A stretch of 36,212 nucleotides of DNA from a virus. Location of the stretch: the IMG/VR virus record IMGVR_UViG_3300041402_000206, positions 1-36,212 of that record; one strand, written 5' to 3'. Below, in pieces: positions 1 through 36,212 of the stretch. The position numbers were made by a program, and so were the translations under genes. The number at the start of each line of letters is the position of its first letter. The first letter of the stretch is position 1. The notes beneath the pieces were generated by a model. That model saw only the letters and a program-made list of their open reading frames with translations, was not told the origin of the DNA and made no database searches.

Positions 1-127
1 TTATTATGTTGACGCACTCCCTCCATCATCATATCAAGAGCCTTATTACCTGCCTTCATTTCTTTTGCATATCGCCTATTCTCCATCTTAGTACGCTTGT
101 CTTTATCCCATGCCGACAAGCATTGTA
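1..127. repeat. 127-bp direct terminal repeat (left copy)
   Basis: Bases 1-127 are identical to 36086-36212, as read directly by aligning the two ends. The repeat lies inside one phosphoesterase gene that reads correctly across the join, so the molecule closes into a circle of about 36,085 bp. An exact overlap of 127 bases equals a common assembler k-mer size. It is therefore better explained as an assembly overlap of a circular or circularly permuted genome than as biological terminal repeats. Confidence 0.95.
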
Positions 128-260
128 GAGTCATAAAGTCACCAGTTAAAACAATGTAATCAGGTTTTTTAGCTATGATAAAATTACTGATAATATTAAA
201 TCTTGTTAAACTTTGTGTATCGTTTATATGAGTATCACCAACCGTTAAAACTCTTATCAT
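1..260 (-). CDS. Calcineurin-like metallophosphoesterase, N-terminal part (continues at the right end)
   Basis: The gene starts with ATG at 260, behind AAGGAGGGAGGG with good spacing. It reads off the left end of the window and continues at 36085, giving a 262-residue protein on the circle. This part carries metal-binding motif I (GDTH, residues 8-11) and motif II (LTGDF, about 38-42). The GNHED and SHTH motifs lie in the right-end part. Family members hydrolyse phosphomono- or diesters using two metal ions; the substrate here is unknown. An internal TTG near position 119 could be mistaken for the start, but it would remove motifs I and II. Confidence 0.9.
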   Translation of the reverse strand, partial: MIRVLTVGDTHINDTQSLTRFNIISNFIIAKKPDYIVLTGDFMTLQCLSAWDKDKRTKMENRRYAKEMKAGNKALDMMMEGVRQHN

Positions 261-302
261 ACTACCCTCCCTCCTTGTGGCAAATGCCGTTGAGTTCAAT
301 AG

Positions 303-473
303 TTAGGCATCACAAGATACTGCGCCTATTTCTTCATCGATCTCAATTTGAACCCCATCAGCCATGATAATTTTATCTGATATCTGTTCAACATTATGGG
401 CCTCAACATATAAAGCCCCCGTGTATTCCCATTCATTCTCAGAAAAGGTTACAGTCCATGTTTTCTTATCCAT
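303..473 (-). CDS. Small acidic hypothetical protein (56 aa)
   Basis: Begins ATG at 473 behind GGGAG (AAAGGGAGATATAA) and ends TAA at 303. The protein starts MDKKTWTVTF and is acidic, with alternating hydrophobic residues suggesting a small beta-rich fold. It lies directly downstream of the phosphoesterase start on the circular map. No family is recognised. Confidence 0.65.
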   Translation of the reverse strand: MDKKTWTVTFSENEWEYTGALYVEAHNVEQISDKIIMADGVQIEIDEEIGAVSCDA

Positions 474-509
474 TTATATCTCCCTTTGCGATTTAGCGTT
501 TTAGCTTAA

Positions 510-734
510 CTACCACCCAGGCTCGTAGTTAAGCCCCAGAAGCATTTTAGCTCTCTTTGATTTGCCATGCACCTTTTCATTAGCTATTCGTTGCAGGAAC
601 CTAATATCTTCAAAACAAGCATCCAAAGCTCTTACCGCAACGCTACACGGATGATCTTGAATATTATGCCCTCCTGTAGTGTCTTTCTCTGCGATCTCCA
701 AAAGTAACTCTGTCAATTCCGCTTTGTTCATCAT
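510..734 (-). CDS. Hypothetical protein (74 aa)
   Basis: Two adjacent ATG codons (734 and 731) follow GAGGTGAT, so the start is uncertain by one codon. It overlaps the end of the upstream gene by an ATGA arrangement, implying translational coupling. The predicted protein is mainly helical, with a basic C-terminal half (KVHGKSKRAKM). Function unknown. Confidence 0.65.
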   Translation of the reverse strand: MMNKAELTELLLEIAEKDTTGGHNIQDHPCSVAVRALDACFEDIRFLQRIANEKVHGKSKRAKMLLGLNYEPGW

Positions 735-946
735 ATCACCTCATTAATTAAAGTTTTTCGCCTAACCCCACATTGCGGGCGACACCTAATGGTGCGTCTG
801 AATTTATTTATTATCCCATTAATAAGCACTCTCTCACAATCCTTATTAATAGTTTGATGGGGGCCGTTGTGTTTATAATATCTACAAGATAAAGCACTGG
901 CAAGGAACCATTTCCCCAGAGGTGGCTTGTTGTCACCTTTCCCCAT
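731..946 (-). CDS. Hypothetical Cys/His-containing small protein
   Basis: Lies between ssb and the gene at 510-734. The best start is ATG at 946, 13 bases after the ssb stop. A TTG one codon earlier is also possible. No SD is visible, so expression would rely on coupling to ssb. Residues include a CRYYKHNGPH stretch, a second Cys about 16 residues on, and a CRPQC pair near the C-terminus. This could form a small zinc site. It is basic throughout. Supported mainly by tight packing and overlap; no family recognised. Confidence 0.5.
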   Translation of the reverse strand: MGKGDNKPPLGKWFLASALSCRYYKHNGPHQTINKDCERVLINGIINKFRRTIRCRPQCGVRRKTLINEVI

Positions 947-958
947 CAAAATTGTTAT

Positions 959-1321
959 CTAAAAAGGTATTGGACAGTCTTCCTTTTCGCTAGGTGGGGT
1001 AGATTGAGAGCCACCAGCTTGACCTAACATAGTCATATTGTGAATGACAATAGTCTGCTTATACTTCTTCTCTCCATCCTTTTCCCATGACTCTGTTTTC
1101 TGCCTACCCTCTACATATACCTGAGAGCCTTTCTTTAGGTATTCACCGCATATCTCAGCAAGCTTCTCCCAGGCTACAATATTAAACCATTCAGCATCTT
1201 GTCCTTTTCTTTCTGTCACCGCTATAGAGAAATCAGCAACCGCCTTACCGTCTTTAGTAAAACGCATCTCAGGATCTCTTCCAAGGTTTCCAACCAATAT
1301 TACCTTATTTACACCAGCCAT
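959..1321 (-). CDS. ssb: Single-stranded DNA-binding protein
   Basis: A 120-residue bacterial-type SSB that coats single-stranded DNA during replication and recombination. The N-terminal OB fold begins MAGVNKVILVGNLGRDPEMR and continues through typical strands (FSIAVTER, WFNIVAWEKLAE, GSQVYVEGR). It ends with the acidic tip EDCPIPF, matching the conserved DDIPF-type tail that recruits partner proteins. The spacer between the OB fold and the tip is very short, as in many phage SSBs. The SD is GGAGG. It lies just downstream of the Rad52-like annealing protein, so the two probably act together. Confidence 0.95.
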   Translation of the reverse strand: MAGVNKVILVGNLGRDPEMRFTKDGKAVADFSIAVTERKGQDAEWFNIVAWEKLAEICGEYLKKGSQVYVEGRQKTESWEKDGEKKYKQTIVIHNMTMLGQAGGSQSTPPSEKEDCPIPF

Positions 1322-1332
1322 TATTCCCTCCT

Positions 1333-1938
1333 TTATCGTTGCGCTTGACTATCACCGCCAAGCTCTGTTATTTCAATCTTACGTTTATCATACTCTGCCT
1401 TTATTTCATCCCTCTCCTTTCCTGTTGTATTCTCCCATGCCTCCTTAAATATGTGTTGAAGTTCAAATTCGTCTTTAGCTGCTCCCATTTCCTTTATGTA
1501 GTCTTTCTGAGCTTCCTTCTCCACATGCTCTTGTTTCTTGTCGTACAAAGCTAAACCAAATATGTCACCAAAGGTTCTTAATGCTCTCTTCATTGCATCG
1601 CTTACGGCTTCCTTGGTTGCCCCTTCATGGGCATCGGCAAGCATCTTTGCTATACCACTACCAAACCCTACATCCTCCCTAGTTATTCCCCCGACTTCCA
1701 CCATTACCCTAGCAGTATATCCTATAACATGATTACCGTTATTATTCTTTTCCTCACTCACCTTCTCAAGAGTTATAATGCAATAACTCCAACCATCAGC
1801 ACCAAAGGCCCTATTTGCCTCTCTAATGGCATGATGGCTTTCAATGTAGACTAGGTTAGTGCTACCCTTCTTTCGTGAGCTTATATGGCTCTCCTTGAGC
1901 TTCTCACCTAGTATTTCTATTGCTTCATCTCTCATCAT
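1333..1938 (-). CDS. Rad52/22-family single-strand annealing protein
   Basis: A 201-residue protein with the Rad52/Rad22 signature at about residues 104-134: HEGATKEAVSDAMKRALRTF followed by GDIFGLALYDK. Family members bind single-stranded DNA and anneal complementary strands. In phages they are the core of homologous recombination. The N-terminal half carries the alpha/beta annealing domain (GADGWSYCI..., GYTARVMVEVGG). The C-terminal 60 residues are charged and probably flexible, a likely SSB-contact region. ATG codons at 1938 and 1935 both follow AAAGGAG. No exonuclease partner was recognised nearby. Confidence 0.88.
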   Translation of the reverse strand: MMRDEAIEILGEKLKESHISSRKKGSTNLVYIESHHAIREANRAFGADGWSYCIITLEKVSEEKNNNGNHVIGYTARVMVEVGGITREDVGFGSGIAKMLADAHEGATKEAVSDAMKRALRTFGDIFGLALYDKKQEHVEKEAQKDYIKEMGAAKDEFELQHIFKEAWENTTGKERDEIKAEYDKRKIEITELGGDSQAQR

Positions 1939-1967
1939 CTACTCCTTTCTTGTGTTATAAGGGGTTA

Positions 1968-2171
1968 TCAAGGGTTTATTTTAGAATATTTTCTTGTACC
2001 TCTTAGCCCCATAGATGCCGCAAGTTGATCCATAGCATCATGGAAGACTTTATTCCATCTTGCACTATATATCTCTGATTTTTCATCTTCTTTTCGTACC
2101 TTCCCAACTTGGCTATCTGCGATCTTTTTTGCACTCGGTATCAATTTATTTATCTTTTTTTCATAGTTCAT
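1968..2171 (-). CDS. Hypothetical protein (67 aa)
   Basis: Starts ATG at 2171 behind AAAGGAGAGTAAG. A small basic protein, predicted helical (MNYEKKINKLIPSAKKIADS...). It lies upstream of the annealing protein in the same operon. No family recognised. Confidence 0.65.
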   Translation of the reverse strand: MNYEKKINKLIPSAKKIADSQVGKVRKEDEKSEIYSARWNKVFHDAMDQLAASMGLRGTRKYSKINP

Positions 2172-2193
2172 CTTACTCTCCTTTATTTAGTGG

Positions 2194-2385
2194 TTATTTG
2201 AAATCCTCTCCAAAAGCGTTGCTTATAGCAATGACTAATTTATTAGCATCATCTCCCATAAACTTCCTATAGTCCTTCTTAACCGTGTCAGCTTCATCAA
2301 TGATCTGGGTGAATGATATAAATTCTTCCTTTGTTTCCAGTGTAATTGTTACCGGTTTAAATGTTGGTTCTTGTGCAATCTTCAT
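2194..2385 (-). CDS. Hypothetical protein (63 aa)
   Basis: The chosen start is ATG at 2385 behind GGAGGGTAAG, giving MKIAQEPTFK. A longer reading from a TTG at 2418 would place the SD inside the gene and is less likely. The protein has a short beta segment (TFKPVTITLETKEE) followed by helices. It shares the recombination operon. Function unknown. Confidence 0.65.
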   Translation of the reverse strand: MKIAQEPTFKPVTITLETKEEFISFTQIIDEADTVKKDYRKFMGDDANKLVIAISNAFGEDFK

Positions 2386-2404
2386 CTTACCCTCCATTAT
2401 CTTA

Positions 2405-2611
2405 TTAAGGTTGCGCAAATCCAGTTATTCTATGAATAGTTATCTTGCAAGGCATAGCCTTATCATCAGGAAACATTTTGGTGTCAGGAAACATTTTAGT
2501 GACTATAGAGGTTCTGTCATCTGTTATTTCATATTCACGTTTTAACCATTGTTTTTCAAAGTCAGTCTCAGGAATAATATTTAAACCCATTCCATCCAGT
2601 TCTATCTTCAT
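2405..2611 (-). CDS. Hypothetical protein with a duplicated TKMFPD segment (68 aa)
   Basis: The start is ATG at 2611 behind AAAGGAGAATAGA; a TTG at 2635 upstream lacks an SD. The protein contains TKMFPDTKMFPDD, produced by an 18-bp tandem duplication at 2466-2501. Otherwise it is a short beta-rich protein (MKIELDGMGLNIIPET...). No family recognised. Confidence 0.6.
   Translation of the reverse strand: MKIELDGMGLNIIPETDFEKQWLKREYEITDDRTSIVTKMFPDTKMFPDDKAMPCKITIHRITGFAQP
2466..2501. repeat. 18-bp tandem duplication
   Basis: Two adjacent 18-base units (2466-2483 and 2484-2501) differ at one base and encode TKMFPD twice, in frame. This looks like a recent slippage event inside the small gene at 2405-2611. 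Confidence 0.9.
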
Positions 2612-2637
2612 TCTATTCTCCTTTAATTTAGACAATA

Positions 2638-2946
2638 CTATTCTTTTAAGGGGTTAAGGGTGACTGCCCCTATATCTAAGCCTTTGAAACAATAACTATT
2701 AAAGCATGTAGAGAAAAAGTCGTTTATCCGGTATTGCTTTTTATTATAATGTGAGCCACCACACCGTGATCTGGACTTGCCAGAGATTATGTCACCCTTC
2801 CTTTCGGAAATACCGCTTATGGAATATTTTGCGTTTCTTCCAGTTCGCCCTTTTAAAACCCGACTTTGAATCCTTGTAACCCATATTCTCTTATCTACCT
2901 TTCGGCTATTAGGAAAAGACCCGTTGAAACCTAATATTCTATCCAT
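2638..2946 (-). CDS. Doubtful open frame downstream of a leader terminator
   Basis: The frame is open from 3084 to 2638 (148 codons). However, its first ATG (3084) lies upstream of the -10 element at 3076-3081, so it cannot be on the transcript from that promoter. The next Met (2946) sits at the U-tract of the leader terminator and has no SD. The product would be basic with late Cys and His residues (RCGGSHYN, TCFNSYC). A competing 30-codon basic frame (2884 to 2792, MGYKDSKSGF) overlaps it in another phase. About 490 bases (2638-3128) therefore hold a promoter, a leader and no gene I can support firmly. Confidence 0.25.
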   Translation of the reverse strand: MDRILGFNGSFPNSRKVDKRIWVTRIQSRVLKGRTGRNAKYSISGISERKGDIISGKSRSRCGGSHYNKKQYRINDFFSTCFNSYCFKGLDIGAVTLNPLKE

Positions 2947-2993
2947 AAAAAAACCCCTAATGCAGGCGGTTAAGGCGCTTACAAAAGGGGTTT
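2945..2993 (-). terminator. Leader terminator downstream of the 3076-3105 promoter
   Basis: On the minus strand, AAACCCC (2987-2993) pairs with GGGGTTT (2951-2957), and the T run extends to 2947. The loop is long (29 bases). Just upstream, a GCC-GAAA-GGC hairpin occupies about 3003-3012. The predicted transcript start is near 3069, so only about 120 nt would be made unless the terminator is read through. Confidence 0.6.
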
Positions 2994-3075
2994 CGAGTTT
3001 CAGCCTTTCGGCAAAAACATTTTCAACTCTCTTGACCAGTTCCTTAACAACCGTCAGTTTTGATATGTAATAGAG

Positions 3076-3105
3076 AGTATACATTTAATTTATATCCTTT
3101 GTCAA
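3076..3105 (-). promoter_or_regulatory. Sigma70-type promoter for the recombination operon
   Basis: TTGACA (3100-3105), an 18-base spacer and TATACT (3076-3081) lie directly after the stop of the gene at 3129. The promoter drives the Rad52/ssb side of the early region, through a leader with a terminator-like hairpin. Confidence 0.7.
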
Positions 3106-3128
3106 GTAAATAATGAAATTAAATTTAA

Positions 3129-3356
3129 TCACTTTATTTCGCCAGTAAATACACTACCTGCAAGCTGTTTTGCTATTAGAGATATGGACTTAACCTTTAA
3201 GCCACTTCTTATATTGCGCTCTGCATAATCTCTAGCTGTTTCCTTACTACTCATTACAACATATAGTGGCTTAACTTTTTTGTGAGAAAACTTACTCCAT
3301 ACGCTATCGGCCTCAAGCGAAACCCTATATAAATAATCTTGCCCAAATTCTCTCAT
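3129..3356 (-). CDS. Hypothetical protein (75 aa)
   Basis: ATG at 3356 follows GGAGGGGTGAG. The mixed alpha/beta protein contains PLYVVMSSKETARDYAERNI, resembling small phage proteins of unknown role. It is the last gene of the first early operon, since a new promoter follows its stop. Confidence 0.7.
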   Translation of the reverse strand: MREFGQDYLYRVSLEADSVWSKFSHKKVKPLYVVMSSKETARDYAERNIRSGLKVKSISLIAKQLAGSVFTGEIK

Positions 3357-3357
3357 C

Positions 3358-3582
3358 TCACCCCTCCAACTCTTTTATTTTATTCCCAAACTCAAACCTG
3401 GCTATTGCTTCCGTCTTAGTAATATCTGTCCTGCTACCTTTGTCCGTTAGATTGTACTCCCAGACTGACATATCAAGGAAGCCTATAGTACCATATACCT
3501 TTACTAATATATTGTACTCACCGTCATTTGTGGCCCTCTTAGCCTCCCATATACCAGGAACTACTTTATCAAATGGGGTCAT
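3358..3582 (-). CDS. Hypothetical protein (74 aa)
   Basis: The start was chosen at ATG 3582 (MTPFDKVVPG), which overlaps the stop of the small membrane-protein gene by ATGA, so translation is likely coupled. A longer reading from 3675 would run through that membrane-protein gene in another frame. The product looks beta-rich (YNILVKVYGTIGFLDMSVW). Function unknown. Confidence 0.65.
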   Translation of the reverse strand: MTPFDKVVPGIWEAKRATNDGEYNILVKVYGTIGFLDMSVWEYNLTDKGSRTDITKTEAIARFEFGNKIKELEG

Positions 3583-3731
3583 AGTTTCACGATTAGAGTA
3601 ATGGCTATCACTCCTATCCAGAAAAAAGGCGTACACATTACTATGAAAAGTCCACCCATTGCCGCCAACATACATACTCCTAAAAACGCTGCCATGTCTT
3701 CAGCTTGCATCTTCAATTTACTTAGTTTCAT
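3579..3731 (-). CDS. Small membrane protein (50 aa)
   Basis: ATG at 3731 follows GGAGGGAGAGGA and overlaps the upstream stop (ATGA). A short charged N-terminus is followed by two hydrophobic stretches (about residues 14-33 and 35-49, ending ITLIVKL). It probably forms two inner-membrane segments. Its place among early small genes suggests a host-interaction role rather than lysis; that is inference. Confidence 0.65.
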   Translation of the reverse strand: MKLSKLKMQAEDMAAFLGVCMLAAMGGLFIVMCTPFFWIGVIAITLIVKL

Positions 3732-3991
3732 TCCTCTCCCTCCATCATTCGTCTATCCTTTTCTTGCTCGTATAGCCAATCACCTCTATCACCATCATCC
3801 TGCATTTCTATATGGTGACATATTTCACACTTAAATCCGTATACCTCTAATTGATGACCGCATTTATCCTCGTCATGGATTCTTATGAGACATTCAGAGT
3901 CACCTTGGCAGCTTTCACACCCCACGGCCTGATCTTCGGGACAAGGTGTTTCGTCTATTATCTCGGCATATGGCCTTGGTTGAATATCCAT
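3728..3991 (-). CDS. Cys-rich putative zinc-binding protein (87 aa)
   Basis: Starts ATG at 3991 in a TAATG overlap with the upstream gene. It contains CPEDQAVGCESC, then C-x11-C and CEICHH, enough Cys and His for two zinc sites. The rest is very acidic (QDDGDRGDW, EGEE). No named family recognised. Confidence 0.7.
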   Translation of the reverse strand: MDIQPRPYAEIIDETPCPEDQAVGCESCQGDSECLIRIHDEDKCGHQLEVYGFKCEICHHIEMQDDGDRGDWLYEQEKDRRMMEGEE

Positions 3992-4185
3992 TATTTACCC
4001 TTAGGAAACTTTCTGGTGTCAAATCCATTATCATATGGCACAAAACAGATTGAAACAGGATAGCCTAGATTATCATTCCCTGTAATAACTCTATATATCC
4101 AACCTCCTGGAACTCTAATCACATCGGTTACATTGTTAATACTCAACTCATCATGTAATGCCATGCTGTACAATTCCTTATTCAT
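3991..4185 (-). CDS. Hypothetical protein (64 aa)
   Basis: The start is the second of two ATG codons (4185) behind AAAAGGAGGG. The first (4188) would be only one base from the SD. A longer reading from 4248 would run through the neighbouring gene. Residues IRVPGGWIYRVITGND and the following strands suggest a small beta-barrel-like fold. It overlaps the upstream gene by 8 bases. Confidence 0.65.
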   Translation of the reverse strand: MNKELYSMALHDELSINNVTDVIRVPGGWIYRVITGNDNLGYPVSICFVPYDNGFDTRKFPKGK

Positions 4186-4339
4186 CATCCCTCCTTTTCT
4201 TCTTATCTTCCTTCTTATCCTTTGGCCTCGTATCTGACAACGCAGCACGATTGAAGAGGCTTTCAGTTAAATCTCCGAAGTCTAACGGCCTCTTATAACT
4301 ATATGGTATTGGATTACCCATGTCTTTTTTGCTCGCCAT
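4178..4339 (-). CDS. Small charged hypothetical protein (53 aa)
   Basis: ATG at 4339 follows AAGGAGGTTGAAA, one of the best SDs in the region. The protein begins MASKKDMGNPIPYSYKRP and ends in a highly charged tail (KKEDKKKRRDDE) that doubles as the SD of the next gene. Function unknown. Confidence 0.65.
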   Translation of the reverse strand: MASKKDMGNPIPYSYKRPLDFGDLTESLFNRAALSDTRPKDKKEDKKKRRDDE

Positions 4340-4358
4340 TTTCAACCTCCTTGCAATA

Positions 4359-4565
4359 TTAATTTGATTCTAAATATTCCTGCGCTCTTGATGTTAATAT
4401 AAATTTCCATTCATATTTACCCATCATCAATGCTAGATTCTTCAAATAATCATTTCTAACAAGTTCCCAGTACTCTTCCATGTCTTCCTCTTCGCCTGTC
4501 ATTGCCATCGGCCCATCTTGTTTAATGCTTTCTAATATTTTATGTTGATTGTAAGTTGGTTTCAT
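4359..4565 (-). CDS. Hypothetical protein, possible winged-helix-like (68 aa)
   Basis: ATG at 4565 immediately follows the stop of the HNH gene. Its SD (AAGGAGATATAA) lies in that gene's last codons. The pattern (NQHKILESIK..., then YLKNLALMMGKYEWKFILTSRAQEYLES) resembles a small winged-helix protein, but this is only a guess. Confidence 0.6.
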   Translation of the reverse strand: MKPTYNQHKILESIKQDGPMAMTGEEEDMEEYWELVRNDYLKNLALMMGKYEWKFILTSRAQEYLESN

Positions 4566-5183
4566 TTATATCTCCTTAGTTTTAACTGGCGTTGTAAATG
4601 CTCTCTCTACTGTCCACCCTCTACGAAGTCTTGTGAGTAAAGTACTATAATCCATATTAAGTTCTTTTGCCCATTCTACTCCTATCATGCTTTTACCTTC
4701 AAATACTATCCGTTTATTACTTCTCTTGTTCTTTTCTTGTTGATCTTTCGTAGCCCATCTACAGTTAGCTGGTTCATAGTCTCCATCATTATTTATTCTA
4801 TCTAAACTTCTATTCTCTGGACGTTCTCCCATATCATCAAAGAAGTTCTGAAAATCATTCCACCTATCACAGACATTAATTCCACGCCCCCCATAGTTAT
4901 GATAATATGTATCATTTGGGTTAAAGCAGCGATCTCTCATTTTTTTCCATGACCTATAAGCCTTGGTTTTACATTTGCCATGAGTCAATCTAGTGGTCTT
5001 CCTTAAACAACCACATGACTTAGTTCGTCCATTGTTTAGATTGTCAGCAAGCACCCTTGTCTCATTACCGCAAATACAACGACATAACCATATAAGTTTA
5101 TTATAATCACCTCTCCCTTCAAACCCAACAACAACTAAACGACCAAACGTTTTCCCTTTAAGTTCTTTTCTTTTTGGCATCAT
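4566..5183 (-). CDS. HNH-type endonuclease with N-terminal zinc module
   Basis: A 205-residue protein of a family common in phages and often annotated as HNH or AP2 endonuclease. The N-terminal part has GRLVVVGFEG and paired Cys (CRCICG, KSCGCL), a likely zinc ribbon. The core has YGGRGINVCDRW, SLDRINNDGDYEPANCRWAT and Asn/His positions of an HNH-like nuclease. The C-terminal 40 residues (GKSMIGVEWAKELNMDYSTL) form a helix-turn-helix DNA-binding unit. It is probably a free-standing homing endonuclease inserted among small early genes. The SD is AGGAG before two ATGs. It overlaps its upstream neighbour by 26 bases. Confidence 0.82.
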   Translation of the reverse strand: MMPKRKELKGKTFGRLVVVGFEGRGDYNKLIWLCRCICGNETRVLADNLNNGRTKSCGCLRKTTRLTHGKCKTKAYRSWKKMRDRCFNPNDTYYHNYGGRGINVCDRWNDFQNFFDDMGERPENRSLDRINNDGDYEPANCRWATKDQQEKNKRSNKRIVFEGKSMIGVEWAKELNMDYSTLLTRLRRGWTVERAFTTPVKTKEI

Positions 5184-5349
5184 CTAACTCCTGCTTTATA
5201 TGAGCTTCACAGCCATGTAATTTACACGTTGGCTCTTTAAAGAATATTGGTGGATTATCACCTAATACAAAACCTTTACCAAATTTATTCTCAGATTGCC
5301 CACATATACAACCTTGCCGGATAGCTTCATCTGATCCAGGGCTATCCAT
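5158..5349 (-). CDS. Small Cys/His-rich protein (63 aa)
   Basis: ATG at 5349 follows GGAGGCGCAAG. CICG near residue 14 and CKLHGCEAH near residue 42 suggest one zinc site. The C-terminus runs into the start of the HNH gene. Function unknown. Confidence 0.6.
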   Translation of the reverse strand: MDSPGSDEAIRQGCICGQSENKFGKGFVLGDNPPIFFKEPTCKLHGCEAHIKQELDDAKKKRT

Positions 5350-5503
5350 CTTGCGCCTCCTGGTTTAATTCCTGTTCTTCGTACTCTGCCGTACAGATAG
5401 AATAATTAAGGCATGAGCGACACACGTTACTATTATCATAATATTGTACTGCTACTGGAACCTCAATTCTGGCGCCATATTTCTTGCAAGCTATCATTTC
5501 CAT
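5342..5503 (-). CDS. Small Cys-containing protein (53 aa)
   Basis: ATG at 5503 directly follows the previous gene's stop (TAGATG) and has a GGGGG-type SD. The CRSC and SIC positions may bind metal, and the tail is acidic. It overlaps the next gene by 8 bases. No family recognised. Confidence 0.6.
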   Translation of the reverse strand: MEMIACKKYGARIEVPVAVQYYDNSNVCRSCLNYSICTAEYEEQELNQEAQDG

Positions 5504-5707
5504 CTAAGCCCCCTTTATGACGCAACTTATACAAGCTTGCTCTGCCGCTATCATTAATTTAAGATCACGCTCTAAATATTCCATTATTCTTTCTGGTGTG
5601 AATAGAGACTCTTCCCCCTCTTCCGTTCCTAGGTGAGTATATAATACTTGGTAGGTATTGCGTATATCATGGAATACCTTTGATACTGTTGGATTAATTG
5701 TATTCAA
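5504..5707 (-). CDS. Hypothetical protein (67 aa)
   Basis: The start is TTG at 5707, 5 bases after GGAGG. The protein is predicted helical (VSKVFHDIRNTYQVLYTHLG...) with two Cys near the C-terminus (ACISCVI). Function unknown. Confidence 0.6.
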   Translation of the reverse strand: MNTINPTVSKVFHDIRNTYQVLYTHLGTEEGEESLFTPERIMEYLERDLKLMIAAEQACISCVIKGA

Positions 5708-5716
5708 TGGAGCCTC

Positions 5717-5956
5717 CTAATTAACAAGAAATTCATAATCATATGATTCGCAACATTCTAATAAGTCTCTCAAGGTTTTATGATAGCCTACTGCGCCCCT
5801 CTCGCCACCTAATGCTAAAAACCAACCTTTATCCTCATCTTTCACAACCATCCCTATAAACTCACCATCTTCTTTAGCAAATATAGGCTGAGTCTGCACT
5901 ACCTCACTTAACATGAGCGTTTCTCTATTGCTATTATCTAATATTATTCTTTTCAT
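5717..5956 (-). CDS. Hypothetical protein (79 aa)
   Basis: ATG at 5956 follows AAGGAGGGGTAAG. An acidic alpha/beta protein with a beta-hairpin section (EFIGMVVKDEDKGWFLALGG) and a helical C-terminus. No family recognised. Confidence 0.65.
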   Translation of the reverse strand: MKRIILDNSNRETLMLSEVVQTQPIFAKEDGEFIGMVVKDEDKGWFLALGGERGAVGYHKTLRDLLECCESYDYEFLVN

Positions 5957-5967
5957 CTTACCCCTCC

Positions 5968-6186
5968 TTAAACTATCCTTAATTCGTAATTGTAATACTC
6001 TGTTAATTTAAGTATCGTTTCAAGCTTCGGATTACCCTTGTTCTTTTCTATTGAGCTTATAGTATGCTCCATTACACCCGTTGCCTCAGATACTTCTCTA
6101 ATGGTTATCCCTTCACCACCATCAATATTTTCAACTCCTCGTCTTGCTATCAACAACTGTGTACCTATTTTTAATGGTCTTTGCAT
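5968..6186 (-). CDS. XRE/Cro-type helix-turn-helix regulator
   Basis: A 72-residue single-domain regulator. The helix-turn-helix core is ITIREVSEATGVMEHTISSI followed by EKNKGNPKLETILKLTEYY, the standard HTH_3 pattern. It lacks an oligomerisation or cleavage domain, so it resembles Cro more than a LexA-type repressor. It is the third gene after the 6983-7011 promoter, so negative feedback on that promoter is plausible. With no integrase in the genome, a lysogeny repressor role is not supported. The SD is AAAGGAG. Confidence 0.85.
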   Translation of the reverse strand: MQRPLKIGTQLLIARRGVENIDGGEGITIREVSEATGVMEHTISSIEKNKGNPKLETILKLTEYYNYELRIV

Positions 6187-6225
6187 ACATTCTCCTTTCT
6201 TAGTTTTTTATTACTAGAAAACCTC

Positions 6226-6774
6226 TCAGCCCCATTGCTGTGCCATTGCATCGGCTATTCCTTGATAAGTAAGTGATCTTAATTTGCTCCTATCTTTACT
6301 CGGCGGCATCTTATGTATTCTATCTGCCCTCCCTTCCACTATATTAGTTGGTTGTAGTTGTGGCAATCCTCTTGTCCATAAACCTGTTTTTTTAGTCTCA
6401 CCGTGCCCGAATTGCCAAGGCTGTATATAGTATGGTTTGGGAAGTTTACTCTTAGTCGATAAAACACCTACTGGATTTTCTATACATAACTTATCAACCT
6501 TTAAATACCATATTCTCTCAACGAATTTAACAGCATCTTCTCTTTCTTTTGTTCCAGCATACCATCTATTCCCAGAAACCGCTAAATGAGTACATGGTGG
6601 ATGAGCTATAACTAAATCCCAATCATAATTATATGCAATATCCCACAAATCTCCCTTGAAATGCTTACCAGAACTTTCAGATGATAATAAATCACAACTA
6701 ACAGCATCATGCCCTTTTTCAGCAAAGGCATTTCTTACTATCCCACTATATTCACAAGCTACTAAGATCTTCAA
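6226..6774 (-). CDS. DNA cytosine-5 methyltransferase-like protein
   Basis: A 182-residue protein of a phage family usually annotated as DNA cytosine methyltransferase. It begins MKILVACEYSGIVRNAF (SAM-binding strand and helix). It has CDLL near residue 27, the catalytic PPC at 59-61 (AHPPCTHL) and ENP at 99-101, corresponding to C5-methyltransferase motifs IV and VI. The conserved tail has FGHGETKKTGLW, PTNIVEGRADRIHKMPPSKD and QGIADAMAQQW. It is much shorter than typical Dcm enzymes and lacks a recognisable target-recognition domain, so activity is uncertain. The start is TTG at 6774, overlapping the upstream stop (TTGA). The second gene of the early operon, it could protect phage DNA from host restriction. 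Confidence 0.82.
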   Translation of the reverse strand: MKILVACEYSGIVRNAFAEKGHDAVSCDLLSSESSGKHFKGDLWDIAYNYDWDLVIAHPPCTHLAVSGNRWYAGTKEREDAVKFVERIWYLKVDKLCIENPVGVLSTKSKLPKPYYIQPWQFGHGETKKTGLWTRGLPQLQPTNIVEGRADRIHKMPPSKDRSKLRSLTYQGIADAMAQQWG

Positions 6775-6941
6775 TTTAATTCCTCAACTAAGTAAAATTT
6801 ATTAGCTGCAACCTTAACAGCATCTCTCGACCATGTAGGCCTATGCTTTTCGCACATATTTAATCTTTGCTTTTTACCTACAGTTTGAACCAAGGTCATT
6901 GATGCTTTTTCTTTGCATCCACATGCTTCACATTGTTCCAT
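6771..6941 (-). CDS. Small zinc-ribbon-like protein (56 aa)
   Basis: ATG at 6941 follows GGGAGAGGGAAG, the first gene after the 6983-7011 promoter. Its Cys and His pattern (MEQCEACGCK at the N-terminus, then MCEKH at about 29-33) fits a single zinc ribbon. As the first gene expressed from the strongest-looking promoter it may be an immediate-early host-takeover factor; that is inference from position. Confidence 0.7.
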   Translation of the reverse strand: MEQCEACGCKEKASMTLVQTVGKKQRLNMCEKHRPTWSRDAVKVAANKFYLVEELN

Positions 6942-6982
6942 CTTCCCTCTCCCTTGCTTAAGTTTTGTTGCTTATGATTCTA

Positions 6983-7011
6983 ACTATAGCAAGGCATAAA
7001 ACTATTGTCAA
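6983..7011 (-). promoter_or_regulatory. Strong extended -10 sigma70 promoter of the early operon
   Basis: TTGACA (7006-7011), a 17-base spacer and TATAGT (6983-6988) preceded by TGC, an extended -10. Short direct repeats of the form AACTAT...CAAGG on the plus strand overlap both elements and could be operators for the XRE protein. It is the best promoter in the genome by match. Confidence 0.8.
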
Positions 7012-7042
7012 GGGTTATTCCTAGTTATGTGTGTTTTTATTT

Positions 7043-7081
7043 AGAAACAAAAAAAGCCGCTACCCAATTAAGGATAACGGC
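7043..7081 (-). terminator. Rho-independent terminator ending the late (virion and lysis) operon
   Basis: On the minus strand GCCGTTATCC (7072-7081) pairs over 10 bp with GGGTAGCGGC (7056-7065) around a six-base loop, followed by seven T. It lies 22 bases after the holin stop and just before the early promoter, insulating late from early transcription. Confidence 0.9.
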
Positions 7082-7103
7082 AAGGAGGGAGAGTCCTATG
7101 AAA

Positions 7104-7517
7104 TTACTTTTTGAGTGCGTTCTTTACGCCACCTACGATAGCAGGAATACTATTCTTTAATGCAGAGAAGCCCCATACACCACCTATCATAGCGGCAAAG
7201 AGTTGTATATACCATTCAGGCATCGAAGCCAAGGCAACGTCAAAATAATCCTTTACACCGGCAGGGTCAAATAAAGCCCATATAAACGGGCCAGCAAACA
7301 TACCAAAACTAATACGCCTTAACCACTTGTCCTTGTCCTCAAGGTTAGCCATTTCCCAATCATGGTTATTAGAACTGGTATCCCTGAGAAGTCTAGCCTT
7401 ATTTTCAGCTACGGCATTTTTAATATCTAAAGTTTTCTTTTTAAGCTCAACCCTACCTTTATTCCATTCACTAACACCATCTATAATCGGCCCTGCTAAC
7501 CATTGAATTGGATTCAT
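7104..7517 (-). CDS. Holin (3TM/GTA-release type)
   Basis: A 137-residue membrane protein. The hydrophilic N-terminal 65 residues (NPIQWLAGPIIDGVSEW) precede two clear hydrophobic segments: about residues 70-87 (ISFGMFAGPFIWALFDPA) and 103-122 (WYIQLFAAMIGGVWGF). The FIWALFDPAG and MIGGVWG patterns match the holin family described for gene-transfer-agent release. Such proteins permeabilise the inner membrane so the endolysin can reach the cell wall. It is the last gene of the late operon, next to the endopeptidase, as expected for a lysis cassette. Confidence 0.8.
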   Translation of the reverse strand: MNPIQWLAGPIIDGVSEWNKGRVELKKKTLDIKNAVAENKARLLRDTSSNNHDWEMANLEDKDKWLRRISFGMFAGPFIWALFDPAGVKDYFDVALASMPEWYIQLFAAMIGGVWGFSALKNSIPAIVGGVKNALKK

Positions 7518-7519
7518 AA

Positions 7520-7798
7520 TTATTCCTCAGTTAAGTTTTCAAGATCTATTTCCGCATCTATACAGAAATCAGTAGTAAATTGGTCGGGAGCATTTCCATA
7601 CTCTGCACCATATCTTGTCTTACATTCATACACAATCTGCCGGAGTTCCTTTTTCTTGGCCTTGTCTTTATCACTCAAATACATAGTAACATGAGCTTGA
7701 AAGGCTTTCTCTTTAGCAAAGGTTTTATAGAATCCAGTTATGCCACCTGTTACAAAGGAAGCAATGGTTATTAAGTATATTATTATCTTAAGTTTCAT
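7520..7798 (-). CDS. Spanin-like single-pass membrane protein (92 aa)
   Basis: The start was placed at ATG 7798, giving MKLKIIIYLITIASFVTG, an N-terminal signal anchor, followed by a charged helical region (YLSDKDKAKKKELRQIVYE). Longer readings would run back into the endopeptidase gene. Position between endopeptidase and holin and this topology suggest an inner-membrane spanin (Rz-like) that acts on the outer membrane at the end of lysis. No outer-membrane lipoprotein partner was found nested within it. Confidence 0.6.
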   Translation of the reverse strand: MKLKIIIYLITIASFVTGGITGFYKTFAKEKAFQAHVTMYLSDKDKAKKKELRQIVYECKTRYGAEYGNAPDQFTTDFCIDAEIDLENLTEE

Positions 7799-7805
7799 AT
7801 CTACT

Positions 7806-8234
7806 TCACTCCACTTCATAATTGCTATAGTCTCCATCTTTAAATAACAAAGCCTGTTGGTTAGGTTTATCCAATCTCGGCAAACTAATATGTATCCACT
7901 TAGCCGTTCCTTTTTCCTCATAGATACATTGACCAAAATTCAGACTAACTAATATCCATAAATAAACGTCCCATAAATCAGCATCAGGCGTTCTAATATC
8001 AGCAGCCTCACCCTTGCAATGCTGTGAGGTTAAACTACCCCCTATGGCTAAATTTACGGCTTCAGACCTATATCCTGAGTTAACATCTACCCTGCCAAAC
8101 TCATTCCTAATAGGTTGCAATAAGTAGTTGGCTGTATACAATAATTTCTCTTTATGTATACCAGGAGGAACGTTGGAACCACTTGTACTTGTTACGGTTA
8201 ATTCATCAAGTGTAAAATTAGCTGATAGCTTCAA
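7806..8234 (-). CDS. Endolysin: M15-family zinc peptidase
   Basis: A 142-residue peptidase M15_3-type enzyme expected to cut peptide cross-links of peptidoglycan. Family motifs are NSGYRSEAVNLAIGG (52-66), SQHCKGEAADI (70-80, zinc ligands H72 and D79) and WIHIS (113-117, ligand H115). The length fits a single catalytic domain. There is no signal peptide or signal anchor, so release depends on the holin encoded two genes downstream. The first ATG, just after the end of the coiled-coil membrane-protein gene, gives the full N-terminal domain. Confidence 0.9.
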   Translation of the reverse strand: MKLSANFTLDELTVTSTSGSNVPPGIHKEKLLYTANYLLQPIRNEFGRVDVNSGYRSEAVNLAIGGSLTSQHCKGEAADIRTPDADLWDVYLWILVSLNFGQCIYEEKGTAKWIHISLPRLDKPNQQALLFKDGDYSNYEVE

Positions 8235-8237
8235 TTA

Positions 8238-8573
8238 CTACCTCCTCCTGATCTTGGCAATATTAGTCTGCATCTGACCCATTTGAGCAGTTAATTTATC
8301 CATATCAGTTCTTATGTGGCCTATATTATTATTGCTAAGATCTTGCGACCTTTGAAGCAACATAACTATCTCGGTAAGCTTATCTACCTTGGCTGTGTAT
8401 TCATCCTGCTTAACCATCATAGCATTGGTTTGTGTATAGAAAATACCGATAGCAAATGCTATAGTTGCAGTAACGGTAAAAGCTTTCACGGCTACATGAT
8501 CCTTTACTTTAACCATCATCCCCATTAAAAAAGGTGTTGCTATTGGATCTACTATCATCTTTTCAGGTGACAT
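8238..8573 (-). CDS. Membrane protein with C-terminal coiled coil, lysis region
   Basis: A 111-residue protein with one hydrophobic segment (about residues 29-48, VKAFTVTATIAFAIGIFYTQ) and a heptad-like coiled coil over residues 55-108 ending IRRR. It lies just upstream of the endolysin. It could be a second holin or antiholin, or an XhlA-like accessory factor. The start overlaps the upstream stop (TAATG). Confidence 0.65.
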   Translation of the reverse strand: MSPEKMIVDPIATPFLMGMMVKVKDHVAVKAFTVTATIAFAIGIFYTQTNAMMVKQDEYTAKVDKLTEIVMLLQRSQDLSNNNIGHIRTDMDKLTAQMGQMQTNIAKIRRR

Positions 8574-8716
8574 TATGACCTCAACTTTCTAGGCCCACCA
8601 TTGGCCTTTCTACCATCTGTATTGCTTGGCCCACTCTTCTTCGGCTTTTTTGGCTTTTCTTTTGTCGTGCTGTCATTACTGAATTTTATTATTATCTTAG
8701 TTGGCTTCTTTGGCAT
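8573..8716 (-). CDS. Small basic Lys/Pro-rich protein (47 aa)
   Basis: ATG at 8716 follows AAGGAGATTGTA; the stop overlaps the next start (TAATG). The product is very basic, with a KEKPKKPKKSG stretch and a low-complexity tail rich in Gly, Lys and Arg. It is probably disordered and could bind nucleic acid. It sits between the tail fibre and the lysis genes. No family recognised. Confidence 0.6.
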   Translation of the reverse strand: MPKKPTKIIIKFSNDSTTKEKPKKPKKSGPSNTDGRKANGGPRKLRS

Positions 8717-8726
8717 TACAATCTCC

Positions 8727-9917
8727 TTATGGCTCTAATGTTATCATTACCCATCCCCTCGAAAATGAGGCCGTTTCTGTCCCTGCAAAAGTCTCTGCTG
8801 CATAAGTAGCAGTAATTACTATTTCATCAGTAGTAAAGCTAATTATAGTATAAGTAGCATCATAATTAGTAGTTCCTGCAATGGTTGTTACGTCACCAGC
8901 CTTAAAACTATGTGCCGTAATAGGTATTCCAACAAGACCAGCCCCCTTATCTACAGCATCGTCATTATCAAGATTGAATTCTACTAAATCAAAGCTAGTA
9001 CCATCAAATATGCTGCTTGTTTTCCTATCTATATTTAAACTTCCATCTGAGCCTATCTGCCTCATCATTAAATCTATAGTCTCAGTTCCATAATATCCAG
9101 CAGTTATATTATAAAAAGCAGTAGTAGCAGTGTCTGACCTAACTACTCCACTCATTCCCCTTACTTTGGCTAATTGTGCAGCACTGAATCCAGTTGCAAT
9201 AGTTGCCTGTGCACTTGCGTTCATATCCCAAGCGCCTATATTGAATATAAACGGCCCTGCCTTTGCATCTACATATGCCTTGGTGCTTTGTTGTGTCGGT
9301 ACTAAAACCGCACTATCTGAAGCCATACTGTCCTCATCTATAGCAGCATACATATCAACGCCATTATGCTTAATATTAGTTGCAAGGAAATCAATAGTAT
9401 CAACAGTAGTTCCCGTTCTATCTACCGTAAAGATACTACCAAAAGTATCCCTAACATCATTGGCTACCCTAAAGATAAACTGTTCCGCAATGGCTACAAG
9501 TTGCCATAATCTATTATCGGAAGGAGCGTCATTTTCCTCTAGTTCGTAGGTAGGTGTATCAGCTTTAACCGCTAACCTGTCTGTAAATGTCTTAACTCCT
9601 GCTATGGTTTGGTTTCCTGTTAGTAATACAGTAGAGGAAGAATCAGCCGCAGCCTCTATCTCTGCTGGGTAATCAGGTTGTGTTACATCGTTTGCATCAT
9701 CGAGCTTTACGCTATAAGCACCACTTAGGAATATATCCCCAAATTGGCCTTGACTATCAGCTATAACAGGATTAGCGTTAGGGGTAGTTAATGCCTCATC
9801 CGAATATGTATCTTTAGGCGTTACCGTTCCCGATTCATAAAAATACATCTGAGCACCAGGTAGGGGATGCCCGTTTAGATCATATACTGATTGATATGGT
9901 AAAATTAGTCTAGCCAT
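8727..9917 (-). CDS. Tail fibre/appendage protein
   Basis: A 396-residue protein. The N-terminal 70 residues match a module common at the virion-attached end of podovirus fibres: YDLNGHPLPGAQMYFYESGT, then PKDTYSDEALTTPNANPV and GQFGDIFLSGAYSVKL. A repetitive middle (NQTIAGVKTFTDRL) leads to a C-terminal domain starting IGAWDMNASAQATIATGF and ending SRGWVMITLEP. That same C-terminal motif occurs in the product of 13944-14372. It is the last tail gene before lysis. No enzymatic depolymerase signature was seen, so a receptor-binding role is the best inference. Confidence 0.8.
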   Translation of the reverse strand: MARLILPYQSVYDLNGHPLPGAQMYFYESGTVTPKDTYSDEALTTPNANPVIADSQGQFGDIFLSGAYSVKLDDANDVTQPDYPAEIEAAADSSSTVLLTGNQTIAGVKTFTDRLAVKADTPTYELEENDAPSDNRLWQLVAIAEQFIFRVANDVRDTFGSIFTVDRTGTTVDTIDFLATNIKHNGVDMYAAIDEDSMASDSAVLVPTQQSTKAYVDAKAGPFIFNIGAWDMNASAQATIATGFSAAQLAKVRGMSGVVRSDTATTAFYNITAGYYGTETIDLMMRQIGSDGSLNIDRKTSSIFDGTSFDLVEFNLDNDDAVDKGAGLVGIPITAHSFKAGDVTTIAGTTNYDATYTIISFTTDEIVITATYAAETFAGTETASFSRGWVMITLEP

Positions 9918-9920
9918 TTC

Positions 9921-11555
9921 TTATCTCCTTTGTGATTCGATTGCGCCAGGTGCTGCTACTGTTCCAGCTTCACCTAATGATTGAAGAACTCTTCTACCTT
10001 GCGCTATTTCTGCCGCCTCGCGCATAAAAGCATTTTTAGATATGCCTAGCTGGTCTATAGCAATGTCGGGCCTTAAAAGCAATTCTGATAGCTCTGTAGC
10101 GGATCTTTGAGCCTTTGGTACTTTAGCAAGATAAACCCTAGCTATATCGTTAGCATTATCTCCCGACCTTATAATTGCATCGGCAAAGTCTGCCCCTTTC
10201 CTTGTAAGCTTCTGAGCTAACTTTCTTGACACTTGACCTATTGTTGGCAAAAGAACTGCACCAGGCGCACCTAGTAATTTAGCCCCTGCTGTAGTAGATA
10301 TTGAGCCACCTATAATATTAGTTGCCAATCCTTCACTGAATCCAAAACGGCCTATTAATTTTGAGATGTTAGCCCCTGTTGTACCCTGCACTACTTCTTT
10401 CATAGCTTCAAGTTCTTTAGGCTTAAAGAATCTTCTTTGCTTTTTGTTTCTTAATACTCTCTTAAACTCATCCCTTAAACCATTTTCAAAACCGCTCTTA
10501 GCAGTTCCGGCACGCTCAAAGGCTTCTTCTATTAGCTCTGACCTCTTAGCCCTACCCCATAAATCTTGAGCAGCTTTATATTTAGGCATGATCTCGGAAG
10601 GCTTAACTGTTCCTTTTGTAAAGTTGGCTGGGTTTGCATCAGCTAAATAATCGTCAATAGTATCGGTTATAACACCAATCAACCTTATGTCATTAGGTTT
10701 CGAAACTCCAGTTATTGTGCCTTGCGCTGCCTGTCTCAAGCTATCTATGTCTGATAAAGACTGAGCATTGCCTAATTCACTCTTAAACTCTCTTAATACA
10801 GAATCAGTTTCCTTTGCCAGTCTAGGCTTAAACTTAGCTTCCTTTAAGCTTGTTTCTATTTCACCAACTAAATTATCAAAGGCTTTCGGTTTAATCTGCA
10901 CTCCTGATTCATCTAATTCTTTATAGATAGCCCTAGAAGTATCTTTAAGTAATTGCCTATCTGGTGCTGCCTCTACAACTGCTTTTTTGATTGCCCTATT
11001 TTTAGCTAATGCCTTTGTTCTGGCTGCGCCCTTGATAACCCCTTTAGTACTAGCAAACCCTATTGCCTCGATAATTGCCGTTGGGATAGTTGCTGCCGCT
11101 GCCGCTAATGCAGGACTTCCTGTTGCCTCAAAAGTCTCATCACCTAAGAATGTTTCAGCGGCTTGTAATGCTTCACCTACTGGAGCTAGAACACCGCCTA
11201 CAGTCTTTAGGGCTTCTTGTCCGGCCTCAGTTCTAGGTTGAAAAGTTAAAGCTTCTCTAGTGGCTGCAACTGTCTCTGCTCCCCTCTGTACTGCGGCTTC
11301 TGGACTTGGTGCAAATGCCGCCCTAGCAAGACCAGCCAAACCAGCTATAGGCTCTGCTATTGCTCCCGAAACTAATGTACCTAGAGGCTCAACTACTGCT
11401 GCACCTGGGAAACTTGGTTGAGCTGCTACAGGTTGTTGTGCTTGGCCCCTTAACTGCTCAAGTTCCTGTCTAGGTGTTAATTGAGCTACCTGTTGTGGCC
11501 CTTGCTGTGCAGCCATAGCCCTTAATCTGTTAAGTTCTTCTCTAGCGGTTGGCAT
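9921..11555 (-). CDS. Large DNA ejection (internal virion) protein
   Basis: A 544-residue protein in the position of P22 gp20/gp16 ejection proteins. The N-terminus has two related segments (REELNRLRAM and RQELEQLRGQ). Ala/Gly-rich hydrophobic stretches follow (GTLVSGAIAEPIAGLAGLA; ALAAAAATIPTAIIEAIGFA) that could insert into the host envelope, then long basic helices. A second hydrophobic region is at about 420-450. This composition is typical of proteins packed in the virion and expelled with DNA to form a conduit. Its start overlaps the upstream gene's last base. Assignment rests on order and composition rather than a diagnostic motif. Confidence 0.7.
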   Translation of the reverse strand: MPTAREELNRLRAMAAQQGPQQVAQLTPRQELEQLRGQAQQPVAAQPSFPGAAVVEPLGTLVSGAIAEPIAGLAGLARAAFAPSPEAAVQRGAETVAATREALTFQPRTEAGQEALKTVGGVLAPVGEALQAAETFLGDETFEATGSPALAAAAATIPTAIIEAIGFASTKGVIKGAARTKALAKNRAIKKAVVEAAPDRQLLKDTSRAIYKELDESGVQIKPKAFDNLVGEIETSLKEAKFKPRLAKETDSVLREFKSELGNAQSLSDIDSLRQAAQGTITGVSKPNDIRLIGVITDTIDDYLADANPANFTKGTVKPSEIMPKYKAAQDLWGRAKRSELIEEAFERAGTAKSGFENGLRDEFKRVLRNKKQRRFFKPKELEAMKEVVQGTTGANISKLIGRFGFSEGLATNIIGGSISTTAGAKLLGAPGAVLLPTIGQVSRKLAQKLTRKGADFADAIIRSGDNANDIARVYLAKVPKAQRSATELSELLLRPDIAIDQLGISKNAFMREAAEIAQGRRVLQSLGEAGTVAAPGAIESQRR

Positions 11556-12826
11556 TATTGAAACCTCGCTCTCAATTCCTCTAATTCGGCCTGTTCTTGT
11601 GCACTTAAATCACTTTCTTCTGCTTCTAAAGTAAACGCTAAGGCATCTTCTATCTCTTTAGCCGAGTCGATATCACCAGACTTTATCGCAGCCCTTATGC
11701 CTCTTTGAGCAGCCCTTTTAACTAGTTTCATAGTTTGGTTGATTAGTCTTTTGTTTCCTGCTGTAGATTTTCCATAGTTGGCTTCTATTTCCTGTAAACT
11801 CTTTCCCTCTTCAGCAGTAAACGCTGCACCAAAAGTAGTTCTTAATTGAGAAAGTACCGCCTTTCCCATTCTGTTAGAAAGTTCAGCCTCGTTAGCACTC
11901 TCTACACCGAAAAACCTTTTAGCCTTCAAAGCAGCATTACTAAAGCCACCTGTTGCAATACCATCTAAAAGGTCTTTCGCTCTTCTAAGGTTACCAAATC
12001 CATCAGCAGCAATAATGCCTTCATTTATAGCTTTTTGTCTCCTTGCGCCAATTCCCCTTCCTGTCACTTTAGCAATTTCTTCCTCTTCTGTTACTGCAAG
12101 ATCAGCGGCCCTTTCCTCTTCTTTAGTCTCTCTTGATATTTCAAAACCTTCTGGTATAGCTGCTTGCTCAAGTCTTGATTTGCCAGTTTTAGGATCAAAC
12201 ACAGGATTTACAAGTATCTTTTCTTTTGTTTTAGGATTAACTAATGTTACAGGCTGGAAAGCTTTTTCTGCTCCACCTGCTCCTGCACCCCTGGCTGATA
12301 CTTGTTCACGTTGTAAAGCACTTAAAGCTGCTGCCTTTAGACTCATTAGGGATGATTTAACTTGTTGTGGTGGCAAGTCCTTCAATGCCAATATTTCTGA
12401 AGCATCCTCCCCTTTAGATGAAACTCTCAACGCTTCTTTATCAATCAAGAATTGCAATGTTGCATCGTCAGGAGCATCTAAGGCAACATCAGCAAAGGCC
12501 GCAGCATCTTCTTTTTGTGCCTGAGTAAAAACTTTAGCTGCATCAAGTATCTGCTTACCTGCTATCGGATCATCTGCAATAGCTCTATTTACAGCTTGCT
12601 CTTGTGTTTCCTCTGCTGGTGCTTCAGCGGGAACACCTAATGCCCTTTGTCTAGTAGCCAGTTGTCCTGCCTCCTGTTCTGCCGTTAATTGTGCTAACCT
12701 CTGCTTATTTTGTTCTTCTCTAGTGAGCATACCTTGACGTTGTATCTCACCCCTACTTGCCAACCCTTGCTGTATGCCTTGCAATATAGAAGGAGCTTGA
12801 AATTGTTGTGCTGTTACTAATGCCAT
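11555..12826 (-). CDS. DNA ejection/internal virion protein
   Basis: A 423-residue, helix-rich protein (MALVTAQQFQAPSILQGIQQ...) between the Gln-rich gp7-like protein and the large ejection protein. It is rich in Ala, Gln, Glu and Lys, with heptad-like stretches (REEQNKQRLAQLTAEQEAGQ) and a C-terminal acidic helix (ESDLSAQEQAELEELRARF). No membrane segment is visible. Gene order matches the trio of P22-type ejection proteins. Function is inferred from context. Confidence 0.7.
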   Translation of the reverse strand: MALVTAQQFQAPSILQGIQQGLASRGEIQRQGMLTREEQNKQRLAQLTAEQEAGQLATRQRALGVPAEAPAEETQEQAVNRAIADDPIAGKQILDAAKVFTQAQKEDAAAFADVALDAPDDATLQFLIDKEALRVSSKGEDASEILALKDLPPQQVKSSLMSLKAAALSALQREQVSARGAGAGGAEKAFQPVTLVNPKTKEKILVNPVFDPKTGKSRLEQAAIPEGFEISRETKEEERAADLAVTEEEEIAKVTGRGIGARRQKAINEGIIAADGFGNLRRAKDLLDGIATGGFSNAALKAKRFFGVESANEAELSNRMGKAVLSQLRTTFGAAFTAEEGKSLQEIEANYGKSTAGNKRLINQTMKLVKRAAQRGIRAAIKSGDIDSAKEIEDALAFTLEAEESDLSAQEQAELEELRARFQ

Positions 12827-12835
12827 TTTATCCTC

Positions 12836-13522
12836 CTATGCTTGGAACTGTTGAGGTTGATTTAAAGTAGTTTGTTGCTGTGGCTGTTGTTGTGTTGTGG
12901 TCGGTTGTTGCTGATTAAATAGACCACTTTGAGCCGCTATCCCTCCTAATTGCGATAGAGTTTGCTGTTGAGCTTGAGACTGTCCTAATATGCCTGAAGC
13001 CCTAGCCGCCCCTGCCTGTTGCTGTAATTGCCCTATTTGCCCCGCTGCTTGCTGCCCGAATTGACCTAAATTAGTAGCCGCTGTTTGTGCAGTACCTGAT
13101 ATAGAAGCAAGTCTGTTGAATTGATTAGATAGGTCTGTTTGCGCTCTCCCAAAAGCTTGTTCCTGCAAGGCACTTCTTATATTGCCACCACCTAGCCCAC
13201 CAATGGCAGACGCATTTCTCAATAAAGCCCTCTCTTGCTGATCCCTTAAAAATTGCTGCCCTGGAGATTGAGCAAATGCTGCAAAAGCTTGTTGCTGTTC
13301 TGCTTGTCCACCTAATCCAGTTAAAGCTGCTTGTTGTTGTATAGCCGCTTGCCCTGGTGCTGCAAAGGGAGCAAGACGTGCTTCTTGTGCTTCTCTTGCT
13401 GCTACCTGTTCTGCTATTGCTGCCCTCGCTGACTTTGCTTGCTCACCCGCTGCCCTTCCAGCCTGCCTTGATGATTCAAGCCCTCCTGCTACCACTACTA
13501 CTGCTGCTGCTACCTCTGCCAT
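12836..13522 (-). CDS. Gln/Ala-rich DNA ejection protein, P22 gp7-like
   Basis: A 228-residue protein with an Ala-rich hydrophobic N-terminus (MAEVAAAVVVVAGGLESSR). A conserved core, SPGQQFLRDQQERALLRNAS to IGGLGGGNIRSALQEQAFGR, is widespread in ejection proteins encoded before P22-like gp20. The C-terminus is low-complexity Gln/Thr/Pro. The N-terminal stretch may be processed, as P22 gp7 is; that is by analogy only. Confidence 0.78.
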   Translation of the reverse strand: MAEVAAAVVVVAGGLESSRQAGRAAGEQAKSARAAIAEQVAAREAQEARLAPFAAPGQAAIQQQAALTGLGGQAEQQQAFAAFAQSPGQQFLRDQQERALLRNASAIGGLGGGNIRSALQEQAFGRAQTDLSNQFNRLASISGTAQTAATNLGQFGQQAAGQIGQLQQQAGAARASGILGQSQAQQQTLSQLGGIAAQSGLFNQQQPTTTQQQPQQQTTLNQPQQFQA

Positions 13523-13525
13523 TTC

Positions 13526-13951
13526 TTAATACCTCCGCATAATAAATTGAGTATGCTTGAAATCTTGACGCTCCCAGAACCTTCTTTTTTCTGGATAGCA
13601 TTGTATTTGTATAATATTTGCCCCTTGCTCATAAGAAAGGGCTTCCATTTTTCTAAACATTGTATCTGTCTCAACCCCTTCCCTATGTTCTGGCTTCATA
13701 AAAAGGTGCATACCGTAGCCGATAACTTTACCTGTAGCAGCATCATTGCTTAGGAATACATCACAAAATCCAATAGTTTCGCCATCCTTAATAGCCGATA
13801 CAACTATAAATTTATCTGTTTCCTGTAAAGACTTCATTTGCTCAATAAACCAATCTCTATTAGGGTCTTCACCATATTTAAGTTCTTTGACCATATCAAG
13901 CCATAAGTCAACATAAGTATTTACATCAGGATTTATAATATACTCAGTCAT
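13526..13951 (-). CDS. GNAT-fold acetyltransferase-like protein in the virion gene block
   Basis: A 141-residue protein with a GNAT-like layout: KFIVVSAIKDGETIGFCDVF, then GKVIGYGMHLFMKPEHREG, a helix, and the end CYPEKRRFWERQDFKHTQFI. The acetyl-CoA loop normally reads (Q/R)-x-x-G-x-(G/A), but here it is REGVETD, so the cofactor site looks degenerate. It lies exactly between tail and ejection genes, so a structural role of an inactive fold is possible. The end FWERQDFKHTQFIMRRY matches the usual GNAT C-terminal pattern. It overlaps the upstream gene by 8 bases. Confidence 0.7.
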   Translation of the reverse strand: MTEYIINPDVNTYVDLWLDMVKELKYGEDPNRDWFIEQMKSLQETDKFIVVSAIKDGETIGFCDVFLSNDAATGKVIGYGMHLFMKPEHREGVETDTMFRKMEALSYEQGANIIQIQCYPEKRRFWERQDFKHTQFIMRRY

Positions 13952-14372
13952 TTATATAGGTTAAAATTAACCATCCCCTGTTGTAAGAAGTTGAATCATA
14001 ATCAGTATGATCGAACTTGCCGCCCGTTAATCTAACTATGTTTACATTGGTTGCGTCTATTTCACCTACATATCCTTGTGGGGTAGTGTCAGTAGCATCA
14101 ACACCTGTATCAATAGGAAACTTAGAAGTATTAGCATCATTCCTTATAAGAACTTCAGCGGATATAATGTCATTAGCCTCTAGCCCATGAGCTACATCTA
14201 TATCAGTAGTGGCGTTCATATCCCAATCACCAAGATCTATTATCTCGGTTCTTTTCTGATTAACTAATTCGGCATTTAATTCTAGGTATTCTGTAAACCT
14301 TCGGGTTGCCCTCCCTTCTGGGTCTACAATATTCTCACCCCTCCTAGGCGCTATTAGTAATATAAAAGCCAT
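13944..14372 (-). CDS. Tail needle/fibre-like protein with WDMN module
   Basis: A 142-residue protein directly after the gp10-like gene, the place of the P22 tail needle gene. The N-terminal segment (VDPEGRATRRFTEYLELN, then a short helix) is a motif often seen at the start of proteins plugged into the tail hub. Residues from about 47 (LGDWDMNATTDIDVAHGL) through AEVLIRND to NRGWLILTY form a beta module. A related module ends the tail fibre at 8727-9917. It lacks the long coiled coil of P22 gp26, so tail needle is a positional guess. Confidence 0.65.
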   Translation of the reverse strand: MAFILLIAPRRGENIVDPEGRATRRFTEYLELNAELVNQKRTEIIDLGDWDMNATTDIDVAHGLEANDIISAEVLIRNDANTSKFPIDTGVDATDTTPQGYVGEIDATNVNIVRLTGGKFDHTDYDSTSYNRGWLILTYIND

Positions 14373-15808
14373 TAATTATATCCCTCTTCCAGAGTACCTT
14401 CCATCTTGAGTATATTGGCCTTTACGGGGTCTGAATTAGTAAACCTTACTACCCTATTAAAAGGCACTCTACCTAGCCTTCTCCACACCACACGCTTGTT
14501 ATACTCACCTATTTTACCAAAGGATCTAGCCCTTTCTGCTGAGAATGTCCTTCCCCCATCATCGCTATAGCTCATTCTTATTTGTGGATCTGAACCTTGA
14601 CCACTTGTTAGCCCTGTTCCTGTTTCCATAAATAATTCATTCTCTGACCAATACTGAGAGCTACCATCTATCATGTAAGGTTGTGAAGTTCTTTCCTGGT
14701 AGATAGTCTCACCATATTCAGTAAAAACATCATCAAGTTTACCCATTCTTCCGTCTTCTGTATCGGTACAGAGTATTTCACCATAAGCCTGAACGATTGC
14801 GCTCACTCTCCACTTATTATCATCAATGCCACTCTGCATCTGAAACCATCTTTTAGAAGTTCCGTTATAACAAAAGGTCACATCTGGGATAGTGTCTGAT
14901 TCAAAGGTAAAGGCAACTATAAATTGCCCATTGACAGTGAAGGTATAGGAAAAGGCTAAAGCTATTTCATCTTCTGTAAACTTTTGTATTGCATGATCTA
15001 TAGCGTCAGTAGATATCTTAACGGCCGTTTGACTACTTACTACTCGCCATATAGCCGCCTTTTCATTTACACCGCCACCTATAAACATAAATGTATTATC
15101 AAATTCAACTGGAGAGAATTTAGCGTAACAGCCCTTCTGTATATTAGCGCCCTGTATACGTTGAAAAGGAAAACCAGATCCACCTATATTCTGGAAAACT
15201 TCTATAGTCTCTTCACCTAGTATAAACAATTCATTATGATTAACATGACCTGCTATGATTCTATCAGGGTTAATCTCTGCTGTGCCAAAGTCTAAAGCAT
15301 CAAAGGTAAGTGGATCATTCAAAGCTGAATTAAAGAATACACTTCCATCTGAGGCAGTATAGACATAATAACCATCTTTAAAAACTACGGTATCTGAGGC
15401 TATATAGTCAGGGTCAGTAACTTGCGTTATATTTGATGTTCCACTATCGAACTGATAAGCGTTGCCACCAGGAACTACAATAGCCAACTTAGTTCCATTA
15501 CTTGCCATTGATACTCTACCTGTTCCTGTTATAGCTCCATAGTTGGTATATGCTCCGGCTGAATCAAAAGAATACAAAGCTGTACCATTGACTACATAAG
15601 GAATACCGCCCATTACTATAGCACCCCTGTTTGACGCATCACCTGTGGTACCAAAGGCAGTTAAGGACTGAGGCGTTATTAATGCCCCTTGGCTCAATGC
15701 CTCCCCTTCTGCTATCTGAGGTATCCAGTTAATGCAGTTCTGGTGAGACATAGGAATAGATTGATTCTCGTAAAATCCACCAAATATGTTAAGTGGTAAT
15801 TGTGGCAT
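14372..15808 (-). CDS. Packaged-DNA stabilisation protein, P22 gp10-like
   Basis: A 478-residue protein of the phage stabilisation (gp10) family, which forms the tail hub below the portal and gp4 and closes the DNA-filled head. Diagnostic features are the N-terminal region (PLNIFGGFYENQSIPMSHQN followed by CINWIPQ), repeated beta-blade segments (LAIVVPGGNAYQFD; DGYYVYTASDGSVFFNSAL; HNELFILGEETIEVFQNIGG) and the C-terminal part (MSYSDDGGRTFSAERARSFG, then RRLGRVPFNRVVRF). The length matches the family. It starts at the last base of the upstream gene's stop. Confidence 0.9.
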   Translation of the reverse strand: MPQLPLNIFGGFYENQSIPMSHQNCINWIPQIAEGEALSQGALITPQSLTAFGTTGDASNRGAIVMGGIPYVVNGTALYSFDSAGAYTNYGAITGTGRVSMASNGTKLAIVVPGGNAYQFDSGTSNITQVTDPDYIASDTVVFKDGYYVYTASDGSVFFNSALNDPLTFDALDFGTAEINPDRIIAGHVNHNELFILGEETIEVFQNIGGSGFPFQRIQGANIQKGCYAKFSPVEFDNTFMFIGGGVNEKAAIWRVVSSQTAVKISTDAIDHAIQKFTEDEIALAFSYTFTVNGQFIVAFTFESDTIPDVTFCYNGTSKRWFQMQSGIDDNKWRVSAIVQAYGEILCTDTEDGRMGKLDDVFTEYGETIYQERTSQPYMIDGSSQYWSENELFMETGTGLTSGQGSDPQIRMSYSDDGGRTFSAERARSFGKIGEYNKRVVWRRLGRVPFNRVVRFTNSDPVKANILKMEGTLEEGYN

Positions 15809-16521
15809 TAAGCAGCCCCCGTATCATACCAAAATAAGTTATGCAATATGTCAGCAGTACCACCGCCATTGTTTGTAGTTCTTATAAGATAATCTCTGGC
15901 ACTTGCGCCATCAGGAGCCATTACAAATTCTGGAACCGCCATATCTTGAGTTCCTGTAGCCTTGTTTTCCCCTAGCATAGCACCTTGCCCCTTGTATTCC
16001 CCTAGGTCTGTTATTGTAGGGCCAGTAAACAGCAATAACCCTGATGTCTTAACTATGGCATCATTAGTAGAGGCTATCTGCGTATCAGGCGTTCCATCTG
16101 CTGAGGCTGTCACACCACTATAAAGCAAAACATCAACATCAAGCGTCAATGTGTTAGCCTTTGCTTTAGCATTGAATCTAAAATGAATTTGTCTGGTTGC
16201 ATCTCCAGCAGGAACCCTAAGCAGCATATCAATGGTAGCTTCTGACGCTAGCCCGTTATGTCTCTCACTATGTATAAATACGTTACCTTCATGGCCTAAG
16301 TGGTGAAAAGTACTTGTAGTAGGCATACTCTTAACAAGTGGATCTATTTCTATTCCATCTCTTCTAGGGCACCAACCAGCACCACTCCATTCATAAACTA
16401 AGCCTGTATCACTTTCAATTATTAATTGCCCTATAAAAGCACCTATGGGCTTAGTATCAGTTGATACAATAACTTTTGCATATTTATCAGAACCTTTGGT
16501 TGGTGAATCGCCTATACTCAT
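15808..16521 (-). CDS. Virion structural protein with MSxG N-terminal module
   Basis: A 237-residue protein in the tail block. Its first 50 residues (MSIGDSPTKGSDKYAKVIVS, then IGQLIIESDTGLVYEWSGAGW) closely resemble those of the product of 18476-18976, so they probably dock to the same virion site. The rest is beta-rich (LLRVPAGDATRQIHFRFNAK; DVDVLLYSGVTASAD). No known family beyond the shared module. The SD is AAGGAGATAAC. Confidence 0.7.
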   Translation of the reverse strand: MSIGDSPTKGSDKYAKVIVSTDTKPIGAFIGQLIIESDTGLVYEWSGAGWCPRRDGIEIDPLVKSMPTTSTFHHLGHEGNVFIHSERHNGLASEATIDMLLRVPAGDATRQIHFRFNAKAKANTLTLDVDVLLYSGVTASADGTPDTQIASTNDAIVKTSGLLLFTGPTITDLGEYKGQGAMLGENKATGTQDMAVPEFVMAPDGASARDYLIRTTNNGGGTADILHNLFWYDTGAA

Positions 16522-16530
16522 GTTATCTCC

Positions 16531-17166
16531 TTATGTATGCTCTTCTATGCAAAGTTTATCTGTAAACATTTGATGTGAACCAGTACCATCACTTGTATGT
16601 AGAAATCTAACTATAGACTCACCAGAACTAACATATGGACTTGAATCTACGGGGTAAGGCCATTCTCTAAATATATCTGTCGTAGTAATAGGTATATCGG
16701 AAGTTCCTGCCCTAATATCATCGAAACCGTCTACATAGCCTGTAGCAGTCACCCAGGCATCCCCACCGCTTCCCTCTTGTGACCAATAGGCTTCCCAATC
16801 AACACCAGTTCCAGGTTCGGTAGCTGCACCAGAAGTATGGCTTCGGATACATTTATAATTGGTGGCACTATGCGTCACATTGTCTATAGTGGTTTCATAG
16901 TTTCTTATCATCACTTCTACTTCGTGAACATTTCCACCATCATAGAAGCCCCAAAAACAAACAGCTTCAGGATTGACAATACCACTAAACACAAAATCAA
17001 TAATAAATCCTGTATCTCCCGTTATTTCTTGAACATCTATATAGTTTGCATCGGCATAATGGAGAGTTGCAACTGCTCCACCATTTAATGTTCCTAAAAC
17101 TACATCTACAGAGTCAGGGAACTTAAAAGGGCTTGTATCAACACCAGTATTATCTATCTCAACCAT
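16531..17166 (-). CDS. Virion protein with chitin-binding-like YKCIRSHTS module
   Basis: A 211-residue beta-rich protein. Around residue 103 it has YKCIRSHTSGAATEPGTGVD followed by WEAYW, a small aromatic-rich module frequent in phage tail and appendage proteins and similar to carbohydrate-binding modules. This suggests binding to glycans or to other virion parts. It lies in the tail block. The function of the flanking domains is unknown. Confidence 0.68.
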   Translation of the reverse strand: MVEIDNTGVDTSPFKFPDSVDVVLGTLNGGAVATLHYADANYIDVQEITGDTGFIIDFVFSGIVNPEAVCFWGFYDGGNVHEVEVMIRNYETTIDNVTHSATNYKCIRSHTSGAATEPGTGVDWEAYWSQEGSGGDAWVTATGYVDGFDDIRAGTSDIPITTTDIFREWPYPVDSSPYVSSGESIVRFLHTSDGTGSHQMFTDKLCIEEHT

Positions 17167-17168
17167 GC

Positions 17169-17465
17169 TTAATCCTTTTCATTGAAATATTGAGGTTGTA
17201 TAGTTGCATCAGTAGTAACCCGAATAGCCTTAAAGTTCTCTACATCATGTTGCTCTGAAATAGTGACAACCGCCCCCACTTTAGCAGGTGTTCCAATGGA
17301 TGCAGTCGGGGTACCCCCGTCCACCCTAAACCTTATATCGGCACTCTCTACAACAAATACAGCCTTATATGGCTTATCTCTACCATTGGGAGGGTTTGTA
17401 GTGGCGCTCGTAAAGCCTATTGCTGTGTTGCTAACCGTTATTGATTCTGTTGCGTATGCTCCCAT
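17169..17465 (-). CDS. Small beta-rich virion protein (98 aa)
   Basis: A 98-residue protein whose pattern (SNTAIGFTSA, AVFVVESADIRFRVDGGTPT, GAVVTISEQHDVENFKAIRV) recurs in many phages as a small structural protein. Likely a single beta-sandwich domain decorating the head or tail. ATG at 17465 follows AGAGGTAATT. Confidence 0.7.
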   Translation of the reverse strand: MGAYATESITVSNTAIGFTSATTNPPNGRDKPYKAVFVVESADIRFRVDGGTPTASIGTPAKVGAVVTISEQHDVENFKAIRVTTDATIQPQYFNEKD

Positions 17466-17480
17466 AATTACCTCTTAAAA

Positions 17481-18125
17481 TTAATAATGTCCTGCATCGA
17501 AAAAGAAAGGGAACCCAGAAATAACACCACCTTCCTGTAAGTCCAAATTTTCCGACTCCCCTGATACGACCCCAGTTGTTGCATTGTTTAAACTTATTGC
17601 CCCATAGATATATTGAAAATCCTTTTTAGATGAATGAAGGGCAACTGTTAATGTTTCAACCAAAACTGTCCTAGCTATATCGGAAAATATCTCACATTTT
17701 AATTGTCCGTAAGTTCCGATTGATTCATCCCTGCTAATTATAAAATAATAATAAGTATTAAACGAAAGCGCCAACGATGAATCTGTATATAAAGTTCCAC
17801 CATCACATTCAATTAATCTTATACTAGAAGCGGTAGTTACCCAATAAAGACCTAAGAAATCTTTATTCCCTGCAAACTGCCCCCACCAATCATCCACCAC
17901 ATTAGCTAAATGCCAGAAGTGCATAGTATAGTTTGTTGGTCCAGAAACTACTTTAGAGTCTACTAAGTGGTCAAAATTTCCATCAAAATGACCAACTCCT
18001 TTATCATCATATACATAAGCATCGACATCTCTAGGCAATAAAGTAGTTACTATCTTAGGAGCAGTAACGGTAAAGTTGCCCCCAGGGTCTACTTCTGTAT
18101 AAGTTGTAAAATTTTCAAGCCCCAT
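17481..18125 (-). CDS. Lectin-like (concanavalin/LamG-type) virion protein
   Basis: A 214-residue beta-rich protein with jelly-roll-like features: GVGHFDGNFDHLVDSKVVSG, NYTMHFWHLAN, RLIECDGGTLYTDSSLALSF, YYYFIISRD and YGAISLNNATTG. This pattern is typical of LamG/concanavalin-like domains in phage structural genes. A glycan-binding or structural role is inferred. The start overlaps the upstream stop (TAATG). Confidence 0.6.
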   Translation of the reverse strand: MGLENFTTYTEVDPGGNFTVTAPKIVTTLLPRDVDAYVYDDKGVGHFDGNFDHLVDSKVVSGPTNYTMHFWHLANVVDDWWGQFAGNKDFLGLYWVTTASSIRLIECDGGTLYTDSSLALSFNTYYYFIISRDESIGTYGQLKCEIFSDIARTVLVETLTVALHSSKKDFQYIYGAISLNNATTGVVSGESENLDLQEGGVISGFPFFFDAGHY

Positions 18126-18454
18126 TATGAGATATCACTGTCTAAGTTTGGAGAGAACCTAGTGCTTTTACTCAAGGACTGCTTTAATACTCCTTCAGAC
18201 TCCAATAGAACTCTAGTCTTGACTTCGTACCTTATTTTCAAATATTCTTCCCACTTTGACTTGCTTAGTTTTCCTTCTTGGTAGGGGAATAATATCTGGG
18301 TATCTGCCCTAAGTTTCTGGTATTGTGTCAAGGTAAGACCTTCTGTATACCATCTTCCCATGATATTACGTTCTAATCTGAATAGCTCCATAGCTCTTTC
18401 AATCCAAGCCATTTTTGCACCTAATGTAGTACACAATAAAGGATATTTAATCAT
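18125..18454 (-). CDS. Hypothetical protein in the tail block (109 aa)
   Basis: A helical, basic protein (RAMELFRLERNIMGRWYTEG, QYQKLRADTQILFPYQEGKL). ATG at 18454 has only a weak SD; a second Met at residue 15 is an alternative start. Its compact helical character contrasts with the beta-rich neighbours, so a connector or chaperone role is possible. Not recognised. Confidence 0.6.
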   Translation of the reverse strand: MIKYPLLCTTLGAKMAWIERAMELFRLERNIMGRWYTEGLTLTQYQKLRADTQILFPYQEGKLSKSKWEEYLKIRYEVKTRVLLESEGVLKQSLSKSTRFSPNLDSDIS

Positions 18455-18475
18455 AATCTTACATCGCCCCTACTA

Positions 18476-18976
18476 TTAAACCGTTGTATAGTAAATTGCA
18501 TAGCTTATGTCTTCAGCTACACTGTTAGCTATCACCACATCTTCACCTAATGCCCCTTCTATATAATTACTAGATAGTGGTAGCATCCAATGAACACCGC
18601 CCACTATTGCATTACGCATCTTAACTATCTTTTGAGTACTACCTACATCTATAGTGATATCACCTGTCAATGTAGCGTCTGCCGAGATAGATACCCCATA
18701 AACTCTTACCTTGTCTCCTGCCGCTATAGTGACTGCTGTTGTATCACCAGAACTAGCCTTATCATCTACCGCTGTAGTCATGGAAACACCAGTAGTAGAT
18801 GCCGAGCCGCCAGCCGCTATAAGCTGCCATGACAAGCCTGTCCATTCATATTTATCACCTGTATCTGTTTCTATTGCTATTTGTCCGACAAAGGCGCTAG
18901 GGGGCTTTGTAGCTGTTGATAAGCCAGCCCAAGCATATTCATCAGAACCTATTTTGGGAGCTTCACCTACACTCAT
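18476..18976 (-). CDS. Virion structural protein with MSxG N-terminal module
   Basis: A 166-residue protein. Its first 50 residues (MSVGEAPKIGSDEYAWAGLS, then VGQIAIETDTGDKYEWTGLSW) are homologous to the start of the product of 15808-16521. The C-terminal part is a small beta domain (VTIAAGDKVRVYGVSISADA, then GDITIDVG). It is encoded next to the gp4-like gene and overlaps it by TAATG. Probably a head or tail surface component. Confidence 0.7.
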   Translation of the reverse strand: MSVGEAPKIGSDEYAWAGLSTATKPPSAFVGQIAIETDTGDKYEWTGLSWQLIAAGGSASTTGVSMTTAVDDKASSGDTTAVTIAAGDKVRVYGVSISADATLTGDITIDVGSTQKIVKMRNAIVGGVHWMLPLSSNYIEGALGEDVVIANSVAEDISYAIYYTTV

Positions 18977-19416
18977 TAGAAATTCCTCTTATTTTTTTCA
19001 GGAAAGAAAGTCTCATCATACCAATTATCATCTTCACATTGATTACCCGACCCCCTTGGAAGAGTGGAAGGCATATCAACATCACCTATAAATACATTGG
19101 CAGTTAACATATTATTGAAATTGGTTTTGAATGTTTCTGCTAAAGCCGGTGATACTGGCCTAGAGTATTCAGGAGCCATGAAGATAGCGAGGCCATCAAT
19201 TACGGCTGCATTGGCACCCCTTGGTATCCTTACTTCGTCTGTAATGCCAGCAACAGGAGAGAAGCCAAGATTATAACCAGCTTCCTCCCAATTACTAAGC
19301 ATATCATTTAATAAAGAAAGCCCGTCCTGGAGTTCGGCAGGTTCTAAGGAGGTTTCCGCTGCACGAATCCCCAGACGGGTGAGTGATCTAGTTATAATTT
19401 CTGTTGCTGTTGCCAT
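18976..19416 (-). CDS. Tail accessory factor, P22 gp4-like
   Basis: A 146-residue protein matching the P22 gp4 family, which binds beneath the portal to start tail assembly. The conserved helical start is MATATEIITRSLTRLGIRAA, then LEPAELQDGLSLLNDMLSNW and IPRGANAAVIDGLAIFMAPE. It lies between coat and gp10, as in P22. In P22 gp4 also has muramidase activity; no catalytic motif can be confirmed here. Confidence 0.85.
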   Translation of the reverse strand: MATATEIITRSLTRLGIRAAETSLEPAELQDGLSLLNDMLSNWEEAGYNLGFSPVAGITDEVRIPRGANAAVIDGLAIFMAPEYSRPVSPALAETFKTNFNNMLTANVFIGDVDMPSTLPRGSGNQCEDDNWYDETFFPEKNKRNF

Positions 19417-19424
19417 ATAAACCT

Positions 19425-19772
19425 CTAGTGTTCTGTTGGCCCATCAATTAACGATTGTACTTGCTTTTTCAATGTTTTTAGTTTCTGTCTTTTGTCTAGC
19501 TCTGCGCCAAAGTGTTCCCTGGCATATTCTTCTAGTTCGTGCTTATCCATTTCATTGATATTTAAAGCGCCATTAAGGGAGTTAACAACACCCTCTACGG
19601 TTTCACCAAGAGCTTGCACAGCCATAGCATCATCAGGATCAACGCCAAAATCAGGGAGCTTAATGAAAAATGCTGGCGAGTCCTTCCATCCTTTCTCTTC
19701 GTATGATTCAACTTCTTCACGCTCAATTATTATAGGCTCTTCTGTTTCGTGATATATCCATGTTCTACCCAT
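19425..19772 (-). CDS. Head-region protein with C-terminal SAP/HeH-like motif (115 aa)
   Basis: The N-terminal half is short and polar (MGRTWIYHETEEPIIIEREE). The C-terminal 40 residues (MDKHELEEYAREHFGAELDK, then KTLKKQVQSLID) fit a helix-extended-helix/SAP-like motif. Such proteins often occur between coat and gp4 genes in P22-like phages. The motif may bind DNA or another head protein. Confidence 0.68.
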   Translation of the reverse strand: MGRTWIYHETEEPIIIEREEVESYEEKGWKDSPAFFIKLPDFGVDPDDAMAVQALGETVEGVVNSLNGALNINEMDKHELEEYAREHFGAELDKRQKLKTLKKQVQSLIDGPTEH

Positions 19773-19797
19773 TGTATTGCCTTTCTTTTAAAGTTTT

Positions 19798-19811
19798 GCC
19801 CCCGAAGGGGC
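19798..19811 (-). other. UUCG hairpin downstream of the small head-protein gene
   Basis: A perfect 5-bp GCCCC/GGGGC stem closes a UUCG tetraloop (minus strand), 6 bases after the stop at 19817. No T tract follows, so it is not a standard terminator. It could mark an mRNA 3' end by processing or protect the coat-region mRNA. Confidence 0.6.
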
Positions 19812-19816
19812 GTTAG

Positions 19817-20134
19817 TTATACTTTTACTGCACCTACATCTGTTTGATTAGGCTTCCACCAGAATAGTTTATAAGTCTCTGAAGAAGCGTCAACTGCTCC
19901 AGCCGTGCTATTAACTACTGTTAGTATTAATGTATCTTTAGCACTAACCCTTGCATTACAAACTGCTATACCAGCGTCAAGGCTAGGCTTGTTTACAGCT
20001 ACAAACATATCTGTAGTTAAGCCAGGAACTGTTGCTGTTTCCTCTTCTGTTGTGTTTGCGGCGACGCTTCCAAGGTCTATTACTACATCAGCAACCCCAT
20101 AAGCATCTCCGTTTCTATCTGCTATACCGCCCAT
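19817..20134 (-). CDS. Small head protein, possible decoration protein (105 aa)
   Basis: A beta-rich protein directly downstream of the coat gene (GVADVVIDLGSVAANTTEEE, DTLILTVVNSTAGAV, YKLFWWKPN), a composition and position typical of head decoration proteins. It is separated from the coat gene by a terminator-like hairpin and has a strong SD (AGAAGGAGTAAAT), so expression is tuned separately. Decoration is inferred, not shown. Confidence 0.65.
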   Translation of the reverse strand: MGGIADRNGDAYGVADVVIDLGSVAANTTEEETATVPGLTTDMFVAVNKPSLDAGIAVCNARVSAKDTLILTVVNSTAGAVDASSETYKLFWWKPNQTDVGAVKV

Positions 20135-20147
20135 ATTTACTCCTTCT

Positions 20148-20176
20148 AAAAAATAGGGCGCTGCGAAAGCCGCCCC
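20148..20176 (-). terminator. Terminator hairpin between coat and small head-protein genes
   Basis: On the minus strand GGGCG (20171-20175) pairs with CGCCC (20156-20160) around an inner GC-UUUC-GC element, followed by TATTTTTT. A shorter T run also follows on the plus strand. It probably trims read-through so coat mRNA accumulates over downstream tail mRNA. Confidence 0.75.
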
Positions 20177-20184
20177 TTTTAGGT

Positions 20185-21432
20185 TTACTTAGTTATACGA
20201 CATGCAAAAGACCTATTCTGCACAATGACATCAAAGAGAATATCAAACCTGTATGATTGAGTCATACTTGTACCACTAAAGAACTTAGTAGTGGTGATTG
20301 ATACATTCTTGTAGTTCTCTCTGCTCTGCTTAACACCGCTTCCTTCCTCGGCAACATCAAGAGGAACAAACGCTATAGTAATTGCGTTCCTGTGGAAAGC
20401 TAGGTTCTGCTTGTAGCTTGATCCTGCTGTACCAGACTTGAGAGTAACGGCAGCACCATCAGCAGGGGCAGCAGTTACAGTCTGATAAGGCCCACTTATA
20501 ATCATAGGTGGCGCTATTACTAAAGTAAGAACGTCTGAAGTAGCTGTAGAAGCTATAGAGTCTTCAAGAACTGTGAAGGTCTGAAGATCACCAGTATCTT
20601 CTCTAGTCCTACGATTAACAGAGTTCACCCCTGCCAAAGTGAAGATGTCACCTTTCAGAAATGCTAATGCTGAAGAAGTTGAAGCAATACCATCAACATC
20701 CAAGGTCTGACTGTCAGTGTCTTTTGAGGCTAGATAGGTTACATTAATCGTACCAGCATCCTCGACAAGTATAGTACCTGTAGCGGCACCAACCGTGTGA
20801 GCTTTAAGGCTGTTTGATTCGTAGTTATCGAATCCTGCATATCTACCAAAGCTTGCTTCTTCAAGCGCTGTATTAGCAGTACCTTGAACGAATACACCCT
20901 TAAGACCGTTAGAAAGGCTTAGAGTTGTCTCTGCATCCCAGAAAGCGTTTCTATCACTATGAGGAACACCAAGCTTAGAAAGTTCAGCCTTTGCATTACC
21001 AATATCCAAAAAAGTGCTTGGAGTTGTGCCAGGAGTACCAACAAAGTTAGGTATCTCATAATAAACAGCCGCAATAGCAGATTCAACTACCTGTGCAAGC
21101 TCTTCCATTGCTGGCTTAATGTAACGCTCATTAGCGTCTTCAATCTTGAGAGAAAGATCCTCGTCTGTAATATCAAAACCTACATGTTGACGGTTATTGA
21201 TAGTAGCAGTTACCGTACCTTCCTCAATGTCGGTAGCGTTATACGTAGAACTCGCTGTAGCTTCAAACATTACAGGTCTACGAATATATGCTGTTGCACC
21301 TACCTTTGCACCTGAGAATACTCTTGAATCGTCAAGCTGTCTATCTATCTTTTGCCCCATTACTAGAGCATTTAGAAATTCTTTTACCGCCCATTTTGTT
21401 ACTAGGCTGGTGTTTTTAAAATCATTGGCCAT
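20185..21432 (-). CDS. Major coat (capsid) protein, P22 gp5-like
   Basis: A 415-residue protein of the P22 coat protein family (HK97-fold shell subunit). The N-terminal region is MANDFKNTSLVTKWAVKEFL, then KIDRQLDDSRVFSGAKVGAT and INNRQHVGFDITDEDLSLKI, the region that forms the E-loop and spine helix. The C-terminal part includes NLAFHRNAITIAFVPLDVAE and YRFDILFDVIVQNRSFACRI, matching the family end. The beta-rich middle (about 210-320) may be the inserted domain. The position after the scaffold gene agrees. Confidence 0.92.
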   Translation of the reverse strand: MANDFKNTSLVTKWAVKEFLNALVMGQKIDRQLDDSRVFSGAKVGATAYIRRPVMFEATASSTYNATDIEEGTVTATINNRQHVGFDITDEDLSLKIEDANERYIKPAMEELAQVVESAIAAVYYEIPNFVGTPGTTPSTFLDIGNAKAELSKLGVPHSDRNAFWDAETTLSLSNGLKGVFVQGTANTALEEASFGRYAGFDNYESNSLKAHTVGAATGTILVEDAGTINVTYLASKDTDSQTLDVDGIASTSSALAFLKGDIFTLAGVNSVNRRTREDTGDLQTFTVLEDSIASTATSDVLTLVIAPPMIISGPYQTVTAAPADGAAVTLKSGTAGSSYKQNLAFHRNAITIAFVPLDVAEEGSGVKQSRENYKNVSITTTKFFSGTSMTQSYRFDILFDVIVQNRSFACRITK

Positions 21433-21456
21433 TTTACTTTACTCCTGTTTGGCCAG

Positions 21457-22260
21457 TTACCGCTTGTTAGGTAGATTGTATATCTCTTCCATATCCATAT
21501 CTTCTTGAGACTTCGATATTTCCGATCCACCTGCTGTTAATGTTTCAACTGGTACTGGCGCTTTTGATGGTGTGACTGTCTTATTGTCGGCAGTTAGCCC
21601 CATGCTAATTTGCCCTATTATAACAGCAGCGTTCATAGGAGTAGCGCTAGCGATTGAATCAGCAATGTCTAAATGCTCTGCAAGGTAATGAGCTAATTGT
21701 GGCCCTTTCTCTTGTGAGTAGATAGTCTTCAATGTGTCTTCTTGAAAAGTAGGCAATTTCTTAACTGCTTCATCATATTCAGGATGATCTGCTGCATACT
21801 TAGCTGCCTTATCGAAGAAACTATTAGTAACTTCCTGACTTTTCAATTCTACTGCTTGTTGATTCGTTGCTGCTTGCTGAGTCTCTAAAGCTTTTCTAAC
21901 CTCGTATTGAATGACGGCTTCCTGGTGCTTGCCATCATCATAATCAAAGTCCTCAAGTTGTGGTGCATCTGCTGGTAATACTGGCTTGCTTACCTGCGCA
22001 TCCAACTTGGCTTGTAGGTCATCAGCCCTACGCTTCTCTGCATACTTATCTGCTGTTATCTTGTTGATACGCTTCTGAACTGCATCCTGTGCAGGATCAC
22101 TAGGCGGGTCAACTGGAACTGGTGAGGCTTCCTCTGTAGCTTTAACCTCTGTTGTCTCTGGGGTAGCTTCGGGTGTTATTTCTGTTTCTTGCCCACCTGC
22201 TACCTGATCCATTGTCGGTTCTGCCACTACTACTTCTGCACCTGTATCTGTTGTTTCCAT
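21457..22260 (-). CDS. Scaffolding protein
   Basis: The start is ATG at 22260 behind GGAGGCAGTA; an ATG four codons earlier lies inside the SD. The 267-residue, highly acidic and helical product has a disordered N-terminus rich in Thr, Glu and Pro. A central coiled-coil region (RINKITADKYAEKRRADDLQ, VIQYEVRKALETQQAATNQQ) and Ala-rich helices follow. Position between portal and coat, composition and length fit a P22 gp8-type scaffold, which shapes the procapsid and then leaves. Confidence 0.82.
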   Translation of the reverse strand: METTDTGAEVVVAEPTMDQVAGGQETEITPEATPETTEVKATEEASPVPVDPPSDPAQDAVQKRINKITADKYAEKRRADDLQAKLDAQVSKPVLPADAPQLEDFDYDDGKHQEAVIQYEVRKALETQQAATNQQAVELKSQEVTNSFFDKAAKYAADHPEYDEAVKKLPTFQEDTLKTIYSQEKGPQLAHYLAEHLDIADSIASATPMNAAVIIGQISMGLTADNKTVTPSKAPVPVETLTAGGSEISKSQEDMDMEEIYNLPNKR

Positions 22261-22311
22261 TACTGCCTCCATAAGAGTTAATTAGCCCTTGTTAAGTACA
22301 AGGTGAACTTT

Positions 22312-22354
22312 AAAACAAAAAAGGCCACCAGACAGTTTCCCGTCAAAGTGGCCT
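22312..22354 (-). terminator. Strong terminator ending the two-gene moron cassette
   Basis: AGGCCAC (22348-22354, minus strand) pairs with GTGGCCT (22322-22328). An inner GAC/GTC pairing extends the hairpin, and TTTTTTGTTTT follows. It lies between the Tat-signal gene and the scaffold gene, so late transcription must read through it or a separate promoter must exist downstream. Confidence 0.9.
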
Positions 22355-22398
22355 AAGTTATTCTTATAACCGTATTGCTATTTAATTGTCAAAGAACT

Positions 22399-22899
22399 TT
22401 AAGTCTGATATAAAACGTCTATACGACACACAGTACTAAAATTATATACATCGTATTGCCTAATAAACCTTATCCTTACTTTATTTAATTCTCCATCGAA
22501 AACACTACCACCATCATTCATTAAAGGCTCAAAGCGTCCAAATGCTACCTTGCCTCGCTTAGCGTCTTTTTTGATTGCATCTCCTAACGCAGATACTGCT
22601 GGCTCTAATATTTTAGCTATAAAGTCTTTCAATGGCAGCTTTGCTTCATCTTCTCCGTAATTAAAAGATACCATCTTACGCTCTGATGGTTTAGTACTTT
22701 TATTTAATACATATGGTGTAACCTTACCTCTTAAATCGTTATGCAATAATCTTAATGCTATTTCACCTAGTTTATCAACATCTACCTTCTTGGGAGAGCC
22801 AATAAATAATTTAGCTATTGCATCCCTTGAAACCCCCAATGGAATAACTAATGCTGCTGCCCCGACTAGCGAAGCTTTAAAAAATTCTCTTCTATGCAC
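22399..22899 (-). CDS. Tat-signal exported protein of unknown function (moron gene 2)
   Basis: The start is GTG at 22899, behind AGGAGGTGTT. The N-terminus is a twin-arginine signal: RREFFK at residues 3-8, a hydrophobic stretch (ASLVGAAALVIPLG) and AIA near 27-29 as a possible signal peptidase site. The folded part (about 135 residues) has a helical first half (LGEIALRLLHNDLRG, DFIAKILEPAVSALGDAIKK) and a beta-rich end (VRIRFIRQYDVYNFST). Tat export carries folded or cofactor-bearing proteins to the periplasm. An exported protein amid the head genes is odd and suggests a moron acting on the host envelope. No family recognised for the mature part. Confidence 0.75.
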   Translation of the reverse strand: MHRREFFKASLVGAAALVIPLGVSRDAIAKLFIGSPKKVDVDKLGEIALRLLHNDLRGKVTPYVLNKSTKPSERKMVSFNYGEDEAKLPLKDFIAKILEPAVSALGDAIKKDAKRGKVAFGRFEPLMNDGGSVFDGELNKVRIRFIRQYDVYNFSTVCRIDVLYQT

Positions 22900-22914
22900 A
22901 ACACCTCCTGTTTT

Positions 22915-23040
22915 TCAGGTTAGTTTTATTGATTCTTCCTTAACACAATTAACAATCTTGCCATTCTGGAAATTAATTGTAATCTTACCATAATAACTAG
23001 AATCACACAATCTTTTAATCAATTCTATTAGCTGTGCCAT
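22915..23040 (-). CDS. DUF2292/YezD-like small protein (41 aa, moron gene 1)
   Basis: ATG at 23040 follows TTGGAGATT. The core YYGKITINFQNGKIVNCVKE closely follows the DUF2292 (YezD) pattern, in which a short helix precedes a beta hairpin. The function of that family is unknown, though bacterial members often lie near sulfur-metabolism genes. First gene of a two-gene cassette with its own promoter (23077-23105) and terminator (22312-22354). Confidence 0.75.
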   Translation of the reverse strand: MAQLIELIKRLCDSSYYGKITINFQNGKIVNCVKEESIKLT

Positions 23041-23076
23041 AATCTCCAATGTAACTCACTTACTTACTTTTTAAGA

Positions 23077-23105
23077 ACACTACTATATTGTTAATCAAAA
23101 GTCAA
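23077..23105 (-). promoter_or_regulatory. Probable promoter of the moron cassette
   Basis: TTGACT (23100-23105), a 17-base spacer and TAGTGT (23077-23082) lie immediately after the portal stop. The -35 is near-consensus and the -10 is weak, but spacing matches the other promoters of this genome. Confidence 0.55.
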
Positions 23106-23110
23106 GCTAA

Positions 23111-25204
23111 TTATACGCTTTGTGCAACTAAATCTTCTTGAGCTAGGTTTATCAGCCCTTGTTGAGCAGTCCTAATAACATGTTCCGTTACTCCCAGGTT
23201 AATACCCAACTCAGCTTGCTTCTGATATGTCTCCATAAGCTTATTATAAGAGTCTATAGCCTCACTCAAGGCATTTACCTTAGTTTCAAGAGTCTCAGCA
23301 TCCTTCTTATCAGTATCAGCGTTAGTATTCTCTGTCTTTGCCATTAAATTAGCGTTCTGCATAAGGATATTATCAAGCAATGCTTTCTGCTCTTCCGTAG
23401 GCTCTGGTGGCCCCTGATTCAATCCTAGTTCCTCTATCTCTTCTTGGGTAGGTGTAACTATCCCTTCATTAATCATTTGCTTTCTAATACGTTGAGTCAA
23501 CTCTTCCGATTCAAGTATAGGAAGGTTCTTTGCTATTAAGTCAGTAGCCATAGCTTCAAATCTAGGAGATACACCAACCAAGTCTATAAGTTGCTGTGCC
23601 GATTCTTCCCTAAGTGTGCTAAATGCAGGGCCAGCTTCTATATAGGTTTCATACTTGCCAGCGCTTAGATCATTAACTATTACTGGCTTGCGTGTTTCCT
23701 CATCCATGACAGTTTGATTGAAGTCGTTTAGAGCTTCGGCGTTAATCTCGATATCTTCAGTGGTACCATCGAAGTTGAGTATAGTTACAACTCTTTGTTG
23801 GTCGTATATTCTAGGCATTAAATCCTCAAGGATGTCACCTGTATACTTAATAGACTTGTGAAGGTTGTCACTGAATACATAAGTTGACCTATCACCCATC
23901 TTCTGTTGAGCAATAACAGCCTTACCGCTTTGCATCTCGGGATTAAGACCAAGTGAAGGAGGTTGCAAACCTGTAGTAGCGTATATATCCATAGAGGCGC
24001 TTGCTTTCTGTTCAATCAATGATTGTTGCAATGCCGGAGCGCCACCCCTTTGAGGTATGCCAGGACTATCAGGGTCAACATTGTAAATCATAAAGGGTGA
24101 GTTGGTAGTATTGAAACTCTTTAGCTTTGATTCCTGCCCCAATGCTTGCTTGGCTGTTATCCATATAGGGTCTTTAGGTGTAAGTGCTGTTGCTTCAATA
24201 GTAGCGGATGCAGCATAGTTATATATCCTCTGTGGGTCTTTAGCTTTCCTTACTATACCCCTCACATACTCTTTGCCTTGTATGTTGTATGTACGCCCAT
24301 ATACAGGCACTAGAGGTATATATTTACCAGCCCACTCCATTGGCCCCTTAAGTATTTCGGCACCATTCATAATAAAGCTTTCAACTTTGCGTATCTTTGT
24401 GGTACGGGTCTTCAATACTGTAACAGGTGGAACTTGTGCGGCTAGCTCATCAAGAACATCCTTCTCTTCTTTAAGGTTTAATACCCTACCATCAGACATT
24501 AAGCCTATCTCTGCATCTATTAACTCTACTCTCCAATACTCAGCTATCCTTACCTTGTTATCCCTAAACCAACCACTACAATTACCTGTATAATAAGTAG
24601 GGTCACTAAAGTCATTTATACTAGCATCGGGAAAGTCTCTCTTGAATATCTCAATAGGGACGTCTTTAATATAGAACGCCCACAAAGCATCACGCTTATC
24701 ATACTTCTCTGCACCATTATCAAAGTACAAAGAACTAGCAGCAGACTTAATAGGAGCTATAACTATTTCCTGGTCAAAGGAATCATCATCAGTAAACTTA
24801 GTTAATACACGCCACCCACCATAGCCACCCGTAATAGTCTCATCAAAGGCCGCATCATAGGTACAAACAGCATCGGATTGGTTTTCTATGCTACGACTAA
24901 GCCCCATCTTAATCTTGGCTATATCCTTAGTACCACCCGTCTGTGGTCTTACTTTAATCTGTGTTCTATTCTGGCGCTGATCTCCATTAACTTGGTCTAG
25001 TGAGCCCGACACTCTATCAAGGGTATATCTAGGCTTGTCTTTACGCTTCTCTTTAGCTGCATCATCCCATTGCCCGTCTTCACTGTGAGCAAACAAAGCA
25101 TCTTCTATGGCCTGTTCCCTTTGATCTCTTTCCGCAGTAGAAACAGTTTCAAACCTTTCTAATGCTTCCTTATGTATCTTGCTTAGTTCATCTGACATTG
25201 CCAT
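23111..25204 (-). CDS. Portal protein, P22 gp1-like
   Basis: A 697-residue portal of the P22 gp1 family. It forms the 12-fold ring at one head vertex through which DNA is packaged and ejected. Typical segments are the N-terminal DGQWDDAAKEKRKDKPRYTL, then NGDQRQNRTQIKVRPQTGGT, the central GGYGGWRVLTKFTDDDSFDQ and YFDNGAEKYDKRDALWAFYI, and the stem/crown region RIYNYAASATIEATALTPKD. The C-terminus is helical and Gln/Asn-rich (ALSEAIDSYNKLMETYQKQA), probably a barrel helix. The length is close to P22 gp1 (725). Confidence 0.92.
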   Translation of the reverse strand: MAMSDELSKIHKEALERFETVSTAERDQREQAIEDALFAHSEDGQWDDAAKEKRKDKPRYTLDRVSGSLDQVNGDQRQNRTQIKVRPQTGGTKDIAKIKMGLSRSIENQSDAVCTYDAAFDETITGGYGGWRVLTKFTDDDSFDQEIVIAPIKSAASSLYFDNGAEKYDKRDALWAFYIKDVPIEIFKRDFPDASINDFSDPTYYTGNCSGWFRDNKVRIAEYWRVELIDAEIGLMSDGRVLNLKEEKDVLDELAAQVPPVTVLKTRTTKIRKVESFIMNGAEILKGPMEWAGKYIPLVPVYGRTYNIQGKEYVRGIVRKAKDPQRIYNYAASATIEATALTPKDPIWITAKQALGQESKLKSFNTTNSPFMIYNVDPDSPGIPQRGGAPALQQSLIEQKASASMDIYATTGLQPPSLGLNPEMQSGKAVIAQQKMGDRSTYVFSDNLHKSIKYTGDILEDLMPRIYDQQRVVTILNFDGTTEDIEINAEALNDFNQTVMDEETRKPVIVNDLSAGKYETYIEAGPAFSTLREESAQQLIDLVGVSPRFEAMATDLIAKNLPILESEELTQRIRKQMINEGIVTPTQEEIEELGLNQGPPEPTEEQKALLDNILMQNANLMAKTENTNADTDKKDAETLETKVNALSEAIDSYNKLMETYQKQAELGINLGVTEHVIRTAQQGLINLAQEDLVAQSV

Positions 25205-25261
25205 TTATAACTCCTAAAGTAAGTAAGTAGGTTTCTTACATTATAAACTAAATAAAAAGGC

Positions 25262-25360
25262 TTATCCTGGTATCTGTATAATCTTATTACCAGCCCAACC
25301 AGCAACCTTAGTTGCACAACTCCATATAGTTTGATATATCCATAGCTTTATTTTATTCAT
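25262..25360 (-). CDS. Tiny possible membrane peptide (32 aa)
   Basis: Starts ATG at 25360 with a weak TAGGA SD. Residues LWIYQTIWSCATKVAGWAG form an amphipathic or hydrophobic segment. It shares a 350-base stretch between the portal and large terminase genes with one other small frame. Only moderate support. Confidence 0.4.
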   Translation of the reverse strand: MNKIKLWIYQTIWSCATKVAGWAGNKIIQIPG

Positions 25361-25370
25361 ATTAATCCTA

Positions 25371-25547
25371 TTACCAAGTATCATTCTTATAAGGCCAATA
25401 ATAACAATTACAATGTCTTTCAGATGATACTCTTTCAATCTCTTTGGGATCTTCTTGTAGTACTTCTATTTCCTTTCCCTGTACTAAATCTAAGAATACG
25501 CTTGATAATTCTTTAGCTATATCGCCATTCTTTATTATCTTATTCAT
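25371..25547 (-). CDS. Small acidic hypothetical protein (58 aa)
   Basis: ATG at 25547 lies 14 bases after the large terminase stop, with a weak SD (GGAATGG). The protein is helical and acidic (DLVQGKEIEVLQEDPKEIER) and ends with CNCYYWPYKND. It could be a minor packaging-region accessory. No family recognised. Confidence 0.5.
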   Translation of the reverse strand: MNKIIKNGDIAKELSSVFLDLVQGKEIEVLQEDPKEIERVSSERHCNCYYWPYKNDTW

Positions 25548-25560
25548 CAGGCCATTCCAT

Positions 25561-27045
25561 TTAATTACTCCATTCTGAGTCGAAGCTTAAATCAACCGTT
25601 AACGGAATTTCAGGGTGTATCATCGCCATCATCAAACTATCTGCCCTATTAGGACTCTCTATGCCTAGCTTCTTCATCTCAGGCTTACTCATTATCTGTA
25701 TAAACCCACCTGGATTATCTTTTAGCGGTATCCTACACACCTCAGAACGTAATCCGGCTAAGTCTTCTATATCACTAGACAGGCTTATCATTGTTTCAGG
25801 GTCTATATACTTCCCCTTTACTATAGCTAGATATGAGTTGTAGAATCTATCCCTTAACTCTATATAGTTCTGCGCTCTCTTATTCCTAAACGCTTCTTTG
25901 TTAGTCTTCTCTTTACGCTTATCCGAATCATGTGAGTCCTGATATATTTCATTAGGTCTATCAGGAGTCTCAGAACCTTTGAACATCACAGCTTCAATCT
26001 TCTTGCCTGATAGCTTCTCATTGACTTGACGTTTAAGAGGTGCGCCCATTCCATCACCATCCCATACAAAGTGATCTGCCCTCGCATCTATAGCCATATT
26101 AAGCGCCCAATCACACCCCTCGTTACAATCTCCATCTTCCTTATCTTGGACATCCAGGAATACAGAGCCATGCCTTAATGCGTAACCTTTAGGGTCTGGG
26201 CCGGTATCACTAGGATCATGAGCAGCGACAATAGCGCCCCTACCATCAAACCCCAACTTAACATGAGCGTCAATAGCAGCATCAAACCACTCAGGCTGTA
26301 TAATAGCGTTATCAATTGTTTCAAGGTACGCACCACCCCACTTGTGAGCGTATTGAGCTGTAGATAGCTTCTCAACATCATCTAGCCTCTCTTCCTCTAA
26401 TCCTGACAACTTAAACCATTCTTCAGGCATATCAGTATAGTTCATTTCAACAACCATTAACAGGTCGTCTTCATAGTAACCACACTTAGTTAATTCCTTC
26501 TCTGCTCTTGCTAACCACTTCTTCGCTACGGCTCCGACCTTAGAACCCCTATTCATCGTTATGATTATTTCAGGCATCTTGACGTTCTCGCCCGACATTT
26601 TACGTTGGGTATCTGTAGCATTGAGCCGCACCGAAGCAGTTAAAACCCTTAATGTATTATCTGATAAGTCCTCGCCCTCTTCTATCCATAAACCATCTAT
26701 GCCTGATAACGTACTCTTGAGGCTTGTTATGTTCCTGACTAATCCCTTATAGAAGTTCCTGCCACCTGATATATGGGTTATACTTGTCTTTGTATCATTA
26801 AAGCCCTGCATCCCTAGGCGCTCTATCTCTTCTAATATTGTCCTATGTACTGATTCTTCTATAGAGTTCTGGTGCTCTCTAGCGCAACACCATAGCTTAC
26901 CTTCTGTCATTTGAGCAGCTACATAGTCTGCTATTCCTGTTGACTTAGTAGATCCCCTGCCGCCTACTATAATCTTAATACGTTTTGGCTTAGTGAAGAT
27001 AGGGTGAAGGTTCTCTACATACTCTATATTGACAATGTCACTCAA
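25561..27045 (-). CDS. Terminase large subunit, P22 gp2-like
   Basis: A 494-residue packaging motor. The ATPase domain has Walker A GGRGSTKS (28-35), a Walker B-like region GLWIEEGEDL (118-127) and a coupling motif (IIITMNRGS, 160-168). The nuclease domain has AHDPSDTG (275-282; D277), VWDGDG (327-332; D329) and NRADS (466-470; D469), forming an RNase H-like metal site. P22-type terminases package by headful from a pac site, which yields circularly permuted DNA, consistent with the circular assembly. Confidence 0.92.
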   Translation of the reverse strand: MSDIVNIEYVENLHPIFTKPKRIKIIVGGRGSTKSTGIADYVAAQMTEGKLWCCAREHQNSIEESVHRTILEEIERLGMQGFNDTKTSITHISGGRNFYKGLVRNITSLKSTLSGIDGLWIEEGEDLSDNTLRVLTASVRLNATDTQRKMSGENVKMPEIIITMNRGSKVGAVAKKWLARAEKELTKCGYYEDDLLMVVEMNYTDMPEEWFKLSGLEEERLDDVEKLSTAQYAHKWGGAYLETIDNAIIQPEWFDAAIDAHVKLGFDGRGAIVAAHDPSDTGPDPKGYALRHGSVFLDVQDKEDGDCNEGCDWALNMAIDARADHFVWDGDGMGAPLKRQVNEKLSGKKIEAVMFKGSETPDRPNEIYQDSHDSDKRKEKTNKEAFRNKRAQNYIELRDRFYNSYLAIVKGKYIDPETMISLSSDIEDLAGLRSEVCRIPLKDNPGGFIQIMSKPEMKKLGIESPNRADSLMMAMIHPEIPLTVDLSFDSEWSN

Positions 27046-27051
27046 ATCTTC

Positions 27052-27234
27052 TTATTCATCCTTATTACTGGCACACATACTCTTCATTACTGCATCATTT
27101 ATTCTCTCAGTATGATAACGGTCGAACCCATCAGAAGTAGTTGATGGTCTTACACAGCGCATGTATTTCTGCACAGGGTCACTATCCCTATGTATTAAAC
27201 TCGCTTGCTGCTCGATCCCTTCCTCATCACTCAT
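27052..27234 (-). CDS. Hypothetical protein (60 aa)
   Basis: ATG at 27234 follows GGAGGGAAACC and overlaps the upstream stop (ATGA). The protein is acidic to neutral, with YMRCVRPSTTSDGFDRYHTE in the middle. It is one of six tiny genes between the terminase subunits. Function unknown. Confidence 0.6.
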   Translation of the reverse strand: MSDEEGIEQQASLIHRDSDPVQKYMRCVRPSTTSDGFDRYHTERINDAVMKSMCASNKDE

Positions 27235-27401
27235 GGTTTCCCTCCGAGGCCGCAGTAACCAGCCTTACTAACAGGCTGTAATGTATCAGGGTCAAGTGTC
27301 TGCACAAACCTCCATGCCATACACTCAGATACGGCACACCGCCCAGGTTGGGATGGACATATCTTTGTTTTAGCATCCTCTTCTGTATATATATTAGTCA
27401 T
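27231..27401 (-). CDS. Small Cys-rich protein (56 aa)
   Basis: ATG at 27401 overlaps the upstream gene by 8 bases. The ICPSQPGRCAVSECMAWRF segment and C-terminal GYCGLGGKP match a small Cys-rich protein type frequent in phages, possibly a zinc or iron site. Function unknown. Confidence 0.6.
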   Translation of the reverse strand: MTNIYTEEDAKTKICPSQPGRCAVSECMAWRFVQTLDPDTLQPVSKAGYCGLGGKP

Positions 27402-27525
27402 TACTATAAACCTTTCTTAATTCAGTTATCTCTTGCTTAACTTCATCTATCTTCATTTCGACAACATAATGTTGAAGAATTACTATAGTCGTTAATGCTA
27501 TTATCATAAGCTTAATATCCCTCAT
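27394..27525 (-). CDS. Small membrane-anchored coiled-coil peptide (43 aa)
   Basis: ATG at 27525 follows GAGGGGAAGAT. A short N-terminal hydrophobic segment (LMIIALTTIVILQHYVV) is followed by a charged helix (EMKIDEVKQEITELRKVY). The layout resembles small holin-like or spanin-like proteins, but it is far from the lysis cassette. Confidence 0.55.
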   Translation of the reverse strand: MRDIKLMIIALTTIVILQHYVVEMKIDEVKQEITELRKVYSND

Positions 27526-27665
27526 ATCTTCCCCTCTTGAATAAGCTTCTTTATGATCTTCTTTACCACACGCTTAACAAACTTTCTAAGCCCTCTGCTG
27601 TTAAGTGGAAACCCCTGGCGTATACCTTCAGCCTCTATTAATTGATATGACTCGTTATTTATCAT
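27522..27665 (-). CDS. Small basic protein (47 aa)
   Basis: ATG at 27665; no clear SD, so it may be coupled to the gene just upstream (2 bases apart). The product has a basic helix (GLRKFVKRVVKKIIKKLIQE). It could be an amphipathic DNA- or membrane-binding peptide. Function unknown. Confidence 0.5.
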   Translation of the reverse strand: MINNESYQLIEAEGIRQGFPLNSRGLRKFVKRVVKKIIKKLIQEGKI

Positions 27666-27666
27666 A

Positions 27667-27834
27667 TTAAAATAATTTTACAAAGTTCTTATTAATAAGA
27701 TTTTGAATCTCAGGTTCAACATTGCACTCATAAGCCTCATCAAAAAATCTAACCATCTTCCTGTGATTAGCCCATATTTGCTTAATTGCTACTTCTATAA
27801 CCTTATCTTTCTTCTTCTTAAGCCTCTTTCTCAT
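27667..27834 (-). CDS. Small basic protein (55 aa)
   Basis: ATG at 27834 follows AAGAGGTAGATC. A Lys-rich start (MRKRLKKKKDKVIEVAIKQI) and a helical middle (IWANHRKMVRFFDEAYE). No family recognised. One of the six tiny genes between terminase genes. Confidence 0.55.
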   Translation of the reverse strand: MRKRLKKKKDKVIEVAIKQIWANHRKMVRFFDEAYECNVEPEIQNLINKNFVKLF

Positions 27835-27837
27835 GAT

Positions 27838-27948
27838 CTACCTCTTGCCCCATATCAAGTGACATACGTAGACGGTTTGCGCTAATAAATATACACTAAC
27901 CCCAAATAATATTATATAACCTTCAAATGATATATCACAATCAATCAT
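27838..27948 (-). CDS. Tiny membrane protein (36 aa)
   Basis: ATG at 27948, with only a weak SD. One hydrophobic segment (GYIILFGVSVYLLAQTVYV). Similar one-pass peptides are common in phage gaps, but support is limited to the frame and hydrophobicity. Confidence 0.45.
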   Translation of the reverse strand: MIDCDISFEGYIILFGVSVYLLAQTVYVCHLIWGKR

Positions 27949-27956
27949 GCTTCATC

Positions 27957-28361
27957 TCACTTATCATCTTTATCCTTTCTGCTAACTGGTATAAAGTTTA
28001 TAGTTGAGGTTGTTTGAACAGGGCCACCACCTGGGCCTGATACCTCTTGAGCTACCTTCTCTATCACACTATGATTAGCCCCTAGTAGTAATTGAGTTAT
28101 CTTAGCATTAAGGTTATTAGATAGTCCACCATTAATCAATCCTTGCTTCTGTTTTAGTGTCACCTTCTTGACAGTGTCGGAAAAATCCTTCTTTTCATCA
28201 TCCTTACACCAATCATATATCGTATCTCTTGCTATGTCAAGATATAAGGCCAATCCCTCAATAGTAGGAATAACATCACCCAATGTCTCGTAAACATCAA
28301 GGTAATCCATTGCCTTCTCTAATAGGGCTTTATTATATTTAGTTGGCCTACCTTTATCCAT
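27957..28361 (-). CDS. Terminase small subunit, P22 gp3-like
   Basis: A 134-residue protein of the gp3 DNA-packaging family, which recognises the pac site and loads the large subunit. Features are GRPTKYNKALLEKAMDYLDV, VIPTIEGLALYLDIARDTIY, then DWCKDDEKKDF (helix-turn-helix region) and a C-terminal beta-strand tail (TTSTINFIPVSRKD). The length suits the family. It starts 8 bases inside the end of the upstream small gene. Confidence 0.85.
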   Translation of the reverse strand: MDKGRPTKYNKALLEKAMDYLDVYETLGDVIPTIEGLALYLDIARDTIYDWCKDDEKKDFSDTVKKVTLKQKQGLINGGLSNNLNAKITQLLLGANHSVIEKVAQEVSGPGGGPVQTTSTINFIPVSRKDKDDK

Positions 28362-28530
28362 CAGTGATTATACCCTGAAGCTCTTCCCTCATCCTCTGCG
28401 CACGAGTCTTAACTGCTCCCTTGGCTCTCTTGCCTACTTTCTCACCTACACCCTTACCTACAACTACCTTCTGTCCGTGGATGCTCTCCTGTGACGTAGG
28501 ATCTCCGTTCTTCTTATTATTGTTAGCCAT
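28354..28530 (-). CDS. Small basic hypothetical protein (58 aa)
   Basis: ATG at 28530 follows AGGAGAGATA. The basic, Gly/Val/Lys-rich middle (KVVVGKGVGEKVGKRAKGAV) precedes a helical C-terminus. It overlaps the small terminase by 8 bases. It could be a packaging-associated DNA-binding protein; not recognised. Confidence 0.6.
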   Translation of the reverse strand: MANNNKKNGDPTSQESIHGQKVVVGKGVGEKVGKRAKGAVKTRAQRMREELQGIITDG

Positions 28531-28538
28531 TATCTCTC

Positions 28539-29033
28539 CTATGATTTCCCGTGATTATGATGAAAGCCGCTCTCGAGATTAGCTTGAAGCCTTCTCTGTG
28601 CCGCCTCTATTTTTGTATGAAACAAACCAAGATGCTTCTTTATGCCGTCAATCATAATATATGCGCACCACTTTGACCTAGGCTTATGCCAAGATACACC
28701 CGTTATGCCAGAAGTATTGCTATTTCGTTTTTTCATATTCTGACCATTTTGCTTTTTAGTGACTACCCTTAAGTTGCAAATTCTATTATCCGTCCTATCA
28801 TGATTGATGTGGTCAATATAGTCTGGTGGAAATTCTCCATACACATACAGCCATATTATGCGATGCTCTCTGTACACCTTCCCGTCTAAATTTATCTGTC
28901 TATACCCTCCAGTAGCCTTACTGCCAGCTATACCACCTTTCCTGGCGCGACTTCCTCTATTAATCTTCCATGTGAGTTTTCCAGTTACAGGGTTGTAATC
29001 AAATAATTCTTTTAATCTTTCTTGATTCATCAT
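28539..29033 (-). CDS. HNH homing endonuclease with C-terminal AP2 domain
   Basis: A 164-residue protein. An N-terminal HNH_3 unit carries REHRIIWLYVYGEFPPDYID followed by HINHDRTDNRICNLRVV, including His and Asn catalytic/metal residues. A C-terminal AP2 DNA-binding domain has TSGITGVSWHKPRSKWCAYI, then KKHLGLFHTKIEAA. This architecture is typical of free-standing phage homing endonucleases. It is wedged between a virion-type gene and the packaging genes and starts within the previous stop (ATGATGA), with no SD of its own. Confidence 0.9.
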   Translation of the reverse strand: MMNQERLKELFDYNPVTGKLTWKINRGSRARKGGIAGSKATGGYRQINLDGKVYREHRIIWLYVYGEFPPDYIDHINHDRTDNRICNLRVVTKKQNGQNMKKRNSNTSGITGVSWHKPRSKWCAYIMIDGIKKHLGLFHTKIEAAQRRLQANLESGFHHNHGKS

Positions 29034-29341
29034 GAAAGTACCGTCATTTTCACGTAATCAGACTTAATTAATTCACCGCTCACAATCGCTGAGCCACGCA
29101 CACGCCAAAGTCCTGTCTTGTCTAAATCGTCTGGCTGAATCGTATACTCTAAATATTGATTTGCCAGGAACTGAGAATCGTCCACCACTACGTTGGAAGT
29201 ACCTACAGCTACGTTGGTAGTGTATTCATCCTTCTCACCCCTCTCAGGCTGAAGAATCACTGTCAAACTTGTACCAGCACTAATATCCACACCAAGATTT
29301 ACTCTTAATATAGATCCATACTCTTTTTTATTAAACGTCAT
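29030..29341 (-). CDS. Beta-rich structural-type protein (103 aa), first gene of the late operon
   Basis: ATG at 29341 lies 30 bases after the late promoter -10 and follows GAGGCATAT. The product is a beta-sandwich-type protein (YGSILRVNLGVDISAGTSLT, YLEYTIQPDD, GLWRVRGSAIVSG), like small phage proteins with an Ig-like or baseplate-type N-terminal fold. A virion or assembly role is inferred from its operon. Confidence 0.65.
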   Translation of the reverse strand: MTFNKKEYGSILRVNLGVDISAGTSLTVILQPERGEKDEYTTNVAVGTSNVVVDDSQFLANQYLEYTIQPDDLDKTGLWRVRGSAIVSGELIKSDYVKMTVLS

Positions 29342-29370
29342 ATATGCCTCATTATTTTTAGATATACGGT

Positions 29371-29399
29371 ACTTTACACTATTTAATATTATTTGTCAA
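29371..29399 (-). promoter_or_regulatory. Promoter of the packaging and virion operon
   Basis: TTGACA (29394-29399), a 17-base spacer and TAAAGT (29371-29376), in an AT-rich 80-base gap between the NinG-like gene and the first late gene. No terminator was seen in this gap, so replication-operon transcription may also continue into late genes. Confidence 0.7.
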
Positions 29400-29423
29400 C
29401 TTAATTCTTTACAATCCAATATA

Positions 29424-29825
29424 CTACCCCCTTAACCTCTCTATAACTTCATCAAAGTCGGCCCGCTTCATTATCGTCTGTTTAAGCTGTTTCAATTCCT
29501 CTATAGTCTCGGCTCCATATTTATCTTGAATAAAGAGAGTGTATTCAATTAGGTTGCCGCCTTGATATGTATTGCATTTCGGACACTGAGGATGGATATT
29601 GCGATCATCATAACTTACTAGGCTTCCCTTACTGGCATGGATAAAATGTCCAGCGTGCATCTCCTTGTATGGCTTAGTAGATCCACATGTAACACAAGAG
29701 ACATAACCAGCATCATCAGCATAGGATGTTCTAATGTGTTCACTCATTAACTTCCAGGCTTTGTTTTTTAATGACTTTATGGTTGGCAACTTCTTTCTTT
29801 TCTTAGGCTTTGCAAGTTTGCTCAC
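29424..29825 (-). CDS. NinG/Rap-family recombination endonuclease-like protein
   Basis: A 133-residue NinG-type protein. It has a basic start (PKKRKKLPTIKSLKNKAW) and CVTCGS (residues 44-49), then HAGHFIHASKGS, NIHPQCPKCNTYQGGNLIEY, matching the zinc- and HNH-like core of lambda NinG (Rap). These proteins help resolve or direct recombination intermediates. The start is GTG at 29825, overlapping the NinB stop (GTGA), with SD AAGGAG. Confidence 0.85.
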   Translation of the reverse strand: MSKLAKPKKRKKLPTIKSLKNKAWKLMSEHIRTSYADDAGYVSCVTCGSTKPYKEMHAGHFIHASKGSLVSYDDRNIHPQCPKCNTYQGGNLIEYTLFIQDKYGAETIEELKQLKQTIMKRADFDEVIERLRG

Positions 29826-30223
29826 GCTTGTCTCCTTATGCCTTGGCTTTCATAATATAAATCATCGCTAGTTGGAAGGTTAATACCTAAATCGGATATC
29901 GCGAACCTAATTATTGCCTCTATAAAATTGGCAAACTCTTTTACATTTAACTTACTGGTTCCCTTGATTATATTAATAGTCTCTCCCATGACTACCTTGC
30001 ACTCTGTACCTAATAGCTTCTGACATATCACCTCTTTACAGTCTTGGTTATCGTATCCAAGCTCGGCACCTATGATGCCCATATATTTCCAAAAGAGCTT
30101 ATTTTGTGCAAGGCTCCTATTCTTCTTATAAACTTTAATCTCAACCTGCCAGGGCTTATCCATAGCTAACATGCTAATACGGTTCAAAGCTTTGTTCTTG
30201 TCATCCTGTGTTTTTATTATCAT
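29822..30223 (-). CDS. NinB-family recombination protein
   Basis: The start is ATG at 30223 behind GAGGAGGGGT; a TTG upstream lies within the SD. The 133-residue product follows the NinB pattern: PWQVEIKVYKKNRSLAQNKL, FWKYMGIIGAELGYDNQDCK, and the end IRFAISDLGINLPTSDDLYY. Lambda NinB (Orf) binds single-stranded DNA and helps recombinases displace SSB. The NinB-NinG pair next to an O-like gene mirrors lambdoid phages. Confidence 0.85.
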   Translation of the reverse strand: MIIKTQDDKNKALNRISMLAMDKPWQVEIKVYKKNRSLAQNKLFWKYMGIIGAELGYDNQDCKEVICQKLLGTECKVVMGETINIIKGTSKLNVKEFANFIEAIIRFAISDLGINLPTSDDLYYESQGIRRQA

Positions 30224-30248
30224 ACCCCTCCTCAATCATCAATATGGC

Positions 30249-30419
30249 CTATACTTTTAAATATTCTATGATTACACTCATCCTGAAATCCCTCTCATGC
30301 CCGTTTATTACCTTATCTTCAGGGCATATAATATTCTTGGCTCTTACTAGCTCTCTCCATCCCGCACCTTGTTTGCACCAATTGTTACCAAGTTTCTTTA
30401 CTATCTGCTCTTTAGTCAT
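30249..30419 (-). CDS. Hypothetical protein (56 aa)
   Basis: ATG at 30419 overlaps the upstream gene by 8 bases. The product has a helical start (TKEQIVKKLG) with NWCKQGAGWRELV in the middle. Coupling to the previous gene is likely because the SD is weak. Function unknown. Confidence 0.55.
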   Translation of the reverse strand: MTKEQIVKKLGNNWCKQGAGWRELVRAKNIICPEDKVINGHERDFRMSVIIEYLKV

Positions 30420-30618
30420 GGTAGTGACCTATAGCAGTCAAGCCCTTTATCATCCTTTCCCTGTATATATCCAGACCTTCCTTAGTGAAGTTGTCTTCAA
30501 GGTCTTTCTCCATAGCCTCAAACCTCTTAGGATAGCTTTCCTTGAGTTTTTGATAACCGCCCCTTATGTACCCCTCACTTATTCTTTCTGCTGTGTACTT
30601 AGAGTATCCTGTTAGCAT
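30412..30618 (-). CDS. Hypothetical protein (68 aa)
   Basis: ATG at 30618 follows AAGGAGGATTAA, a near-perfect SD. The protein is helical and charged (RISEGYIRGGYQKLKESYPK, FEAMEKDLEDNFTKEG). No family recognised. Confidence 0.65.
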   Translation of the reverse strand: MLTGYSKYTAERISEGYIRGGYQKLKESYPKRFEAMEKDLEDNFTKEGLDIYRERMIKGLTAIGHYHD

Positions 30619-30638
30619 TTAATCCTCCTTGATTATTT

Positions 30639-31016
30639 TCATGGCATGTTACTTTCACCACATTTATGACAATCACCGTAGTATTGACGCTCAGTCATAA
30701 ATATCCCGCAATGATGACATCTATATGTTGGCTTTCTATATGGTTTAGGTTTTATTAGTTTTTCATCTACATCTTTTAATGCTTCATCAATTTTGACATA
30801 TTGCATATCAACGGCAGGCCTAGTTTTAGCATCAATATAATCTTTAGGCCAAGGAATATCTGTTTCCCTACTCCGATGTTGTTTAAATGCTTCTTCTTGA
30901 GTGTAGATATGAGCTTTACTAACATCGGTAACATAACCAGCCCCATTTTTAGCCCAAAATAAAATATCATTTCCTACATAACATCTCTTATCTTGTAAAT
31001 AAAATAATCTTCCCAT
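30639..31016 (-). CDS. Protein with C-terminal zinc ribbon (125 aa)
   Basis: The start was placed at ATG 31016 behind AAGGAGGGTAGG; a TTG at 31040 lies upstream of that SD. The N-terminal half resembles small beta proteins (GRLFYLQDKRCYVGNDILFW). The C-terminus has a zinc ribbon, CHHC and CHKC separated by about 14 residues (RCHHCGIFMTERQYYGDCHK). It may bind nucleic acid. Confidence 0.68.
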   Translation of the reverse strand: MGRLFYLQDKRCYVGNDILFWAKNGAGYVTDVSKAHIYTQEEAFKQHRSRETDIPWPKDYIDAKTRPAVDMQYVKIDEALKDVDEKLIKPKPYRKPTYRCHHCGIFMTERQYYGDCHKCGESNMP

Positions 31017-31048
31017 CCTACCCTCCTTATTCCCATTCAAAGTTATCT

Positions 31049-31252
31049 TTAGGTTTCTTTTATCTGATTACATTTAGCTTCGGGGTCTTTACGGCCTCCA
31101 GCACAACAGTATTTACATTCTTCACAAAGCAAAGTAGTCTCATATTCACAATCAAATTCACCTGTCCATGCATCATAATATCCTAGACAACCAGGTTTTG
31201 CTTTATTTCTCGCATCTTCTAATGATTCAATTTCAATATCTTTTAATCCCAT
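31049..31252 (-). CDS. Cys-rich small protein (67 aa)
   Basis: ATG at 31252 overlaps the end of the helicase-like gene by 10 bases; the SD (AAAAGGAGGATG) lies slightly far upstream. The protein has KPGCLGYY, FDCEYETTLLCEECKYCC and KCNQ, so several Cys that could form a metal site. Function unknown. Confidence 0.6.
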   Translation of the reverse strand: MGLKDIEIESLEDARNKAKPGCLGYYDAWTGEFDCEYETTLLCEECKYCCAGGRKDPEAKCNQIKET

Positions 31253-32289
31253 GAGAAATCATCCTCCTTTTTTGTTTTCTGATTAGCCCAACTCTCAGCC
31301 TGGACATACTTCTCCATCAATACACCCTTTTTCTTCATCTCAACTATCTTACCCCAATCTGTCTGCTCTACTATTCTACCCTTATCGTTAAACTCAAATT
31401 CACAACTAAGATGTTCTATACTATATTTCCTGTCAGTAGCGTTCTTTAGTTTTCTAATAGTGGCAATGCGTCTTCTAGGGTCTAATTCATTTCTATCAAT
31501 ATTAATATATAACTGAGATCTATTAACCGTTCCTTCTCCACCATACCCATGAGTCATACCAGCTTTCTTTTGCATGGCTACAATTGCTACACCTGTGGTT
31601 AATTTATCTGCTATATCTCTCAGGTCGCCAGGGATATCCCCGTAGTTATCGTACTTCTCGTAGTAGTCGATTATATTTATCTTCTCAGGATCTATGTAGT
31701 TATCAAATGAGCTTGTTACATCTTTCTTAGCATAGAAATCTATCTTACTATCCCATTCATCTATGTTAGCATGGAAAGCCTCAAGTTGCACATCTCTTTC
31801 AGAATTAGTCCACTCACTAGAAACATATCTTATCTTATGCTTATCCATATTCATTTCAGTAAAATTTAACAAGAAACAACTCTTACCACCATTGGAAATA
31901 GCAGCCAAAATAATTAAAGAACCTGGATAAATAACTACTTTTTCATGTAGATTTAAAGGCCACTTAATATCAAGCTGTGGAACTCTATCCTCTACCCTCT
32001 TCATTTTAGTTAGCTCAATACTTAGCTTCTTATAGCAACCATTCTTCTTTTTATTCTCCTTAATCTTTCCTTCATCACATAAAGTAGAGAGTATCCACTT
32101 CACCTCTTTGATATCCAAGCTTGTCGTAAGGTCTAAGTCTTTAGTTATTTCACTTAGCCTAAATTCTCCATGAGCTTGATATAGCCAAGTATTAACATCA
32201 TCAAATATAAGCTCATGCTTATCGTTTAGGTTCCTGTCATACGCTAAATCTTCTTCAGCAAGTATTCTGTCTAAATGATTATCTTCCAT
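31243..32289 (-). CDS. Replicative helicase-like RecA-fold ATPase
   Basis: A 348-residue protein. Residues 30-90 look like a winged helix (HGEFRLSEITKDLDLTTSLD). A RecA/DnaB-type ATPase follows: Walker A AISNGGKS (130-137), then RYVSSEW, a Walker B strand INIIDYYE (205-212, D208) and AIVAMQKKAG (236-245) with the sensor Gln. Related phage proteins act as replicative helicase or loader-like ATPases beside an O-like initiator. It is shorter than DnaB (about 470) and lacks its N-terminal hexamer domain. The exact role (helicase or loader) is inferred from the neighbouring initiator and origin. Confidence 0.8.
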   Translation of the reverse strand: MEDNHLDRILAEEDLAYDRNLNDKHELIFDDVNTWLYQAHGEFRLSEITKDLDLTTSLDIKEVKWILSTLCDEGKIKENKKKNGCYKKLSIELTKMKRVEDRVPQLDIKWPLNLHEKVVIYPGSLIILAAISNGGKSCFLLNFTEMNMDKHKIRYVSSEWTNSERDVQLEAFHANIDEWDSKIDFYAKKDVTSSFDNYIDPEKINIIDYYEKYDNYGDIPGDLRDIADKLTTGVAIVAMQKKAGMTHGYGGEGTVNRSQLYINIDRNELDPRRRIATIRKLKNATDRKYSIEHLSCEFEFNDKGRIVEQTDWGKIVEMKKKGVLMEKYVQAESWANQKTKKEDDFSWD

Positions 32290-32684
32290 TAGTCCTCCAA
32301 GAGTTCTGGAGATTCATATATATTCCCGATAATTTCAACACCAAAATCACCTTCCGATATTAAATCTACAAACGGGAAATACGTTCCATCCTTTTGAGCA
32401 GCTAGCCACATAAAAGAATTCAACTCAACTTTACCTATAAACTCCCACTCTTCTTCATCTATAGAAAAAGAGTTATTTGAGTAATATCCTGTTCCAGAGA
32501 TCTTTATGATATCACCCTCACATGTGTTACAAAAATCTGTGAATTGCATGAGTTCATAATTTTCAATATATTGATTACCTGCTGACCCACCATCATAGAT
32601 AACCTCACCACGAAATGTTATAGACCAAAGATCATCTTCTTCCGTTAACATAGTACCGTCATACCAAGCTCTAAACCTTTTCAT
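32289..32684 (-). CDS. YopX-family protein
   Basis: A 131-residue protein matching the YopX family: MKRFRAWYDGTML at the start, MQFTDFCNTCEGDIIKISGT in the middle and VEIIGNIYESPELLED at the end. YopX proteins are common in phages of many hosts but have no settled function. It lies between the initiator and helicase-like genes, overlapping the initiator end by 14 bases. SD GGAGGGAAGACA. Confidence 0.9.
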   Translation of the reverse strand: MKRFRAWYDGTMLTEEDDLWSITFRGEVIYDGGSAGNQYIENYELMQFTDFCNTCEGDIIKISGTGYYSNNSFSIDEEEWEFIGKVELNSFMWLAAQKDGTYFPFVDLISEGDFGVEIIGNIYESPELLED

Positions 32685-33372
32685 TGTCTTCCCTCCATTG
32701 TTTATACTCTGTTTCAGTCATCCATACTGTCTCACCGTCTATCACTACTTCGCAATCCTTAGCCTCTATTACTTCATCCTGCCAACCTTTAGCGTTCAAC
32801 CAAGAGGATGGGTAGGGTATATACTTTCCATTGTCTTTAAGCCAATCCTCGGAAGTCTTAGCCGCCTCAATAGCTATTAGCATGGTTTTTAAAAGATCGT
32901 TAGTAGGGGAAAGCTTATTCCAAGTTTTCTCAGCTTGACCCTTACTTTTCTTTTTAGGATATGCTTTGTAGAAATCTTCAAACCCTGCTGACGGTTTTTC
33001 TTTATTAGGATTAGGTTTAGTATTAGGATTTATAGTAGTGTACCTCTTCCTGTCCTCTTCCTGTCCCTTACCTGTCCTCTTCGTGTCCTTTGCTTCGTGT
33101 AAGTTATTGACTTTTAAGGTTATTAGGTGTCCACTACCTGTCCCCTTCCTGTCCGCTAAGTGTCCTCTACCTGTCCCTAACTCAGAGGTAAATTTACGCA
33201 CTTTATTACGACTCCATCCCCATTGTTTAGCATAACCATTGATAGTCCAATTTCTTTTATTATCGATATCTATACTGAAGCTTACTAGTGCTTCTATGAT
33301 AGTGTAAGCTCTGCCATGAGGCAACAACTTAACTATATTTTTATCTAAGCCGATCCAGTTACCATTTTTCAA
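32671..33372 (-). CDS. O-like replication initiation protein containing the origin repeats
   Basis: A 233-residue protein. The N-terminal 64 residues look like a winged helix (IIEALVSFSIDIDNKRNWTI, then QWGWSRNKVRKFTSEL). A repeated linker follows (residues 66-109, units GTGRGHLADRK, GTGSGHLITLK and RTGKGQEEDRK). The C-terminal domain has FEDFYKAYPKKKSKGQAEKT, then KDNGKYIPYPSSWLNAKGWQ, a pattern shared by many phage and plasmid initiators. The linker is encoded by nine 11-bp iterons (33048-33176). As with lambda O, the winged helix probably binds the iterons and the C-terminal part recruits the helicase. It overlaps its upstream neighbour by 4 bases. Confidence 0.85.
   Translation of the reverse strand: MKNGNWIGLDKNIVKLLPHGRAYTIIEALVSFSIDIDNKRNWTINGYAKQWGWSRNKVRKFTSELGTGRGHLADRKGTGSGHLITLKVNNLHEAKDTKRTGKGQEEDRKRYTTINPNTKPNPNKEKPSAGFEDFYKAYPKKKSKGQAEKTWNKLSPTNDLLKTMLIAIEAAKTSEDWLKDNGKYIPYPSSWLNAKGWQDEVIEAKDCEVVIDGETVWMTETEYKQWREDNEKV
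33048..33176 (-). repeat. Nine 11-bp iterons within the initiator gene: probable replication origin
   Basis: On the minus strand GGACA recurs every 11 bp (plus-strand TGTCC starts: 33051, 33062, 33073, 33084, then 33128, 33139, 33150, 33161, 33172). The unit is close to GGACAGGWAGA. The 44-base step between blocks is exactly four units, so phase is kept. AT-rich tracts lie in the gap (33089-33124) and downstream (33000-33045, with repeated CCTAAT). An array of helically phased repeats inside an initiator gene is the classic layout of a lambda-type origin. Being 11 bp long, the repeat encodes an 11-residue protein repeat every three units. Confidence 0.85.
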
Positions 33373-34022
33373 AACATTGCCACCTGACGTGTTTCTTTTT
33401 CAAAGCGTTCCTTCCCTTTCTCAAAATAGTCTTTGTCAATCTCACATATCACCATATCAACACCAAAATAATGAGCAGCAATCGCACTTGAAAAGCTACC
33501 TCCATGAGTGTCAAGGATACGTTGTCCCCTCTCGGAATAATTTTCCATCAACCATCGATAAAGAGCCATTGGTTTTTGTGTTGGATGGATTTTACTGCTT
33601 GCACTCGTATTGCCCTCTAAATTACCATAATATTTATAATCGAATTGTCTAGCTACCTTATTAAAGCTTGTATAGGCTAATTCCCCATCGGCAAAGTTCG
33701 GAACAGGATTCCCTTTGTGCCAAAATATAAAGCCTTTACACCCTTGTTTCCACAAATATGGAAAATAATTTCCACCCCATACAATTTGATTTTTTGAAAC
33801 TCTGCACAATTCTTCAAAATAAGCATCATCTGGAATTGAATCATCCCATGAAGCATTTTTATATTTATCTGCCTTGTATCGCTCGCCTTTTCTTGTTTTA
33901 TTTGTTCGGTTGAACTCACCAAAGCCTATCCCGTATGGCGGATCTACTATTGCCAAGTCAAACGCATCATCTGGTTGTGTCTTCATATATTCCATGCAAT
34001 CTATATTTAATAATTCTACCAT
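33369..34022 (-). CDS. DNA methyltransferase (adenine-N6 or cytosine-N4, beta-type order)
   Basis: A 217-residue enzyme. The catalytic motif DPPYG is at 27-31, close to the N-terminus. HPTQKP (146-151) and the SAM-binding motif ILDTHGGSFSSAIAA (169-183) with CEIDKDYF follow, giving the catalytic-before-SAM order of beta-class enzymes. Short phage members without a large target domain are common. The product probably methylates phage DNA to escape restriction or to mark replication. The first gene behind the leader at 34036-34178; SD GGAGG. GEFNRTNKTRKGERY after DPPYG may contact DNA. Confidence 0.88.
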   Translation of the reverse strand: MVELLNIDCMEYMKTQPDDAFDLAIVDPPYGIGFGEFNRTNKTRKGERYKADKYKNASWDDSIPDDAYFEELCRVSKNQIVWGGNYFPYLWKQGCKGFIFWHKGNPVPNFADGELAYTSFNKVARQFDYKYYGNLEGNTSASSKIHPTQKPMALYRWLMENYSERGQRILDTHGGSFSSAIAAHYFGVDMVICEIDKDYFEKGKERFEKETRQVAMF

Positions 34023-34035
34023 ATAGCCTCCAAGT

Positions 34036-34075
34036 AAAAACCCCCAAACACAAGCGGCATCTCATGTAAGGGGGT
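34036..34075 (-). terminator. Leader terminator upstream of the DNA methyltransferase gene
   Basis: ACCCCC (34070-34075, minus strand) pairs with GGGGGT (34040-34045), followed by TTTT, only 14 bases before the methyltransferase start. The loop is 24 bases. A separate hairpin (34080-34101) lies directly upstream. Read-through control is likely. Confidence 0.65.
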
Positions 34076-34079
34076 CTTT

Positions 34080-34101
34080 GTTTGTCTCAGATGAAACAAA
34101 C
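34080..34101 (-). promoter_or_regulatory. Leader hairpin element A (upstream of terminator)
   Basis: Minus-strand RNA GUUUGUUUC and GAGACAAAC form a 9-bp stem with an AUCU loop. One pair is G-U in RNA but a mismatch on the opposite strand, which suggests selection on the minus-strand RNA. The flanking CAAGUUUG sequence matches a second leader at 34940-34955. Confidence 0.6.
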
Positions 34102-34149
34102 TTGATTCTTATTCAGCCATGCCGGACTGTGAATTATTATTATTCCTAC

Positions 34150-34178
34150 ATACTACACGACATTAGACAATAAGGCAA
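34150..34178 (-). promoter_or_regulatory. Possible promoter upstream of the methyltransferase leader
   Basis: TTGCCT (34173-34178), a 17-base spacer and TAGTAT (34150-34155); four of six bases match in each box. It follows the stop of the gene at 34184. Weaker than the other promoters. Confidence 0.45.
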
Positions 34179-34183
34179 GGTTT

Positions 34184-34402
34184 TTATGGGATTATCTTAT
34201 CTTTTCCCTCAAAAATATCATCTACAGTAAATCCTCTTGCAAAGCTTCTCTTAGCATGGTATAGCTGTTTTACAAAAGTTCTAATAGGGTCACCCTTGAA
34301 GAAACTAGGCCAACCAGTGCAGCCCCAAACTACAGCATTGATACATTCTTCCGACATCTTAGGATCATCAAACACAAATCGTACACAATCATTAACCTTC
34401 AT
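34184..34402 (-). CDS. Hypothetical protein (72 aa)
   Basis: ATG at 34402 follows AAAGGAGGGAGT. The product contains CINAVVWGCTGWPSFFKGDP and a basic helix (QLYHAKRSFARGFTVDDIFE). Downstream of the leader-controlled gene at 34465. Function unknown. Confidence 0.65.
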   Translation of the reverse strand: MKVNDCVRFVFDDPKMSEECINAVVWGCTGWPSFFKGDPIRTFVKQLYHAKRSFARGFTVDDIFEGKDKIIP

Positions 34403-34464
34403 ACTCCCTCCTTTAAATAACCATTAGCCCTATGCCCTATCGAAATAAGACACAGGAGTAATAT

Positions 34465-34872
34465 TTATTTATCCTTCTCTGCCTCTTCCTCATCCTTGAT
34501 TATCTTCAGCAGATCCTCCTTGTCCCTTTTAAGCGCCAGTAAATCACGAGTACTATCACCGTATTCACCACCGAAACGCTTTGCTATCTTACCTGCTGTT
34601 GTTGCTGAGTCTTCAAATACTGTTAATATGTTATCACTGATATTCATGTTGTTCTCCTTTGTTTTTTCACGCACATCTTTCCCTCCTTCGTTTAGGTATT
34701 CTTTTAAGATATCTCTATGGTCATTACCTGCTATGCAACTACCACAGCCATCTTCTAACATCACTGATGGACACTCTACACCCTCACCACAGCCATAAGT
34801 TCTGCCAGCACACCTCTTTAATGCTCCCTCTTTTCTTTCTACCGGAATGTATAGATCTTTGTATTTCTCCAC
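34465..34872 (-). CDS. Two-part protein with Cys-rich N-terminus and an internal start
   Basis: The preferred start is GTG at 34872, 8 bases after AGGAGG; a GTG at 34881 would lie inside the SD. The 135-residue protein has a Cys-rich first half (KRCAGRTYGCGEGVECPSVM, then CGSCIAG) and a helical second half. Within the frame, AAAGGAG followed 6 bases later by ATG (34647) could start a separate 60-residue product (MNISDNILTVFEDSATTAGK...). Either two products come from one frame or two small genes have fused. It is the first gene after the 35011-35039 promoter and its hairpin leader. No family recognised. Confidence 0.65.
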   Translation of the reverse strand: MEKYKDLYIPVERKEGALKRCAGRTYGCGEGVECPSVMLEDGCGSCIAGNDHRDILKEYLNEGGKDVREKTKENNMNISDNILTVFEDSATTAGKIAKRFGGEYGDSTRDLLALKRDKEDLLKIIKDEEEAEKDK

Positions 34873-34890
34873 ATTTTCCACCTCCTTTAA

Positions 34891-34933
34891 ATTAAAATAG
34901 CCCTATCAGACGGGATAGCGTCATCAAGGGCTA
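34891..34933 (-). terminator. Leader terminator/attenuator upstream of the gene at 34465
   Basis: TAGCCCT (34927-34933, minus strand) pairs with AGGGCTA (34898-34904), with an inner GAC/GTC stem, followed by TTTTAATTT, 20 bases before the start codon. An earlier leader segment GGATAG can pair with CTATCC in this hairpin's loop, allowing an alternative fold. Classic attenuator layout, but function is inferred. Confidence 0.55.
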
Positions 34934-34939
34934 GATGTT

Positions 34940-34955
34940 GTCTGCCGAAGCAAAC
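34940..34955 (-). promoter_or_regulatory. Leader hairpin element B (upstream of terminator)
   Basis: Minus-strand RNA GUUUGC-UUCG-GCAGAC forms a 6-bp stem with a UUCG tetraloop. Its surroundings (CAAGUUUGCUUC...AGACAA) resemble element A at 34080-34101 (CAAGUUUGUUUC...AGACAA). It lies 6 bases before the terminator stem. Confidence 0.6.
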
Positions 34956-35010
34956 TTGTATTTTTATCAATAAACCCTATCCGATCTATTGAACTCTGTA
35001 TGTAATAACT

Positions 35011-35039
35011 ACTCTAATACACCCTCAATTAAATGTCAA
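35011..35039 (-). promoter_or_regulatory. Promoter of the replication region
   Basis: TTGACA (35034-35039), a 17-base spacer and TAGAGT (35011-35016). It lies in a 220-base gap (34882-35104) with no other gene, followed by about 130 bases of hairpin-rich leader. A further perfect-pairing UCAAUA/UAUUGA hairpin occurs early in the leader. Confidence 0.7.
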
Positions 35040-35104
35040 GGTTTATTTTATTTACTCCATTATGGCTATTATAATTAGCTTTAAAGCCTCATATGACTAT
35101 TATG

Positions 35105-35560
35105 TTATTCATTGTCAAGTAGTCTATTTAATTCGCGATTAGCAAACCAAATAATTTTATTTATATCCCTTAGTAAATCACTATGACTACAATTACCACT
35201 ACGATAGCAAGCCTTGAATATATTACCCATTGCAAAATTCATATCCCTATATTCAATAAGGTCTTGTAAGTCAGTAGCGTTATCAGGTAATTGATATTGT
35301 GAGGGAGTAGAGCCGCCAGGGGTTTCCTTGTGCTCGGCAATCTTATCATTCATCTCCCCTATGGCTTCGGCTACATTTATACAAGGTACATAATCTTCAC
35401 AAAGCCTAGTGCATGGTTCCCTTAGTGTGCAATGGAAAAACTTTTGACATTCTACTTTATGCGGATCTTTTATGCTTGTATCCTTATCAATGGCTTCTAT
35501 TTTACCAACTACAAAACTTCCCCTTGTGTTCTCAGTCATAGTGCCTCCTGTTTTAGTCAT
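35105..35560 (-). CDS. DUF3310-like protein (151 aa)
   Basis: The C-terminal half (YQLPDNATDLQDLIEYRDMN, FAMGNIFKACYRSGNCSHSD, then INKIIWFANREL) matches the DUF3310 type of phage proteins, whose role in nucleotide or DNA metabolism is not established. The N-terminal half has a Cys cluster (ECQKFFHCTLREPCTRLCED) that could bind a metal and is unusual for the family. ATG at 35560 overlaps the phosphoesterase stop (ATGA). A second in-frame ATG at 35539, behind AGGAGG, is an equally good start. Confidence 0.78.
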   Translation of the reverse strand: MTKTGGTMTENTRGSFVVGKIEAIDKDTSIKDPHKVECQKFFHCTLREPCTRLCEDYVPCINVAEAIGEMNDKIAEHKETPGGSTPSQYQLPDNATDLQDLIEYRDMNFAMGNIFKACYRSGNCSHSDLLRDINKIIWFANRELNRLLDNE

Positions 35561-36212
35561 GGTTGCCTCCCATTATATTCCCTTTTTAATCTACCTAAAC
35601 TATAAGCTTCTACATCAAACCGTCCAGGCTTCCATATGTGAAGTATGCTCAACCCTCTCCAATATTCAGTGACTCTTCCTTTGATGTAATCCTCTTTCTC
35701 TTCAAAGAAACAACCAGCACAATAAATATCCTGTAGGTGGCTCATACCTTCTTTAAATACATGACTCATATTTTGATTATGTGTATGACTAAACACCACA
35801 CTAGAGACTGTCACCATACTTGCTTTTCTAGTTATATCAACACCACCTATAGCTGCCGACTTGTTATGAGGAATATGAGTAAACCCAACCTCATCTATAT
35901 AGTGATATTCCCTATAAGGAACGAACAGAATACCCCTTTTGACAAGGTTTAAATCCTTTTCTATGCTCACCATTCCCTCAAACGTAGGATCACATTCAAG
36001 ATACCTAGTAAGCCTATCTTCATGGTTACCTTCCACGTATATAGTAACTGGCTTATATTGCTTCATTTTAAGTTTCTTCATATGATTATTATGTTGACGC
36101 ACTCCCTCCATCATCATATCAAGAGCCTTATTACCTGCCTTCATTTCTTTTGCATATCGCCTATTCTCCATCTTAGTACGCTTGTCTTTATCCCATGCCG
36201 ACAAGCATTGTA
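35557..36212 (-). CDS. Calcineurin-like metallophosphoesterase, main part (continues from the left end)
   Basis: The frame enters from the left-end part across the circular join and ends with TGA at 35557. It carries GNHED (residues 106-110 of the full protein) and SHTH (186-189), which with GDTH and GDF near the N-terminus give the full set of metallophosphoesterase motifs. Phage members may act on DNA ends or nucleotides; substrate unknown. It lies at the end of the recombination operon, beyond ssb and the Rad52-like gene, suggesting a role in DNA processing. Confidence 0.9.
   Translation of the reverse strand, partial: QCLSAWDKDKRTKMENRRYAKEMKAGNKALDMMMEGVRQHNNHMKKLKMKQYKPVTIYVEGNHEDRLTRYLECDPTFEGMVSIEKDLNLVKRGILFVPYREYHYIDEVGFTHIPHNKSAAIGGVDITRKASMVTVSSVVFSHTHNQNMSHVFKEGMSHLQDIYCAGCFFEEKEDYIKGRVTEYWRGLSILHIWKPGRFDVEAYSLGRLKREYNGRQP
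36086..36212. repeat. 127-bp direct terminal repeat (right copy)
   Basis: Identical to bases 1-127. See the left copy: it marks circular closure of the contig rather than a functional repeat. Confidence 0.95.

Follow-up and report, generated by a model that had tools for sequence, protein, structure and literature searches.

Does a short repeat in the middle of a phage replication gene serve the protein or the DNA? The question is raised by the window analyzed here, the whole 36,212 bases of virus record IMGVR_UViG_3300041402_000206, in which the word GGACA recurs at an 11-bp pitch inside the coding sequence of a putative replication initiator. An earlier note, made from the sequence alone, read these repeats as a replication origin with a layout like that of the lambda origin in gene O, and as a DNA array that simultaneously writes a protein repeat. 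Below we argue from comparative sequence data that the array is very probably the phage's replication origin, written into the linker-coding sequence of its own initiator, and that the protein repeat has a simpler source.

The initiator gene and its array

The gene occupies 32671-33372 on the minus strand, comprises 233 codons, and begins with a TTG that overlaps the stop of the methyltransferase gene upstream. Its product matches phrog_9474 (E 3e-20), phrog_270 (E 3e-19), and phrog_9327 (E 3e-18) over residues 88-205; these families are annotated as replication initiation or primosomal proteins, and their homologous C-terminal domain motif, FxxFYxAYPxK ... WLN..W, is present. On these matches, the 233-aa gene is predicted to encode a replication initiator. 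The C-terminal domain (FEDFYKAYPKK...WLNAKGW; 32674..32994, minus strand), for which we propose a contact with the helicase or its loader, has A1-family homologues at >100 loci with many different N-termini. The N-terminal domain is encoded at 33175..33372 (minus strand). An AF2 model, modest overall (mean pLDDT 70, 23-sequence alignment), places helices at residues 11-16, 25-37, 44-51, and 55-66 with pLDDT mostly 75-89, and the best fold matches of residues 21-67, weak at Z about 5, are helix-turn-helix (HTH) or winged HTH DNA-binding regulators. No solved structure matching the initiator by sequence was found. The match to the DnaD-like helicase loaders of PHROG 186 is marginal (E 0.042 over aa 1-65), and there is no Pfam match to RepA_N (PF06970), although a 65-aa domain can escape such a search and the fold searches are weak. 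Downstream of the initiator lies a gene for a RecA/DnaB-like ATPase (31243..32289, minus strand; phrog_239, E 5e-6), a candidate helicase or loader.

Nine copies of GGACA stand on the minus strand (TGTCC on the plus strand), all within 33051-33176 and inside the initiator gene. The TGTCC copies start, on the plus strand, at 33051, 33062, 33073, and 33084 and again at 33128, 33139, 33150, 33161, and 33172. Every step within a block is 11 bp. Block A, with five cores, covers 33128..33176, and block B, with four, covers 33051..33088 (both minus strand); the gap between them (33089..33127, minus strand) is 69% AT, and its core-to-core distance is 44 bp, or 4 x 11. The blocks of four and five, the exact steps, and the 44-base gap described in the earlier note were all found again at the same sites. 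A pattern of four GGACA at 11-bp steps matches the window three times, each time in the array, and is absent from 100 dinucleotide shuffles; the chance expectation of nine phased words is about zero. Tandem Repeats Finder, run over the whole window, reports nowhere else an array in which a unit of at least 9 bp is present four or more times.

B-DNA has ~10.5 bp per turn. By arithmetic, an 11-bp step on such a helix rotates each site by only ~17 degrees, and neighboring cores therefore point in almost the same direction; over the 121 bp from the first site to the last, the rotation adds up to ~190 degrees. The proposal that all nine sites face the same side of the helix thus stands for neighbors and fails across 121 bp of B-DNA; all nine would lie on one face only if the DNA were held at about 11 bp per turn. 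Either the sites follow a slow spiral, or the bound DNA may be held at 11 bp per turn, which would leave the DNA beside the AT-rich tract described below underwound. Across the arrays, most blocks are separated by 44 or 66 bp (Rayleigh p about 5e-5, close relatives removed), a distribution that supports a preferred register. Exact multiples of 11 are a tendency and not a rule, since the gap is about 58 bp in contig L001 and a period of 10.5 fits as well as 11.

An AT-rich (74%) tract, ACTACTATAAATCCTAATACTAAACCTAATCCTAATAAA, lies at 33000..33042 (minus strand) and is a candidate DNA unwinding element. Tandem Repeats Finder assigns it a period of 6. It is conserved in four lineages, namely, the window and the contigs L126, L199, and L136 introduced below, which have the pattern ACTACTATA-n-A-n-CCTAATCCTAAACCTAATCCTAA in common; in these four, 9/12 third codon positions are invariant in the tract, compared with 14/95 elsewhere (p 3e-5). 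In the AF2 model, confidence is low at residues 67-125, and folded structure resumes at residue 131. Because the array codes for residues 66-109 and the tract for residues 111-125, both coincide with a predicted disordered linker (aa 67-125). In the wider family, a 6-mer scan of the 90 nt after 150 arrays found no shared unwinding motif; what it picked up was base composition (A 0.39 over the first 30 nt) and C-terminal-domain codons. The 60 nt before and the 60 nt after GGACA arrays have similar AT contents. Only cassettes of the window type have the hexamer tract. GC skew in the window is monotonic and marks no origin.

We note that in initiators with the wing motif VITVCKYDDYQ (L129, L140, L143, L179, L236), the array is interrupted for 66 or 88 bp around the wing-coding segment, as the array in the window is for 44 bp. 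That the gap codes for a wing strand is plausible in these relatives; the model of the window protein does not place such a strand with confidence.

DNA repeat and protein repeat

The 11-residue protein repeat of the earlier note exists as described, with GTGRGHLADRK at residues 66-76, GTGSGHLITLK at 77-87, and RTGKGQEEDRK at 99-109, the third copy being weak. A period of 33 bp corresponds to 11 codons, and the repetition of residues is real, so one could suppose that GTGxGHLxxxK is a feature of the protein linker from which the DNA periodicity follows. The reading frames of the cores speak against this explanation. In the first block, the frames run 1,0,2,1,0 and in the second 2,1,0,2, and because the cores fall in all three frames, a single DNA word yields three distinct pairs of residues; the cores stay fixed even where residues change. 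Given the phage's own codon usage, the encoded residues would be spelled with GGACA at every one of the nine sites with a probability of 1.7e-9, and the lag-11 score of the sequence was not reached in 300 synonymous shuffles (z 3.7). The stretch is, moreover, predicted to be disordered, and we saw no relatives with the same residues and synonymous changes in the cores. The DNA repeat thus exceeds what the protein demands. On the strength of the three frames and the codon-choice probability, we reject a protein-repeat origin of the periodicity, a reading to which we attach next to no probability. What had been presented as double coding is instead a consequence of the DNA repeat, one word read in three frames, and the 11-residue repeat is the shadow of a 33-bp DNA register.

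Relatives of the window bear this out at the level of individual bases. L126, an IMG/VR contig, is 88% identical over the N-terminal 101 residues and has all nine cores in place plus a tenth. L136 and L199 were found by a scan of DNA only (four GGACA at 11-bp steps) and share the nine-plus-one layout of L126. The tenth core lies 12 bp beyond block B in all three, where the window reads GTACA. Over the first 110 residues, the window protein has an identity of 87% with L126, 55% with L199, and 41% with L136; 0/45 core bases vary among the four sequences. Inside the cores, 15/15 third codon positions are invariant, as against 14/95 outside (Fisher p 7e-11, same four sequences). The earlier note had suggested a search of related phages; in these three, every one of the nine words is in its place within the gene, and where that note had named retention of the protein repeat with loss of the DNA repeat as evidence against its reading, the opposite is seen, as cores are kept and residues vary. 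Its statement that the unit and its double coding are specific to this sequence does not hold, because the nine-site layout recurs in L126, L199, and L136 and many further phage initiators contain GGACA arrays with an 11-bp step.

The same alignment bears on whether the array could be functionless, either a neutral tandem duplication of recent date or a microsatellite prone to recombination. Short tandem repeats do arise by slippage, and the copy number of the arrays differs among phages; however, the spacers differ from one another and between relatives, and the cores are fixed down to 41% protein identity. Fixed cores with variable spacers are the reverse of fresh slippage, and we consider a neutral history extremely improbable.

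Exchange of modules and spread of 11-bp arrays

The three relatives also differ from the window in an instructive way. Their HTH, array, and AT tract are as in the window, and their C-terminal domains are other ones, as judged by inspection and PHROG: L126 has no match, L199 matches phrog_18589, and L136 matches phrog_15768. The next gene encodes a DUF6475 protein in L126, a DnaC-like helicase loader in L199, and a DnaB helicase in L136. L001 presents the converse case. Its C-terminal domain is 79% identical to that of the window and its next gene, which follows the same C-terminal domain, is 70% identical to the window's ATPase gene, whereas its N-terminal domain is different and the array at the same gene position has another 11-bp unit, GTGTTACAGGG. 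(The two ATPases differ in Walker A, which is altered to AAISNGGKS in the window protein relative to AGIPNSGKS in L001.) Because L126, L199, and L136 on the one hand and L001 on the other swap opposite halves, the array travels with the DNA-binding domain. This pattern is what one would predict from a division of labor, with array reading assigned to the N-terminal domain and the helicase machinery to the C-terminal domain. These natural swaps show the DNA-binding domain and the array to be one exchangeable specificity cassette, and the C-terminal domain and the neighboring helicase-type gene to be the other module.

To see how general the arrangement is, viral contigs were scanned with the DNA pattern alone (four GGACA, 11-bp steps), which yielded at least 119 contigs. 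Among the matches listed, 31/109 ORFs match DnaD-like phrog_186 and 18/109 match O-like phrog_345, and further ORFs match replisome organizers. As a control, GGACA at 12-bp steps gave phrog_186 matches for 7/87 ORFs among the matches listed; the scans at 10, 11, and 12 bp are compared only by what their matches lie in. Counts based on local domain models (33/116, 12/110, and 4/110) are partly circular because the models were trained on 11-bp sets, and the PHROG counts are not. A complete scan with the scrambled core GAGCA at 11 bp found 72 contigs, with 15/53 ORFs matching phrog_186 and 17/53 matching phrog_7498. GAGCA was accordingly rejected as a negative control, being itself a second real iteron core in initiators, and for the same reason GGACA is not special. 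Since GAGCA arrays also fall mainly in initiators, it is the 11-bp layout that is general, with a core that differs from case to case. Many DnaD-like phage initiators carry GAGCA at an 11-bp step in their linkers (L484-L555, e.g., L542, L533, L554, and L518).

An approach independent of any core gave a broader view. Of 97 distinct proteins gathered by the C-terminal domain alone, many with unlike N-termini and including some low-complexity stretches and some near-duplicates, 88 have a short-period repeat before that domain (p <=0.01 versus codon shuffling). Synonymous shuffling is also passed by 73 of the 88, among which period 11 is the most common (18/73), followed by 12 and 22-24.

Several variants were observed along the way. 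In the GC-rich contigs L488, L500, L555, L152, L203, and L220, 11-bp arrays of GAGCA or GGACA follow arginine/alanine-rich segments (VEAARRAASAKAAA, RRKRQR), and the wing motif is absent. L183 and L205 depart from the strict 11-bp layout and carry long mixed GGACA satellites of 20 and 14 copies, in which the step ranges over 6-13 bp. In L141, L158, L238, and L243, GGACA arrays lie on the strand opposite to genes with a Phage_rep_org_N-like N-terminus, and array orientation is therefore not fixed relative to the initiator gene.

Two cores in related proteins also allow a first look at recognition. At one position of the recognition helix, R is found in 0/9 GGACA and 6/7 GAGCA proteins (Fisher 9e-4, uncorrected), and at another, K is found in 1/9 and 7/7 (Fisher 1.4e-3, uncorrected); the 16 proteins are related (mean identity 0.51 among proteins with the same core and 0.45 across the two cores), and the positions were chosen after looking. 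The association supports, at the sequence level, a direct reading of the core by the HTH domain.

The proposed origin and known systems

DNA-level selection and linkage to an HTH are what the data show, and replication itself is another matter. Iterons often double as control sites, and the array could be an operator, a partition site, or a replication-control site for the same HTH protein or another factor, with replication starting elsewhere. We regard this as unlikely: the array is in the middle of the initiator gene and not at its promoter, the adjoining AT tract is conserved, matches to a blind pattern fall largely in replication initiators, and the window has no other array of this kind. 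The initial proposal of a lambda-O-like origin inside the initiator gene gains support, by contrast, from the initiator-family match, the position of the array between the predicted HTH and C-terminal domains, the AT-rich tract, the helicase-like gene downstream, core conservation beyond that of the protein, and the cotransfer of array and DNA-binding domain. In the origin that we propose, the N-terminal HTH would bind the GGACA cores at about one protein per 11-bp turn, forming two clusters across 33051-33176. The assembled complex would strain and melt the adjacent AT-rich hexamer tract at 33000-33042, as in lambda, and the C-terminal domain would recruit the helicase or its loader; the protein repeat is a by-product of the 11-bp DNA repeat read in three frames.

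Intragenic origins are known. In lambda, four iterons and an AT-rich tract lie in the middle of gene O, and a helicase-loading gene is next (PMC7466680). The window shares with it iterons and an AT-rich tract in mid-initiator gene and a helicase-type gene downstream. The four lambda iterons are 18 bp long and spaced by 20-24 bp, whereas the window has nine 5-bp cores at 11-bp pitch in two blocks, and the window protein has no match to an O-like family. In our lag test, the lambda O iterons (p 0.002) and the TP901-1 rep repeats (0/500 shuffles) served as positive controls; the latter are lag-15 repeats followed by an AT-rich stretch. SPP1 oriL, within gene 38, comprises direct repeats and an AT-rich element, and the partners of its initiator are a loader and a helicase of the DnaB type (PMC6316719); the likeness to the window, drawn from the published description, is that of direct repeats and an AT-rich element within an initiator gene. 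Among RepA_N plasmids, the pSK41 origin is in the central part of rep, where the encoded linker is dispensable, and pPR9 is a natural swap in which the N-terminal domain plus the origin changed and the C-terminal domain was kept (PMC5703833). The central origin and the N-terminal-plus-origin swap resemble what we see; RepA_N boxes contain inverted repeats around an A-tract (PMC7145576), unlike the 11-bp direct repeats of the window. Among DnaD-like and replisome-organizer initiators (PHROG 186, 2514, and 7498; TP901-1 Rep), many have an 11-bp array, often of GGACA, at the same linker position, and the window protein differs from them in its marginal PHROG 186 match and in a C-terminal domain of the PHROG 9474/270/9327 type. 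The 11-bp, three-frame, exchangeable form is thus a variant of the intragenic origins of lambda O, SPP1 gene 38, and pSK41 rep, new in its short cores at one-turn pitch, its split array, its three-frame coding, and the breadth of its exchange. In the openly accessible literature searched, we found no description of GGACA or 11-bp arrays in phage initiators.

A broader proposal, which we put forward tentatively and to which we give somewhat less than an even chance, is that phage origins share a common grammar: an HTH head, cognate short cores at 11-bp pitch, and a melting tract, together one cassette that lies in the sequence for the initiator's disordered linker and is exchanged en bloc between different helicase-recruiting C-terminal domains, with the pitch kept in different hosts and with different cores while core and recognition helix coevolve. 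To our knowledge, the origins of uncultured phages are almost all unknown, and 11-bp arrays in initiator-gene linkers offer a simple sequence rule for locating them. The natural series of matched reading heads and sites could also teach a recognition code. Were the DNA in the bound array kept at 11 bp per turn, which amounts to underwinding by about 4-5%, the pitch as such would contribute to melting of the neighboring tract. The case also illustrates how the residues of a protein linker can be set by a regulatory DNA array, and how a phage may acquire a new origin specificity yet keep its helicase-loading machinery.
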